46,626 nucleotides of DNA. Source: Armatimonadota bacterium. Its GTDB lineage: Bacteria; Armatimonadota; UBA5829; DTJY01. Position numbers and translations under genes: made by a program. Within the stretch, counting starts at the first letter, position 1. Each line of letters begins with the position of its first letter. The notes beneath the pieces were generated by a model, which saw only the letters and a list, made by a program, of their open reading frames with translations, ran no database searches and was not told where the DNA came from. Where the stretch lies: the NCBI GenBank assembly GCA_025358205.1, contig JANYKG010000074.1, forward strand, positions 1 to 46,626. Reading direction: 5' to 3'. Shown here piece by piece: positions 1 through 46,626 of the stretch.

Positions 1-1610
1 CCTGCGCCAACGGTGGCTATCAGCGTGAACGGACCGCTCTCGCTTGCCGACCGCTCAACCTTGAAGCCGGTCTCATTCGACGAGGCATCCGTCCAACTCA
101 GGTTGATCTGACTCGACGACATGGCCGATGCTGCCAGACCAGTCGGAGCGGCTGGTATCACAACCGGCGGCGCCAGGGTTGCGGCAGAGGCTGTGGCATA
201 AGCCGAGTCGCCTGCCGTGTTGGTAGCGCACACCCGATAGTAGTACGGCGTGGAGGCGGTCAGCCCCGTGTTGCTGTAGGTCGTGACACCCGCACCCACT
301 GTGGTGAGAAGCGTGAACGGACCGGTTGCGCTTGACGACCGCTCAACCTTGAAGCCCGTCTCATTTGTGGAGGCATCATTCCAACCCAGGTTGATCTGAC
401 TCACAGAAACGGCTGATGCTACCAGTCCGGTCGGCGCGGCGGGCTTTACCGGCGGCGGTGCAGGCGTTGCGGCAGAAGCTGTCGCGTATGCCGAGTCGCC
501 GACGTCGTTTGTGGCGCATACCCGGTAGTAGTATGTCGTTGAGGCCGTCAGACCTGTGTTGTTGTAGGTCGTGACACCTGCTCCCACTGTTGCTATCAGC
601 GTGAACGGACCGCTCTCGCTTGCCGACCGCTCAACCTTGAAGCCGGTCTCGTTCGACGAAGCATCCGTCCAACTCAGATTGATCTGGGTCGCCGACACTG
701 CTGATGCTGTCAGATCTGTCGGCGCGGCAGGCGCCTCAGGAGTCAGAGTAGCAACCGATGCAGTGTTGGAGTAGTCTGAGTCCGCACTCAGAGAATAAGC
801 GCGTACCCGATAGTAGAATGTCGTCGAGGCAGGTAGACCGGTATCAGAATACGATGTCTCTCCGGCTGCCGGAGTGGCTATCTCGGTGTATGTGCCGTCT
901 GCGCTCGACGCTCTCTCCACTTTGAACCCAATCTCGTCTGATGAATTATCCTTCCAGGTCAGGTTGATTTGACTAGAGGAGAAAGCCGATGCAGCCAAAT
1001 CCGTCGGCGCGACTGGTATCACAACCGGTGGCGCTAGTGTTGTGGCCGATGCCGTTGCATATGCCGAGTCGCCAGCAGTATTCGTGGCGCACACTCGGTA
1101 GTAGTACGGCGTCGAGGCGGTCAGCCCCGTGTTGTTGTAGGTCGTGACATTTGCGCCCACCGTGGTAATCAACGTGAACGGGCCGCTTGCGCTCGCCGAC
1201 CGCTCAACCTTGAAGCCCGTCTCGTTCGACGAGGCGTCAGTCCAACTCAGGTTGATTTGAGTAGACGAGAAGGCCGATGCTCCCAGGCCCGTCGGCGTAG
1301 CGGGTATCACAACCGGTGGCGCTAGTGTTGTGGCCGACGCCGTTGCATATGCTGAGTCGCCAGCAGTATTCGTAGCGCACACTCGGTAGTAGTACGGCGT
1401 CGAGGCGGTCAGTCCCGTGTTGTTGTAGGTCGTGACATTTGCGCCAACTGTGGTAAGAAGTGTGAACGGGCCGCTTGCGCTCGCCGACCGCTCAACCTTG
1501 AACCCGGTCTCGTTAGTTGAGGCGTCCGTCCAACTCAGGTTGATCTGGGTAGACGAGAAAGCTGACGCTCCCAAGCCTGTTGGAGCGGCAGGTCCCTCAG
1601 GCGGCAGCGT
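1..1610. repeat. Tandem 288-bp (96-residue) Fn3-encoding repeats
   Basis: The hexamer gtgaac within each unit recurs at 25, 313, 601, 1174 and 1462, giving steps of 288, 288, 573 (288+285) and 288 bp. The unit between 601 and 1174 is more divergent and 3 bp shorter. Neighbouring units share long identical DNA stretches, which indicates recent duplication or gene conversion within the array. Confidence 0.85.
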
Positions 1611-1790
1611 ACCGTTATTGAGATAGTAGTCCCCAGCCGCGGTGAGAGTTCCTCCCCCAGCGGGATTCACGTGGCAATAGCCACACACCTTGCCTGTCGC
1701 GGTCGCATAACTCTTGTATGCATTTGCGGCCCCCGATGCAAATATGAGAACCATTGTGTATACAATGGCCAAGATCAGAATTTTCCTCAT
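1..1790 (-). CDS. Secreted fibronectin type III repeat protein with one CxxCH motif (partial, 3' end outside window)
   Basis: The reading frame stays open from the ATG to the window edge (596 codons seen), so the C-terminus is missing. The N-terminus is a signal peptide (hydrophobic core about residues 4-20, likely cleavage after ANA at 24). It is followed by VCGYCHVNP at residues 35-43, a CxxCH motif of the kind that binds covalent heme, though a single motif does not prove heme. From about residue 67 there are five complete and one partial fibronectin III modules. Each carries SQINLSW-like, FKVERS and YYYRVCATN blocks, with a spacing of 288 bp for most units. An AAGGAAG ribosome site lies about 8 nt upstream of the ATG. 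Fn3 modules usually act in extracellular adhesion or as spacers between catalytic domains, so an enzymatic domain may lie beyond the window. Secretion is well supported; the role is unknown. Confidence 0.85.
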   Translation of the reverse strand, partial: MRKILILAIVYTMVLIFASGAANAYKSYATATGKVCGYCHVNPAGGGTLTAAGDYYLNNGTLPPEGPAAPTGLGASAFSSTQINLSWTDASTNETGFKVERSASASGPFTLLTTVGANVTTYNNTGLTASTPYYYRVCATNTAGDSAYATASATTLAPPVVIPATPTGLGASAFSSTQINLSWTDASSNETGFKVERSASASGPFTLITTVGANVTTYNNTGLTASTPYYYRVCATNTAGDSAYATASATTLAPPVVIPVAPTDLAASAFSSSQINLTWKDNSSDEIGFKVERASSADGTYTEIATPAAGETSYSDTGLPASTTFYYRVRAYSLSADSDYSNTASVATLTPEAPAAPTDLTASAVSATQINLSWTDASSNETGFKVERSASESGPFTLIATVGAGVTTYNNTGLTASTTYYYRVCATNDVGDSAYATASAATPAPPPVKPAAPTGLVASAVSVSQINLGWNDASTNETGFKVERSSSATGPFTLLTTVGAGVTTYSNTGLTASTPYYYRVCATNTAGDSAYATASAATLAPPVVIPAAPTGLAASAMSSSQINLSWTDASSNETGFKVERSASESGPFTLIATVGA

Positions 1791-1869
1791 TGTTGTACTT
1801 CCTTAATCCAGTGATTCTGGAGACATAGATCCCAGCGACCCAATGCCCCACACCCAACATGCACTTGCC

Positions 1870-1935
1870 CCGGTTAAACACTGCGGACTTTTCCCCGTAC
1901 CTCCAGTTCGGACTTCCGCGTTGAACAGAAACCGG
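1870..1935 (-). promoter_or_regulatory. Possible structured leader RNA of the Fn3 gene
   Basis: On the minus strand an outer arm CCGGTT (1930-1935) can pair with AACCGG (1870-1875). An inner arm GCGGA (1915-1919) can pair with TCCGC (1883-1887). The hairpin core lies 80-145 nt upstream of the ATG. I could not match it to the conserved core of any riboswitch class I know, including c-di-GMP-I. It may be chance pairing. Confidence 0.25.
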
Positions 1936-2158
1936 TCAATGTTCGTCGTGTAGTGGGAAGAAATCTGCATAACCCCATATCTGTGGGATAGACTCACATA
2001 TAGCTACTGCGACGCAGTCCATTCGCCCACTCATACTACACCCCCATTCTAGAAACCGGTCAACAGAATCAATGAGGTTGGCGCACTGCGAGTTGATACG
2101 AGGATACTACGCCCACGCAAGGGTTATGCCTTATAGACCGGGTATACACCCTGTATGT

Positions 2159-2181
2159 TCCACATTTTTGTGGATTTTTTT
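2159..2181 (+). terminator. Terminator-like hairpin with T-run on the plus strand
   Basis: TCCAC, a six-base loop and GTGGA are followed by seven T residues. The stem is only 5 bp. No plus-strand gene lies upstream, so either a short unannotated plus-strand transcript ends here or the match is fortuitous. Confidence 0.3.
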
Positions 2182-2330
2182 ACTATTACCTCTCGGCCTA
2201 CTATCGCTAGATAGTCAAGCATAGTGGTAAGCGGTGAATATCGAATAAAAGACAAAGCAGTTGCGACGGTGTCTAAGTGGAGTTGCAGTTGACGGAGAAG
2301 AGCGGAATACTAACCGACAGGGAAAGTCAT

Positions 2331-2373
2331 CAGTAATCAGTGACCGTGATCCAAGACTGATCACTGATTACTG
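2331..2373. repeat. Inverted repeat of the 'atcagt' family
   Basis: Perfect 13-bp arms (CAGTAATCAGTGA and its complement) are separated by 17 bp, just past the stop of the minus-strand URO-D-like gene. The same motif family recurs at 39061-39124. There is no T-run on the minus strand, so it is a dispersed palindrome rather than a classic terminator. Confidence 0.8.
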
Positions 2374-2388
2374 GTTGCTATTTGCAAA

Positions 2389-3381
2389 TTACTGTGCCGC
2401 TCGTTCGCAGTATTCGCGCAGAAGCCTGAGCCACAGCCGATAGTCATCCAGCGACACACCCGGTGGGGTCTGATGATCGCACGATGGGATATACCCGCCC
2501 TGGCACATGACCGGAAATATCCGCTCGAACTCCTGGCGCATACGGGCCTCGCCGAGGTGCATAACGGTCTTATCATACGCGCCGAGCATCCGCAACTTCG
2601 GGTGGTCGCGCCTGAGCTGCACAATGTCCACGCCCGCCATCCGCTCAAGCGGCAGCAGACCCTGTACGCCGACCTCCTCAAACCACGCAGCCGGTTTGGT
2701 CACGTCGCCATCGGTATCTACGAACACGACTATTCCACGTTCGATAAGCGCGGGGACGAGCCTGCGGTAGTACGGAGCCATGAACTCGTCAAACTGCAAT
2801 TTGGAGAGCATCGGCCCGTGATTGTATGACATGTCCTCCGCAATGGTCATGAAGTCCGGTGTGCATATCTCGCAGAACTGATCCAGCACGCGGAGTTGGT
2901 GGGCAAGCAGATCCTCGTTCATCTCCTTCATCAGGTCCGGCTGGTCATAGAAGGCGAGCAAGTGCTGCTCAATCCCAAGCATTCCGCGAGCGTACCAGAA
3001 GAACCCGTCCAGCGTGATCCATATCACCAGGTCCCCAGCCTTCTGACCTTCCGCCCATGCCTTGATGACTTCGGCGTTGAACGGATAATCGGGGTATAGG
3101 TACTGCTTGATCGCCAGGTACTCCTCGCGATTGTTGACAATCGGCAGACCGTGTCCGGCCGGCCTGGGACACCCAGCGCCGCGCGTTGGTATCCAACACT
3201 GGCGATGGCCGTCCTGCCCAAAGTAGTCGCGGATAGACTCACCAGTCGTCAGTTCTGCCGGAAGCCCCTCCTCGCGCCATCGTGCGATGGTCCTATCCCA
3301 CCATCCTGCCCACTCAAGGACCGGCAGGCGGTCAACGGACTCAAAGCTCAGGGTTCGGCGGAATCGTTCTCGGTTGGTCAA
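2389..3381 (-). CDS. URO-D/MtaA-like protein A
   Basis: A 330-residue protein of the uroporphyrinogen decarboxylase-like superfamily (TIM barrel; includes HemE and corrinoid-dependent methyltransferases such as MtaA and CmuA). The N-terminus NRERFRRTLSFESVDRLPV is the usual entry of the non-HemE branch, which lacks the RQAGRYLPEY-type substrate motif of true HemE. The C-terminal GGYIPSCDHQTPP corresponds to the family GGYIxxxSH block. Where MtaA-like proteins carry HxCGD, this one reads DTDGD, so the zinc-thiolate site looks altered. The start is TTG, with AGGAG 6 nt upstream (AAACCA spacer). It lies 51 bp downstream of a paralogue on the same strand, probably in one transcript. The substrate is unknown; it is unlikely to be heme synthesis. 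Confidence 0.8.
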   Translation of the reverse strand: MTNRERFRRTLSFESVDRLPVLEWAGWWDRTIARWREEGLPAELTTGESIRDYFGQDGHRQCWIPTRGAGCPRPAGHGLPIVNNREEYLAIKQYLYPDYPFNAEVIKAWAEGQKAGDLVIWITLDGFFWYARGMLGIEQHLLAFYDQPDLMKEMNEDLLAHQLRVLDQFCEICTPDFMTIAEDMSYNHGPMLSKLQFDEFMAPYYRRLVPALIERGIVVFVDTDGDVTKPAAWFEEVGVQGLLPLERMAGVDIVQLRRDHPKLRMLGAYDKTVMHLGEARMRQEFERIFPVMCQGGYIPSCDHQTPPGVSLDDYRLWLRLLREYCERAAQ

Positions 3382-3432
3382 TGGTTTCTCCTGGTGTAGG
3401 ACTCATGGGTCCCATAGGACATATGCGCAGCG

Positions 3433-4437
3433 TCACTGATTCTGCAATACCTCGATCATCGCCGCCATGTTCTCGGCGGAGACGTCCGATGGGACATCGT
3501 GCGATGGACATGCGATGTATCCCCCACCCTTGCCGAGTTCATCCAGCAGCCTGCGAACTTCCCTGCGCACATCGTCCGGCGTTCCGTGCGGGAGGAGTCT
3601 CTGCACGCTGATGCCTCCGTAGAACGACAGCCGACCGTAATATGCCTTCTTCGTCTCAAAGACGTCCATCACTTCGGGCTGGAACGGGTTGAATATGTTC
3701 AATCCGATGTCCACCAGTTCGGGAAAAAGCTCGTCCACATCGCCGCAGGAATGAATCATCACGTACTTGCCGGCATCCCGCGCGCGCTTGTACATTCGCG
3801 CGATGCACGGCTTGATAAACTCGCGCCAGAGCGTCGGCCCCATGATGAGACCCGACTGGCTACCCCAGTCATCGCCGAACCTCATGCAGTCTATGTCGCA
3901 TTCCAGCGCGGTGTCAATGAATGCCAGGTTGTACTCGGTGATGCGGTCGAAGAGTTCATGGACAAACTCCGGCGACTCTATCATGTCCATCAGAAGCTGC
4001 TCCATGCCGCGCAGGGTCCATGCCCTCTCAAAGAGCGCGAACCCCAGGCTCACGATGCGAAACTTGTCCTGGCTCTCAGCGGCGCGGGCCTGGAACAACC
4101 GCTTCAGTTGCAACTTGTCCAGCGCGGGCGGCTCCCAGCCCTTCAGCGATGGCTCGGGCAGAACGCAGTTTTCCACGCAGCCGATGTCCTTGTCCACCGT
4201 GCGGTTCCAGATCACCCCCCACGCGTCGCGCTCATAGCCAGGCTCGATCTCCACGCACGGCGCATCGGCCCCGCGATACAGAAATCCAAAGTGATTGCCG
4301 ATCTTCGATTGAAAGTCGGAGTCGCCGTAGTACGCCGCAAGCTTCTCACGCGCCGGGACGGTAAACGTCACGTGGTATGGGACGATATCCGTGTCCTGGA
4401 ATTGCACTGCTCTCAAAACTCGTTCTCTAGGTGTCAT
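3433..4437 (-). CDS. URO-D/MtaA-like protein B (retains HxCGD motif)
   Basis: A 334-residue URO-D superfamily member beginning MTPRERVLRAVQF. It keeps HSCGDVDELFPELVDIG in its C-terminal half, the pattern that supplies His and Cys zinc ligands in MtaA/CmuA-type methyltransferases, and it ends with GGYIACPSHDVPSDVSAEN. In characterised relatives such a site activates a thiol for methyl transfer from a corrinoid protein. No corrinoid protein gene is visible in the window. The ATG has only a weak G-rich site upstream. The gene is divergent from the secreted FG-GAP protein, with a 148-bp shared upstream region. Superfamily assignment is secure; the reaction is not. Confidence 0.82.
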   Translation of the reverse strand: MTPRERVLRAVQFQDTDIVPYHVTFTVPAREKLAAYYGDSDFQSKIGNHFGFLYRGADAPCVEIEPGYERDAWGVIWNRTVDKDIGCVENCVLPEPSLKGWEPPALDKLQLKRLFQARAAESQDKFRIVSLGFALFERAWTLRGMEQLLMDMIESPEFVHELFDRITEYNLAFIDTALECDIDCMRFGDDWGSQSGLIMGPTLWREFIKPCIARMYKRARDAGKYVMIHSCGDVDELFPELVDIGLNIFNPFQPEVMDVFETKKAYYGRLSFYGGISVQRLLPHGTPDDVRREVRRLLDELGKGGGYIACPSHDVPSDVSAENMAAMIEVLQNQ

Positions 4438-4448
4438 AGCAGTCCCCC

Positions 4449-4479
4449 ACTCGTACTCGTACTCGTACTCCTACTCGAG
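4449..4479. repeat. Hexamer repeat (tactcg)n
   Basis: About five degenerate tandem copies of tactcg lie immediately upstream of the URO-D-like gene B start, in the divergent intergenic region. Such low-complexity hexamer tracts match the style of the other short repeats in this window. Confidence 0.7.
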
Positions 4480-4585
4480 AATCCCTATCCGCACACTTGC
4501 ACCCACTTGCTCTACGTGCAATAATAACATCCGGGCGAACGGTTTATCAACCTGTACTTGACCAAAAGAGAGGAAAAATACCCAA

Positions 4586-5776
4586 ATGCGCAGATCGTTA
4601 CTATTTACAATGCTCCTGACCGCGTTTATTTTGACCAGCTATGCACTAGCGTCATCCGCTGAAACCAAGCCGATGAGCATAAGGCGTATCGAGTGGTGGA
4701 AGACCAAACTGGACTCCGGCACATATGAATCCGCCGGCGTTTTCGATGTCAACAATGACGGCAAGCTGGACATAGTGTGCGGCACATCATGGTACGAAGC
4801 GCCGAACTGGACTAAGCACAAGATATGCGACCTTGCGCCGCAGGGTGAATACTACGACGATTTCTCCACCATCCCCATGGACATTAACGGCGACGGGTAT
4901 ATGGATTTCGTCACCGGCGGTTTCTGGGGTAATACGCTCTACTGGCGCGAAAACCCAAAAGGCCAGCCGGTTGAGTGGACGACTCACAGTATCGAGAAAG
5001 TCGGCAGCATCGAGACCACCCGCGCATGGGACGTAGACGGCGACGGCGAGGTCGAGTTTGTGCCGAACACCCCCGGCGGTCCGATTCGCATTTTCAAGCT
5101 GATACGCGACAAGGCGGGTAAAGGCACAGGGCAGTTCAAGAAGTATCAGATCACCACTGTCTCTCAGGGCCACGGTCTGGGATTCGGCGACCTGATGGGC
5201 AACGGCAAAGGCTGCTTCATCAACAACTCCGGCTGGTGGGAGCCGCTCGGCGACCCTCTGACCGGCGAGTACAAATTCCATGCTGACTTCAGCTTCGGAA
5301 GCGCTAGCGTGCCTATCCTCGTGGAAGACGTGAACAACGACGGCGTAAACGAGATCATCGTCGGCCAGGCTCACGGATACGGCCTGGACTACTACACCCA
5401 GAAGATGGACGGCGACAAGCGGGTCTGGACCAAGCACCCGATTGATCCATTCTTCTCACAGTACCACGAGATGCAGTGGGTAGACATTGACGGCGATGGT
5501 CGCGGCGAACTGGTAACCGGTAACCGCTACCGCGCGCACAACGGCCATGAGCTAGGCGAGACGGACATCTGCGGACTCTTCTACTTCAAGTGGAACGGCG
5601 AGTCGTTCACGAAGGTAGTCATTGATTACGGCAAGGTCCCCGGACACTCAGGCACGGGCATCTTCATGCAGATCGCGGACCTGGACGGCGACGGCAGGCT
5701 GGACGTAGTCGCTCCCGGCAAGCAAGGACTCTACATATTCAAGAACCTTGGCACAGAGCAGGTCGGCGCTAAGTAG
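4586..5776 (+). CDS. Secreted FG-GAP/VCBS repeat protein
   Basis: A 396-residue exported protein. The signal peptide has a hydrophobic core at about residues 5-20 and likely cleavage near ASSA at 22-25. The body has recurring calcium-loop motifs of the FG-GAP/VCBS type: DVNNDGKLDIV, DINGDGYMDFV, DVDGDGEVEFV, DVNNDGVNEIIV, DIDGDGRGELV and DLDGDGRLDVV. This predicts a seven-bladed beta-propeller with DxDxDG calcium sites and no added catalytic domain. Proteins of this shape occur beside polysaccharide-degrading genes and are thought to bind glycans or act as lyase-like propellers, but this one's role is unassigned. An AGAGG site lies about 12 nt before the ATG, which is rather far. It converges on the XRE gene with a 2-bp gap. 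Confidence 0.85.
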   Translation: MRRSLLFTMLLTAFILTSYALASSAETKPMSIRRIEWWKTKLDSGTYESAGVFDVNNDGKLDIVCGTSWYEAPNWTKHKICDLAPQGEYYDDFSTIPMDINGDGYMDFVTGGFWGNTLYWRENPKGQPVEWTTHSIEKVGSIETTRAWDVDGDGEVEFVPNTPGGPIRIFKLIRDKAGKGTGQFKKYQITTVSQGHGLGFGDLMGNGKGCFINNSGWWEPLGDPLTGEYKFHADFSFGSASVPILVEDVNNDGVNEIIVGQAHGYGLDYYTQKMDGDKRVWTKHPIDPFFSQYHEMQWVDIDGDGRGELVTGNRYRAHNGHELGETDICGLFYFKWNGESFTKVVIDYGKVPGHSGTGIFMQIADLDGDGRLDVVAPGKQGLYIFKNLGTEQVGAK

Positions 5777-5778
5777 TT

Positions 5779-5982
5779 CTATCGGTCCTCGTCATCGAAA
5801 CTGAATACCTCCTCGGTCGTGCTCTGCAGAGCGCGGGAGATTTTGTACGCAAGCCTGAGAGAAGGGTTATACCGACCCTTCTCCAGGTGTACGATAGTCT
5901 CCCGCTGCACGCCCACCAGCTTCGCAAGCTGATCCTGTGTCAGTCCGTGTCGCGCTCTGAGTTCCGGCATTCGAGTTTTCAT
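5779..5982 (-). CDS. XRE-family HTH transcriptional regulator
   Basis: A 67-residue single-domain Cro/CI-type helix-turn-helix protein. The pattern [42 protein letters not shown] gives the five-helix fold, with the recognition helix around [10 protein letters not shown]. The ATG overlaps the stop of the upstream membrane-protein gene by four bases (ATGA), so the pair is translationally coupled. Small XRE regulators of this type paired with a small multi-pass membrane protein are common in bacteria. The regulator probably controls its own operon through the dyad beside the promoter (6355-6377), which is an inference. Confidence 0.88.
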
Positions 5983-6338
5983 TCTCGGAACCCTCGCGCT
6001 TCATAGAGCCAGTACGTAAACGCAAATACCACCAGGTTGAGAATGTAGGTGGTCGCAAGAGCCTGCGCAAAACTTCGGACAAGATTCAGGTGGCTTGCGT
6101 TTCTCAGTCCCGGCCCAAGCGCCACCGCAAGGTAGACAAAAGTGCCTGTTAGGGTAATCGTGGTGACTACAAAAGTAATGGACGCAGCCTGCTTGAAAAT
6201 CGCCTCAGTCCTCTCGTCGTACCAAAACAGCTCGATGAAAACGAAGAATCCGAACATCGCCTTGAACATAGAATATTCAGTGAAGTGTCCCAACAATCCC
6301 AGGAATCCCAACAACGAAAGCCAGCGCAAATGACGCAT
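5979..6338 (-). CDS. Small four-helix membrane protein paired with XRE regulator (DUF3796/DUF2178-like)
   Basis: A 119-residue integral membrane protein. Hydrophobic stretches are at about residues 5-17, 26-40, 52-73 and 88-110, predicting three to four transmembrane helices. The N-terminal LLGFLGLLG followed by an aromatic-rich helix and a short polar loop resembles DUF3796/DUF2178-type proteins encoded beside XRE regulators. A strong GGAGG site lies 6-7 nt upstream of the ATG. It is the first gene of a two-gene operon with the XRE gene. The function is unknown; it may sense a membrane or envelope signal for the regulator. Confidence 0.75.
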
Positions 6339-6354
6339 GATTGATCCTCCTCTG

Positions 6355-6377
6355 TGATGTATTTACCACATCATGTG
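6355..6377. promoter_or_regulatory. Candidate operator dyads for the XRE regulator
   Basis: Two overlapping dyads lie just downstream of the -10 of the XRE operon. One is TGATGT (6355-6360) paired with ACATCA (6368-6373). The other is the perfect 11-bp palindrome CACATCATGTG (6367-6377). Placement over the transcription start fits repression by the XRE protein. Confidence 0.5.
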
Positions 6378-6380
6378 AGA

Positions 6381-6408
6381 ATTATATCGCATTTTTTCGA
6401 TATGTCAA
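6381..6408 (-). promoter_or_regulatory. Consensus sigma70 promoter of the membrane protein/XRE operon
   Basis: On the minus strand TTGACA (6403-6408) and TATAAT (6381-6386) are both perfect consensus hexamers separated by 16 bp. They lie about 45 bp upstream of the ATG at 6338, in an AT-rich pocket. Confidence 0.85.
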
Positions 6409-6544
6409 GTACTTTCTTGCTCTTTGCGCATTTATTATCGCGCGGCTTGAAGTATGCCGTTGGGCGCGCAGGCTCACATCATCGCAGGAATCGGACTCGT
6501 GCGCGGAGTAATATCAGATATCCCCGTCAAGGAGAATATACGGT

Positions 6545-9307
6545 ATGCCCAGAAGCATGTTACTCGTTGTACTCTCTATGTTGCTTATCGGCCCCGCGTG
6601 CAAGCCTGCACCGATGCCTTTTCGCGAAGCCTTCACCGATGGCAAGATGAACCCCGCGTGGCAGATGCACTGTTCAGAAGGCAACAGCATCACCATCCGA
6701 GACGGCTCGGCGGAGATCATCGCAAATGTGAACACCTATGCCCACATCGCCAGGCCGCTCGGCGCGGACAACATCACTGTGTCAACGCGGATCAAACCCT
6801 CCAGCCCGGGCGGCGTTACGTGGTGTACCTCGCTATTCGTCGTCTGGGACGGCGGCAACTGGTGCCAGATGGGCGTCATCAGCCGTCCCGCGGGCGGCGC
6901 GTGCTTCTACGCGGTGGAGACCCGCGACGGCTCTACCCTCGAAACCTACCTGGACCCGTGCGATCTCAACAGATGGCACGACGTCCGCATCCAACTAGGC
7001 AAAGACTGCCTCCGCTACTGGGTGCTGGATGGCAAGATTTGGAAGTGCCTGCGCGTCATACCGCGACCGGACGAGTTCCGCCAGGCTCCTGCGACTCTAG
7101 TAGTTGGCAAGGGCTACGGACGCGGAGTCGCGCCTTTCGCCAACCCTGAGCTGGAGAACGATTACTCCGACCGAGGCCCGATGGTAACATCCCAGGTCGC
7201 CGACATAAGGGTAGAGAACACCCCTGCAACCGCGCTCGCGATGACGCCGGAAGAACGCAAGAAGCTGCGTGAAGCAGACATGGACCCGGTTGGGATCATC
7301 GAGCTTCAGGGCAAGGAAGACACGTCCTACGAGAAGATCTCCAGATACTATCCCCGGATGAAGTACCCCAAGGAAGCAATCGGCGTCCCAGAGCATCCGG
7401 TGGACATCGCGTTTGACCACCTGGGGCGGATGCAGCTCAACTACAATCAGCCGCCTGTGGCGTGGATCGAGATCGGCGACAAGAATATCCCGTTCGGCGA
7501 CGAGAAGACCCTCATCACGCGGAAGTTGCGGGACGGGTATATCCCGATGCTGAATCTGACGACGCGACACGATGGCGTGGAGTACCGCCAGGCGGCCTGG
7601 GGCTGGTCGGAGGGGATGAGCCCGGACAAGCCGCTCTGGCTGTACATATGGTTCAATGCCGTTGCGCTGGTCAAGAATGCCAAGGTACCGGAGTACGTCA
7701 CGCTCGTCGCCAATGGTAACCGTATGAAGTTTCCACTCGGGCCAAGGGACAACATCCCCCGAACGGGCATGGTCTTCCTGAAGATGCAGTGGCCGAGCGG
7801 AGACGATGCCCAGCAGATCATCATTGGGCCACCTGAGAAGGCGATACGTCCGTCTCGAGACTACTTGACTGGGTACGTCGCCATGGACTACTGGAATGCG
7901 TATATCGCCAGGGGAACGCGGTTCGAGGTTCCGGAAAAGCGAGTGATGGATGCGTACAGGGCGTGGCTCGCGTACTCACAACTCGATGTGGACAAGATCA
8001 ACGGCATCTACGAGCCGCACGACGGCGTGGGCTTCTACGAAGAAAACTATGGGTATAGCTGCACCCTCCACTGCATCGCGCTGGACATGTACGGCCTGCA
8101 CGACAAGGCTGAGCTATACCTGGATTCGATCCTGCATTTCCAGGAGCCGGACGGTCTGTACTCGCAGAACTTCGGGTTGCCGGACATGGGTTCGCTCCTG
8201 CTGGCGATGACCGAGCACTACAACTACACCGGCGACAAAGCCTGGCTCAAGCGGGTGTCGGGCAATATGCTCCGCGCGGCGGACTGGATCATCCGCAAGC
8301 GCGCCGATGCGCCCAGGGATGGCGTGCTCAAGGGCCTTATCAAGTTCCGCGCGTACTGCGACTATGCCGCGCCGGTCTATGACTACTTCTCGGACACCTA
8401 CTGCTGCATCGGTCTGGAAAACGCAGCAAAGGCATTGAACGCCATCGGCATGACCGAGGACGCCGACGGGATTGCCAAAGAAGCTAAGGCATACCGCGCC
8501 GATATCCTCGCATCCATGGACGCCGCGGTCTTTGAGAAGGATGGTCGCAAGTACCTGCCCTTGGAGCCGGAGACCCATCGCCTGCTGAAGGACAGCAACT
8601 ACACCGGTGGCGACTACTACGGCCTGACCACCGGATGCCTGCTGGAGAACGAGTTCCTGCCCGCCACCGACAAGCGCAGTTACCTGTTCACCGACCTGAT
8701 GGAGCAGAAGCAGGGCCTCATCGCCGGGCTGTGCAAGTTCCAGGCCGGCGGGATAGACCACGCCTACACCTACGGCTATCTGATGACGCAGCTCAGGCGC
8801 GGTGATCCTCGGAAGGTCATCCTGGGTTTCTACAGCATGCTGGCCTACGGAATGACCAGGGAAACCTACTCAGGCGTCGAGTGTACCAGCATCGTCACCG
8901 GTGCGAACTACTGGACCCTGCCGCACCTGTACTCCGCCACCCAGCAACTGCGCCTGCTCAGGCACATGATCCTGCGCGAGGACGGCGACACCCTGCGCAT
9001 CGGCGAGGCTATCCCGCGCGCGTGGCTGGCAAATGGCAAGAGCGTGAAGATCATGTCCGCGCCTACACGGTTCGGCGATGTGTCCGCTGTTATCACGTCG
9101 CAGGTCGCTAAGAAGAGCATCTCCCTCAAGCTGACACCACCGACGAGAAACGCACCCAAGAAGATCATGATCACGCTGAGACATCCGACTCACGCACCGA
9201 TCCGCAAGGTGCTCGTCTATGGCCAAAACTACACCAGATTCATGGGCGAGACTGTCACCCTCGACGGGATCAGCAAGCCGACCACCCTGCAGGTCTTGTA
9301 CAAGTAA
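6545..9307 (+). CDS. Secreted six-hairpin (alpha/alpha-barrel) glycoside hydrolase-like protein
   Basis: A 920-residue protein. The N-terminus MPRSMLLVVLSMLLIGPAC is a signal sequence; the Cys could be lipidated, but GPAC is a poor lipobox. Residues about 28-225 resemble a concanavalin/laminin-G-like beta-sandwich (FREAFTDGKMNPAW, VSTRIKPS, HDVRIQLG). A middle beta-rich region precedes an alpha-helical part from about residue 460 to 810 with repeated aromatic/acidic helices (GFYEENYGYSCTLHCIALDMYG, DKAWLKRVSGNMLRAADWI), as in six-hairpin glycosidases related to GH78-type rhamnosidases. A beta-domain ends the chain. AAGGAG lies 10 nt before the ATG. It is the first gene of a four-gene operon; the next start is 10 bp downstream. 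I cannot name the GH family or substrate. Confidence 0.75.
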   Translation: MPRSMLLVVLSMLLIGPACKPAPMPFREAFTDGKMNPAWQMHCSEGNSITIRDGSAEIIANVNTYAHIARPLGADNITVSTRIKPSSPGGVTWCTSLFVVWDGGNWCQMGVISRPAGGACFYAVETRDGSTLETYLDPCDLNRWHDVRIQLGKDCLRYWVLDGKIWKCLRVIPRPDEFRQAPATLVVGKGYGRGVAPFANPELENDYSDRGPMVTSQVADIRVENTPATALAMTPEERKKLREADMDPVGIIELQGKEDTSYEKISRYYPRMKYPKEAIGVPEHPVDIAFDHLGRMQLNYNQPPVAWIEIGDKNIPFGDEKTLITRKLRDGYIPMLNLTTRHDGVEYRQAAWGWSEGMSPDKPLWLYIWFNAVALVKNAKVPEYVTLVANGNRMKFPLGPRDNIPRTGMVFLKMQWPSGDDAQQIIIGPPEKAIRPSRDYLTGYVAMDYWNAYIARGTRFEVPEKRVMDAYRAWLAYSQLDVDKINGIYEPHDGVGFYEENYGYSCTLHCIALDMYGLHDKAELYLDSILHFQEPDGLYSQNFGLPDMGSLLLAMTEHYNYTGDKAWLKRVSGNMLRAADWIIRKRADAPRDGVLKGLIKFRAYCDYAAPVYDYFSDTYCCIGLENAAKALNAIGMTEDADGIAKEAKAYRADILASMDAAVFEKDGRKYLPLEPETHRLLKDSNYTGGDYYGLTTGCLLENEFLPATDKRSYLFTDLMEQKQGLIAGLCKFQAGGIDHAYTYGYLMTQLRRGDPRKVILGFYSMLAYGMTRETYSGVECTSIVTGANYWTLPHLYSATQQLRLLRHMILREDGDTLRIGEAIPRAWLANGKSVKIMSAPTRFGDVSAVITSQVAKKSISLKLTPPTRNAPKKIMITLRHPTHAPIRKVLVYGQNYTRFMGETVTLDGISKPTTLQVLYK

Positions 9308-9316
9308 GGAGAACCT

Positions 9317-10762
9317 ATGAACAACGAAGCCTTATACGCCGAGCGGCTGGCGAGATACACCACGGCTATGCGGAACGAGAAGCCGGACAAGGTGCCGATC
9401 CGTCCGTTCGTCGCGGAGTTTACGGCCAAGTACGCCGGGTTCACCTGCCAGGAAGTGACGCATGACTTCAACAAGGCGTTCATCGCGGCCAGGAAATGCG
9501 CGGCGGACTTCGATTGGGACGCGGTCGTGGGCAACATGGTCTACGTGTGGACCGGGCTCACCCAGGCTATCGGCCTGAAGTATTACGGCGTCCCGGGCAT
9601 AGACATCCCGCCTGACACGGGATTCCAGTACCGCGAGCCGGAGGAAGATGAGTCCTTCATGAAGGAGGACGAGTACGACGCGCTGATAGACGACCCCACA
9701 GGGTTCCTCTACAACGTGTGGCTGCCCAGGGTGAGCGCGGATATCCTCGGAACCCTCACCCCCAACCCCTCTCCCGATAACAGGCGAGGGGAGAGCTTGT
9801 ACCGCAACAACCTTGCGCTGGTGAAGGGCGGGATGGCAATGCTCCAGTACTTCACCGCGTTCGGCCCGCAGGGCGAGGCTCTGCGCACGGAATGCGGAAT
9901 GCCGGGCGCCATCGCCGGTATCTTCAAAGCGCCTCTGGACATCATCGGCGACAAGCTGCGCGGGTACATCGGCCTCACCCTGGACATGATGACCCAGCCG
10001 GACAAGGTTCTGGCGGCCTGCGAGGCGCTGATGCCGCACATGTACAACGTTGCGCTGACCTCCTCCGATCCGAGCGGAACGGTCCCCATCGGATTCTGGA
10101 TGCACCGGGGATGCGTGCCGTTCGTCTCGGCCGGGCAGTTCGAGTCGCACTACTGGCCGACGGTCAAGCCGATCATAGAAGAGCTTTGGCGGAACGGTCG
10201 GCAGACGCTCTTCTATGCGGAGGGCGACTGGGGCCATCATCTGGATTCGTTCGCCGAGCTGCCGGACAAGAGCATCGTCTACCACGTGGATCGCGGCGAC
10301 ATTTTCGAGACCCACAAGAAGCTCGGGCACAAGTTCTGCCTGAGTGGCGGGATACCGAACTTCCTGCTGGCATACGGCACGCCCGATCAGGTCCGCGAGC
10401 GGTGCAAGGCGGTGATTGACGGCGTAGCGCGGGACGGCGGGTATATCATGGACGCGAGCGCGATCATGCAGAACGATACGTCAATCGAAAACCTCTGCGC
10501 GATGACAGAGTTCACGCGAGAGTACGGCACCTACTCCGGCGGTAGCGCTGCCGTCCCGGCGGCTACGGAAAGCCGGCAAGATGCCGGCGCTACCGCCATT
10601 CCGGAGGGACGAGTCCGCGCTGGTGTGTGCATTCCGTGGGAAGAAAAGCTCAAAGAACTCCCAAACCCGATCCCCGGCGACGTGGACCTGGCTCGACGAA
10701 TCTGGGAAGAAGTGGACGCACTGGGCAACATGTTCATCTGGCAGGTACTGCTCTCGTTCTGA
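9317..10762 (+). CDS. URO-D-like protein C carrying two in-frame repeat insertions
   Basis: A 481-residue member of the URO-D/MtaA superfamily, about 100-150 residues longer than its paralogues at 2389 and 3433. Family blocks seen are RYTTAMRNEKPDKVPIRPF at the N-terminus, LAACEALMPHMYNVA in the middle, and GGYIMDASAIMQNDTSIEN near the end. The usual HxCGD is replaced by FYAEGDWGHHLDSF, so the zinc site is not conserved. Two foreign-looking peptides are present: LTPNPSPDNRRGE near residue 146, and a stretch ending in SRQDAGAT near 409-427, both encoded by palindromic repeats. The ATG has AAGGAG 5 nt upstream, right at the end of the previous gene. Cytosolic, with no signal peptide. Whether it remains active with the insertions is unknown. 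Confidence 0.8.
   Translation: MNNEALYAERLARYTTAMRNEKPDKVPIRPFVAEFTAKYAGFTCQEVTHDFNKAFIAARKCAADFDWDAVVGNMVYVWTGLTQAIGLKYYGVPGIDIPPDTGFQYREPEEDESFMKEDEYDALIDDPTGFLYNVWLPRVSADILGTLTPNPSPDNRRGESLYRNNLALVKGGMAMLQYFTAFGPQGEALRTECGMPGAIAGIFKAPLDIIGDKLRGYIGLTLDMMTQPDKVLAACEALMPHMYNVALTSSDPSGTVPIGFWMHRGCVPFVSAGQFESHYWPTVKPIIEELWRNGRQTLFYAEGDWGHHLDSFAELPDKSIVYHVDRGDIFETHKKLGHKFCLSGGIPNFLLAYGTPDQVRERCKAVIDGVARDGGYIMDASAIMQNDTSIENLCAMTEFTREYGTYSGGSAAVPAATESRQDAGATAIPEGRVRAGVCIPWEEKLKELPNPIPGDVDLARRIWEEVDALGNMFIWQVLLSF
9754..9794. repeat. Palindromic C-rich/G-rich element inside URO-D-like gene C
   Basis: A C-rich arm (CCCCTCTCCC at 9766-9775) is followed after a short loop by a G-rich arm (GGCGAGGGG, 9783-9791). 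The encoded peptide LTPNPSPDNRRGE belongs to a dispersed element seen in frame in proteins of many bacteria. It replaces or interrupts a surface loop without breaking the frame. Confidence 0.8.
10541..10594. repeat. 54-bp palindromic element inside URO-D-like gene C
   Basis: The element begins GGTAGCGC and ends GCGCTACC, an 8-bp perfect terminal inverted repeat. Internal GCCGGC arms flank AAGAT. Its length, 54 bp, equals 18 codons, so the frame is kept. The element belongs to a dispersed palindrome family I recognise from Planctomycetota/Verrucomicrobiota-type genomes. Confidence 0.8.
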
Positions 10763-10837
10763 TGAGTGATGAGTGACACATGAACTCGCTTGGATGGATG
10801 ATCGGCTTGTCTATGTTTCGGATTGAGAGGAACTTCT

Positions 10838-12361
10838 GTGAAAGCATTTGTATTCATTTTGTTGTTGATGTGCGCCGTGACGGCATCCGCAGCGCCGAAC
10901 AAACCAGGAGCTACCGTGAAACCACTGCATATATACGTCATTGACCCCGCGACGATGAATCAGGCCGAGCAAGTTCTCGCTCAAACGCTGCAGGGGCTGA
11001 CGGCGGCGAACAAAGACCGGAAGATATGGTTCAAGGCGGGCGGCATGTACGAGATACAGCTCAATCGCCTGGTCAGCGAAGGCGCGACTATCCGTGAAAT
11101 CTCGACGGCATGGGATCTGCTGAAGGAGTTCCGTCCGCAGGTCAAGGGCGCCATCGTCTTCAAGCTTGGCACTGAGAGTCTGAACGTCGCAGAATCACTG
11201 TGCGGGCCTATGCAGGGCGTCGCGCTGGACGAGTCGCTGCTCGACAAGGCGAAGGAGAAGGGACTGTCCATCCTGCTGGACGTGCGCGGAATGGACGAGA
11301 AGTCCGCCTTCCCCAAGTACAAGAACCTCTTCAAGCACGGCACCCTCGTGAACCAGGCGATCTCCAAGCCTGCGAACCTCCGAGACCTGGCCGTTGCGCG
11401 GAACAGCTTCGTATTCGGCGATTCCGACTCTGCCTTCCGAACACAGGTGACGCGCGAACTCGGGCCGGAAGCGCTGGTCTACGGCTGGGGGCCGGACGAG
11501 TTCGGCTGGGTCAAAGACATCAGCAGTGGAAACGGCACGGGGGTCCCCGCGGACTGGTGCCTCAACCTGTCCGTGCTGCAGACCCTGCCGGCCAAGATCA
11601 AACGTCCGGCGGACAAGCCGTTGAAGGCGCAGGACGGTAAGCGATACGTCGGGTTCGTCATGAGCGACGGGGACAACATCCAGGTGCTGTGCGGAGGATT
11701 CGTCACCGACAAGTCGTTCTGGGGAAGCCCACTGCGGGGCCGGTTCCCGATGTCGTGGGAAATGTCCCCTATCCTCTCGGATGTCGCGCCAAGAGTTCTG
11801 GAGCAGTTCTACTCAACCGCAACGCCGAACGACAGCTTCGTGACCGGTCCCGGCGCGCCGGGCTACACGTTCCTGCATTTCCAAACCGACCGCCAGGCAA
11901 TCGCGAAGCAGGCAGCCGGGTTCCTGCGCAAGTCCGACCTCAACATCGTCAGCACGCTCAACGCCAATGAGGGCGATATGACCGAGGCGATCTCGCTCCT
12001 CGAATTGCCCGAGGTAACCGCCATGATCTACAAGGACTACTCGCCCTACCACCGACGCAATGGATCGGTGTTCTTCCTCAACGACAAGCCTTGCCTAGCG
12101 TACAAGTTCGTTCTCTGGGAAGGCATCCAGGGACCGGACGACCTGTCGCGCGAGATAGCCAAGATGCCGACCTCGCCCAAGACGGACGTCGGGAGCTATG
12201 CGCTGATCAACGTTCATGCCTGGTCATACGGCAAATCCGGCGGCCCGATGGAAGCCGTGAAGCGGACGATTGACCTCCTCCCACCGGACACGGAAGTTGT
12301 CACCGCCAACCAACTGCTGGCGATGGTCAAGGCCAACTTCGGCAAGAAACCGGGGAACTAG
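10838..12361 (+). CDS. Secreted GxGYxYP-like putative glycoside hydrolase
   Basis: A 507-residue exported protein starting at GTG, with GAGAGG 7 nt upstream. An upstream in-frame TTG (10823) lacks a ribosome site. The signal peptide VKAFVFILLLMCAVTASAAP is clear. The chain then has an N-terminal alpha/beta domain and a C-terminal domain with VGFVMSDGDNIQ (about residue 268), a FPMSWEMSP segment and GPGAPGYTF (about 332). This matches the layout of proteins with the GxGYxYP domain pair, putative hydrolases of polysaccharide gene clusters. The exact GxGYxYP signature is degenerate here. It is third in the operon, 75 bp after the URO-D-like gene and 3 bp before the sulfatase. No enzyme activity is established for this family that I can assert. 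Confidence 0.65.
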   Translation: MKAFVFILLLMCAVTASAAPNKPGATVKPLHIYVIDPATMNQAEQVLAQTLQGLTAANKDRKIWFKAGGMYEIQLNRLVSEGATIREISTAWDLLKEFRPQVKGAIVFKLGTESLNVAESLCGPMQGVALDESLLDKAKEKGLSILLDVRGMDEKSAFPKYKNLFKHGTLVNQAISKPANLRDLAVARNSFVFGDSDSAFRTQVTRELGPEALVYGWGPDEFGWVKDISSGNGTGVPADWCLNLSVLQTLPAKIKRPADKPLKAQDGKRYVGFVMSDGDNIQVLCGGFVTDKSFWGSPLRGRFPMSWEMSPILSDVAPRVLEQFYSTATPNDSFVTGPGAPGYTFLHFQTDRQAIAKQAAGFLRKSDLNIVSTLNANEGDMTEAISLLELPEVTAMIYKDYSPYHRRNGSVFFLNDKPCLAYKFVLWEGIQGPDDLSREIAKMPTSPKTDVGSYALINVHAWSYGKSGGPMEAVKRTIDLLPPDTEVVTANQLLAMVKANFGKKPGN

Positions 12362-12364
12362 AAG

Positions 12365-13918
12365 GTGGCAGCCACACCGAACATCGTCATCATTATGACC
12401 GACCAGCAGCGGGCGGATTGCTCACAGCGCGAGGGGTTTGCACTGGACACCACGCCGTTTCTGGACAAGCTTGCGGCGCGGGGTACGTGGTTCAACCGCG
12501 CGTATACTTCCATGCCTGCCTGCGTCCCGGCGCGCATCAGCATGCTCACCGGGCGATACCCCAGCGCGACTCACGTCCGCACAAACCACAACATCGAGGA
12601 CATGTACTACTCCGAAGACCTGTTCGACGTGTTCCGCAAGCATGGATACACCACCGGTCTCTGCGGGAAGAACCACTCCCACCTCACGCCGGACAAGGCG
12701 GACTTCTGGTATGAGTGCGGACACCTCGGCATCCACGACGATGATCGCACCAGCGACGACAAGGCGTTCGACGAGTTCCTGGAGGGCACGCACTTCCACA
12801 TGTCGAAGGAACCGACGCCGTTCCCCGTGGAGCGCCAGATCCCCCACCGACTGGTCACTCAGGCGCAGAACTGGCTGGAGACGGTGAAACAGAAACCGTT
12901 CCTGCTCTGGCTGAGTTTCCCGGAGCCGCACAACCCGTACCAAGTCCCGGAGCCGTACTACTCCATGTTCCCGCCCGAGTCGCTGCCGCAGTGCCGAACC
13001 GACGCTGATGATCTGGAGGCCAAGGGGTTCAAGTTCCAGTGGTGCCGGGAGTCCCTGCAGAAGGCGTTCCCGGACTTCGAGGAGACTCTGCAGAGGGCGC
13101 GGTCAAACTACCTCGGGATGCTGAGGTTGATAGACGACCAGGTTCAGCGGTTCGTGCAGTTCCTGGACGACAGAGATTTGCGGGAGTACACGATCATCGT
13201 CTTCCTATCCGATCACGGCGATTTCGTCGGCGAGTACGGCCTGATGCGCAAGGGGCCCGAACTGCCGGAAGCCCTCACCCGCATACCCCTTCAGTTCGTT
13301 GGGCCGGGGATCAACGCGAACGCACGACCCCACGACGCGCACGTCTCGATTGTGGACGTTATGCCCACGCTGTGCGAGGCGGCGGGCATTCCGCTTCCCG
13401 ACGGCGTTCAGGGCAGAAGCCTGTGGCCGATGCTGACCGGGCAAGAATACCCAACAGATGAGTTCTCAAGCGCCTATGCCGAGCACGGCTTCGGCGGTCT
13501 GCACTACACCAGTCCGGAAGACGGCAATCCGCTTGAGGACGGGCTCACTCCGGGCAAATCCGAAATCCGAAATCCGAAATCCGAAACAGAGAACTCCGCA
13601 CTCCGCAGTCCGCAATCCGAAATGGAATGGGGTGCCTGCGACTGCCTGAACTCCTGGACCCAGAGCGGCACCATGCGTATGATCCGCAAGGGCGACTGGA
13701 AGCTTGTGTTCGACATGCAGGGGCAAGGGCAGTTGTACAACCTGCGCAATGATCCCTCGGAAGTCGCGAACCTGTACGACAAGCCCGATCTCCAGCCGAA
13801 GCGGCTGGAGCTTCTTGAAGACCTGCTCACCTGGCGACTGCGGGTCGAAGATCCCCTGCCCCTCCCGCGCCGACGATATTTCATGAAACGCGACCCTCGC
13901 AACTACTGGTCGCAATAG
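12365..13918 (+). CDS. Type I sulfatase without signal peptide
   Basis: A 517-residue sulfatase of the alkaline phosphatase superfamily. NIVIIMTDQQRAD at the N-terminus supplies metal-binding Asp13. CVPARISMLTGRYP at residue 53 is the formylglycine motif (Cys-x-Pro-x-Arg, Cys type). FLSDHGDFVGEYGLMRKGP gives the second metal-site block, and a C-terminal WKLVFDMQGQGQLYNLRNDPSE strand is typical. The Cys needs conversion to formylglycine; no maturase is visible here. The GTG start has only a weak purine stretch (GAAG) in the 3-bp gap. There is no signal peptide, unlike the two exported operon partners, so desulfation may be cytosolic. A heptamer-repeat insert encoding KSEIRNPKSE lies near residue 399, before the final strand. 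Confidence 0.9.
   Translation: MAATPNIVIIMTDQQRADCSQREGFALDTTPFLDKLAARGTWFNRAYTSMPACVPARISMLTGRYPSATHVRTNHNIEDMYYSEDLFDVFRKHGYTTGLCGKNHSHLTPDKADFWYECGHLGIHDDDRTSDDKAFDEFLEGTHFHMSKEPTPFPVERQIPHRLVTQAQNWLETVKQKPFLLWLSFPEPHNPYQVPEPYYSMFPPESLPQCRTDADDLEAKGFKFQWCRESLQKAFPDFEETLQRARSNYLGMLRLIDDQVQRFVQFLDDRDLREYTIIVFLSDHGDFVGEYGLMRKGPELPEALTRIPLQFVGPGINANARPHDAHVSIVDVMPTLCEAAGIPLPDGVQGRSLWPMLTGQEYPTDEFSSAYAEHGFGGLHYTSPEDGNPLEDGLTPGKSEIRNPKSETENSALRSPQSEMEWGACDCLNSWTQSGTMRMIRKGDWKLVFDMQGQGQLYNLRNDPSEVANLYDKPDLQPKRLELLEDLLTWRLRVEDPLPLPRRRYFMKRDPRNYWSQ
13556..13627. repeat. Heptamer repeat (atccgaa)n inside the sulfatase gene
   Basis: Four near-perfect copies of aatccga are followed by degenerate copies (ctccgca, gtccgca, atccgaa). 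The translation KSEIRNPKSETENSALRSPQ is low-complexity and unrelated to the sulfatase fold. The same heptamer appears inverted at 18006-18036. Confidence 0.85.
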
Positions 13919-13959
13919 TCCCACACTCAGATATGCCTTAACCCTCCCGCGAAAAACGC

Positions 13960-16900
13960 CTAGCGACCTCCTGTTTCCACTCGCAACGTCTTGATCTCGA
14001 ACGGATGGAAGGACAGGTCCACGCCGTCACCTGACAGATTCAGGTCTTTCTCGACTTCTTCAAGCATGTTCGTCAGGCTGACCCGCTTGGCATCTATCCA
14101 GAAGTCCACACGGCACCTGACGTGCGCGCTGTCCGCGTTGTACAGGCGCATTATCACCGCATCGCCGTCCTCAGCTCGCTTTACGCTCTCAACGATGATC
14201 TCCGGCGCGCTGACCTCCGCCAACGACAAGTGCGTTGCCGAGCACCCCTGTACCGCTATCACCGGCACGTTGAACTCGTATGCCGGGCGCACCACGCTCT
14301 CGACCGAGAAACCGCACTCGTGCGGAAGAAGTGCGTAGTTAATCCGGTGAACACCGTTGTCGCCACGGTAGTCCGGATGAGTCCCGCTTCGCAACAGAGT
14401 CAGCCTCATGCCGCCGCCGAGTACGCTGATCCCGTACTTGCAGTCGTTCAGAAGCGCAATGCCGTACTTCGGCTCGGATAGATCGGTCCACTTGTGGTTG
14501 CATACCTCGAACCGCGCCCGGTCCGTAGATAGGTTCATGTGCGTCGGACGAAGCAGATGCCCGAACTGGATGTCGAACCGCGCGTCGTTGGTAACGATGG
14601 TAGTGTCAAAGCCTGCCTTCAGCAATTTGTGAGTCTCTCGCCAGTCCACCAGCGTCTCGAAATCCACTTGTGGTGTGCCGCTATGGAACACCATATCCTG
14701 AGTTATAACCGACTTCTCGCCGATGTTGTACTTGCTGCGGATGCGCAGTTGGAGTGGGCCGATGGAAGCGACCTCACGAGATATCAGGCTCGCGGAATCA
14801 TCCAGCTTGAGTTGGTAATCTGCGTCAATATCCCAGTTGTCCCAACTATTCGGAATGTCCTCGGCGATCCAGAACGTGTTGAACGCGCCGCCATTCTGGA
14901 CCAACTCGCGCTCGGCTTTCTTGTCCACAAAGCTCACTATCCGCCCACGATCATCGAAGCGGACCGAGGCAAACGGCGTCTCAATGGTGTCTCCTTCCAC
15001 CTCGAACGGTGGGTCGGTCGTAAAACGATGCTTGACCAAACCGGTGGATACGACTCCCAGGGGCACGTTCTGCACGCCGGTCACCGCGGTCATGCGCTTG
15101 CCTTGCACATCCTCATAGCCTTGCGCAAACAGGCTGCCCTCAGGAGCCATGCCGTCGGGCAGGTCGGGTATCACTATCTCACCGTCACGCCCCCAACTCA
15201 GGCTGTTTGCGATGGTGATCCGATCAGCGGCCTTATCGCCCAGGGATCTGATACCATCGCAGGCTAATGCGGCTGCATCAGCGCTGCACTCGTCAAGCTC
15301 CTTCACCGCGCGCTCGTTCACCTCGGTGATAGAACTCCCCGGGAGAATATCGTGAAACTGGTTTATCAGCAACACCTTCCACAAATCGAGCAGGCGTCCG
15401 GCAGGATATTCGCCGCCCTTGACTGAGGCGAGCGACCATGCCCACTCGGCATCGCGCAGCGCCAGTTCGCTCTTCCTATTGCCGCGCTTGATGCCGTGGA
15501 TGGAGGTCAGCGTCCCACGGTGCAGTTCCAAGTAAAGCTCACCTGACCATGACGGCAAGTTTTCGCCGAGGTCGCGTTCAAGATCGTTCATGAACTCGCT
15601 GACGGAGATATGTCGTGAGCGGGGACAACCCTCCAGATCGGCCACGCGGCAGCTAATCTCAATCATCTCATCCTGAGGTCCGCCGCCTCCATCGCCGTAT
15701 CCGTATGAGGAGTACCGGCGATCCTGGATGTCCTTGTGCAGCACGCGCTTGTACTGCTCGATAAGCGTCTTCGGATCGGGCCACGCATGAATGGTGTTGA
15801 AATGCGCGATGACCTCTGTACCGTCCAAACCTTTCCAGCGGAAGGTATCGTATGGAAACTGGTTGGTATCATTCCAGGAAAGCTTGGTGGTGAGGAAAAA
15901 CTTCACACCGCATCCGCGCATGATCTGCGGAATAGCCGCCGAATAACCGAAAACATCCGGCTGCCAGTAGGCGTCCGAACGGTAGCCGAACCATTTCTGA
16001 GTGAACGCCTGGCCGAGGAGGAACTGGCGGATCATCGCCTCGCCTGAGGTGATGTTGCAGTCCGGCTCCACCCACATCCCGCCGTTCGGCTCCCAGCGCC
16101 CGGCCTTCACCTCTTTGACGATGCGCTCGAATACCTCAGGATAGTACACGCGTACCATGTCCGCATGACAAGGAGCGCTCTGCAGAAACCGATAGTCGGG
16201 ATACCGGTCAAGCATGTTCAGCGCGTTTGAGAACGTGCGAGCAGCCTTGCGAATGGTCTCGTCTAACGTCCACAACCAGGCCGTGTCAAGATGCGAGTGG
16301 CCTGTCAACCCCATGAATGGCGCAGTGTCGCCGTTGTGCGCGTCCAGCAGCGGCTTCATCACCTCGCGCGCCTTGACCAGCGCAGGCCTCCATTTGGCCT
16401 CTGCTACCTCGCCGGGAATCTGGCTGATTATCGAGTAGACCTTGCTAAGCCCGGCCATGACCTTGCCGTAGCGCAGAGAATCCTGATCCAATGAGTCGGC
16501 AAGGCTCAGCAGCACACGCAGATCGAGGTAGAACTCCTTGACGTCTCGGCGGCAGAGCGTGAGTTGGACGCGCTCAAACGTCCGGCGGTAGCGAGACTCA
16601 TCTGATACATCCGCCAACCCAAGACCACGTGGATTACTTGCCACACACGGATGTCCCGCATAGGCCTCAATGGCGATCTCGATACGCTGACCCGCTTTAC
16701 CGCTCGCGGATACCAGTTTCGCTATGTGATGAGGCAGTTCCTTATCGCCGACCGCGTAGGAATCAAGCAGACCGCGTGTAATGCCGTCAACAAACAACAG
16801 TGTCTCAACGGCGCCGGTCTTCGCACAAACGAAAACTTCCTGTCCATCGCAGCATTCCGGCAACACTACACTACCCCGAAACCAAGCGCTGCCCCATGAC

Positions 16901-17085
16901 TTGCCCCAGGATGGCCCCTTATTGGCATCACGCCATTCCAAGCCGTCAGTCGCCGCTGGATTTCTGAGGTGATCCTGAGTCTCCGCGATCCGCATCGGTA
17001 CGTCCGCAACGACTTCATATACCAGCGCCCGATACTGGTCCAGCGCCAGTTCAAGTTTGCGTTTGATCTTCTTGTCTACAATCAT
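13960..17085 (-). CDS. GH38 alpha-mannosidase
   Basis: A 1041-residue glycoside hydrolase family 38 enzyme. The zinc-binding motif GHSHLDTAWLW lies near residue 260, and WQPDVFGYSAAIPQIM near 375 contains the expected Asp nucleophile. MWVEPDCNITSGEA and YGYGDGGGGP are further GH38 blocks. The N-terminal beta-domain and long C-terminal beta-sandwich part (PLQLRIRSKYNIGEKSVITQDM onwards) give normal full length. I prefer the ATG at 17085 (MIVDKKIK) because AGGAG lies about 8 nt upstream; an upstream in-frame ATG at 17118 lacks one. No signal peptide, so it probably acts on imported or cytosolic mannosides. It is divergent from the nitroreductase and convergent with the sulfatase operon. Confidence 0.93.
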   Translation of the reverse strand: MIVDKKIKRKLELALDQYRALVYEVVADVPMRIAETQDHLRNPAATDGLEWRDANKGPSWGKSWGSAWFRGSVVLPECCDGQEVFVCAKTGAVETLLFVDGITRGLLDSYAVGDKELPHHIAKLVSASGKAGQRIEIAIEAYAGHPCVASNPRGLGLADVSDESRYRRTFERVQLTLCRRDVKEFYLDLRVLLSLADSLDQDSLRYGKVMAGLSKVYSIISQIPGEVAEAKWRPALVKAREVMKPLLDAHNGDTAPFMGLTGHSHLDTAWLWTLDETIRKAARTFSNALNMLDRYPDYRFLQSAPCHADMVRVYYPEVFERIVKEVKAGRWEPNGGMWVEPDCNITSGEAMIRQFLLGQAFTQKWFGYRSDAYWQPDVFGYSAAIPQIMRGCGVKFFLTTKLSWNDTNQFPYDTFRWKGLDGTEVIAHFNTIHAWPDPKTLIEQYKRVLHKDIQDRRYSSYGYGDGGGGPQDEMIEISCRVADLEGCPRSRHISVSEFMNDLERDLGENLPSWSGELYLELHRGTLTSIHGIKRGNRKSELALRDAEWAWSLASVKGGEYPAGRLLDLWKVLLINQFHDILPGSSITEVNERAVKELDECSADAAALACDGIRSLGDKAADRITIANSLSWGRDGEIVIPDLPDGMAPEGSLFAQGYEDVQGKRMTAVTGVQNVPLGVVSTGLVKHRFTTDPPFEVEGDTIETPFASVRFDDRGRIVSFVDKKAERELVQNGGAFNTFWIAEDIPNSWDNWDIDADYQLKLDDSASLISREVASIGPLQLRIRSKYNIGEKSVITQDMVFHSGTPQVDFETLVDWRETHKLLKAGFDTTIVTNDARFDIQFGHLLRPTHMNLSTDRARFEVCNHKWTDLSEPKYGIALLNDCKYGISVLGGGMRLTLLRSGTHPDYRGDNGVHRINYALLPHECGFSVESVVRPAYEFNVPVIAVQGCSATHLSLAEVSAPEIIVESVKRAEDGDAVIMRLYNADSAHVRCRVDFWIDAKRVSLTNMLEEVEKDLNLSGDGVDLSFHPFEIKTLRVETGGR

Positions 17086-17177
17086 CACATCTCCTGTTCG
17101 TTGGTCTGCCCTATCCATTCAGAATATTCGCCGCAGACGAGAATGTCCCTGCACAATTCTCGGCGTTAATGCTTGCA

Positions 17178-17206
17178 TTGCACTGGAATGGGTATGCTAA
17201 TATAGT
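17178..17206 (+). promoter_or_regulatory. Putative sigma70 promoter of the nitroreductase gene
   Basis: TTGCAC (17178-17183) and TATAGT (17201-17206) are separated by 17 bp and lie 38 bp upstream of the ATG. Matches are 4/6 and 5/6. Confidence 0.55.
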
Positions 17207-17243
17207 GAGGAACAGGTACACTGCCAACCAACGGAGGACGAAA

Positions 17244-17804
17244 ATGGAACTAATGGATGTTATAAATGCGCGCCGATCAGTGCGGGCGTACAAGCCGGAT
17301 GCGGTGGAGAAAAGCAAGATCGAGAAGATCATCGCCGCCGCCGTGCAAGCCCCCACCGGCATGAACCAGCAGCCGTGGGTGTTCGGCGTGATTCAGGATG
17401 CCGCCGTGCTGGATGACTACTCTGAACGGACGCGGCAGTTTCTCCTCAGTAAAGTGGGTGAGTGGGAATGGCTGGCGGGATATGCCGATTACTTCGCAAA
17501 TCCAGAGTTCAACGTCTTCTACCACGCTCCGGCGCTGGTGGTGATCTACGCGAAGAATGCCTCCCCCCTCGCGACGACCGACTGCACGCTGGCGGCTGAA
17601 AACATGATGCTGGCGGCCTGCGAACTGGGGCTTGGGTCTTGCTGGATCGGGTTCTCAGCTTTCGTGCTGAACACGCCGGAGGTGAAGCGCGAACTGGGTA
17701 TTCCCGAAGGCTACGTTGCGGTCGCTCCGATTATTGTGGGCTACCCGGCAGGCCCTATTCCCGCACCGGAAAAGAACCCGCCGGAAGTGATGTACTGGAA
17801 GTAG
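17244..17804 (+). CDS. Nitroreductase family protein
   Basis: A 186-residue flavin-dependent oxidoreductase of the nitroreductase superfamily. The start MELMDVINARRSVRAYKPDAV carries the RRSVRxY FMN-phosphate motif. APTGMNQQPWVFGVI at about 38 and DCTLAAENMMLAACELGLGSCWIG at about 112-135 are the standard core helices. These enzymes reduce nitro, quinone or similar acceptors with NAD(P)H as FMN-binding homodimers in the cytosol. The start was chosen by GGAGG 7 nt upstream (ACGGAGGACGAAA); an in-frame ATG 75 bp earlier falls before the promoter. It looks monocistronic, followed by a repeat tract. The substrate is unknown. Confidence 0.9.
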   Translation: MELMDVINARRSVRAYKPDAVEKSKIEKIIAAAVQAPTGMNQQPWVFGVIQDAAVLDDYSERTRQFLLSKVGEWEWLAGYADYFANPEFNVFYHAPALVVIYAKNASPLATTDCTLAAENMMLAACELGLGSCWIGFSAFVLNTPEVKRELGIPEGYVAVAPIIVGYPAGPIPAPEKNPPEVMYWK

Positions 17805-17815
17805 AATCAAATTCG

Positions 17816-17968
17816 AAATTCGAAGCACGAAGCACGAAACAAAAAGCAATGGGGGAAAGAAGCAAGCGGGAGACGCGGACTGCGGATCAGACAAATTCGA
17901 AGTACTAAGCACGAACAAAGAGCAATAGGGGAAAGAAACAAGCAGCAAACGCCGGCCGCGGAGGGTCT
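17816..17968. repeat. Direct duplication of a 77-bp unit with (cgaag/cacgaa) motifs
   Basis: Two imperfect copies start with aaattcgaag at 17816 and 17893. Both run through gcacgaa, agcaat, ggggaaagaa and gcggactgcgga-like blocks. The interval encodes nothing convincing and lies between the nitroreductase and ATPase genes. Confidence 0.75.
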
Positions 17969-18005
17969 TGTTTGGTCCATTTCCCCTTTTGTCATTTCCC
18001 CAATG

Positions 18006-18036
18006 TTTCGAATTTCGGATTTCGGATTTCGAATTT
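18006..18036. repeat. Inverted copy of the atccgaa heptamer repeat
   Basis: Period-7 sequence tttcgga, about four copies, ends just before the stop of the minus-strand ATPase gene. It is the reverse complement of the heptamer in the sulfatase gene. Confidence 0.8.
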
Positions 18037-18043
18037 GCGCGCC

Positions 18044-18745
18044 CTACTCCCCCTGCTCCATGAACCGCTTGTAGATCCGGTAGTGATCCGTGTCCTGATA
18101 CCGCACTGGCCTCACGGGCGTGTGGTCAAAGCTGTAGATCGAGGCGTCTGGGCATGTCAGCAGAATCGGCGAATGCGTGGCGATGATGAACTGCGCGTGC
18201 CCCGCCGCCGCCATCTCCGTAATCATCTCTCGCAGCCGAATCTGCGTCTTCGGCGAAAGAGCCGACTCCGGCTCGTCAAGCAGGTACAGCCCCCTGATGC
18301 TGCACCGCGAGCTTAGGAACGCCATTATCCCCTGCCCGTGCGACTGCGCCACCAACGACTTCCCGCCGAAGTGCTTCAACTGCGCAGGGTCGCTGGTCGC
18401 CCACTCATCAAGCATCTCGATGAAGTCCTGGAACACGGAGGATGAGAAGAAGGACCCCGGCACGCGCCCGTTCGTCCACTCTACGGACACATGCTCGTAG
18501 AAAGTCGCCTCGTACTTGTTGTAGCCCACCCTCCACCGCTCAGGATCGCGCCAGATGTGTATGCCGCACTTCTTCGCCACCGCCTCCAACAGAGTGGACT
18601 TGCCTGTGCCGTTCTCGCCGACGAACAGCGTGACCGGCGTATCGAAGTCCAGCCGCTTCGTTTCGTGGAAGATTGGAAGGTTGAAAGGATAGAACTCCGC
18701 AGTCGGATATCCCTGCGGATGCAGACTCACGCTTTTCAGATGCAT
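18044..18745 (-). CDS. COG3910-type AAA family ATPase
   Basis: A 233-residue ABC-type/SMC-like ATPase. Walker A VGENGTGKSTLLEA is at about residue 43, GGKSLVAQSHGQGIMAFL is a signature-like loop at about 127, Walker B GLYLLDEPESALSP is at about 151, and ATHSPILLTCPDA provides the H-loop. Length, order and the C-terminal DTDHYRIYKRFM match the small stand-alone ATPases of COG3910, whose function is not established. No coiled-coil arm, nuclease or sensor domain is fused. The ATG has a weak ribosome site. It lies 150 bp downstream of the restriction-modification gene on the same strand; co-transcription is possible, but a joint defence role is only a guess. Confidence 0.85.
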   Translation of the reverse strand: MHLKSVSLHPQGYPTAEFYPFNLPIFHETKRLDFDTPVTLFVGENGTGKSTLLEAVAKKCGIHIWRDPERWRVGYNKYEATFYEHVSVEWTNGRVPGSFFSSSVFQDFIEMLDEWATSDPAQLKHFGGKSLVAQSHGQGIMAFLSSRCSIRGLYLLDEPESALSPKTQIRLREMITEMAAAGHAQFIIATHSPILLTCPDASIYSFDHTPVRPVRYQDTDHYRIYKRFMEQGE

Positions 18746-18895
18746 ATACCACCAGACTCTCTGTTACCCCGCTCCCAGCACTCTTGCGCAGGAGCTATTG
18801 CAGGCCGCTCCATGGGCGGCAGCCGCTGGTCGGTGGGATCCTTCGACCACGGACCTGCTATCTTTTTGCCTTAGCCATTCCACCCTGGCAATACG

Positions 18896-21800
18896 TCATC
18901 CCTTCACCCACGCGTTCATGTTTCCGGCGGCGTAGGCGTTGTAGTATGCCAGTATCAGGTCTTTCGTGCGGAATGATCCGTGGGCCGCTTCGTCCTGGCG
19001 CTTGACTATCGGGAAGGTGTCCAGTATCTCCCCGGCCTCTTCGCGAGTCATGCCGTAGAGGTGGAAGTAAAGCGCATCGAGCTGACAACGCAGGTGAAGC
19101 CGCCGATCTTCGTCCCATGCAAACGGCGGGCCGGTATAGCCCATGTCTTCCGCAAATCCTTTCAAGTCGTTGGCCGTGTAGCACAGTTCCAGAACCCGCG
19201 GCTTGATGAAGTCTGCCAGCTTCACACCCTGCCACTCCTGCTCGTATCTCTCCGGCGGAAGAACGGGGAACTGCTCTACGATGAAGAAGCAGAGGTTTGT
19301 GCTGCTGACCTTCTGGCGAGCTATATAATCCAGAACGATAGCATTCAGGTTCGACAGAAGGCATGGAACGGACTCAGCACGATCGCCTATCACAATCAGC
19401 GGGAGCTTATGGCCTGCAGCAACGGGGGGTATGATACTTGCAATGGCAGTACGCATATTCGTAGCGCACGCTATGTCCCTGAAACCGAGTCTGAAACTAC
19501 TAGAGGAGTCTACTTTATCCGCAGGAACCCAGTACCTGGGCAGAGGAGTAAAGGTAACATCCAGTTTCCGGTCTAGCGGTGTGATCTCAGACGCCTGGTT
19601 GCCTATCATTCGCTCCTCTCCGGTTATAGCAGCGGCATATCGGTGGTCATAATGGTGTACCATCTTGCCCTCGTAGAGAGGAACGTACTTCGTACTGCCC
19701 TTCGTGTAGACGTTGCCCACACCAAGCCAGAAGCCGTCCTTCTCCAGATCGGCTGCGGTCTTGAACAGGTTTGAGTCGTTCGTCATATCGAACATGCGGA
19801 GGAAGCTAACCCCCCACGGGTTCGACTCCTCACCACCGTTCTTGTCCACAAGCACCGGGGCGGCCTTGTATATCTTGCGGGTAAGCTCCGCATCCCTGCT
19901 GCGGCGGAAGATCGGCGTGGTAAGGGTGTTCGGGTTGAAGAGTCGGAAATCATCAGGCGTCAACATGCAGATGCGCGCGGGGTCGCTAATCTCCCTCATG
20001 TTGTGAAGGAAGAACCCGCAGCGTATTTTCACCTGCGGCGCGGCCTGTCCGGTCATCAGAATGATGCTGAACTTGAAGCTCCTATGCACATCCGGGAAAA
20101 TCGCGTCCCTATTCTCGAAGTCCAGCAGTTGGTCCAGCATCGAATCGCTGACGAGATGCTGGAAGTATGCCTTGGTGGTATCATCAGTGGCTATTCCGCT
20201 GGGAACCAGCAGGCCCGCGCGGCCCGTCTTTCCCATAACCTGAAGCGCCTTCTCCGCGAAGAGCGCGTAAAGATTCGTGTCGCCCCGGCCCATGAGCGGA
20301 TAGTACCCCGAGTTGCGCGTGTAAGAGAGCAGATTATCCGACCTGGCGCGCGCCGATTCGTACTCGCTCCACAGCTCAGGGTTCTCAGTCTGAAGCGCCG
20401 CTATCATGTCTTTCCTCTTCGCCGCCGTGGGAGCCAGAGCGATGGCCTTATCCCGCCCGGCAAAGAACTCGTTCTCCTGCAGCTTGATCCGCTCCCACGG
20501 AGGGTTGCCGACAACGGCCTCAAAACCCGCTTCTTCATCGCCAAGCGGACGCCCGAAGTGATCGAAGTAGATCTCCGGGAACTCTAGCTCCCAGTGGAAG
20601 AAATGCTCGCGGTTCGCTAACCCGTCCGCCTCATCCAGCACGGCCTCCAGTGCAGGAACACGGAAGGCAGTGCGACTGGAAACATAGGTTGACATGATAG
20701 CCTGATGCTCCGGCTTGACCGCCATGCCAAGCTGAACGGCTGTTACCATGTTCAACACGCGGGCGTATTTGTCCGCCAGTTGTTCTCTCAGCTCCTTATA
20801 CGCCTCTTCCTGCGCCTTCACCCCGGCAACGTCCGCTGCGTCGTTTGTTTCGATAAACTCCATGAACCCGATAGCCTTGGACATCCGCTGCGTGAAGTCG
20901 CTATCGGTGAAGAGGGATATCTGCGTTTCTTCTTTCTTGACCTTCCGCTTCTTGGTAGCAGCGCCCACTGTCAGACTCTCCAGCCGCGCGCCGACCAGCG
21001 AGTTGCCCGGCCGGAGGTGATGATCCAGGAACGAAAGCGGTCTGTCCTCTGCCACGGTGATGAGCCAAAGAGAGAGCTTGGCAAGCTCCACCGCCAGAGG
21101 ATTGAGGTCAACGCCGTATACGCAAGCCTGCACAACGCGCCGTTTCCAGAACGCCAGGTCGGCTTCCTCCGGCGTCTTGTCCTGGGGAACGACCGCAATA
21201 TCAACCAGGAACCGCGCGATGAACTCGGTAGCCTCAACCAGGAAGTGCCCGCTGCCCATAGCGGGATCGAGCACATTCACGCTGAGCACAGCTTGAATCT
21301 TCGCGGCATCGTCCTTCTTCTTCGCGACGGCGCGCTTCAGCACCGGGCCGAGGGTATTCTCCACGATGTACTTGACGATGTAATCCGGCGTGTAGTAGGA
21401 GCCGCTGGCCTTCCGCTCGCCCTTGTCGTTTACAAGTTCGATGTCCCAGCCGACTTCCGGCTCGGTTATCGGCTGCAGGCGGTATTCCAGCAACCCTTCG
21501 TATATCGTGCCCATGTGCTGAACTGCCAGGTCGCGATAATCTACGAACTCATTACTCACTCGCGCCAGCTTGTCAATGGCCTGCTGAAGGTGCGCGTCCC
21601 CGACGGTATACTTGGTGAGGAATTCGTGTTTCTTCGGATCGAATAGGCCTCCATTGAAGGTGGAAACGCTGAGCGGAGGGTCGCCGTCGTTGATGGCCTT
21701 GAAAAGGTACTGGAGCTTCGGCCACAGAAGAGCGCTGCCCGCGAGCAGACGTTTGCCGGTCTTCACGTCCAGCGCTACGGATTGCTTGACGGCGTGAAGG

Positions 21801-22744
21801 CTGTACGTCTCGCGGTACTGCTGGTTCTCTCTCACCGGCAGGAGTTCCCGCGCCTCGGCGTAGAGAATGAAGATCAGCCGGTAGAGTAGAATCAGGGAAT
21901 TCTCGTATATGTCCGGGAGTATCTCCGGCTTCGGCTTCAGCTTGTTGCCCGGATAGTCCAGAAACCCCTGCGCGATGTGACGCAGAGAATAGTAAACCTG
22001 ATCTTTCAGGCTATCCCCGACGTTCCTCGCATAGTCCGCGCTCTCCCGCAGAAGTGCGGCGATTGAGAGCGGTCCGTCATCGAAAGCAGCCCTTCGGAAA
22101 AATGCGAAGAAGTAAAGGAACCTCTCCACATCGGCGGACTTGACTAGTTCGTCCAGGTCCACCTCGTAGAAATGATCTAGCTTGTGGGCGGTGTCCTTAT
22201 GGTAGAGCCGCCATTGCTTGCCGTTGGTGAGGATGCCCCAATCCACGCCGCTGTGCTGCATGTAGAAAGCGATCTGGTAGGAGGGGTTCTTGTTGGAGAG
22301 ATTATCGGTAGCGCTTTGCTTGACTGCGATGTCCAGCGGACGGTTCCAGTACTTGGCGTCACCCACGGCGATTCCGCCCTGATTGGGCAGCGCGTCGGTG
22401 AGAGTCTTCTTCTTGTTGGCGTTCTGTGCCTCGATGTCGCGGTAGAAGATATAGTCTGGTGTCTTTGTGCCGTCCGATGTTCTCAGCGACGCCTGCACCT
22501 CAAAGGTATGGCCGAGCTTCTGCAGTATCTTCTTGACCAGTTCATCCTCGGTCTGTGCCTCGATGTCTGAGGGAATGAAGCTGCTGAAGATCGCAGCGAT
22601 CTCTTCCATAGCTTTACTTGCAGCGTCCTTCAGCGACTGCCACTGTGTACGAGTCGGCAGAACCTCGTTCAGGTAATGGTCTGCGAAAAGGTGTTGGTTG
22701 CGGTGTGCAGGAATGCTGATCTCCAACTGCTCAAAACCAGGCAT
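18896..22744 (-). CDS. Type IIG restriction-modification enzyme (Eco57I-like, nuclease plus N6-adenine methyltransferase)
   Basis: A 1282-residue single-chain enzyme. The N-terminal nuclease-like domain has PDYIFY (about 95) and VGDAKYW (about 127-133), fitting a PD-(D/E)xK site with Asp, Asp and Lys. The methyltransferase has motif I DPAMGSGHFLVEA at about 492, VYGVDLNPLAVELAKLSLWL next, and motif IV NPPWE at about 745, typical of N6-adenine methylation. The remaining C-terminal part, with blocks such as KYVPLYEGKMVHHYDHRYAA, is the expected target-recognition region. AAGGAG lies 6 nt upstream of the ATG. No separate specificity subunit or second methyltransferase is nearby. The PD-(D/E)xK domain argues against a BREX PglX. 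The recognition sequence cannot be read from the protein. Confidence 0.9.
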   Translation of the reverse strand: MPGFEQLEISIPAHRNQHLFADHYLNEVLPTRTQWQSLKDAASKAMEEIAAIFSSFIPSDIEAQTEDELVKKILQKLGHTFEVQASLRTSDGTKTPDYIFYRDIEAQNANKKKTLTDALPNQGGIAVGDAKYWNRPLDIAVKQSATDNLSNKNPSYQIAFYMQHSGVDWGILTNGKQWRLYHKDTAHKLDHFYEVDLDELVKSADVERFLYFFAFFRRAAFDDGPLSIAALLRESADYARNVGDSLKDQVYYSLRHIAQGFLDYPGNKLKPKPEILPDIYENSLILLYRLIFILYAEARELLPVRENQQYRETYSLHAVKQSVALDVKTGKRLLAGSALLWPKLQYLFKAINDGDPPLSVSTFNGGLFDPKKHEFLTKYTVGDAHLQQAIDKLARVSNEFVDYRDLAVQHMGTIYEGLLEYRLQPITEPEVGWDIELVNDKGERKASGSYYTPDYIVKYIVENTLGPVLKRAVAKKKDDAAKIQAVLSVNVLDPAMGSGHFLVEATEFIARFLVDIAVVPQDKTPEEADLAFWKRRVVQACVYGVDLNPLAVELAKLSLWLITVAEDRPLSFLDHHLRPGNSLVGARLESLTVGAATKKRKVKKEETQISLFTDSDFTQRMSKAIGFMEFIETNDAADVAGVKAQEEAYKELREQLADKYARVLNMVTAVQLGMAVKPEHQAIMSTYVSSRTAFRVPALEAVLDEADGLANREHFFHWELEFPEIYFDHFGRPLGDEEAGFEAVVGNPPWERIKLQENEFFAGRDKAIALAPTAAKRKDMIAALQTENPELWSEYESARARSDNLLSYTRNSGYYPLMGRGDTNLYALFAEKALQVMGKTGRAGLLVPSGIATDDTTKAYFQHLVSDSMLDQLLDFENRDAIFPDVHRSFKFSIILMTGQAAPQVKIRCGFFLHNMREISDPARICMLTPDDFRLFNPNTLTTPIFRRSRDAELTRKIYKAAPVLVDKNGGEESNPWGVSFLRMFDMTNDSNLFKTAADLEKDGFWLGVGNVYTKGSTKYVPLYEGKMVHHYDHRYAAAITGEERMIGNQASEITPLDRKLDVTFTPLPRYWVPADKVDSSSSFRLGFRDIACATNMRTAIASIIPPVAAGHKLPLIVIGDRAESVPCLLSNLNAIVLDYIARQKVSSTNLCFFIVEQFPVLPPERYEQEWQGVKLADFIKPRVLELCYTANDLKGFAEDMGYTGPPFAWDEDRRLHLRCQLDALYFHLYGMTREEAGEILDTFPIVKRQDEAAHGSFRTKDLILAYYNAYAAGNMNAWVKG

Positions 22745-22926
22745 GCTATCTCCTTAACACGAAGCTATCCTCATCTTCCTAGTACTCCTAAGCCACCCCG
22801 GAATCCTCCGTGATGACAGCAGTGTGCGTTCTCTCTGTCCCGGTGGGCGGCCTGGACAGGATTAGACGCCTGGGAGAATCGGCTGGGGGCGGGGGATGGC
22901 AGGCGGACTCTCCGATACGGCTCGCG

Positions 22927-22954
22927 TCCTTCGACCGCCTCAGGACAGGCGGTC
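22927..22954. repeat. Palindromic dispersed repeat (tccttcgaccgcctcaggacagg type)
   Basis: GACCGCC (22933-22939) and GGCGGTC (22948-22954) form a perfect 7-bp stem. The surrounding wording is that of a widespread bacterial palindrome that encodes FDRLRTG when it falls in a frame. It lies in the 263-bp interval upstream of the restriction gene, downstream of the DUF2961 gene. Confidence 0.75.
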
Positions 22955-23007
22955 ACTCGCCCTCCCTCCCCGCTGCTCACCATTCACTGTTGACTGATCA
23001 CTTCCCC

Positions 23008-24093
23008 TCAGATCACTTCCAGTGCGTCCTTCTCCGGGAGCGCGGGGAACGCATTGTGCGGCTCGGACTGATACCAGAACGCCACCGATGCCATGTCATC
23101 CTGCGCGGGCAGATACCGCCCACCGCTCCTCCACCCCAGCGCCTGGATCGTCACCTTCAGATCCTGCTCGAAGCGCACCGGGTCCATGATGTGCCAGCGG
23201 TACATGCCGAATCGCTGCTGGCTCTGGTACAGACCATCCGGCCTGATCACCTGCGGAAGCCCGGCATACGGCGTGGTGAACTCCCGGTAGCCGCCGTTCG
23301 CCGCGCCCACGTCGAAGTTGTACGACCCGCAGAAGTAGTCCTCGGTGCCTGTGCCGCAGATCGTCGGAAACTCGCCGTCGCCGTCCATGAAGAACTTGAT
23401 CTCACCCTCGCCCCACCAGCCGGTGTTGTTTACGCCCCACGCCATGTACGTGCCGACGAACTGCCCCTGCCCCTTGATGCCGTCCGCAATCGTGTAGACA
23501 TCCTTGTACGGCAGCGGATTCACGCGCCGGAACTGAGCGTGGAAATACGCGCAGTCCTCAGGAACCTCGGTGAGCGTGTAGTTGATCTGGTAGTAGACGA
23601 CCATGTCCTCCGCCGCGATGTTGGTCATGGTGATCTTGCAGCGCTTGCGGAAGGGCATCTCCCAGTAGCAGTTGAACGCGCTGCCAGGGTTCACGCAGAT
23701 CGGCAGCGAGGATATCTGCGCATACTTCTGCCAGCCGCACGCGAAGAAGTCGCCCACCGGACACTCGACCGATGGGGTCTCCTCGCCGTCCCAGTAGATG
23801 CGGATGATGCTGAAGCGCCAATGGCCCGTTGGTGTCATCCATATCTGCTGGATAGCGCCCGGCCCGTCAATGTCCGCAAGTACGCGAACCTCGCCCGGGT
23901 GAATCCTGATGGACGGCGATATCTTCCAACCCTGGCCCAGGTCGCGCGCACATCCCGCACCGGTGCCCTCGGTCGCCATGCCCGCCTTGCCCTTCTCGCC
24001 GTTGAAGTTCTCCGGGCTGATGGACCGCGTCTTTGCAGACGACAGCCGCGAGAGGTTACCCAAGTTCATTCCAAGTCCGTTGAAACCAGACAT
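23008..24093 (-). CDS. DUF2961 (GH172-type) glycoside hydrolase
   Basis: A 361-residue protein of the DUF2961 family, now grouped with GH172, whose characterised members act on fructofuranosides or arabinofuranosides. Family blocks are ADIDGPGAIQQIWMT at about 80, RIYWDGEETPSVECPVGDFF at about 105-125, YYQINYTL in the middle, and GTGTEDYFCGSYNFD at about 268, whose Glu is the expected catalytic carboxylate. No signal peptide is visible (MSGFNGLGMNLGNLSRL), so it may be cytosolic. The start ATG has GGAGG 6 nt upstream; an in-frame upstream start at 24126 lies inside a hairpin and has no site. Two strong hairpins lie in its upstream region. The substrate is uncertain. Confidence 0.88.
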   Translation of the reverse strand: MSGFNGLGMNLGNLSRLSSAKTRSISPENFNGEKGKAGMATEGTGAGCARDLGQGWKISPSIRIHPGEVRVLADIDGPGAIQQIWMTPTGHWRFSIIRIYWDGEETPSVECPVGDFFACGWQKYAQISSLPICVNPGSAFNCYWEMPFRKRCKITMTNIAAEDMVVYYQINYTLTEVPEDCAYFHAQFRRVNPLPYKDVYTIADGIKGQGQFVGTYMAWGVNNTGWWGEGEIKFFMDGDGEFPTICGTGTEDYFCGSYNFDVGAANGGYREFTTPYAGLPQVIRPDGLYQSQQRFGMYRWHIMDPVRFEQDLKVTIQALGWRSGGRYLPAQDDMASVAFWYQSEPHNAFPALPEKDALEVI

Positions 24094-24122
24094 ACAGACC
24101 TCCAATTGATTGTTAGTTGTCC

Positions 24123-24151
24123 GCATTATTCACGGACATCGTGAATAATGC
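24123..24151. promoter_or_regulatory. Perfect 11-bp hairpin/dyad upstream of the DUF2961 gene
   Basis: GCATTATTCAC (24123-24133) and GTGAATAATGC (24141-24151) flank a 7-base spacer, 30 bp upstream of the ATG. It could be a regulator-binding dyad or a leader hairpin. There is no T-run. Confidence 0.6.
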
Positions 24152-24160
24152 TCTGAAGGC

Positions 24161-24191
24161 CCTGGATTATTCAGTTCCTGAATGATCCAGG
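24161..24191 (-). terminator. 14-bp hairpin between the HATPase sensor gene and the DUF2961 gene
   Basis: CCTGGATTATTCAG (24161-24174) and CTGAATGATCCAGG (24178-24191) match at 13 of 14 positions around a 3-base loop, 70 bp past the stop of the sensor gene. This could terminate the sensor transcript, but a T-run is lacking. It shares the ATTATTCA core with the neighbouring dyad. Confidence 0.45.
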
Positions 24192-24261
24192 CTAGTTATC
24201 CGCAGAGTGTACCAGAAACGGGGTTGATGCGCAAGATTTCGCGTTCGAGGCGGCAAGTAGA

Positions 24262-25431
24262 CTACCAGGTGTCCGGCAGCATCTCCAGCGAGACCTTCCG
24301 CACGGGCGCCAGGCGTTTGATCAACACCACCGTGGTACCGGATGGGCCGGTTTGCAGCAGCAACTGGTCGCAAGAATCCAGCATTATCGTGTACCCAATT
24401 CCAAGTGACGGCGCGGTGGAGAACCCCTTCATCAGCAACGCACGCGGGAGTATGAGCGATTCAATGCCCACCCCGTGATCCGTCACTGCCATCCAGAGAT
24501 TCACCTCGTTTCTCCCGCCATGCACCTCACCGCTGCCACCGTGCTTCAGGGCGTTTGTGAGGGCCTCACCCACCGCCAGCACGTAGTCCTCTGTGTCAAT
24601 GGGCAGGATACCCGCGTCAAGACAATATTTCGATAGACTGTGGCGGGCTGAGGACAGATGTGAAGAATCCGGCAGACTCAGCGAGAAATCGGCATGTTCG
24701 AGATAGTAGGCAACATCACTCTCGTCGCAAATGCCCAGTTTGCCGCCGGTCACGCTGTATATCGTTTCGCGGTAGAAATGTCTCTTCTGCAGCTCGTTCT
24801 CCTCAATCTTCACGGCCATTTCCTTCAGCGTGACAATGGATTCACGCTGCTCATCCATCAGAGACCTGACTCTGTCTATGGCGCGTTCGTAGATGAGGGA
24901 GATGAGTACAAAAAAGTAGACCATGAACGCGACCGCCACCACATTGTCCAGTGCGAAACCAAGCGCCGTGTCAGAAGACACATGAGCTTTGCGAACGAGC
25001 ATGGCGGTGATATACCCAAAGCACAGTGCAGAGGCCGTCCCGTATGCTACGGTCCACCATCTGCCAAGCAGAAGGGCAGGAAGAGCAAGTGCGGCTATGA
25101 TATAGACCGACTCCGACTTTACATCCACATTAGAGGCAACGTGAATATTGGCATACCATATACCGGCGAAGGTCATGCCTACCACGAGGTGCGCCGCTGC
25201 AGAGTACCTATCCATACGCAATAGCAGAAGCGAGACCATGGCTGACAGCACTATCACCCCTGAAGTCGTATAGACCTGATCTCCAGGTGCGGCGTGGCTG
25301 AACTTCACCTGCACAGCCAGCACCGTAACAGAGAGTACAATAAGGATGACGTTTGTGAGCATGAGCACCCACTCACGCTGCTCTGCCACAAGTTCGTTAT
25401 CCAATGCTATCGGTTTCGTTTCTGCTACCAT
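24262..25431 (-). CDS. Membrane-anchored HATPase-domain protein (orphan sensor kinase or RsbW-like regulator)
   Basis: A 389-residue protein with six predicted transmembrane helices between about residues 23 and 195. A coiled segment (IDRVRSLMDEQRESIVTLKEMAVKIEENELQKRHF) follows, and then a GHKL ATPase domain with N-box VGEALTNALKHGG at about 286, G1 DHGVGIE and G2 SLGIGYTIM. There is no recognisable phospho-acceptor His in a DHp helix, so it resembles anti-sigma-factor/RsbW-type ATPases more than a classical histidine kinase. No response regulator, PP2C phosphatase or sigma factor is adjacent. The ribosome site (GGTGG) is weak. The esterase gene lies 92 bp upstream on the same strand. Confidence 0.75.
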   Translation of the reverse strand: MVAETKPIALDNELVAEQREWVLMLTNVILIVLSVTVLAVQVKFSHAAPGDQVYTTSGVIVLSAMVSLLLLRMDRYSAAAHLVVGMTFAGIWYANIHVASNVDVKSESVYIIAALALPALLLGRWWTVAYGTASALCFGYITAMLVRKAHVSSDTALGFALDNVVAVAFMVYFFVLISLIYERAIDRVRSLMDEQRESIVTLKEMAVKIEENELQKRHFYRETIYSVTGGKLGICDESDVAYYLEHADFSLSLPDSSHLSSARHSLSKYCLDAGILPIDTEDYVLAVGEALTNALKHGGSGEVHGGRNEVNLWMAVTDHGVGIESLILPRALLMKGFSTAPSLGIGYTIMLDSCDQLLLQTGPSGTTVVLIKRLAPVRKVSLEMLPDTW

Positions 25432-25523
25432 TCAGTACCACCGGAAATCATACATTCTGCTCAATCGGTTTCGGGTAATCTCACTATTCCAACCCTGCGA
25501 GAAAGTTCCTCCGCACATTTCGG

Positions 25524-26483
25524 TTACTTATGCTTCAAATGCTTATCAAAGAAGCTGGTTACCACCGGCCTGAGATCTTGAGGCAACGGTTTGTGCGCCC
25601 ATGACTGAAGATCAAAGGTGTGGCCAATGCCCGGCAGGATGATCAACTCGTGCTCCACTCCGCACTCGCGCAGCTTGTTCGCCAGCTCTGTTGACTGATC
25701 CCGATCTACCGTCGTATCTGCATCGCCTTGCAGTATCAGCGTCGGCGGACTAGCCTTGGTAATGTGATAGACCGGTGAGGCGAGCTTCCAGGTATCGGGG
25801 TCTTCTTCGCGGGTTGTTGCGAGGCAGCCGGACGACGTGATGAGCGCACCGGTAGGACTGCCCTTCTCATCCGTCTTGCAGCGCGTAAGCAGGTTCGTGA
25901 TGCCGTACATGTCCACAACGCAGTCTACTCGGTCAGATACTCCTGGATAGGGCGACGCCGGCTCCAGGAAAGGAACCTTGTTTGTGTACCCCACCATCAA
26001 CGCGAGATGCCCGCCTGCCGACCCACCGATGACCCCGATATGATCCACATCCACACCGTACTTTTCCGCATTCACCCGCAGGAAACGGACCGCGTTTTTA
26101 CAATCGCGCACATTGGTCGGCCAGCACTCGCCCCTGGTCAGAATGTAGTTGATGCTGATGCAGACATAGCCCGCCTTCGCGAGTGTAGTACATATATTGA
26201 ATGACCGACCCTCAGCCTTGTCGCCGCCGGTCCAGCCGCCGCCGTGAATCATCACCACGGCCGGAGAACGGGCGTCCTTGGGGCGGTTCGCAGGTAGGTA
26301 GAGGTCGAGCTTCTCCGAGCGGTCGGCGTCCAGGTAAGGCACATCCTGCTGTATCAGCACACCTTCAGGAGCGGGCGGAAGCACGAGTTTGGGCGGCGTG
26401 GTCTGGCTCGGCGCAGACGCCGAAACCATCACTATAATCCCTATTACTAACGCCGCTCGTGAGAGGATAATCCACGTTTCCAT
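25524..26483 (-). CDS. Secreted alpha/beta-hydrolase esterase (BD-FAE-like)
   Basis: A 319-residue exported esterase. After a hydrophobic signal segment (WIILSRAALVIGIIVMVSASA) comes VVMIHGGGWTGGDKA, the oxyanion-hole HGGGW. IGVIGGSAGGHLALM follows, with the catalytic Ser in GxSxG. ILQGDADTTVDRDQSTEL supplies the Asp and LPGIGHTFDL the His. This is the arrangement of bacterial feruloyl/acetyl-xylan-type esterases in polysaccharide clusters. I prefer the start at METWI, which has AGGAG 9 nt upstream, over an in-frame ATG 21 bp earlier. It sits between an SGNH hydrolase and the membrane sensor, all on the minus strand. The acyl substrate is unknown. Confidence 0.88.
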   Translation of the reverse strand: METWIILSRAALVIGIIVMVSASAPSQTTPPKLVLPPAPEGVLIQQDVPYLDADRSEKLDLYLPANRPKDARSPAVVMIHGGGWTGGDKAEGRSFNICTTLAKAGYVCISINYILTRGECWPTNVRDCKNAVRFLRVNAEKYGVDVDHIGVIGGSAGGHLALMVGYTNKVPFLEPASPYPGVSDRVDCVVDMYGITNLLTRCKTDEKGSPTGALITSSGCLATTREEDPDTWKLASPVYHITKASPPTLILQGDADTTVDRDQSTELANKLRECGVEHELIILPGIGHTFDLQSWAHKPLPQDLRPVVTSFFDKHLKHK

Positions 26484-26588
26484 ACTAGACGCTCCTAAGC
26501 TCATTGACTATCACCAACCCTAATCCCCTGACCAACAAGCCGACCGTCCTCACTGAACGCGTTATCGAAGCCGAAATGATCTTCCTCA

Positions 26589-27332
26589 TTATTTTACGTC
26601 CTCAGTGGCCGGAATGTTTCTAATAACCATCGGGGCCAGCGTCTCCATCATCGTCTTTGCGATTATCGTGTGGCCAACCACGTTTGGGTGAACTCCATCG
26701 GACAGCCACGACTCGACATCTGACTTGGGGGCTTTCTCCCAGCGGGTATAATGGTCAATTAGTGGTGTCTTCATTTCATGCGCCACGCGCCGGGCGGCCT
26801 CCATGAACAGCCCCAGCGAGTAGTTCAGGCCTTTCTCCGCGTACACCGGGTTTCGCGCAGGAGCCAGCCAGTCCGATCCCATCAGCGGCTCTGTCATGAT
26901 AACCGGTTCGGCCCCTGCCGATCTCACCCTGTTCACGATCTCGCGCAGATTCCGCTCGTATGTCTTCACGCTCAGCCGTGGGCCTCGCTTGCCGATGTCG
27001 TACACCGAATCGTTTGTGCCGAACATGATAGTGACGAACTGAGGATTGTGGGCAAGCACATCATCGTCCAACCGCTTAAGCGCGCCGTCGGTCCGATCAC
27101 TGCCGACCCCGGCGTTGATTACCTCGACGTTCACACCCTTAGCACGAAACATGGCCTGGACTTGCGCGCAGAAAGTATCATCCGCAGTAACCGCCTTGGA
27201 CTTGCCGTTCGCAGGCCGGATGCCCTTTGTGATGGAATCGCCGATACAGACAATGCGGATCGCAGGTTCTGCCGACCGAGCATCCGCCGCAACAAGACCC
27301 ACGACCAGTAATACGAAACCAAATATCCACAT
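26589..27332 (-). CDS. Secreted SGNH/GDSL hydrolase
   Basis: A 247-residue exported lipase/esterase-fold protein. The signal peptide MWIFGFVLLVVGLVAADARSAEP is followed by block I IVCIGDSIT (Ser33 nucleophile). VINAGVGSDRT gives the block II Gly, MFGTNDS the block III Asn, and WLSDGVHPNVVGH the block V Asp/His dyad. All catalytic positions are present. Enzymes of this group remove acetyl or other acyl groups from carbohydrates. The start at MWIF is chosen for the signal peptide, with GGAG about 10 nt upstream; a TTG two codons earlier is possible. The downstream esterase begins 105 bp later, so the two may form a deacylation unit. Confidence 0.88.
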   Translation of the reverse strand: MWIFGFVLLVVGLVAADARSAEPAIRIVCIGDSITKGIRPANGKSKAVTADDTFCAQVQAMFRAKGVNVEVINAGVGSDRTDGALKRLDDDVLAHNPQFVTIMFGTNDSVYDIGKRGPRLSVKTYERNLREIVNRVRSAGAEPVIMTEPLMGSDWLAPARNPVYAEKGLNYSLGLFMEAARRVAHEMKTPLIDHYTRWEKAPKSDVESWLSDGVHPNVVGHTIIAKTMMETLAPMVIRNIPATEDVK

Positions 27333-27587
27333 CTTCAAGTGACTCCATCCTCCCCTATCGGCCAAACAAAAGCATCCATACGCCGTCTTCTGCAGAAGGG
27401 TTCGGTGCTGTGGTAGGTATTCCTCCTTGCGAGTTCGAGACCGTGGCATATCCGGCGCGAAGATGGTGGGTCATGCGGACGGGGGTGACGTTTTCGCTTA
27501 ACGTGAATACTACCCTGAACCTGTATTCGGCAACTCGGACTTGCGCCACTCGGGCACAGGTCCGAGTCCGAAGTGTGTGCAGATGAG
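27333..27587 (-). other. Intergenic interval with possible coding remnant and hairpin
   Basis: Between the PAP2 and SGNH genes the minus strand has a protein-like open stretch (about 27355-27530, ending SAEDGVWMLLFGR) with no start or ribosome site; it may be a gene remnant. A hairpin formed by CTCGGACTTG (27534-27543) and CAGGTCCGAG (27557-27566) lies 22-54 bp beyond the PAP2 stop and lacks a T-run. Confidence 0.3.
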
Positions 27588-28076
27588 CTAAAACTTGAAG
27601 GTCTTGGTCAGGATCAATCCGTTTTCGGAGTGCATGGAGAGGTGGCCCATAGATGTGCCAAGCGCCGCTCCACCAAGAGCCTCTACGATAGTATGCTGCT
27701 TTGATGTGACAGTGTTGTATCCGATGAAGGCTGCAACTGAGTAGTAAAGCCACTTCTGCTTCGGGTGTATTTCAGAAAGGCATGTTGCCATAGCGAACGC
27801 ACCGGCGTTATGGCCGCTGGGAAAACCCGAACCAGTGACATTCTTCACCGCTTGAGCGAGCGCGACCGACGACAGGACTGCATTACCCGCACGGGTTGCG
27901 CGATCTACTCCATCGGTGTGCGAACTAGTAAGGCACACTGCCATACCCACAGCGAGCGCCGGAGTTGTCAGCGCCACCACGTCCGATGCTTTGGTCTCCG
28001 CGCTTGCGCATACCCCTGATGCGATGATGATCAAGGCCAGCAACGATATCATACTGATGCGGAATGGCGATTTCAT
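27588..28076 (-). CDS. PAP2-family phosphatase, exported or membrane-associated
   Basis: A 162-residue small PAP2 superfamily protein. The signal sequence (ISMISLLALIIIASGVCASA) is followed by two hydrophobic segments. SGFPSGHNAGAFAMA is the central PSGH motif carrying the catalytic His. VTSKQHTIVEALGGAALG stands for the SRxxxxxHxxxD motif, with the His kept but the Asp position occupied by Glu and the Arg by Lys. The usual first KxxxxxxRP motif is represented only by QAVKNVTGS. PAP2 enzymes dephosphorylate lipid or prenyl phosphates; the changed motifs leave activity uncertain. GGAGG lies 9 nt before the ATG. It is divergent from the GH106-like operon promoter region. Confidence 0.75.
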   Translation of the reverse strand: MKSPFRISMISLLALIIIASGVCASAETKASDVVALTTPALAVGMAVCLTSSHTDGVDRATRAGNAVLSSVALAQAVKNVTGSGFPSGHNAGAFAMATCLSEIHPKQKWLYYSVAAFIGYNTVTSKQHTIVEALGGAALGTSMGHLSMHSENGLILTKTFKF

Positions 28077-28252
28077 TTACTTTTGCCTCCATTTTCATAT
28101 TCGCATACAATCACCACCATGGCATAGATTGTGCCACTGGCAGGCGATTGTCCGAAAACCGGTATGAATGCGAGGCAGAAACAAGCGCTAATACGGGGAT
28201 TTGGGCAGTTTGCTTGGCTACGCGATTCTCTTCGATCGGCTGATCAGATTGC

Positions 28253-28281
28253 TTGACACCTCATCCGTTGAGCACTATACT
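28253..28281 (+). promoter_or_regulatory. Sigma70 promoter of the GH106-like/heparinase-like operon
   Basis: TTGACA (28253-28258) is perfect, the spacer is 17 bp, and TATACT (28276-28281) matches 5/6. Transcription should begin near 28288, which rules out the upstream in-frame start at 28201. Confidence 0.85.
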
Positions 28282-28338
28282 TTGTTAGTAGAGGCGATAG
28301 TAGATCACCTCAAATCATTGCTTCTCAAGGATAATACT

Positions 28339-31300
28339 GTGCTAACAACAAGAATCACCCTGGTCACACTTCTGTTTCTTAGCATCGCCACCACCGCCAT
28401 CGCTGCCAGTCGGCCCAAGACACTTGCATCGAGGCCTGCGATTGGCTTTTCTGAGGTGCAGAGCGATTTCAAGACACCCGGGATGGCCTATGCGCCGTTC
28501 ATGTTCTGGTTCTGGGACGAGCCCCTCAATCCCGCCAAGATGGCGGAGATGTCCCGCGTTATGGTTTCTGAGGGCTTCAACCCAGGTTACGCGCACGCTC
28601 GCCGATCAATGGTTGGCACGCCCGATCTTCCGGACGATCAGTGGCTTACCGCTCCCTGGTTCACCGCTTTCGACGCGGCGCTCACAGAGGCGAAGGCAGG
28701 GAATGCCTATCTGGGTTTCTGTGACGAGTACTGGTGGCCCAGTCTCCAGGTGCATGGACGGTTGGTTAAGGAACACCCCGAACTCCAGGCTCAGTCGCTG
28801 AACTGGAAGGTCTACGACATCGCCAGCGGGAGTACGCTGCAAGTGCCCGAATCCTACTTCGTTTCGGCGGCGCAACTCGATACCCCGCTCTCCACGACGA
28901 GTAGCGCTTCGCCGCCTGATTTCGGGAAGTGGATATGGGATCCGAGCGGCGACGGGACAAAGCATACCTGCTATCTCCGAAAGTTATTCGATCTGCCTGA
29001 CGGAAGAACAGCGGTTCGCGCGGCGATCCGGGTGACCGCAGACAATGGCTACAAGCTAACACTAAACGGCAAGAACATTGGCAACGGCAAGGACTGGATG
29101 ACGCCGAATGCCTATCAGATACCTGCCCAGATGCTGGAGCGCCGGAACGTGCTGGCGGTCGAGGCGAGCAACATAGACGGTCCCTGCGGCATGACGCTTG
29201 GGATGCGCGTTACCCTCGACGACGGTACAACCTATGATGTCCAGTCGGACGGCTCGTGGAAGACCACTATTCAGAAGCCGGACGGTGCCTGGACGAGCCG
29301 GCAGTTCAGCGACAAGGCGTGGAACTCGGCGCGTGAGATATGCAAAGTCGGCGAGGGCCCATGGGCGAGCAACGATATCACCCAGCCGCCATTCGCGCAC
29401 AGCACGATCCGCAGTACGACGCTGCAGGTTATCGGCAAAGGCAAGCCCTTCACGTGGAAGGCTCCCGCCGGCAAACCCTGGCGTGTCTACGTGTTCAACA
29501 AGTACAGTCGCGCAGGCACAGACGGTGGAGCATCGAACGCGATTGACGAGCGAACCGGCAAGGTGTTCGTGCAGATGGCGCTCGAACCGTACGCCCGCAA
29601 TGTAGGCGCCGATCTCGGCAAGAGTGTGCCAGGCGATTTCATAGATAACGAGGGCGACTACGGTTGGAAGCTGGCCTGGTCGGATTCACTGGATCACCAG
29701 TACAAGAGCCGCTACAAACGGGACATCCGCCTTTGGATGCCACTGATGCTGGACCGCGACGTGGAGGGTCTCTATGCGAAGGCCCGATGGGAGTGGTTCG
29801 ATCTCGTCTCGGATCTTTACGCCGCCAACTTCCGCGCGATCACTGACTGGAATGAGAAGCGCGGCTCCTTCACGACGGCTCACTTCTGGGAGGGGGGTCT
29901 GGCCTCGCAAGTCAATGCCGTCGGCGATCACCTGAAGGTACTGCGCGCCCTCTCGATGCCCGCGGAGGATTGCCTCGGTAAGGCTGCGCTCAACGTTCGC
30001 GATTTCAAGGAGATCGCGTCGGTCGCGGAGTTTGGAAACACTCGTGCAGCCACAGAGTTTGCGGGCGCGGGCGGCTGGGGGGCGTTCACCCCTGAGTTCC
30101 TCAAGCAGGGCGCAAACGCGATCACCGCCTGGGGGATGAGCCACGTGATCCCGCACGGCGTGTTCACCACCAGGAAGCTGACCGGCAACAAGTGGATGGC
30201 GGACTGGTACAGCGAAAGCCCGATGTATCCCTGGATGCACTTGTGGAACGAGTACGTCACGCGGGCCAGCTTTATCAACTCGCTTGGCTACGCCTGCCCG
30301 GACGTGCTGCTCTACAACCCGCTGGAGTCCGCCTGGGTGGCCGCCAGCGCCGATATGTTCGACGGCGGGATGTGGGATTTCGCCGAGAACGCTTCAGACG
30401 GCGGCCGGGTCAACGCCATCAATGCCTCCTACGGCAATGCGATCCGCGACCTGACCGACGGCCGGGTCGAGTTCCTGGTCGGTGACAGGAAGTACGTGAG
30501 CGAGATGACGGCAAGCAACGGCAAGCTTGTGCGCGGCCCGCTTACATTCCAGACCGTCGTGCTGCCGCCGCTGACGATCATGCCGATGAATGTGGCGCGC
30601 AACATCGTTACCTTCGCACGGCAGGGAGGGAGGGTCTACGCCCTCGGAGATCTGCCCGCAGGCTCGGCGGAGAACGGGATGAACGACCCGCAGATGGCGA
30701 AACTAATGCGGGAGCTCTCGACGCTGCCGACCTTTGCTCGCTGCTCCGATCTTAAGCCGTTGATATCTAAGGACTCGCCTGGGCTCAGGAGTCCGGTCAA
30801 ATTCACAAGCGGCGCCTTCCCGATGCTCCAGTCTCATCGGCGCATTGACGGCCGAGACTTCTTCTGGCTGGCAAACAATAGCGAAAAGGACGCCCAGGCC
30901 TGCGAGGTGATGGTAGCCGGAGCACACGGTGCGGCCTCGATATGGGACTGCGAGACGGGCCGGTCGGTATCCGTTCCGTCGGACGATCGCGCGGATGGCA
31001 GCCGGGTGAACCTGGCGTTCAAACCGATCGAGGCTTACTGGCTGGTCTTCGATCCGAAGCAGCCCGCGAGCAAGACCGCTGTCCACGAGGCCGCCTCCGT
31101 GGTGGCTACTATTGAAGGCCCCTGGACCGTGACCTTCGATCCCGCCGCCCAGCCGAAGATGGAGTACCCGTCGAAGCCCGGCGCCGAATTCGCGGCGGGA
31201 GTTACGAAACCGCTCGAGGATTGGATCAAGTGGGGGCTGGACAAGTTCAGTGGACTACTGGATTACAGTGCAACCATTACGCTAGAACGCAAGGATGGCC

Positions 31301-31533
31301 GAATGCAACTGGACTTGGGGGAGGTCCATAGCGTGGCCGAGGTCTGGGTGAACGACAAACCGTGCGGAATGCGCATGTGGGGGCCGTATGTGTTCGATAT
31401 CAGCGATGCGGCCAAAATAGGCGCCAACCACGTGCGAGTTCGGGTCGCAAACTTGATCAACAACAGCTACGGCGACGCGACGAAGTCAGGTCTCCGCGGC
31501 CCGGTGAGGGTAATCTCGGTAACCACGCATTGA
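28339..31533 (+). CDS. Secreted GH106-like glycoside hydrolase
   Basis: A 1064-residue exported enzyme. GTG start with CAAGGA 7 nt upstream and a signal peptide VLTTRITLVTLLFLSIATTAIAA. The N-terminal FMFWFWDEPLNPAKMAEM and the long (beta/alpha) region resemble GH106 alpha-L-rhamnosidase relatives. Residues about 225-330 form an inserted beta-sandwich (TLNGKNIGNGKDW, LAVEASN). The C-terminal LDLGEVHSVAEVWVNDKPCGMRMWGPYVFDIS is the galactose-binding-like jelly-roll often found in GH106 and GH2. Full length for the group. It is first in an operon with a heparinase II/III-like lyase 47 bp downstream. Rhamnosidase activity is plausible but not shown; catalytic Glu positions were not assigned. Confidence 0.78.
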   Translation: MLTTRITLVTLLFLSIATTAIAASRPKTLASRPAIGFSEVQSDFKTPGMAYAPFMFWFWDEPLNPAKMAEMSRVMVSEGFNPGYAHARRSMVGTPDLPDDQWLTAPWFTAFDAALTEAKAGNAYLGFCDEYWWPSLQVHGRLVKEHPELQAQSLNWKVYDIASGSTLQVPESYFVSAAQLDTPLSTTSSASPPDFGKWIWDPSGDGTKHTCYLRKLFDLPDGRTAVRAAIRVTADNGYKLTLNGKNIGNGKDWMTPNAYQIPAQMLERRNVLAVEASNIDGPCGMTLGMRVTLDDGTTYDVQSDGSWKTTIQKPDGAWTSRQFSDKAWNSAREICKVGEGPWASNDITQPPFAHSTIRSTTLQVIGKGKPFTWKAPAGKPWRVYVFNKYSRAGTDGGASNAIDERTGKVFVQMALEPYARNVGADLGKSVPGDFIDNEGDYGWKLAWSDSLDHQYKSRYKRDIRLWMPLMLDRDVEGLYAKARWEWFDLVSDLYAANFRAITDWNEKRGSFTTAHFWEGGLASQVNAVGDHLKVLRALSMPAEDCLGKAALNVRDFKEIASVAEFGNTRAATEFAGAGGWGAFTPEFLKQGANAITAWGMSHVIPHGVFTTRKLTGNKWMADWYSESPMYPWMHLWNEYVTRASFINSLGYACPDVLLYNPLESAWVAASADMFDGGMWDFAENASDGGRVNAINASYGNAIRDLTDGRVEFLVGDRKYVSEMTASNGKLVRGPLTFQTVVLPPLTIMPMNVARNIVTFARQGGRVYALGDLPAGSAENGMNDPQMAKLMRELSTLPTFARCSDLKPLISKDSPGLRSPVKFTSGAFPMLQSHRRIDGRDFFWLANNSEKDAQACEVMVAGAHGAASIWDCETGRSVSVPSDDRADGSRVNLAFKPIEAYWLVFDPKQPASKTAVHEAASVVATIEGPWTVTFDPAAQPKMEYPSKPGAEFAAGVTKPLEDWIKWGLDKFSGLLDYSATITLERKDGRMQLDLGEVHSVAEVWVNDKPCGMRMWGPYVFDISDAAKIGANHVRVRVANLINNSYGDATKSGLRGPVRVISVTTH

Positions 31534-31580
31534 TCTCATCCGCCAGTCATTTTGGCGATGGCCGAAGAAGCGAGGGTGTT

Positions 31581-33830
31581 GTGAGTTTTCGATCTGCGAT
31601 TTCCAGTCGTCAGTTTGGCCGGGCGCTTGCCGTAGCTGCGTTACTTGCAGCCTCTGCGGGTGTCTGTGGCGCGGCGGTTGATGTGAAGGATGAGGGTCCG
31701 AGGATGACCGATAAGCAGTTCTTCGAGATGTTGAACCTAGACTACCTGGGGATGGCGAAGGTCAAGGCGGCGGTCGAAGCAGGAGACATGCCGGCGGCGA
31801 AGCATGAATTCGCGGAGCATCTCAGGCAGAGAGAGAAGCCGGTCTACACGTTCGATTGGCGTGCCAGGCCCAAGCTGGATTCACGTCCCGCGAATGCCGC
31901 TACAAAAGAGGCGGACCTTGTCCTCAATCGCAATGTGCTGTGGGCCGAGCACTGGCAGAAATTCGAAGGCGAGATTGACTGGAACTGCAATCCAATCAAC
32001 TACAGGGAGTGGACCTGGGGGCTCAATCTCCATTGGCACTGGAACACCCTCGGCAAGGCCTACTGGGCGACCGGCGAGGAGAAATACGCCCGGGAGTTCG
32101 TCTACCAGATGACCGACTGGGTGCGCAGATGTCCCGTACCCCTGAACAATGACGGCAACCAGAGCAATTCCTGGCGGACCATCGAGACCGGACGCAGGAT
32201 GGGCGGGAGTTGGCCGGACGCGTTCTTTCAGTTCCTGAGTTCACCGTCGTTCACGGACGACGCGATCGTGACGATGGTGGGGTCCATGACGGATCACGCG
32301 CGTCACCTGATGAGATGGCCCACCAACGCCAACTGGTTGCTATTCGAGTGCAACGGCCTCATGCACGTCGGGGTGCTCTTCCCTGAGTTCAAGGAAGCTG
32401 CTGAATGGCGAAAGACAGCCGCAGATCGCCTCTATGTCGAACTCGACAAGCAGGTCTACCCCGATGGCGCGCAGATCGAGCTATCCACCGGCTACCACCA
32501 GCACAGCCTGATGAGCTTCATGGACGCATGGAAGATCGCACATATTAACGACGTGCCGATGCCGCGAGACTACGTCGCCAAGATGGGCAAGATGCTTGAT
32601 TATGATGTTGCCATCAGCATGCCGAACCTCAGAGTGCCGGGCCTCAATGACGCCGGCGAGATGGATATGAGCGTGATGCTGGGCAGGGGGCTGGCCTTCT
32701 TCCCTCAGAGGAAAGACTACGAGTGGGTCGCGACTGCTCGCAAAGAGGGCAAGAAACCGGCATTCACCTCGATCGCGCTGCCGTGGTCGGGGCACATAGT
32801 CATGCGGTCTGGATGGGAACCGGACAGCCTCTACTCGCTACTTGATGCCGGCCCATTCGGTTGGGGACACCACCACGAAGACGCGCTGAGTATGATCATC
32901 TACGCTTACGGCAAGTATCTGCTCGTAGATCCCGGCGGGTATTACTATGACAGCTCGGAGTGGCGCAAATACGTCGTCTCCACTCGCGCCCACAACACGG
33001 TCATGGTAGACGATCTGCCCCAGCACCGGGCAGGACTGCCTCGCCTGCAATATGTGGTCGAAAAGCCGCTGCCGATCAGGTGGGCAACGAATCATAACTA
33101 CGACTACGCCGTCGGATCCTATGACGACGGGTACGGCGTAGACAATGCAGTCAGAGTGAAGCACACGCGGCGGGTGTTCTTCGTGAAGCCGGAATATTGG
33201 ATCCTCACTGATACCATGACTCCCGCGGACGGCAAGCCGCACAAATACGACTTCATGTTCCACCTCGACGCCGCCGGTGCAGACGTTGATGCCGCATCGA
33301 AGGCAGTCCACACGACCAATACCGACGCCGCCAACCTGACCATATGGCCGGCTGCGGCAAAGGAACTGACGGTGAACGTGATATCCGGCCAGGAGAAACC
33401 TATGGTGCAGGGCTGGGTGCCGGCGCCGGGCCACACATGCAGGCCGATTCCGACGCCGGTATTCGAGACCTCAGGGTCGGGCGCTCAGACGGTGGCATAT
33501 GTACTGTATCCGACGCCTGCTGGGAAGAAGTGTCCGGCTACCAGCGTTCAGTGGTTGGCAGAAGGCTGTGGAGTGTCTATTGCGTTTGACAACGGCCGCT
33601 TGGACTCCTTTGCCTGGGGAGATGATTCAGGAACCCACTTCCAAACCTATGAAGGCGATGGAGAAGCGGTCTACACACGCACGGAAGGCCAAAAGACTAC
33701 CAAAGCAGTGATGGTTGGCGGCACGAAACTGATGCGGGGATCGAAGCGCGTCAATGCAAACATCGTACCGGTAGATGATCTGTCAAACACGACGGTGAGG
33801 CACAACTTCACAGTGCAGCCGAGTTCTTAG
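31581..33830 (+). CDS. Heparinase II/III-like polysaccharide lyase
   Basis: A 749-residue exported lyase. The GTG start gives a signal peptide (FGRALAVAALLAASAGVCGA), with a GAGGG site close upstream (4 nt). The alpha/alpha-toroid half holds NSWRTIETGRRM, NANWLLFECNGLMHVGVLF and ELSTGYHQHSL. These contain the Arg, Asn, Tyr and His expected at the active site. The C-terminal beta-sheet half starts with WGHHHEDALSMIIYAYGKYLLVDPGGY and RAHNTVMVDDLPQ, the Hepar_II_III domain signature with its metal/substrate His. The family includes heparin, alginate and ulvan-type lyases, so the uronic acid substrate is open. It follows the GH106-like gene, which suggests a joint attack on a uronate/rhamnose-containing glycan. 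Confidence 0.85.
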   Translation: MSFRSAISSRQFGRALAVAALLAASAGVCGAAVDVKDEGPRMTDKQFFEMLNLDYLGMAKVKAAVEAGDMPAAKHEFAEHLRQREKPVYTFDWRARPKLDSRPANAATKEADLVLNRNVLWAEHWQKFEGEIDWNCNPINYREWTWGLNLHWHWNTLGKAYWATGEEKYAREFVYQMTDWVRRCPVPLNNDGNQSNSWRTIETGRRMGGSWPDAFFQFLSSPSFTDDAIVTMVGSMTDHARHLMRWPTNANWLLFECNGLMHVGVLFPEFKEAAEWRKTAADRLYVELDKQVYPDGAQIELSTGYHQHSLMSFMDAWKIAHINDVPMPRDYVAKMGKMLDYDVAISMPNLRVPGLNDAGEMDMSVMLGRGLAFFPQRKDYEWVATARKEGKKPAFTSIALPWSGHIVMRSGWEPDSLYSLLDAGPFGWGHHHEDALSMIIYAYGKYLLVDPGGYYYDSSEWRKYVVSTRAHNTVMVDDLPQHRAGLPRLQYVVEKPLPIRWATNHNYDYAVGSYDDGYGVDNAVRVKHTRRVFFVKPEYWILTDTMTPADGKPHKYDFMFHLDAAGADVDAASKAVHTTNTDAANLTIWPAAAKELTVNVISGQEKPMVQGWVPAPGHTCRPIPTPVFETSGSGAQTVAYVLYPTPAGKKCPATSVQWLAEGCGVSIAFDNGRLDSFAWGDDSGTHFQTYEGDGEAVYTRTEGQKTTKAVMVGGTKLMRGSKRVNANIVPVDDLSNTTVRHNFTVQPSS

Positions 33831-33913
33831 TAAACGGCAAGCCCTTCGAAAGCCCCTGTGGTCACCGTATGAGTTAGGTGCAAGCGGTCGAAAGAACCCC
33901 TTTTGCGAAACCC

Positions 33914-34627
33914 CTACTCAAAATGCACAAAGAGGCAAAGTGTCTTATAACCACCATGCCTCTTAACTCTATATATGGCTCCCCGAATCGGTTGAGTGGA
34001 CAACATAGAAATGGTGTCACAATCACTGTCAGAGCAAGGTGCGATCCACGAACAAGCCGTGGCGCACCAGCTGACTGACAATCTCTGGACTGACTTAGAC
34101 AACTGGCGATACCGGGCTGGGAGCGAAAACGTACAGCCAACCCCCCGATAAGCACCTGGGCCGATACCTCTCCTAGACTGACTACACCTCACCGAACGGA
34201 TGAACGTGGTCCTCTCGGCATCCGTATACCGAAAAAGCGAATCTCGAATCGCCTCACTCAATCCGCCGAAGCCGATTCTGAGTAGCGTCGGATAGTCCGG
34301 CGCATGGTGGTCTGCGTGCTCGCAGAACCCGCGTGAGCCAATCGTCTGCAGAAACTGAGAATCTCGCGACTGCTCCTCCAGATCGTACTCAGGCCCGAGA
34401 CGGTGAAATTTCCCGCAGCCGACGATCAGTTCCCCAGGCCAGACAGGGAGTTCGCACTGGGTGAGGACGGCATTCAGCGCCTTCGCCCTGCGAATTGTCA
34501 TCGGCTCCCCATCGGTCGCTCGGAACGACTCCGCGCGCCAGTGGGTAGATATCAGGTGCGGGTTCTCGCGGATGTACCCGCCAACCCGCTTCGTTAGCTC
34601 CTGATGTGGTATGGCCTCAGTCTGCAT
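33914..34627 (-). pseudogene. Truncated glycyl-radical enzyme (pyruvate formate-lyase family) remnant
   Basis: Only the N-terminal part is recognisable. RAKALNAVLTQCELPVWPGELIVGCG, HADHHAPDYPTLLRIGFGGL and the following helix match the start of glycyl-radical enzymes (usually about 800 residues). After about residue 145 (TTFIRSV) the sequence turns into Cys/Ser/Arg-rich, non-family sequence until a stop. The catalytic Cys, Glu and the C-terminal glycyl-radical loop are absent, and no activase gene is seen. The ATG overlaps the end of the upstream dehydrogenase remnant by 11 bases, showing that the two once formed an operon. It converges with the heparinase-like gene. Confidence 0.75.
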
Positions 34628-35356
34628 GGAATACCGCCTTCACGGATTCTCCACTGCTTGCCGCTCTGCATGCCTCATTTGCCTCGGAGATCGAGTATCT
34701 GTGTGTGATGCACGCCGCCATCCTGTCCTGCAGTTCGCTATGCTGCGTGAGGAAGTCGAGATAGGCCGAGATGTCGGATATCTTGTACTGGCCGCTGCCA
34801 ACGATCTTGATCGCCTTGAAGGTGATAATCTGCGGCTCGATTTCGACTGATCCGCTGTTGGAGTACTGGCCCGGAACGATGTATCGGCCCAGAGTCCTGA
34901 CCATCTGCATGCCCTCTGGTATGGCGGATGGTGAGCCGCTTGCCTCCAAGACGACATCCGCGCCGTCTCCGCGCCTCATCTCCCTGGCAAGATCTCTGAC
35001 CACCGCCAGTCGTTCGTCAGGCGTGGTCTCTCGATAGTCCATGACCAAATCTGCTCCCAGGCCTCGCGCCAGTTCCATCCTCGCCTTGTTCTTCCCTGAT
35101 CCGATCACCACGACGCGGCATCCGTTCGCGCGTTCGGCCCCGTCTCGATCACTCGCCCGATGAACTCATGCCCAGGGATGAACTGAGGTGGGATCGGCAG
35201 GCTGCCCTCAAGGATGTGAATGTCCGTCCCGCAGATTCCGCTGTGGACCAGTTGCATCAGGACACCTGCATCGTCCGGCGATACGACTGGATACTCTCGG
35301 ATCTCCATCGGCCTAGCTGGCCCGACGAAGACAGCGGCCTTGCCTTTTCTAATCAT
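34617..35356 (-). pseudogene. Zinc-dependent alcohol dehydrogenase with internal deletion and frameshift
   Basis: Two open pieces in different frames give the two ends of one medium-chain dehydrogenase. The N-piece (MIRKGKAAVFVG to IGRVIETGPNAR) has the catalytic-zinc GICGTD and GHE motifs. The C-piece (RVVVIGSGKNKARMELARGLGADLV to the end) has the second half of the Rossmann fold. They join at about 35108-35125. Roughly 100 residues are missing, including the four-Cys structural-zinc lobe and the GxGxxG loop, and the frame changes at the junction. The product cannot be a working dehydrogenase. Relatives oxidise sugar alcohols or amino-acid alcohols such as threonine. Confidence 0.85.
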
Positions 35357-35641
35357 GGATTGCCAGTCTCCCATTCCAGCGACGGCACTACGATCCGTCC
35401 ACAGCAACGATAGCATTGTGCTTTCGTTCCACAGACAGAAGCCCAATTCCTCTGGCATCACCAGTGGCACAGTACATCAAGTGCGGAAGCGAACCGTTTC
35501 GTCTTTGATATCATTGCTTCCCTTGGGAGTCGGTTTGCACCATAGTAAAGATGGGTAAGAAATGGACAGTTCACAGGCCGCTCTTGCTTGCGACCAAAGC
35601 GAACTCTTGCACAACTGGTATTCCGAGAGGAGGTGAGCATT

Positions 35642-36031
35642 ATGAAGACGAGAGCAGCATTGTTGGCAGTTGTTGCGATTCTCATCGTGTCGGTTCTCTT
35701 CGTCGGTATGGCCGTAGCGGCTGTGAAGCCGGCGACTCAGCATCCTGGAAACCATAATACGGTGGCCAACACACCCGCAGAACACCAGGAGGCGGCTGAA
35801 CACCACAAGAAGATGGCCACGTATCACAAGGGCATGGCAACACATCACAACTCAATGGCGGCGGAGTATGAGAAGCTAGGACATAAGAAACTAGCGATGC
35901 ACCACAAGAAGATCGCCGCACATCATAGCGCGCTTGCCAAGGAGCATACCGCCATAGCGGAGACGCACAAGGCGTATGCTAAGAGCAAAATGATGCCGAA
36001 GTCAACTGTCGGCAAACCAAAGTCTAAATAG
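35642..36031 (+). CDS. Small secreted histidine-rich helical protein
   Basis: A 129-residue protein that I do not recognise by name. The signal peptide LLAVVAILIVSVLFVGMAVAAV is clear. The mature part is dominated by HHKKMATYHKGMATHH-like repeats in a run of about 75 residues with His pairs and single His at 3-4 and 7-residue spacing, so most fall on one face of a long amphipathic helix. The C-terminus is Lys-rich (KPKSK). This composition is typical of periplasmic metal buffers such as the SmbP-type small metal-binding proteins, but no homology is claimed. GAGGAGGTGA forms a strong ribosome site upstream; an earlier in-frame start lacks one. The DUF3300 gene follows 71 bp downstream on the same strand. 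Confidence 0.8.
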   Translation: MKTRAALLAVVAILIVSVLFVGMAVAAVKPATQHPGNHNTVANTPAEHQEAAEHHKKMATYHKGMATHHNSMAAEYEKLGHKKLAMHHKKIAAHHSALAKEHTAIAETHKAYAKSKMMPKSTVGKPKSK

Positions 36032-36043
36032 TGACATTATGGC

Positions 36044-36066
36044 CCGGGGGTCAAAGAAGTCCCCGG
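36044..36066 (+). terminator. Hairpin between histidine-rich and DUF3300 genes
   Basis: CCGGGG (36044-36049) and CCCCGG (36061-36066) flank an 11-base loop, just after the His-rich gene stop. There is no T-run, so it may reduce read-through, stabilise the upstream mRNA, or be rho-linked. Confidence 0.4.
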
Positions 36067-36102
36067 TTCGCTCTACATTACTAAAATAAAAATGAGGTGA
36101 CA

Positions 36103-37083
36103 ATGATGCATAGCAAACGCATCCTGATTGCTGCAGCACTGGTAATAGCGCTGACTTCGCTTCCATTGGCCGTCTGGTCATACCGAGGACAGACGTATTC
36201 CAGCAGTGAGCTGGATGAGATATTGGCGCCGATTGCGCTTTATCCCGACCCGCTGATCGCTCAGATTCTTCCGGCAGCCACATACCCTGACCAGCTCCTG
36301 GAAGCTGATGATCTTTTCCGCCTACGGGGTTCCCAGAGTGATATTGACAGACAAAACTGGGATGTTAGTGTCAAAGCAATAGCCTACTACCCGTCTGTGC
36401 TTCAAATGATGGTGGACAAGCCGGATTGGACAGATTCGGTTGGACAGGCCTATATCTACCAGCCTGATGATGTCATGAGAGCGATTCAACGGCTTCGAGG
36501 ACGCGCTCGATCATATGGCTATCTGTCATCGAACAGCTACCAACGCGTCTACTTGAACAACGGAGACATTTGTATTGTCCCGGCTGATGGCGAATACCTC
36601 TACGTGCCTCAGTACGATCCAAGAGAAGTATACGTGCAGAGGAGAGGATCATCCGGTTCGAACTTGATAAGCTTTGGCCTGGGTCTGCTGATCGGATCAT
36701 GGCTGAACCGTGACGTGGACTGGGGCCACCATCGGGTCTACTATCATGATTGGCGCGGCGGAGGCTGGATCGGCAATTCCAGATCGCACGTTTCCACGGA
36801 CAACAACTACTATGTGAATCCCGACTTCCGAAAAAGGCCTATCACGGTGGACCATAGTGTAACAAGTCACGACATAACGAGCTACCGAAACAGCGTCCGA
36901 AGCAGTGCGGGTAAGTTCCAGCCTTCCAACTACCCCAAGTACACCCGCGCCAGAGACAAGATGGGCGTCACACCTGCCGGGCCGACCAAACAACCAAGTA
37001 GTTCGGGCAAATCGAACAGAACGAATGATGGTTCCAGGGGCAACTCCAATAGCAGAAATAGCGGCCATACCAGAAATCATTGA
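36103..37083 (+). CDS. DUF3300 domain exported protein
   Basis: A 326-residue exported protein. The N-terminal hydrophobic segment (ILIAAALVIALTSLPLAVWS) is a signal peptide. The core YSSSELDEILAPIALYPDPLIAQILPAATYPDQLLEA and VKAIAYYPSVLQMM is the conserved DUF3300 region, followed by PADGEYLYVPQYDPREVYV. The tail (about residues 190-326) is low-complexity, rich in Gly, Asn, Ser, Arg, Trp and His, and probably disordered. GAGGTGA precedes two adjacent ATG codons (36103 and 36106); either can be the start. DUF3300 proteins are envelope proteins of unknown function. It is the last gene before a clear terminator. Confidence 0.85.
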   Translation: MMHSKRILIAAALVIALTSLPLAVWSYRGQTYSSSELDEILAPIALYPDPLIAQILPAATYPDQLLEADDLFRLRGSQSDIDRQNWDVSVKAIAYYPSVLQMMVDKPDWTDSVGQAYIYQPDDVMRAIQRLRGRARSYGYLSSNSYQRVYLNNGDICIVPADGEYLYVPQYDPREVYVQRRGSSGSNLISFGLGLLIGSWLNRDVDWGHHRVYYHDWRGGGWIGNSRSHVSTDNNYYVNPDFRKRPITVDHSVTSHDITSYRNSVRSSAGKFQPSNYPKYTRARDKMGVTPAGPTKQPSSSGKSNRTNDGSRGNSNSRNSGHTRNH

Positions 37084-37134
37084 AAGGAACGCTGATAAGG
37101 CGATCCTAACAAGATAAAACCAGATATAACGTTA

Positions 37135-37173
37135 AGCCCGGTTACCTCTCGGATATGGTGGCCGGGCTATTTT
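37135..37173 (+). terminator. Rho-independent terminator after the DUF3300 gene
   Basis: AGCCCGG (37135-37141) pairs with CCGGGCT (37162-37168), a 7-bp GC-rich stem with a 20-base loop, followed by ATTTTC. It lies 52 bp past the stop. Confidence 0.75.
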
Positions 37174-37353
37174 CATTATGGCGGAAAGTTCGACTGCATG
37201 CGAGAAACACATCCTCCACAAGAAAGCCAAAAGAATCTCAAATTCCTGGGAGGAGATTCCTTCGCCGACAGGGAACAGGTTTTCAGATAACAGACTTATA
37301 TAAGACCGTTTGGTCGGGTGTGTGCTGAATCGTAATATTGGAGGGTCATTCTA

Positions 37354-38808
37354 ATGCATAATAAGCTGAAACTGGGGTTCGTCCCGGCAAACAGGCGCTA
37401 TTTTTCAACTGAACTGGCGAACAAGATGAAAGCTGAGGCCATCGCCCAGATGGTGAAGCTGGGCATCGAGGTTGTCACGCCGGATGATACTATGACCGAG
37501 GCGGGGCTTGTGAAGAATCGCGACGAGGGCAAGATCTGTGCTGATCTGTTCAAGCGAGCGGGCGTGGACGGCGTCATCATCGGTGCGACGAACTTTGGCG
37601 ATGAGCAGGGATGTATGAATGCGGTCATGGGTACCGAGTCGCACATTCCGGTCATGATCTTCGGCTGTCAGGAGGAAGAGCCTCTCAAGCTCGGACGCCC
37701 CCGACGCGACTCGTTCTGCGGGCTGCTGTCTATCGCCGAAGGCCTGCGCCAGATCGGACGGAAGTACACCATTGCGCGTGAGCCTATCTGCTTCCCGCGT
37801 GATGACAGCTTCTTTGCTGATCTCGACCAGTTTGCGCGTGTATGCCGTGTCCTGAAGGGCATTCGCGGTATGCGCATCGGTCAGATAGGCACCCGACCCG
37901 ATGCGTTCTGGACTTGCCGCTACGATGAGAAGATGCTCCAACAGATCGGCGTCACGGTTGTGCCGAAGGACCTGTCGGAACTGCTGGCGATGGTTGGCAA
38001 ACTGAACGACGACGATGCCATCGTGCTGGAGAAGGTCCAGAGCCTGAAGGCCGAGACGGACACATCGTCCGTGTCGCCGGAAATCCTGACGCGTATCGCT
38101 CGGTTCGAGTGCGGGCTGGAGGAGATGATACGGACCTTCGAGATGGATGCGGTTGCGATTCAGTGCTGGAACTCGCTCCAGCTCAATTACGGTATCGTCG
38201 CCTGCGGGGTACTCGCCCGGCTTGGAGATCGAGGCATTCCGGTGGCTTGCGAGGCGGATGTGCTAGGCGCGCTTTCGATGCAGGCGCTCAGGCTGGCGGC
38301 GGACTCCCCGGCGGCGCTGCTGGACTGGAACAACCTGCACAACGACGACGCCGAACTGGCAAACCTATGGCACTGCGGTGTCTACCCGCCGTCTTTCAGT
38401 TGTGACAAGCCTCGGTTGGCGCCACAGGGTATCATGAGCAAGCACATCGGCGCGGAGATATCCACAGGGGCGATGGAGTTGAAGGTCAAACCCGGAGACG
38501 CTACTCTCTGCCGCGTGACCCAGGGGCTTCCCGGCGAAGGCTGGAAGGTCTTCATCGGCGAGGGAGCGTTTGAGGAAAACGAGGCGACGACTTTCGGCGC
38601 GGGCGGATGGTGTCGCATTCCCGGCCTGCCACAAATCTACCGAGAGATTCTGCTGGACGGCTTCACGCATCACATCGCCGTCACCCAGGCACATGTCGGG
38701 AACGCGCTTTATGAGCTATTCGGCAACTACCTCGGCATGGCGGTCTATCACGGCGGGCAATCTGCGCCCGGCACATACTCGCGTGCGCTGCCGTTTGAGG
38801 CCTTATGA
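37354..38808 (+). CDS. L-fucose/L-arabinose isomerase-like protein
   Basis: A 484-residue protein with the fold of the L-fucose isomerase/L-arabinose isomerase superfamily. It has an N-terminal alpha/beta part (KLGFVPANRRYFSTELANKM, GVDGVIIGATNFGDEQG), a middle block RIGQIGTRPDAFWTCRYDEKM, and a C-terminal QCWNSLQLNYGIVACGVLARLGDRGIPVACEADV. The Glu and Asp of CEADVLGAL and the His of LDWNNLHNDD are good metal-ligand candidates. Such enzymes convert aldoses to ketoses with Mn2+, but many divergent members are uncharacterised. GGAGG lies 9 nt upstream of the ATG. It is the first gene before the small membrane peptide and SSS symporter, suggesting import-linked sugar catabolism. Confidence 0.83.
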   Translation: MHNKLKLGFVPANRRYFSTELANKMKAEAIAQMVKLGIEVVTPDDTMTEAGLVKNRDEGKICADLFKRAGVDGVIIGATNFGDEQGCMNAVMGTESHIPVMIFGCQEEEPLKLGRPRRDSFCGLLSIAEGLRQIGRKYTIAREPICFPRDDSFFADLDQFARVCRVLKGIRGMRIGQIGTRPDAFWTCRYDEKMLQQIGVTVVPKDLSELLAMVGKLNDDDAIVLEKVQSLKAETDTSSVSPEILTRIARFECGLEEMIRTFEMDAVAIQCWNSLQLNYGIVACGVLARLGDRGIPVACEADVLGALSMQALRLAADSPAALLDWNNLHNDDAELANLWHCGVYPPSFSCDKPRLAPQGIMSKHIGAEISTGAMELKVKPGDATLCRVTQGLPGEGWKVFIGEGAFEENEATTFGAGGWCRIPGLPQIYREILLDGFTHHIAVTQAHVGNALYELFGNYLGMAVYHGGQSAPGTYSRALPFEAL

Positions 38809-38814
38809 TCGTTG

Positions 38815-38900
38815 TGGACTACAGAAGGCAGACCACAGGCTGCAGCAGGGGACGCCCGTCCGACTCTGCGGTCTGTAGTCTCAAGTCTGTGGTCTTCTCC
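38815..38900. repeat. Inverted repeat of the 'ctgtagtc/ctgtggtct' family
   Basis: GACTACAG (38817-38824) pairs with CTGTAGTC (38873-38880). AGACCACAG (38830-38838) matches CTGTGGTCT (38887-38895) inverted. The element fills the space between the isomerase-like gene and the 45-codon gene. Confidence 0.6.
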
Positions 38901-38920
38901 ATCGAAAGGAGATGTAACTA

Positions 38921-39058
38921 ATGCAAGGATTTGATTGGATGCTCTGGGGCGTTGAAGCCTGTGGAATTGTGATCCTATGTATCTGGATCGCAGTTCCCAT
39001 CCGGGAGTTCAAGCAGATCGCCAAACGCCTGAAGGAAAAGGAACACGAGGAGAAGTGA
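38921..39058 (+). CDS. 45-residue single-span membrane peptide upstream of the SSS symporter
   Basis: A short gene with AAAGGAGATG-type ribosome site 8 nt before the ATG. The product has one hydrophobic helix at about residues 8-26 (LWGVEACGIVILCIWIAVP), then a charged helix IREFKQIAKRLKEKEHEEK. It is therefore a bitopic peptide with a basic/acidic cytoplasmic tail. It lies 85 bp upstream of the symporter gene on the same strand. Small subunits that stabilise transporters have this shape. Coding status rests on the ribosome site, the sensible topology and the context; I know no named family for it. Confidence 0.65.
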   Translation: MQGFDWMLWGVEACGIVILCIWIAVPIREFKQIAKRLKEKEHEEK

Positions 39059-39060
39059 CC

Positions 39061-39124
39061 AGTGATCGGTAATCAGTGGATCAGTGCAGAGCTTTTCCCT
39101 ACTGATAACTGATGACTGGTCACT
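39061..39124. repeat. Imperfect 24-bp inverted repeat of the 'atcagt' family
   Basis: The arm 39061-39085 is the near complement of 39101-39124, with a 15-base loop. The sequence is built from agtgatca/atcagt words, the same family as 2331-2373. It lies between the small peptide gene and the symporter ribosome site and may fold in the mRNA. Confidence 0.75.
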
Positions 39125-39143
39125 CTTCCGTGTAGGAGGAGCC

Positions 39144-40916
39144 ATGACCTGGATTGACTACACCATCATCGGCCTGTTTCTAGCCGGGCTTGCAGTAGCC
39201 GGACTGAGGATTTCGAGGCTGATCAAGCACTCGGACGACATCTTCGTCGCCGGTCGAGAACTGACGCCGTTCATCCTCGGCGCGACGATCACCGCCACCA
39301 ACCTGAGCATGTACCACTTCATCTCAATGGGCGGGATCGCGTTTCAGAAGGGCATCTCCATCATCTGGCAGAACTGGACCGGTTGCATGGCGCTCGTACT
39401 CTCGGGCATCTTCGTCATCCCGGTTATGCGACGCCTTCAGGTGCGCTCGATACCAGAGTTCCTGGAGATGCGCTACAGCAAACCGCTCCGCATCATCATC
39501 GGCGCATTCTGGGGGTTAAGGCTCTGCATCTTCCTGGGAATATTCCTGTACATCGCAGCCACTGCAGGCGCACAGATCACCGGCTGGGACAACTACTTCG
39601 GCTGGCTGGCGATCTTCTCGGTCATTGCCATTATGTACTCCGCCATAGGGGGCGCGTGGGCCGTGGCAATCATGGACTCCATGCAGTTCGCCTTCATCAT
39701 CCTCGGCGGATTGATCACACTGCCGGTTGCGATTCACCTGGCTGGCGGAACGCCCTCGCTCATCCACTGGCTGCAGACCCATGGGAAGACCGTCCACACT
39801 CAACTAGTGCCGACGGGAATGGGCGAGTTCAACTGGCTCTTTGTCCTGGCCATTCTGCTCATCTCAACCAAATGGGCGACCGTTGACCAGGCGATTCTGC
39901 AGCGCGCTTTTGGGGCGAAAAACCCTCGAGTCGGCGCGCAGGGTATGGTGCTCTCGGGGTTGATCACCGTGCCGCTTGCGTTCTTGTGGATTCTCCCCGG
40001 CCTGGCGCTGGCGAGGATCAATCCGCCGGGGATTACGAACCCGGACCACGCTATTCCATGGCTACTGGCCACCCATCTCCCGCCTATCGCATCCGGGCTT
40101 CTGGGGCTGGTGCTGTGCGGGCTGGTCGCCGCGCAGGTTTCGACCATCACGGCGGACATTAACTCCGTCGCCACGCTGTTCACCAGTGATGTTTACCAAG
40201 CGCTGAAGAAGAAAGCGCCCACGCAGAAGCAACTCATCTACGTGGCGCGGTTCAGTTCGCTGATTTGCGGCGCGCTCATGATCCTGTTCGCCTGGCTACT
40301 GAGTTTCACGAACTCCGGCGCGGTTCGGGCAAACCTGACAGTTGTTGGCATAGTAGACCTGCCGCTCTTCATCATCACTATCGTCTACGGCCTGGGGTGG
40401 AAGCGCACGACTTGGCAGGGCGCGATGGCCGGTTTCTTCATCGGCGGCGCGGCGGGGATTATGTCGTATATGTTCATCATTCCGAACTACTTCAACCACA
40501 CGACATATCCGTTCCTGAGCGCGATTTCCGGCTCGCTCGCGATGCATGCGGCGGCGTGGCATGAACACATCAAGGTCTACAAGGACTCTATGCTCAGCAT
40601 CGCTCCGTTCGTGAGTTCAGGCGCGGCGCTCCTCATCACGCCGATTGTGAGTCTGCTTACCAAGCCTGGCAAGAACGATCAGTCGCACAAGATATGGGCC
40701 AACTTCCATGTCGGTGATGACACGGAAGATACCTTCCACCTGGTTCCCAGGAGCCGCGCAGGTAAGTTCGGCGTTGGCCTCGTGGTCGCCGGTTTCCTCA
40801 GCTTCCTGATAGGCATAATCTCAGCGGCACACGCCTTCCCGCTGGCGACTGTAATGGCGGTCGGCGGTATGATCGCGTTGTTCATCGGCGGCGTGCTCAG
40901 GGTCTATGTGGAATAG
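39144..40916 (+). CDS. Sodium:solute symporter (SSS family)
   Basis: A 590-residue integral membrane transporter. MTWIDYTIIGLFLAGLAVAGLRIS begins the first helix. The conserved early loop DDIFVAGRELTPFILGATITATNLSMYHFISMGG carries the family's Na+-site helix pattern. Around 13-15 hydrophobic segments follow, including the GLIxxPLAFLWILPGLAL and VSTITADINSVATLFTSDVY blocks, the latter close to the SSS signature region with a second Na+ site. GGAGGA lies 3-8 nt before the chosen ATG; an in-frame start 60 bp earlier lies in the repeat. The sugar-like substrate is inferred from the adjacent isomerase-like and GH42-like genes. Confidence 0.9.
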   Translation: MTWIDYTIIGLFLAGLAVAGLRISRLIKHSDDIFVAGRELTPFILGATITATNLSMYHFISMGGIAFQKGISIIWQNWTGCMALVLSGIFVIPVMRRLQVRSIPEFLEMRYSKPLRIIIGAFWGLRLCIFLGIFLYIAATAGAQITGWDNYFGWLAIFSVIAIMYSAIGGAWAVAIMDSMQFAFIILGGLITLPVAIHLAGGTPSLIHWLQTHGKTVHTQLVPTGMGEFNWLFVLAILLISTKWATVDQAILQRAFGAKNPRVGAQGMVLSGLITVPLAFLWILPGLALARINPPGITNPDHAIPWLLATHLPPIASGLLGLVLCGLVAAQVSTITADINSVATLFTSDVYQALKKKAPTQKQLIYVARFSSLICGALMILFAWLLSFTNSGAVRANLTVVGIVDLPLFIITIVYGLGWKRTTWQGAMAGFFIGGAAGIMSYMFIIPNYFNHTTYPFLSAISGSLAMHAAAWHEHIKVYKDSMLSIAPFVSSGAALLITPIVSLLTKPGKNDQSHKIWANFHVGDDTEDTFHLVPRSRAGKFGVGLVVAGFLSFLIGIISAAHAFPLATVMAVGGMIALFIGGVLRVYVE

Positions 40917-40946
40917 GGATATCGCTCGGACGGAGGATTGACATTG

Positions 40947-42494
40947 ATGAACAGCCATCGAGCCACCATGCTTCTGGCAATCCTGCTGATGGCAAGCTTT
41001 GCGCCTGCCTATGCTGCTATAACGAAGCAGCATTCGACGTTTGCCAAGATCAACGGGATTTCTACCCTCTTGGTGGACGGACAGCCATTCTTTGTCGTTG
41101 GAGCGCAGTGCGATGTGTGGCGCAGCACTCCTCAGGACGCCAAGACTGTGGAGTTTTTTGACTCTTACCGCGATATGAATGCGACAACGGTTGGCCTCGA
41201 CGTGCTGTGGGATAAGTGCGAGCATGTGCAGGACAAATACGACTTTGCGTTCCTCGACTGGTTTGTCAAACAAGCGAGGTCGCACCACCTCAAGCTGATC
41301 CTGCATTTGTTCAACAGCAATGTCTGCGGCGGGGTAACCGATTCCGACAAATGGTCATACACGCCGGATTACATCCTGTCCGCTCCAGATAAGTATCAGC
41401 GCATGGTTCTGCCCTACGAGTACAGGCCCGGCGGCCCTCCGATGTGCCCGAACGATCCCGATACCCTGGAGCGTGAGCGGAAGTACGTGGTCAAACTGGC
41501 CGAGCGCCTCCGAGACACTGATACCGACCGCACCGTTATCATGCTGCAGATTAACAACGAATACTATTTCCAGCAGTGGGTCAACCATCCCTACGAACTG
41601 TCTGTCCGCTGCCAATGCCCGTACTGCAACGCGAAATACGATCCCGCGAAGTACAAGGCGCCAAAGGAGTTCATGTTCGCGGGGTTCGTAGCTTACACCA
41701 AAGCGCTGACCGATGCCATCACCAACGTCTATGACATCCCGCTGTACGTGAACAGCCCCGGTTGGCCTGATTGGGCCGTCCCAATGTTCCTCGACGCTTG
41801 TCCCAACCTCGACCTGGTTGGCTGCGACGGCATTACCGGTCCGGCTGAGCCTACTATGGTTTCTCGATATGTGCAGGGCCGCAACATACCGTTCGCGGCG
41901 GAGAACGCCACGCCAAACCCCAGGTGTAGAGTCAACCTTGACGTGCTGCCCTACTACACAACTATCGGGCGGTTGGGGATAGGCAACCTGCTCTGGGAAG
42001 CCGGTCCGATTATTATGGGTGATCCCGTGCTACGGAAGCGATACAATGACGCGATGTATCCCATCAAGAACGCGCAATGGGCTATCGCGCACTCACGCGG
42101 AACTGATAACATGATGGGCTGGTACATCATCAGGCAATTCGTTGAAGACCCCAAGCTCAGCGATCCCGCTGTGGTTGGTGAGAAGATGTTCGTTCGCGAG
42201 GGACAGAAAACGCGCATTGACGATAGCAAGACCTTCGCCGCGACAATCGGCAGCCGTAAGATCACAGTGGAAAACAGCGTCGCCGGAGTTATCGCGAACC
42301 CTGCGCAGAATACGCTGGTGATCGCCACCGCAAAAGCCGATCTGACAATATCCGGCCCAGCGATCAAGTCCGCTGAGGAGGGTGTCTACGTCGGCGACCG
42401 ATGGAAGCGGACCTCGAAGCTCGATATCCGACGAACTGGAGATGCATACGAACTCCACATCGAGCAACCGAAAGTCATCAGGCTAGTATTCTAG
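40947..42494 (+). CDS. Secreted GH42-like glycoside hydrolase
   Basis: A 515-residue exported TIM-barrel glycosidase. The signal peptide ATMLLAILLMASFAPAYA precedes the barrel. MLQINNEYYFQQW gives the acid/base Glu after Asn, and IPFAAENATPNPR a candidate nucleophile Glu. CQCPYCNAKYDPAKY resembles the zinc-binding Cys cluster of GH42 beta-galactosidases. A C-terminal beta-domain (KITVENSVAGVIANPAQNT) ends the chain. Related GH35/GH42-type enzymes cleave beta-galactosides. GGAGG lies 10 nt upstream of the ATG; TTG codons at 40938 and 40944 are alternative starts. It converges on the next gene with a 3-bp gap. The family assignment is good but the substrate is not known. Confidence 0.8.
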   Translation: MNSHRATMLLAILLMASFAPAYAAITKQHSTFAKINGISTLLVDGQPFFVVGAQCDVWRSTPQDAKTVEFFDSYRDMNATTVGLDVLWDKCEHVQDKYDFAFLDWFVKQARSHHLKLILHLFNSNVCGGVTDSDKWSYTPDYILSAPDKYQRMVLPYEYRPGGPPMCPNDPDTLERERKYVVKLAERLRDTDTDRTVIMLQINNEYYFQQWVNHPYELSVRCQCPYCNAKYDPAKYKAPKEFMFAGFVAYTKALTDAITNVYDIPLYVNSPGWPDWAVPMFLDACPNLDLVGCDGITGPAEPTMVSRYVQGRNIPFAAENATPNPRCRVNLDVLPYYTTIGRLGIGNLLWEAGPIIMGDPVLRKRYNDAMYPIKNAQWAIAHSRGTDNMMGWYIIRQFVEDPKLSDPAVVGEKMFVREGQKTRIDDSKTFAATIGSRKITVENSVAGVIANPAQNTLVIATAKADLTISGPAIKSAEEGVYVGDRWKRTSKLDIRRTGDAYELHIEQPKVIRLVF

Positions 42495-42497
42495 TAT

Positions 42498-44528
42498 CTA
42501 CTGCTCAATCTTCACAACCCCGATGCCGTCCTTGCTCAGCGGGATGCCCATGATGATGAGCTTCTCATCCTTCGAGGACACACTCAGCGTCTTGCCCGAA
42601 AGTGGGTCAATCGCCGTAATGCTCTTCATCTTGAGCGCCGATGCATCCAACTCCAGGTCGGCCTTCGACGCATTCCCCTCATCACAGTAGAGACTGAAAT
42701 ACATCACCTTTCCACTGCCGAAACGCTCCGCCAGCACGCCGTCTGTCAGCGGTTTGGCATACGTCACCGGCTCCCAGCCGAGAGGGAACATCTGCCGTTG
42801 AATCGGCAGATAGGTGTCGTAGAGGTCCTTTACCTTCTGGTAGTCCGGTCTGCTGAAATAGACCATATCGGAATCGCCGTAGTTGCCGAAGAGGAAGTTC
42901 CTTGCTATATACTTACGGTCCCTTTCCTCGCCTGCCATGCCGTGCCCCATCGCCATGTACGGTTTGTGGTAGACAAGCGCACGTCGGGCCGCAATGTCTT
43001 CGACCGATGCACCCGGGCCGTACTCCGAGCCTGCCACATCAAGCTTCTGCGCATGGAAGAAGCACCGCTGCCGCACACCGTTCGCCGTGACCTTCCCGTT
43101 CGGCCCGACGATCTTTCGCAGTTCATCCAGGAACGTCAGGTGTTCCAGCGAGTTGTCCAGGCACGGGCGACCGTCATCGCCGTATGTCAGTCCGTACTTC
43201 GCATAGGGAAAGTGATCCTTCCGGTAGCTCACATACGCGCCCCACCGATATAGCGAGTCCACGTAGATGCCGTCCCAGTTCCCGCTCTTCAGCCATTCCC
43301 TGCAGTCGTTGAGGATTGACATGCCCGCGTTCAAGCCCTTCTCTCCGCCGGGGATGAACGGGTTCGGGTTCACTGGGAATGTGACCGTCTTGTCCGACCA
43401 CTGACAGATGCGCGGTCTGGTGATGACCACCCCGTCCGGCCCGGTCAGGTAGCTGTTCTTCACCGTCTGGATGTAATCGGGGACCGGCATGATGTTCTGC
43501 GAGATGGTGATGTTCTTCTCGGTCATGTGTTCCAGCAGGTCGAACGCCTCGGCGTTCGTGTAGGTCACCTTGGTCAGATCCAGGGCGTCATCCTTCTCGT
43601 CCATCGTCTTGAGCTTGGCGGTCGCCTCGCCCTTCAGGTTGTCCAGGAAGCCGACCTCGCGCTGACCGGGGATGACATACGGGTATATCTCGATGCCCCA
43701 GGCCTTCTCCTGCTTGATCTCCTGCGGCGTCATGATATCAATCGCCTTCTTACCTGCGTGGCGGCACTCGCCGAGTTCGCCGAGCGAGTGGAAGGAGAAC
43801 TGCGTCGGGTTCGGCGCGGTCGTCGCCTTGCCCTTGAAGATCCACAGGCCGTTCACCTTGGAGTGTCCCTCATACGCCTTCGGGAAGAGGTCGTAGTACC
43901 GCTTCAGTGCCGAGCGGAATCCCCACGCGCCGTCAACCGGGTACACGGCAAAGGATATCCTCGCGTGTGATTTCGGATTCGTTGCGTCGGAGAAGCCGAC
44001 TTTCGCATAGACGAAGAGGCCTATGTTCTTGTCATAGCCCGACTGGAAGATGCAAGGTGTCTCTGGGGTGATCGCCACGGCGAGGCCCGCGCCGGTCTTC
44101 GGGTTCGTCAGCACAGAGATGGGGATCAGGTCCTGGCTACCGCCGGCCCTCGCCGATAAGCTGGTCAAAGGTCCGCTGTGCCACACCCAGCCCGCGATGT
44201 CCAGGGGTATCTGGTACTGCACGTCCGCCGCTGAGTCGCCGCCCTTCTTGTCGGTGATATCCGCCGTCACGAGTAGCGCATCATCCTTGCGTTTTGTAGT
44301 TACCTTCACGTCAAAGCGTTCGGGGTTCGGGCTTCGCACCAGCCTGCTGCCGACCCATGTGACCTCTTCCACCCGCACGCCGGTCTGAACGCCAGGCATG
44401 AAAGCGAGAGGCTTCCCGCCGATCAAGATGTCTGACAAACCTGCGGTATTTACATCCATCTTGTACTCCCATCCAGCCTGAGCGCCGACGGCCGCCAGAA
44501 TCATGAAAAGGGCAACAATGTATCGCAT
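42498..44528 (-). CDS. Secreted putative glycosidase of unassigned family
   Basis: A 676-residue exported protein. The signal peptide RYIVALFMILAAVGAQA is followed by a beta-sandwich (residues about 20-230), then a region that reads as a TIM barrel. NWDGIYVDSLYRWGAYVS is a strand ending in an Asp, as in GH31/GH36-like retaining glycosidases. VAGSEYGPGAS and MAMGHGMAGEERD follow, with a C-terminal beta-domain. I cannot place it in a numbered GH family. AGGAG lies 6 nt before the second ATG, inside the end of the upstream GH2 gene, so translation is probably coupled to it. The barrel assignment and catalytic Asp are inferences. Confidence 0.7.
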   Translation of the reverse strand: MRYIVALFMILAAVGAQAGWEYKMDVNTAGLSDILIGGKPLAFMPGVQTGVRVEEVTWVGSRLVRSPNPERFDVKVTTKRKDDALLVTADITDKKGGDSAADVQYQIPLDIAGWVWHSGPLTSLSARAGGSQDLIPISVLTNPKTGAGLAVAITPETPCIFQSGYDKNIGLFVYAKVGFSDATNPKSHARISFAVYPVDGAWGFRSALKRYYDLFPKAYEGHSKVNGLWIFKGKATTAPNPTQFSFHSLGELGECRHAGKKAIDIMTPQEIKQEKAWGIEIYPYVIPGQREVGFLDNLKGEATAKLKTMDEKDDALDLTKVTYTNAEAFDLLEHMTEKNITISQNIMPVPDYIQTVKNSYLTGPDGVVITRPRICQWSDKTVTFPVNPNPFIPGGEKGLNAGMSILNDCREWLKSGNWDGIYVDSLYRWGAYVSYRKDHFPYAKYGLTYGDDGRPCLDNSLEHLTFLDELRKIVGPNGKVTANGVRQRCFFHAQKLDVAGSEYGPGASVEDIAARRALVYHKPYMAMGHGMAGEERDRKYIARNFLFGNYGDSDMVYFSRPDYQKVKDLYDTYLPIQRQMFPLGWEPVTYAKPLTDGVLAERFGSGKVMYFSLYCDEGNASKADLELDASALKMKSITAIDPLSGKTLSVSSKDEKLIIMGIPLSKDGIGVVKIEQ

Positions 44529-44537
44529 GAGCATCTC

Positions 44538-46626
44538 CTACTCGGAGCCGATATAGAACTCTCCTCTTACCGAATCGCCGTGCTTCAGTCGCATGTACTG
44601 CTCCGGGACCTGTCCGCCGCTGTAGTCTTTGGGCGGGCTGACGTGCTTGTTGACGACGAGCCTGTATGTGCTGTCCGCACCGAATCCACCCTTGCACTGA
44701 TGTAGCTGATCCGATGCAAACTCAGCCCTCAGACCATGCCCCTCAGCATCGGTCAGACTTGCCCAGTCGCAGTTGTACTTCGTTGAGTTGAAGTCGAATG
44801 CGTCCGGGCGGGTGAGATTAGTATTGTGGACATTCGCACTGTCTGGTAGTGCGGTACCTTGCGGCCTGCCGATGTGCGTCTCGGGGTAGTATGACCAGAG
44901 CGCCTCGCGCTTCCAGGAGAAGTGATCGAACGTATGAGGCATCTCGAATACCCATCCAAGCTCCTGAATATCTACCTCATCGCCGAGCCAGTCAACCCGG
45001 TAGTTGAGCTTCCCGCCCGAATATTCTGCATGGAGCTTTGCGATTACCTTGCCGGGTTCGTCTTCCCACGCAACCTCCGCGTCCATGGTACGCATGTCGG
45101 CGAGTGTCACGGCCATGGCGGGTTCTGTCTTCACGTTGACCAGCCTGCCGCGCGTGCGGACGGCTATCTGCCACTTGACCGGGTCCCGTACGGCGACGCA
45201 CTTGACCAGGTTGAACTCGGGGAACTTCAGCCCATACGGCAGGTCGGCGCTCATCGTCGGGAGCTTCGGCGCATCCTGCTTGACCAGTTCGAACTGGTAG
45301 GTCACCACGTTCCATCCGCGATCCTTCGCCGAAGGCTTCGGCCCGCAAGCCGGATGGTTGAAATCTATTCTCAGAGTGTCGGCTGACACTCCCTTCGGCA
45401 TCTCGAACTCCAGCTTCCCGGACTTCATCGGCGGCAGGTTGAAGTGAATAGCGCCCTTTCTGACAGCCTTGCCGTTCCTGAGCAGTTGCCAGTTCGCATT
45501 GATTTCAGAAAGGTTCGTGAACCGGTATCGGTTCCTCGCACTCAGAATGACATATCCCGGCTTGGATGTCCGGTCCGCTTTCGGCTCGATCACGATCGGT
45601 GAGTAGATCATCTTCACGTGATACAGGTCCGGCCTGGGGTTGCGCCATCCGTCAACGAGACCCTTCGTTTTCACATACTGTATGCCGGTCGCCGGGTCGT
45701 ACTCGTAGGGCTTCTTCGGGAACTTGTCAGCCACCGCTCGGTCCTGCCACTCCCACAGGAATCCGCCTGGGATATTGTCGTACTTCCACGTCACATCCCA
45801 GCAGCGCTGAAGCACGGGCGCATATGAGTCCAGGCATCCGTAGTCCGCGCCGTTGCGCACCTCCCAGATGTTTGGGTTCTCCAGGTAGATCATGGGGAGA
45901 TTCTGCTTGGCAGAGGCAATCGCCTGTTTTTCCATGTCCTTGTAATTGGTGTAATGACGATCATTGAACTCCACGCCGTTCTCAGCAGCGTCCCGCCAGG
46001 AGTTTAGCCGCGGTCGGGTGGGATCTAGTTCCCTCACCGCATCCGCCACGATCTTCTGGTTGATGCCGGGGCCGTTCTCATTCCCGATCGCCCAGATCAC
46101 CACGCATGGATGGTTCTTGTCGCGAGCGATGGTCTCCCGGGCGCGCTGCAGGAACGCGGGCGTCATCTCCTTGTCATCCATCGGGCAGGCGCAGTAGGGA
46201 AGTTCGTCCGCCACGTAGAACCCCATCTCGTCGCAGAGATCGTAGAAGCCTGAACCATAGGGATAGTGCGACGTGCGAACGGCGTTGATGTTCGCGGCCT
46301 TCATCATCGTCAGGTCCTTCTTCCAGACCTCTTCATCCACTGCGCTACCCTTGGATGGGTAGATATCATGCCGGCAGATTCCCTGCAGTTTGACCGGCAT
46401 ACCGTTTACCTTGAAGACGCCGTTCTCGATAGTGATCTCGCGGATGCCGATCTTTCTGAAGACCGTCTCGCTTACCTTGCCCTGTGCATCCTTCAACGTC
46501 ACGGTGAGAGGATAGAGATTCGGATGCTCAGCGGACCACAGCTTCGGGTTGTCCACTACCTGAGTCAACACGACGGAACCCTTCGCGTCCTCCTCACCGG
46601 TGATCGGCGCGAAGTCGCCCAGCTTC
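44538..46626 (-). CDS. GH2 beta-galactosidase-like enzyme (partial, 5' end outside window)
   Basis: The C-terminal 696 codons of a GH2 enzyme; the frame is open to the window edge. PKLWSAEHPNLYPLTV ends the central Ig-like domain. The barrel has GICRHDIYPSKGSAV, INAVRTSHYPYGSGFYDLCDEMGFYVADE and VIWAIGNENGPG, whose Glu is the acid/base. MIYLENPNIWE is a candidate nucleophile region, altered from the usual CEYAHAMGN. GGFLWEWQDRAV follows. The C-terminal part contains the extra beta-domain and the large beta-supersandwich (FEMPHTFDHFSWKREALWSYYPETHIG), as in LacZ-type enzymes. The stop at 44538 overlaps the ribosome site of the next gene, forming a two-gene unit. Confidence 0.9.
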   Translation of the reverse strand, partial: KLGDFAPITGEEDAKGSVVLTQVVDNPKLWSAEHPNLYPLTVTLKDAQGKVSETVFRKIGIREITIENGVFKVNGMPVKLQGICRHDIYPSKGSAVDEEVWKKDLTMMKAANINAVRTSHYPYGSGFYDLCDEMGFYVADELPYCACPMDDKEMTPAFLQRARETIARDKNHPCVVIWAIGNENGPGINQKIVADAVRELDPTRPRLNSWRDAAENGVEFNDRHYTNYKDMEKQAIASAKQNLPMIYLENPNIWEVRNGADYGCLDSYAPVLQRCWDVTWKYDNIPGGFLWEWQDRAVADKFPKKPYEYDPATGIQYVKTKGLVDGWRNPRPDLYHVKMIYSPIVIEPKADRTSKPGYVILSARNRYRFTNLSEINANWQLLRNGKAVRKGAIHFNLPPMKSGKLEFEMPKGVSADTLRIDFNHPACGPKPSAKDRGWNVVTYQFELVKQDAPKLPTMSADLPYGLKFPEFNLVKCVAVRDPVKWQIAVRTRGRLVNVKTEPAMAVTLADMRTMDAEVAWEDEPGKVIAKLHAEYSGGKLNYRVDWLGDEVDIQELGWVFEMPHTFDHFSWKREALWSYYPETHIGRPQGTALPDSANVHNTNLTRPDAFDFNSTKYNCDWASLTDAEGHGLRAEFASDQLHQCKGGFGADSTYRLVVNKHVSPPKDYSGGQVPEQYMRLKHGDSVRGEFYIGSE

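Follow-up and report, generated by a model that had tools for sequence, protein, structure and literature searches.

The 54-bp element at 10541-10594 of the window (the whole 46,626-nucleotide stretch of Armatimonadota DNA analysed here) is, judged by its sequence, a REPIN and not a simple terminal-inverted-repeat element. Very probably it was copied by a REP-associated tyrosine transposase (RAYT), landed in frame in a variable linker of a corrinoid-methyltransferase-like enzyme, and persisted there without an expected role.

An inverted REP doublet within an open reading frame

The element was originally predicted to be a palindrome of exactly 18 codons with 8-bp ends in a coding gene, and this description holds. 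ORF 9317-10762, which is open and coding, contains GGTAGCGC...GCGCTACC at 10541-10594; the 54 bp read in frame as GGTAGCGCTGCCGTCCCGGCGGC-TACGGAAA-GCCGGCAAGATGCCGGCGCTACC and encode residues 409-426 (GSAAVPAATESRQDAGAT). These 8-bp ends form just the outside of a larger arrangement: two halves face each other, and each consists of GGTAGC and a 7-bp, TCY-looped hairpin. The features of the gene are:

9317..10762, + strand: host gene, encoding a URO-D-fold protein related to the corrinoid methyltransferase CdmB (Pfam PF01208, E=1e-16; PDB 9rui, E=1.2e-33)
9753..9800, + strand: first repeat, CCCTCACCCCCAACCCCTCTCCC...GGCGAGGGGAG, peptide LTPNPSPDNRRGE; an unrelated family, in a second variable loop
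10541..10594, no strand assigned: REPIN, a head-to-head REP doublet with GTAG tags; 54 bp, in frame as 18 codons
10541..10563, + strand: REP half 1, GGTAGC tag and hairpin GCTGCCG-TCC-CGGCGGC (half-unit covariance model R1, 36.9 bits)
10564..10571, no strand assigned: 8-bp spacer TACGGAAA between the two REPs, from the alignment of copies, among which its length differs
10572..10594, - strand: REP half 2, GGTAGC tag and hairpin GCCGGCA-TCT-TGCCGGC (half-unit covariance model R1, 40.7 bits)

Inverted pairs of GTAG-tagged hairpins characterise REPs and REPINs, and it is this tag, together with the hairpin, that RAYTs recognise (PMC3733652, PMC3116915, PMC8266576). The window copy is an inverted REP doublet of this kind, able to form a hairpin structure in single-stranded DNA, with a predicted fold in which an outer stem carries two hairpins. 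The fold energy of the + strand lay below that of 200/200 shuffles (z=-3.5), and the other strand gave a weaker signal (z=-2.4).

A fold better than that of shuffles would also suit a transcription or RNA element (an attenuator, mRNA hairpin or processing site) regulating the host gene from inside, and a role in RNA has been proposed for REPs that lie downstream of genes (PMC3733652). We regard this explanation as extremely unlikely: the best Rfam match is sub-threshold and at chance level (18.8 bits vs a cut-off of 75.9), no T-run follows the element, and it sits inside a coding region and is missing from orthologues.

The element belongs to a dispersed family of GTAG-tagged REPs

An 8-bp inverted repeat is by itself unremarkable in 46 kb, and it is membership of a family that lifts the element above chance. 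In its own genome (4.08 Mb in 200 contigs, a 97% complete assembly) the 54-bp element had 14 BLAST matches at E<=1e-3, of which 7 covered nearly its whole length. A hairpin covariance model recovered 25 REP half-units at E<3e-4, plus a few weaker ones, at about 21 loci; this half-unit model was built from some of the counted copies, so its E-values are not independent, whereas the DNA search is. These REPs are arranged as nine head-to-head doublets and about 12 single units.

Contigs C1 (the window copy), C17, C40, C51, C66, C90, C108, C163 and C171: the nine GGTAGC REP doublets

Two other searches were set aside. A pattern search for GGTAGCGC...CCGGCGCTAC gave no matches, the gap allowed being too short and the pattern too strict for the copies, and a 12-mer with one mismatch did no better than its reversed control (83 vs 89), so only full half-unit models were used.

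The hairpin stems covary. Across twelve distinct half-units from the BLAST copies, 97.6% of cells were paired and three of the seven pairs were changed on both sides, and shifting the stem partners along the alignment abolished the signal. As in GTAG-tagged REPs, GTA is invariant and GTAG occurs in most half-units (some are GTACC variants), ahead of a 7-bp stem whose loop is 3 nt long. The family also has many dispersed copies, modest in number for REPs, and is mainly extragenic, with 6/9 doublets and most singles of this genome outside genes; the window copy is an exception. Drift of a low-complexity linker, palindromic by accident and with no mobile element involved, would agree with the hypervariability of this linker in all orthologues, but near-identical copies with conserved tag and hairpin stand at unrelated loci and phyla, and we assign this account a negligible likelihood.

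A check for target duplications had been proposed with the original prediction. None longer than 2 bp abuts any of the nine doublets, so the family lacks this mark of a MITE of the DDE-transposase type.

Two of the copies have particular surroundings. At C17:40901 the gene upstream of the doublet apparently takes its TAG stop codon from the GGTAG, an arrangement also reported for other GTAG REPs (PMC3733652). The end of C108 and the start of C160 overlap inside a REP doublet, with one base different; the assembly broke at the palindrome.

RAYT genes and a sister REP family

Three Y1_Tnp genes were found in the genome, on contigs C117, C128 and C65. None of these (0/3, in the 97% complete assembly of 200 contigs) has a GGTAGC REP beside it, nor was a GGTAGC-flanked RAYT found among the Y1_Tnp genes of six genomes of the same phylum. 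The C117 and C128 genes (L045, L046) are 90% identical and bracketed by GGAAATGGGGACAGACACAATT-type inverted ends, which rules them out as the source of the GGTAGC REP. A motif resembling these ends also adjoins the C171 doublet. The C65 gene has doublets of a sister REP with a GGGAGC tag, GGGAGCGCGGGTGTCCTCACCCGC, on both sides, and this sister REP had 29 matches in the genome vs 0 in the reversed control. At L110 (C160:5595) and L304 (C198:27305), GGTAGC or GGGAGC tags are joined to the same GCCGGTGTCCCCACCGGC hairpin; these mixed-tag units suggest, from their sequences, exchange between the two families.

A hallmark of REPINs, a RAYT gene bracketed by REPs of the same kind within one genome, was not found in the element's own genome; it was found in L162 and L205. 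On the Terriglobia (Acidobacteria) contig L162, the exact REP GTAGCGCCGGCGTCCCGCCGGC occurs at 5598 and 6267, inverted, and tightly brackets Y1_Tnp ORFs within 5627-6246, a RAYT gene that is apparently frameshifted near its end. In L205, from one other genome, another Y1_Tnp/RAYT gene has GGTAGC REP copies on both sides. The two RAYTs are the nearest relatives of the C65 Y1_Tnp among the proteins compared (42% and 38% identity), which links the REP to a RAYT of the same group, though not in its own genome. Among the matches listed, the GGTAGC REP is widespread in public genomes, mostly of Acidobacteria, with a few further matches in Planctomycetota, Sumerlaeota, Armatimonadetes, Gallionellaceae, Caulobacteraceae and Actinomycetota bins; the matches come from metagenome-assembled genomes, and single ones may be contamination. 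REPtrons may be lost by deletion (PMC3733652). We infer that the cognate RAYT was lost from or is absent in this genome, or that the related C65 RAYT acts in trans.

The insertion site is a variable linker

The only PDB match of the host protein is CdmB from Acetobacterium (9rui), which we take to be a corrinoid-methyltransferase component. The last query residue covered by the 9rui chain is 406, and the insert begins three residues further on. In orthologues from 13 genomes the linker between 'REYG-Y' and 'GVCIPWEEK' is hypervariable (two end before it), and the insert sequence is absent from all 13, which have unrelated sequence at the site or end before it. The conservation in homologues that would speak against the original prediction was therefore not seen. 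Without the 54 bp, the C1 linker would be about 11 residues, shorter than in any orthologue (about 23-30).

Other copies within genes

In-frame copies within genes number at least three doublets, the window copy included, and two single REPs, at C114 and C65:7972. On C163, a 57-bp doublet separates AKK from VKYDLRG in a GxGYxYP-family protein and keeps the frame; at this exact site the insert is missing from 19 homologues and from a paralogue in the window, and the gene has gained about 45 bp net, less than the 57 bp of the element. The 62-bp doublet of C108 is at the contig end that overlaps C160; the joined reading gives an open frame of 677 residues, where the insert occupies a variable region of a GH106-like protein. 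For all three coding doublets the net gain seems to be below the element size relative to homologues, albeit distant ones, hinting that host codons were lost or trimmed. Some host sequence may have been lost on insertion at C1 and C163; alternatively, the linkers may have shortened independently.

The exact 18-codon length had been taken as a possible sign of tuning that keeps frames open, and the lengths of other copies argue against this. The doublets in this genome measure 53, 54, 57 (four times), 58, 59 and 62 bp, with 5/9 multiples of three (binomial P=0.14), and the 57-bp length is not confined to coding copies, as three intergenic doublets share it. Multiples of three make up 3 of about 16 sister-family doublets, and the lengths of 52 doublets from other genomes leave remainders 0/1/2 in 15/16/21 cases (chi-square P=0.55). 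A repeat inside a gene can, then, be an exact multiple of three long without having been tuned. The suggestion that coding copies might favour one orientation or frame fared no better: C1 and C163 are in opposite orientations and different frames, in a comparison that three coding doublets leave at low power.

These observations bear on the idea of a coding element like the Rickettsia palindromic elements (RPEs), with length and codons adapted to in-frame insertion and adding a useful peptide. The in-frame doublets and single REPs fit this idea, and RPEs and intragenic REPs provide precedent (PMC3733652). However, beyond the missing surplus of lengths divisible by three, frames and orientations differ, so that the coding copies yield different peptides (GSAAVPAATESRQDAGAT, VAPASRRLPGNAAGTAAVP and GTAGVSPASGSGVAGETPALP), and copies are mostly intergenic in this genome and in others. 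Elsewhere 147/154 elements were not called coding; at most 7/154 were, some of them probably falsely, and 0 of 52 doublets. The intragenic share in this genome, at least 5 of about 21 GGTAGC loci vs about 2 of 27 sister-family loci, is not significantly different (Fisher P=0.21). We consider an adapted coding element very unlikely; selection against disruptive inserts best accounts for the in-frame ones that survive.

Two linkers and unrelated repeats

The 54-bp element is a dispersed repeat unrelated to the first repeat at 9753-9800, as had been proposed, and both occupy weakly constrained sites of the protein. The first repeat had 9 pattern matches in the genome vs 0 in a reversed-pattern control, and its loop is variable in orthologues. 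From the presence of two repeat families in one gene, the original prediction drew either a hotspot or relaxed constraint. The weakly constrained, variable loops agree with the latter; a hotspot is not demonstrated, and two permissive linkers explain the pattern.

The orthologue in G003 (L049), from the same family and another genus and 79% identical, has GTCNGACNN and TCCCAYNNG, both 9-bp tandem repeats, in the two corresponding places. Both motifs recur elsewhere in a 400-kb sample of the G003 genome and never in shuffles. The G094 orthologue has a similar QTDQSDQSD stretch. That separate lineages have different repeats in these two places fits permissive linkers. With the G003 orthologue carrying other dispersed repeats in the same two linkers, recurrent colonisation may also have taken place. 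That unrelated repeats repeatedly colonise these linkers across lineages (the REPIN and the CCCTCACCCC palindrome here, GTCNGACNN and TCCCAYNNG in the G003 genus) is a tentative and rather doubtful proposal. Were it general, these bacteria would owe a major part of their new linker sequence to mobile and tandem repeats, and the use of the same linkers by different repeats offers a testable lead on linker evolution in proteins.

Other repeats occur in the window. An AAATCCG tandem array at 13556-13623 is in frame in a sulfatase ORF (12365-13918; KSEIRNPKSETENSALRSPQSEME), a third kind of repeat within genes nearby, and about 5.5 copies of a 288-bp tandem repeat, of coding length, lie at the window edge (1-1592).

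Origin of the insert and comparison with known systems

In the proposed mechanism, a RAYT of the Y1/HUH type would recognise the GTAG tag and hairpin of the REPIN and copy this non-autonomous element as single-stranded DNA. One copy would have landed in the linker that joins the enzyme's catalytic URO-D barrel to its conserved C-terminal tail, and would have persisted with the frame kept, no in-frame stop, and the segment free to vary. The insert would now add 18 residues with no expected role. Both mobilisation by a RAYT and neutrality are what we infer: the insert is most likely neutral, and the family would have been spread by a RAYT acting now or formerly in the lineage.

These findings place GTAG REP doublets and RAYT-linked REPs in Armatimonadota and tie the REP sequence to RAYT genes in Terriglobia. 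They also provide cases, C163 being the clearest, in which homologues show the protein without the insert.

The doublet resembles the REPINs of Pseudomonas fluorescens SBW25 (Bertels and Rainey 2011, PMC3116915) in that an inverted REP doublet with a short spacer is the dispersed unit, doublets are better conserved than single REPs, and there is a link to RAYTs. Its family differs from them in copy number (about 20 loci, not hundreds) and in lying more often inside genes, and its own genome yielded no cognate RAYT. RPE-1, RPE-4 and RPE-6 of Rickettsia are likewise palindromic repeats kept in frame in functional genes, but RPE-4 and RPE-6 match CGTC-tagged repeats (as cited in PMC3733652), whereas the tag here is GTAG. 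The closest parallel is with the GTAG-tagged REPs and head-to-head dimers that Di Nocera et al. 2013 described, listing 8 phyla (PMC3733652). Those elements and the present family share an unpaired GTAG beside a 6-9 bp stem with a 2-3 nt loop of TY type, dimers with the tags outside, several families per genome, and some in-frame copies within genes, adding 20-30 residues; as in the host gene here, two insertions sometimes occur in one gene. In-frame REP doublets and two insertions per gene have thus been known since 2013 (PMC3733652), and the present case is a further example.

What the first reader, a model, noticed from the sequence alone, without database searches (positions are those of the whole stretch)
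38921..39058. Unannotated-size membrane peptide preceding an SSS symporter
The 45-codon gene has a good ribosome site and a typical bitopic topology, and lies directly before the symporter. It may be a small regulatory or assembly subunit missed by length cut-offs.
Basis: partly seen in the sequence, partly recalled or inferred. Interest (0 to 1): 0.5.

Follow-up and report, generated by a model that had tools for sequence, protein, structure and literature searches.

The report
Tiny helper helix for sugar symporter
A real, overlooked 45-residue membrane peptide gene sits beside a sodium-driven uptake transporter and stays beside its relatives in another bacterial phylum even when the gene order is swapped, so it is most likely a small partner subunit of that transporter.

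Summary
The 45-codon ORF at 38921-39058 is a genuine gene. Homologues lie next to relatives of the same SSS symporter in 8 loci: directly upstream in 6 (the window, three genomes of its family, two Phycisphaerae) and directly downstream in 2 more Planctomycetota genomes. The swapped order speaks strongly against a leader peptide and points to a protein partner of the symporter. Substitutions are strongly synonymous (18 on 23 synonymous sites, 7 on 85 nonsynonymous, against the nearest homologue). The peptide is predicted to be one helix, N-terminus outside, basic C-tail inside. Residues G15, I18, W22, P26 and E29, invariant in all eight, fall on one helix face. It matches no Pfam or NCBIfam family at a usable score. 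It is not detectably related to NCBIfam's 'symporter small accessory protein' (NF045580), which sits beside other SSS genes in the same phylum. I conclude that it is a new family of single-helix SSS accessory subunits. Assembly or stabilisation of the symporter is the likeliest role, activity regulation next. Physical interaction is untested. One symporter of the subfamily, a paralogue in the window's own genome, has no peptide beside it.

The parts
38905..38911 (+). Shine-Dalgarno AAAGGAG of the peptide gene, 9 nt before the ATG
   Evidence: sequence; clear SD in 7 of 8 homologous loci
38921..39058 (+). 45-aa single-helix membrane peptide gene, proposed SSS accessory subunit
38939..38995 (+). 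codons for the most hydrophobic 19-residue stretch (residues 7-25), the core of the predicted membrane helix
   Evidence: AlphaFold2 helix 2-44
39134..39141 (+). Shine-Dalgarno AGGAGGAG of the symporter
   Evidence: sequence
39144..40916 (+). sodium/solute symporter (SSS, TIGR00813, Pfam SSF), 590 aa
37354..38808 (+). Fucose-isomerase-fold protein, upstream neighbour of the peptide in 4 of the 8 peptide loci (the window and the three same-family genomes)
   Evidence: Pfam Fucose_iso_C; orthologues in G002, G003, G004; best NCBIfam match sulfoquinovose isomerase at 129.6 bits, far under its cut-off of 700
38816..38895 (+). hairpin-forming intergenic palindrome; fragments recur elsewhere in the genome; not taken as part of the conserved unit
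39056..39122 (+). hairpin-forming palindrome between peptide and symporter; fragments recur elsewhere in the genome; the five other upstream-type junctions leave no room for it

Best explanation
The ORF encodes a dedicated single-helix accessory subunit of this SSS symporter subfamily. Shown: it is a protein-coding gene under purifying selection, and it stays next to the symporter gene in genomes of two phyla and through a change of gene order. Predicted: one helix crosses the membrane with the short N-terminus outside and the basic tail inside. Inferred: the helix packs on an outer helix of the symporter through the conserved face G15-I18-W22-P26-E29. It is made from the same message, and its main effect is to help the symporter fold, assemble or stay stable in the membrane, much as the unrelated single-helix protein MAP17 does for human SGLT2. 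Tuning of transport activity is possible as well.
For: Homologues lie directly upstream of symporter orthologues in G002, G003, G004, G291 and G292, and directly downstream of 36-44%-identical symporters in G717 and G776. That is 8 of 8 high-scoring peptide loci adjacent to a symporter of one subfamily, a clade with 100/100 support. Window vs G003: 18 synonymous changes on 23 sites, 7 nonsynonymous on 85, Fisher p 8e-11. In G003, G291 and G292 the two genes overlap by 14, 4 and 4 nt, which suggests translational coupling. Of 61 relatives, the 4 with a strong peptide match are the same 4 with a close symporter. Of 26 genomes of G292's order, 2 have the symporter at E up to 1e-60 and both have the peptide. 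Residues invariant in all eight between positions 8 and 30 lie on one helix face (mean resultant 0.88, p 0.0025 against random positions; with D5 added 0.73, p 0.018). Single helix and basic tail.
Against: A 51%-identical paralogue in the window's own genome (C62) has no peptide in the 562 nt held upstream or 1.5 kb downstream, so the subunit is not needed by every member unless it borrows the window's copy. In G717 and G776 the peptide gene also overlaps a following HD-domain gene (by 11 and 4 nt), so there its coupling is not to the symporter alone. No interaction, expression or activity data exist. The conserved-face test rests on 8 related sequences and on a stretch I chose. The AlphaFold model of the symporter was too poor to dock on (pLDDT 45.8). 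Symporters of the subfamily without a peptide were not counted in the wider phylum sample.
Confidence: 0.7

Rival explanations
1. The peptide is a regulator of the mature symporter: it inhibits or gates transport, or directs the symporter to a protease, like MgtR, MgtS or AcrZ-type small proteins with their transporters.
For: Small regulators of bacterial transporters are well documented (passages of PMC10710835). A partner helix with a conserved face fits equally well.
Against: It is encoded beside the symporter and in three loci overlaps it, so it would be made whenever the symporter is. That suits a stoichiometric subunit better than a switch (inference).
Confidence: 0.2
2. It is a leader peptide or upstream ORF that sets translation of the symporter, and its sequence matters only in cis.
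For: It sits just upstream in 6 loci, overlaps the symporter in 3, and in the window a strong hairpin lies between the two genes.
Against: In G717 and G776 the peptide gene follows the symporter. Amino acids, not bases, are conserved. The other junctions leave no room for the hairpin and its pieces recur elsewhere in the genome.
Confidence: 0.03
3. A small membrane protein with an unrelated job that merely travels in the same operons.
For: Only 8 loci are known, neighbours of operons can persist by co-transfer, and in G717 and G776 the peptide also overlaps an HD-domain gene.
Against: The other neighbours change (isomerase-like gene upstream in the window's family, ROK regulator next to the G292 pair, HD-domain gene after the peptide in G717 and G776), while the symporter is the constant partner, even with order swapped.
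Confidence: 0.07

Closest known systems
NCBIfam NF045580, symporter small accessory protein (symport_access)
   Same: Short single-helix ORF directly upstream of an SSS gene; 3 of 291 genomes of the window's phylum have one over cut-off, each followed by a Pfam SSF frame.
   Different: No match of this family's peptides to the model and none in the window's genome; profile comparison gives 0.2% probability, while the two halves of the present family give 98.5%; two of the three NF045580 tails there are acidic, this one is basic.
MAP17 (PDZK1IP1), auxiliary subunit of human SGLT2
   Same: One membrane helix beside an SSS/SLC5 transporter; MAP17 packs on TM13, and SGLT2 is less heat-stable without it (passages of PMC10803289).
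   Different: Eukaryotic, not encoded beside the transporter (recalled); the peptide profile lists no SGLT2-MAP17 chain of the PDB at E up to 10.
AcrZ, MgtS, MgtR, SgrT and similar bacterial small transporter regulators
   Same: Very short proteins that act on one transporter (passages of PMC10710835).
   Different: They act on other transporter families; that they are mostly encoded away from their target and induced by stress is recalled.
Small partners of other SSS genes (DUF485 with ActP, DUF4212, DUF3311, YhdT with PanF; pairing and layout recalled)
   Same: Small membrane ORFs paired with SSS genes (one passage of PMC5715377 names a DUF485 protein and ActP in one regulon).
   Different: Larger (recalled); none of these Pfam families is hit by the 6 peptides scanned or the 2.

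Membership tests
NF045580 symporter small accessory protein | score over the curated cut-off of 35 bits | tested here: not met
   no hit for the window peptide, none in the window's genome at E up to 10, none of 6 members, neither of the 2 downstream-type peptides
NF045580 symporter small accessory protein | detectable profile similarity | tested here: not met
   hhalign 0.2% over 5 columns, 6 against 3 sequences; positive control within the new family 98.5%
NF045580 symporter small accessory protein | encoded beside an SSS gene | tested here: met
   8 of 8 loci; shared context, not shared descent
SSS family (for the neighbouring protein 39144-40916) | TIGR00813 and Pfam SSF over cut-off | tested here: met
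   192.8 bits vs 184 and 141.3 bits vs 22.8; vSGLT is the best PDB match, E 8e-37
MAP17 | sequence homology | tested here: not met
   profile A1 against all PDB chains at E up to 10 lists no SGLT2-MAP17 chain; MAP17 itself was not compared one to one
MAP17-like function | binds and stabilises its SSS transporter | not testable with these tools
   needs co-purification and a deletion
Leader peptide / attenuator | must lie upstream in cis | tested here: not met
   downstream of the symporter in G717 and G776

The most novel reading that the evidence does not exclude
A bacterial counterpart of the SGLT2-MAP17 pair, arisen independently: an SSS subfamily found in two phyla that depends on a co-encoded one-helix subunit docked through a conserved G-x2-I-x3-W-x3-P-x2-E face. 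A second, unrelated one-helix family (NF045580) serves other SSS transporters in the same phylum, so SSS transporters have recruited single-helix partners repeatedly.
Probability: 0.4. Interest if true: 0.65.

Novelty: new variant of a known kind. Interest (0 to 1): 0.45.

Why it matters
Bacterial SSS transporters are generally treated as acting alone (my reading): the text of one review of the prokaryotic ones (PMC7918813) does not contain subunit, accessory, small protein, MAP17, YhdT or MctB. A second, unrelated family of one-helix partners suggests that helper helices are a recurrent, under-annotated feature of the family. If true, such transporters should be expressed together with their peptide, and the pair gives a small, testable bacterial system for a question raised by SGLT2-MAP17.

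Tried and rejected
Chance ORF: rejected by conservation and synonymous bias. Leader peptide: rejected by the downstream homologues. Conserved regulatory hairpin between the genes: the two palindromes fold well (z -5.6 and -4.9), but short pieces recur elsewhere in the genome (3 matches for the upstream one and 6 for the other, each including itself), and the other five upstream-type junctions are overlaps or 36-nt gaps without room for it. Membership in NF045580: rejected. Weak Pfam matches of two members to SxtJ (best E 0.0068, 17.6 bits against a cut-off of 24.4) and single weak matches of the G776 peptide were taken as chance.

Weak profile hits dropped before counting: G024 (2 places), G447 and G675. 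One G024 place overlaps a multihaem-cytochrome-like frame and the other is antisense to a long frame (by eye). tblastn with the seven symporters of A3 finds none in any of the four stretches, while both control loci are hit. Of 28 distant SSS matches, 25 were fetched; none carries the peptide by profile in the fetched stretches. Three of them (L024, L031, L033) were scanned for upstream ORFs in the wrong orientation; one search repeated them correctly, without a membrane ORF. Two others show weakly hydrophobic upstream ORFs (L029, L034) that lack the motif. Plasmids held no symporter relative at E 1e-40 and no credible peptide. IMG/VR viral contigs had none. AlphaFold of the symporter with 7 sequences was unusable, so no fold search was run.

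Symporters without a peptide were not counted in the phylum sample, and other phyla were not searched, apart from the one genome-contig scan, which finds only close relatives of the symporter.

Full report
What is there. The ORF 38921-39058 codes for MQGFDWMLWGVEACGIVILCIWIAVPIREFKQIAKRLKEKEHEEK. Its ribosome site AAAGGAG is 9 nt upstream. It lies 112 nt after a fucose-isomerase-fold gene (37354-38808, Pfam Fucose_iso_C) and 85 nt before the ATG of a 590-residue SSS symporter (39144-40916; TIGR00813 192.8 bits against a cut-off of 184). The nearest solved structures by sequence are vSGLT and then the SGLT group. In the window, 3 of 280 ORFs of 35-70 codons have a membrane-helix-like stretch, and this is the only one of them with a ribosome site.

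It is a gene. In the genomes nearest the window the peptide is found in G002, G003 and G004 at 71-79% identity, each time at the symporter orthologue. Against G003 there are 18 synonymous changes on 23 synonymous sites and 7 nonsynonymous on 85 (Fisher p 8e-11). For the close pair G002-G004 it is 5 against 1. Two Phycisphaerae loci with 54-55%-identical symporters, L003 (genome G291) and L004 (G292), carry it too. There it overlaps the symporter start by 4 nt, and in G003 by 14 nt.

The order can be swapped. A profile of these six peptides, run on 392 genomes drawn from G292's phylum, gave 3 genomes at E up to 0.001: G292 itself and two new ones, G717 (E 4e-9) and G776 (E 5e-8). In both, the peptide gene follows an SSS symporter (TIGR00813 over cut-off) that is 36-44% identical to the seven others. 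The G776 peptide starts 12 nt after the symporter's stop; the G717 one starts 6 nt after it by the listed TTG, or 12 nt by the next ATG, which has the better ribosome-site spacing. Each then overlaps an HD-domain gene, by 11 nt in G717 and 4 nt in G776. So 8 of 8 high-scoring peptide loci adjoin a symporter of one subfamily, upstream in 6 and downstream in 2. The nine symporters of that subfamily (these 8 and C62) form one clade (100/100) among the 20 rows used, in which the upstream group (95/99) and the downstream group (99/97) are each supported.

Distribution. Of 291 genomes of the window's phylum, 5 have a match at E up to 0.01; 4 are convincing and the fifth, G024, was dropped after inspection. 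Of 397 genomes of G292's class, 4 have a match; 2 are convincing and 2 were dropped. Of 61 relatives, the 4 with a close symporter are the 4 with the peptide. Of 26 genomes of G292's order, only G291 and G292 have a symporter at E up to 1e-60, and both have the peptide. Of 28 distant SSS matches in the relatives, the 25 fetched carry no such peptide by profile. The exception inside the subfamily is a 51%-identical paralogue in the window's own genome, C62, with no peptide in the 562 nt held upstream or in 1.5 kb downstream. Either that symporter does without it or it shares the window's copy; neither was tested.

Anatomy. The eight peptides align without gaps over 34 residues. The invariant residues are D5, G15, I18, W22, P26 and E29; E12, invariant in the first six, is not kept in the two downstream ones. 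The most hydrophobic 19 residues are 7-25, with one acidic charge before and a tail of six basic and six... acidic and basic residues after, in which the first half is mainly basic. By the positive-inside rule this suggests N-terminus out and C-terminus in (inference). AlphaFold2 with six sequences gives one helix, 2-44, at mean pLDDT 84.6. The five invariant residues between positions 8 and 30 lie within 80 degrees of each other on a helical wheel (angles; resultant 0.88, p 0.0025 against random positions; with D5 added 0.73, p 0.018). The earlier test on the eleven residues invariant in six sequences gave 0.53, p 0.0075. That pattern is expected of a helix that packs on a partner, though the sequences are few and related.

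Mechanism. The best reading is a helper helix that binds the symporter and supports its assembly or stability. The linkage, the overlap of genes and the conserved face point to it; docking and effect are inferred. The closest working analogue is MAP17, whose single helix sits on TM13 of SGLT2 and whose absence lowers thermal stability; the same paper argues against a direct effect on activity (passages of PMC10803289). A regulator of activity or turnover, of the kind reviewed in PMC10710835 (passages), is the main rival. The substrate is unknown. The isomerase-like neighbour's best NCBIfam match is sulfoquinovose isomerase at 129.6 bits, far below its cut-off of 700, so only 'some sugar' can be proposed.

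Known or new. The eight peptides hit no Pfam or NCBIfam family at a usable score. NCBIfam does hold a 'symporter small accessory protein', NF045580. Three of 291 genomes of the phylum have it over cut-off, and in each it precedes a Pfam SSF frame. The two families show no similarity (0.2%), where the control within the new family gives 98.5%. In the searched library no paper holds the phrase 'symporter small accessory protein', and the searches list no paper that, by its title, treats a one-helix SSS subunit in bacteria; those listed were not read except PMC10803289 in passages. This is therefore, as far as these searches go, a new, unrelated family of an existing kind.

Noticed in passing
38816-38895 and 39056-39122: Two strong palindromes flank the peptide gene; short pieces of each recur at a few other places of the genome, like a dispersed repeat.
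   Followed up: partly
G000 contig C62, locus L083 13556-15283 (-): A paralogous symporter of the same subfamily without an adjacent peptide in the window's own genome.
   Followed up: yes
L084, L085, L086 near 1501: NF045580 peptides precede Pfam SSF frames in three genomes of the phylum, a second one-helix family with the same layout.
   Followed up: partly
L101 5128-5679 (+) and L102 1686-2237 (-): A conserved HD-domain gene (Pfam HD) follows and overlaps the peptide gene in both genomes with the swapped order.
   Followed up: partly
37354-38808: Fucose-isomerase-fold protein, conserved upstream of the peptide in the window's family; weakly nearest to sulfoquinovose isomerase, so its sugar may be unusual.
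   Followed up: partly
42498-44534 (-): 678-residue protein with no Pfam match at E up to 1 and no NCBIfam match at E up to 0.001; a homologue, cut by the stretch fetched, lies near the G003 locus (58% over 218 residues).
   Followed up: no
33914-35111 (-): Piece that reads like the C-terminal part of a zinc alcohol dehydrogenase beside another short frame (by eye); possibly gene remnants.
   Followed up: no
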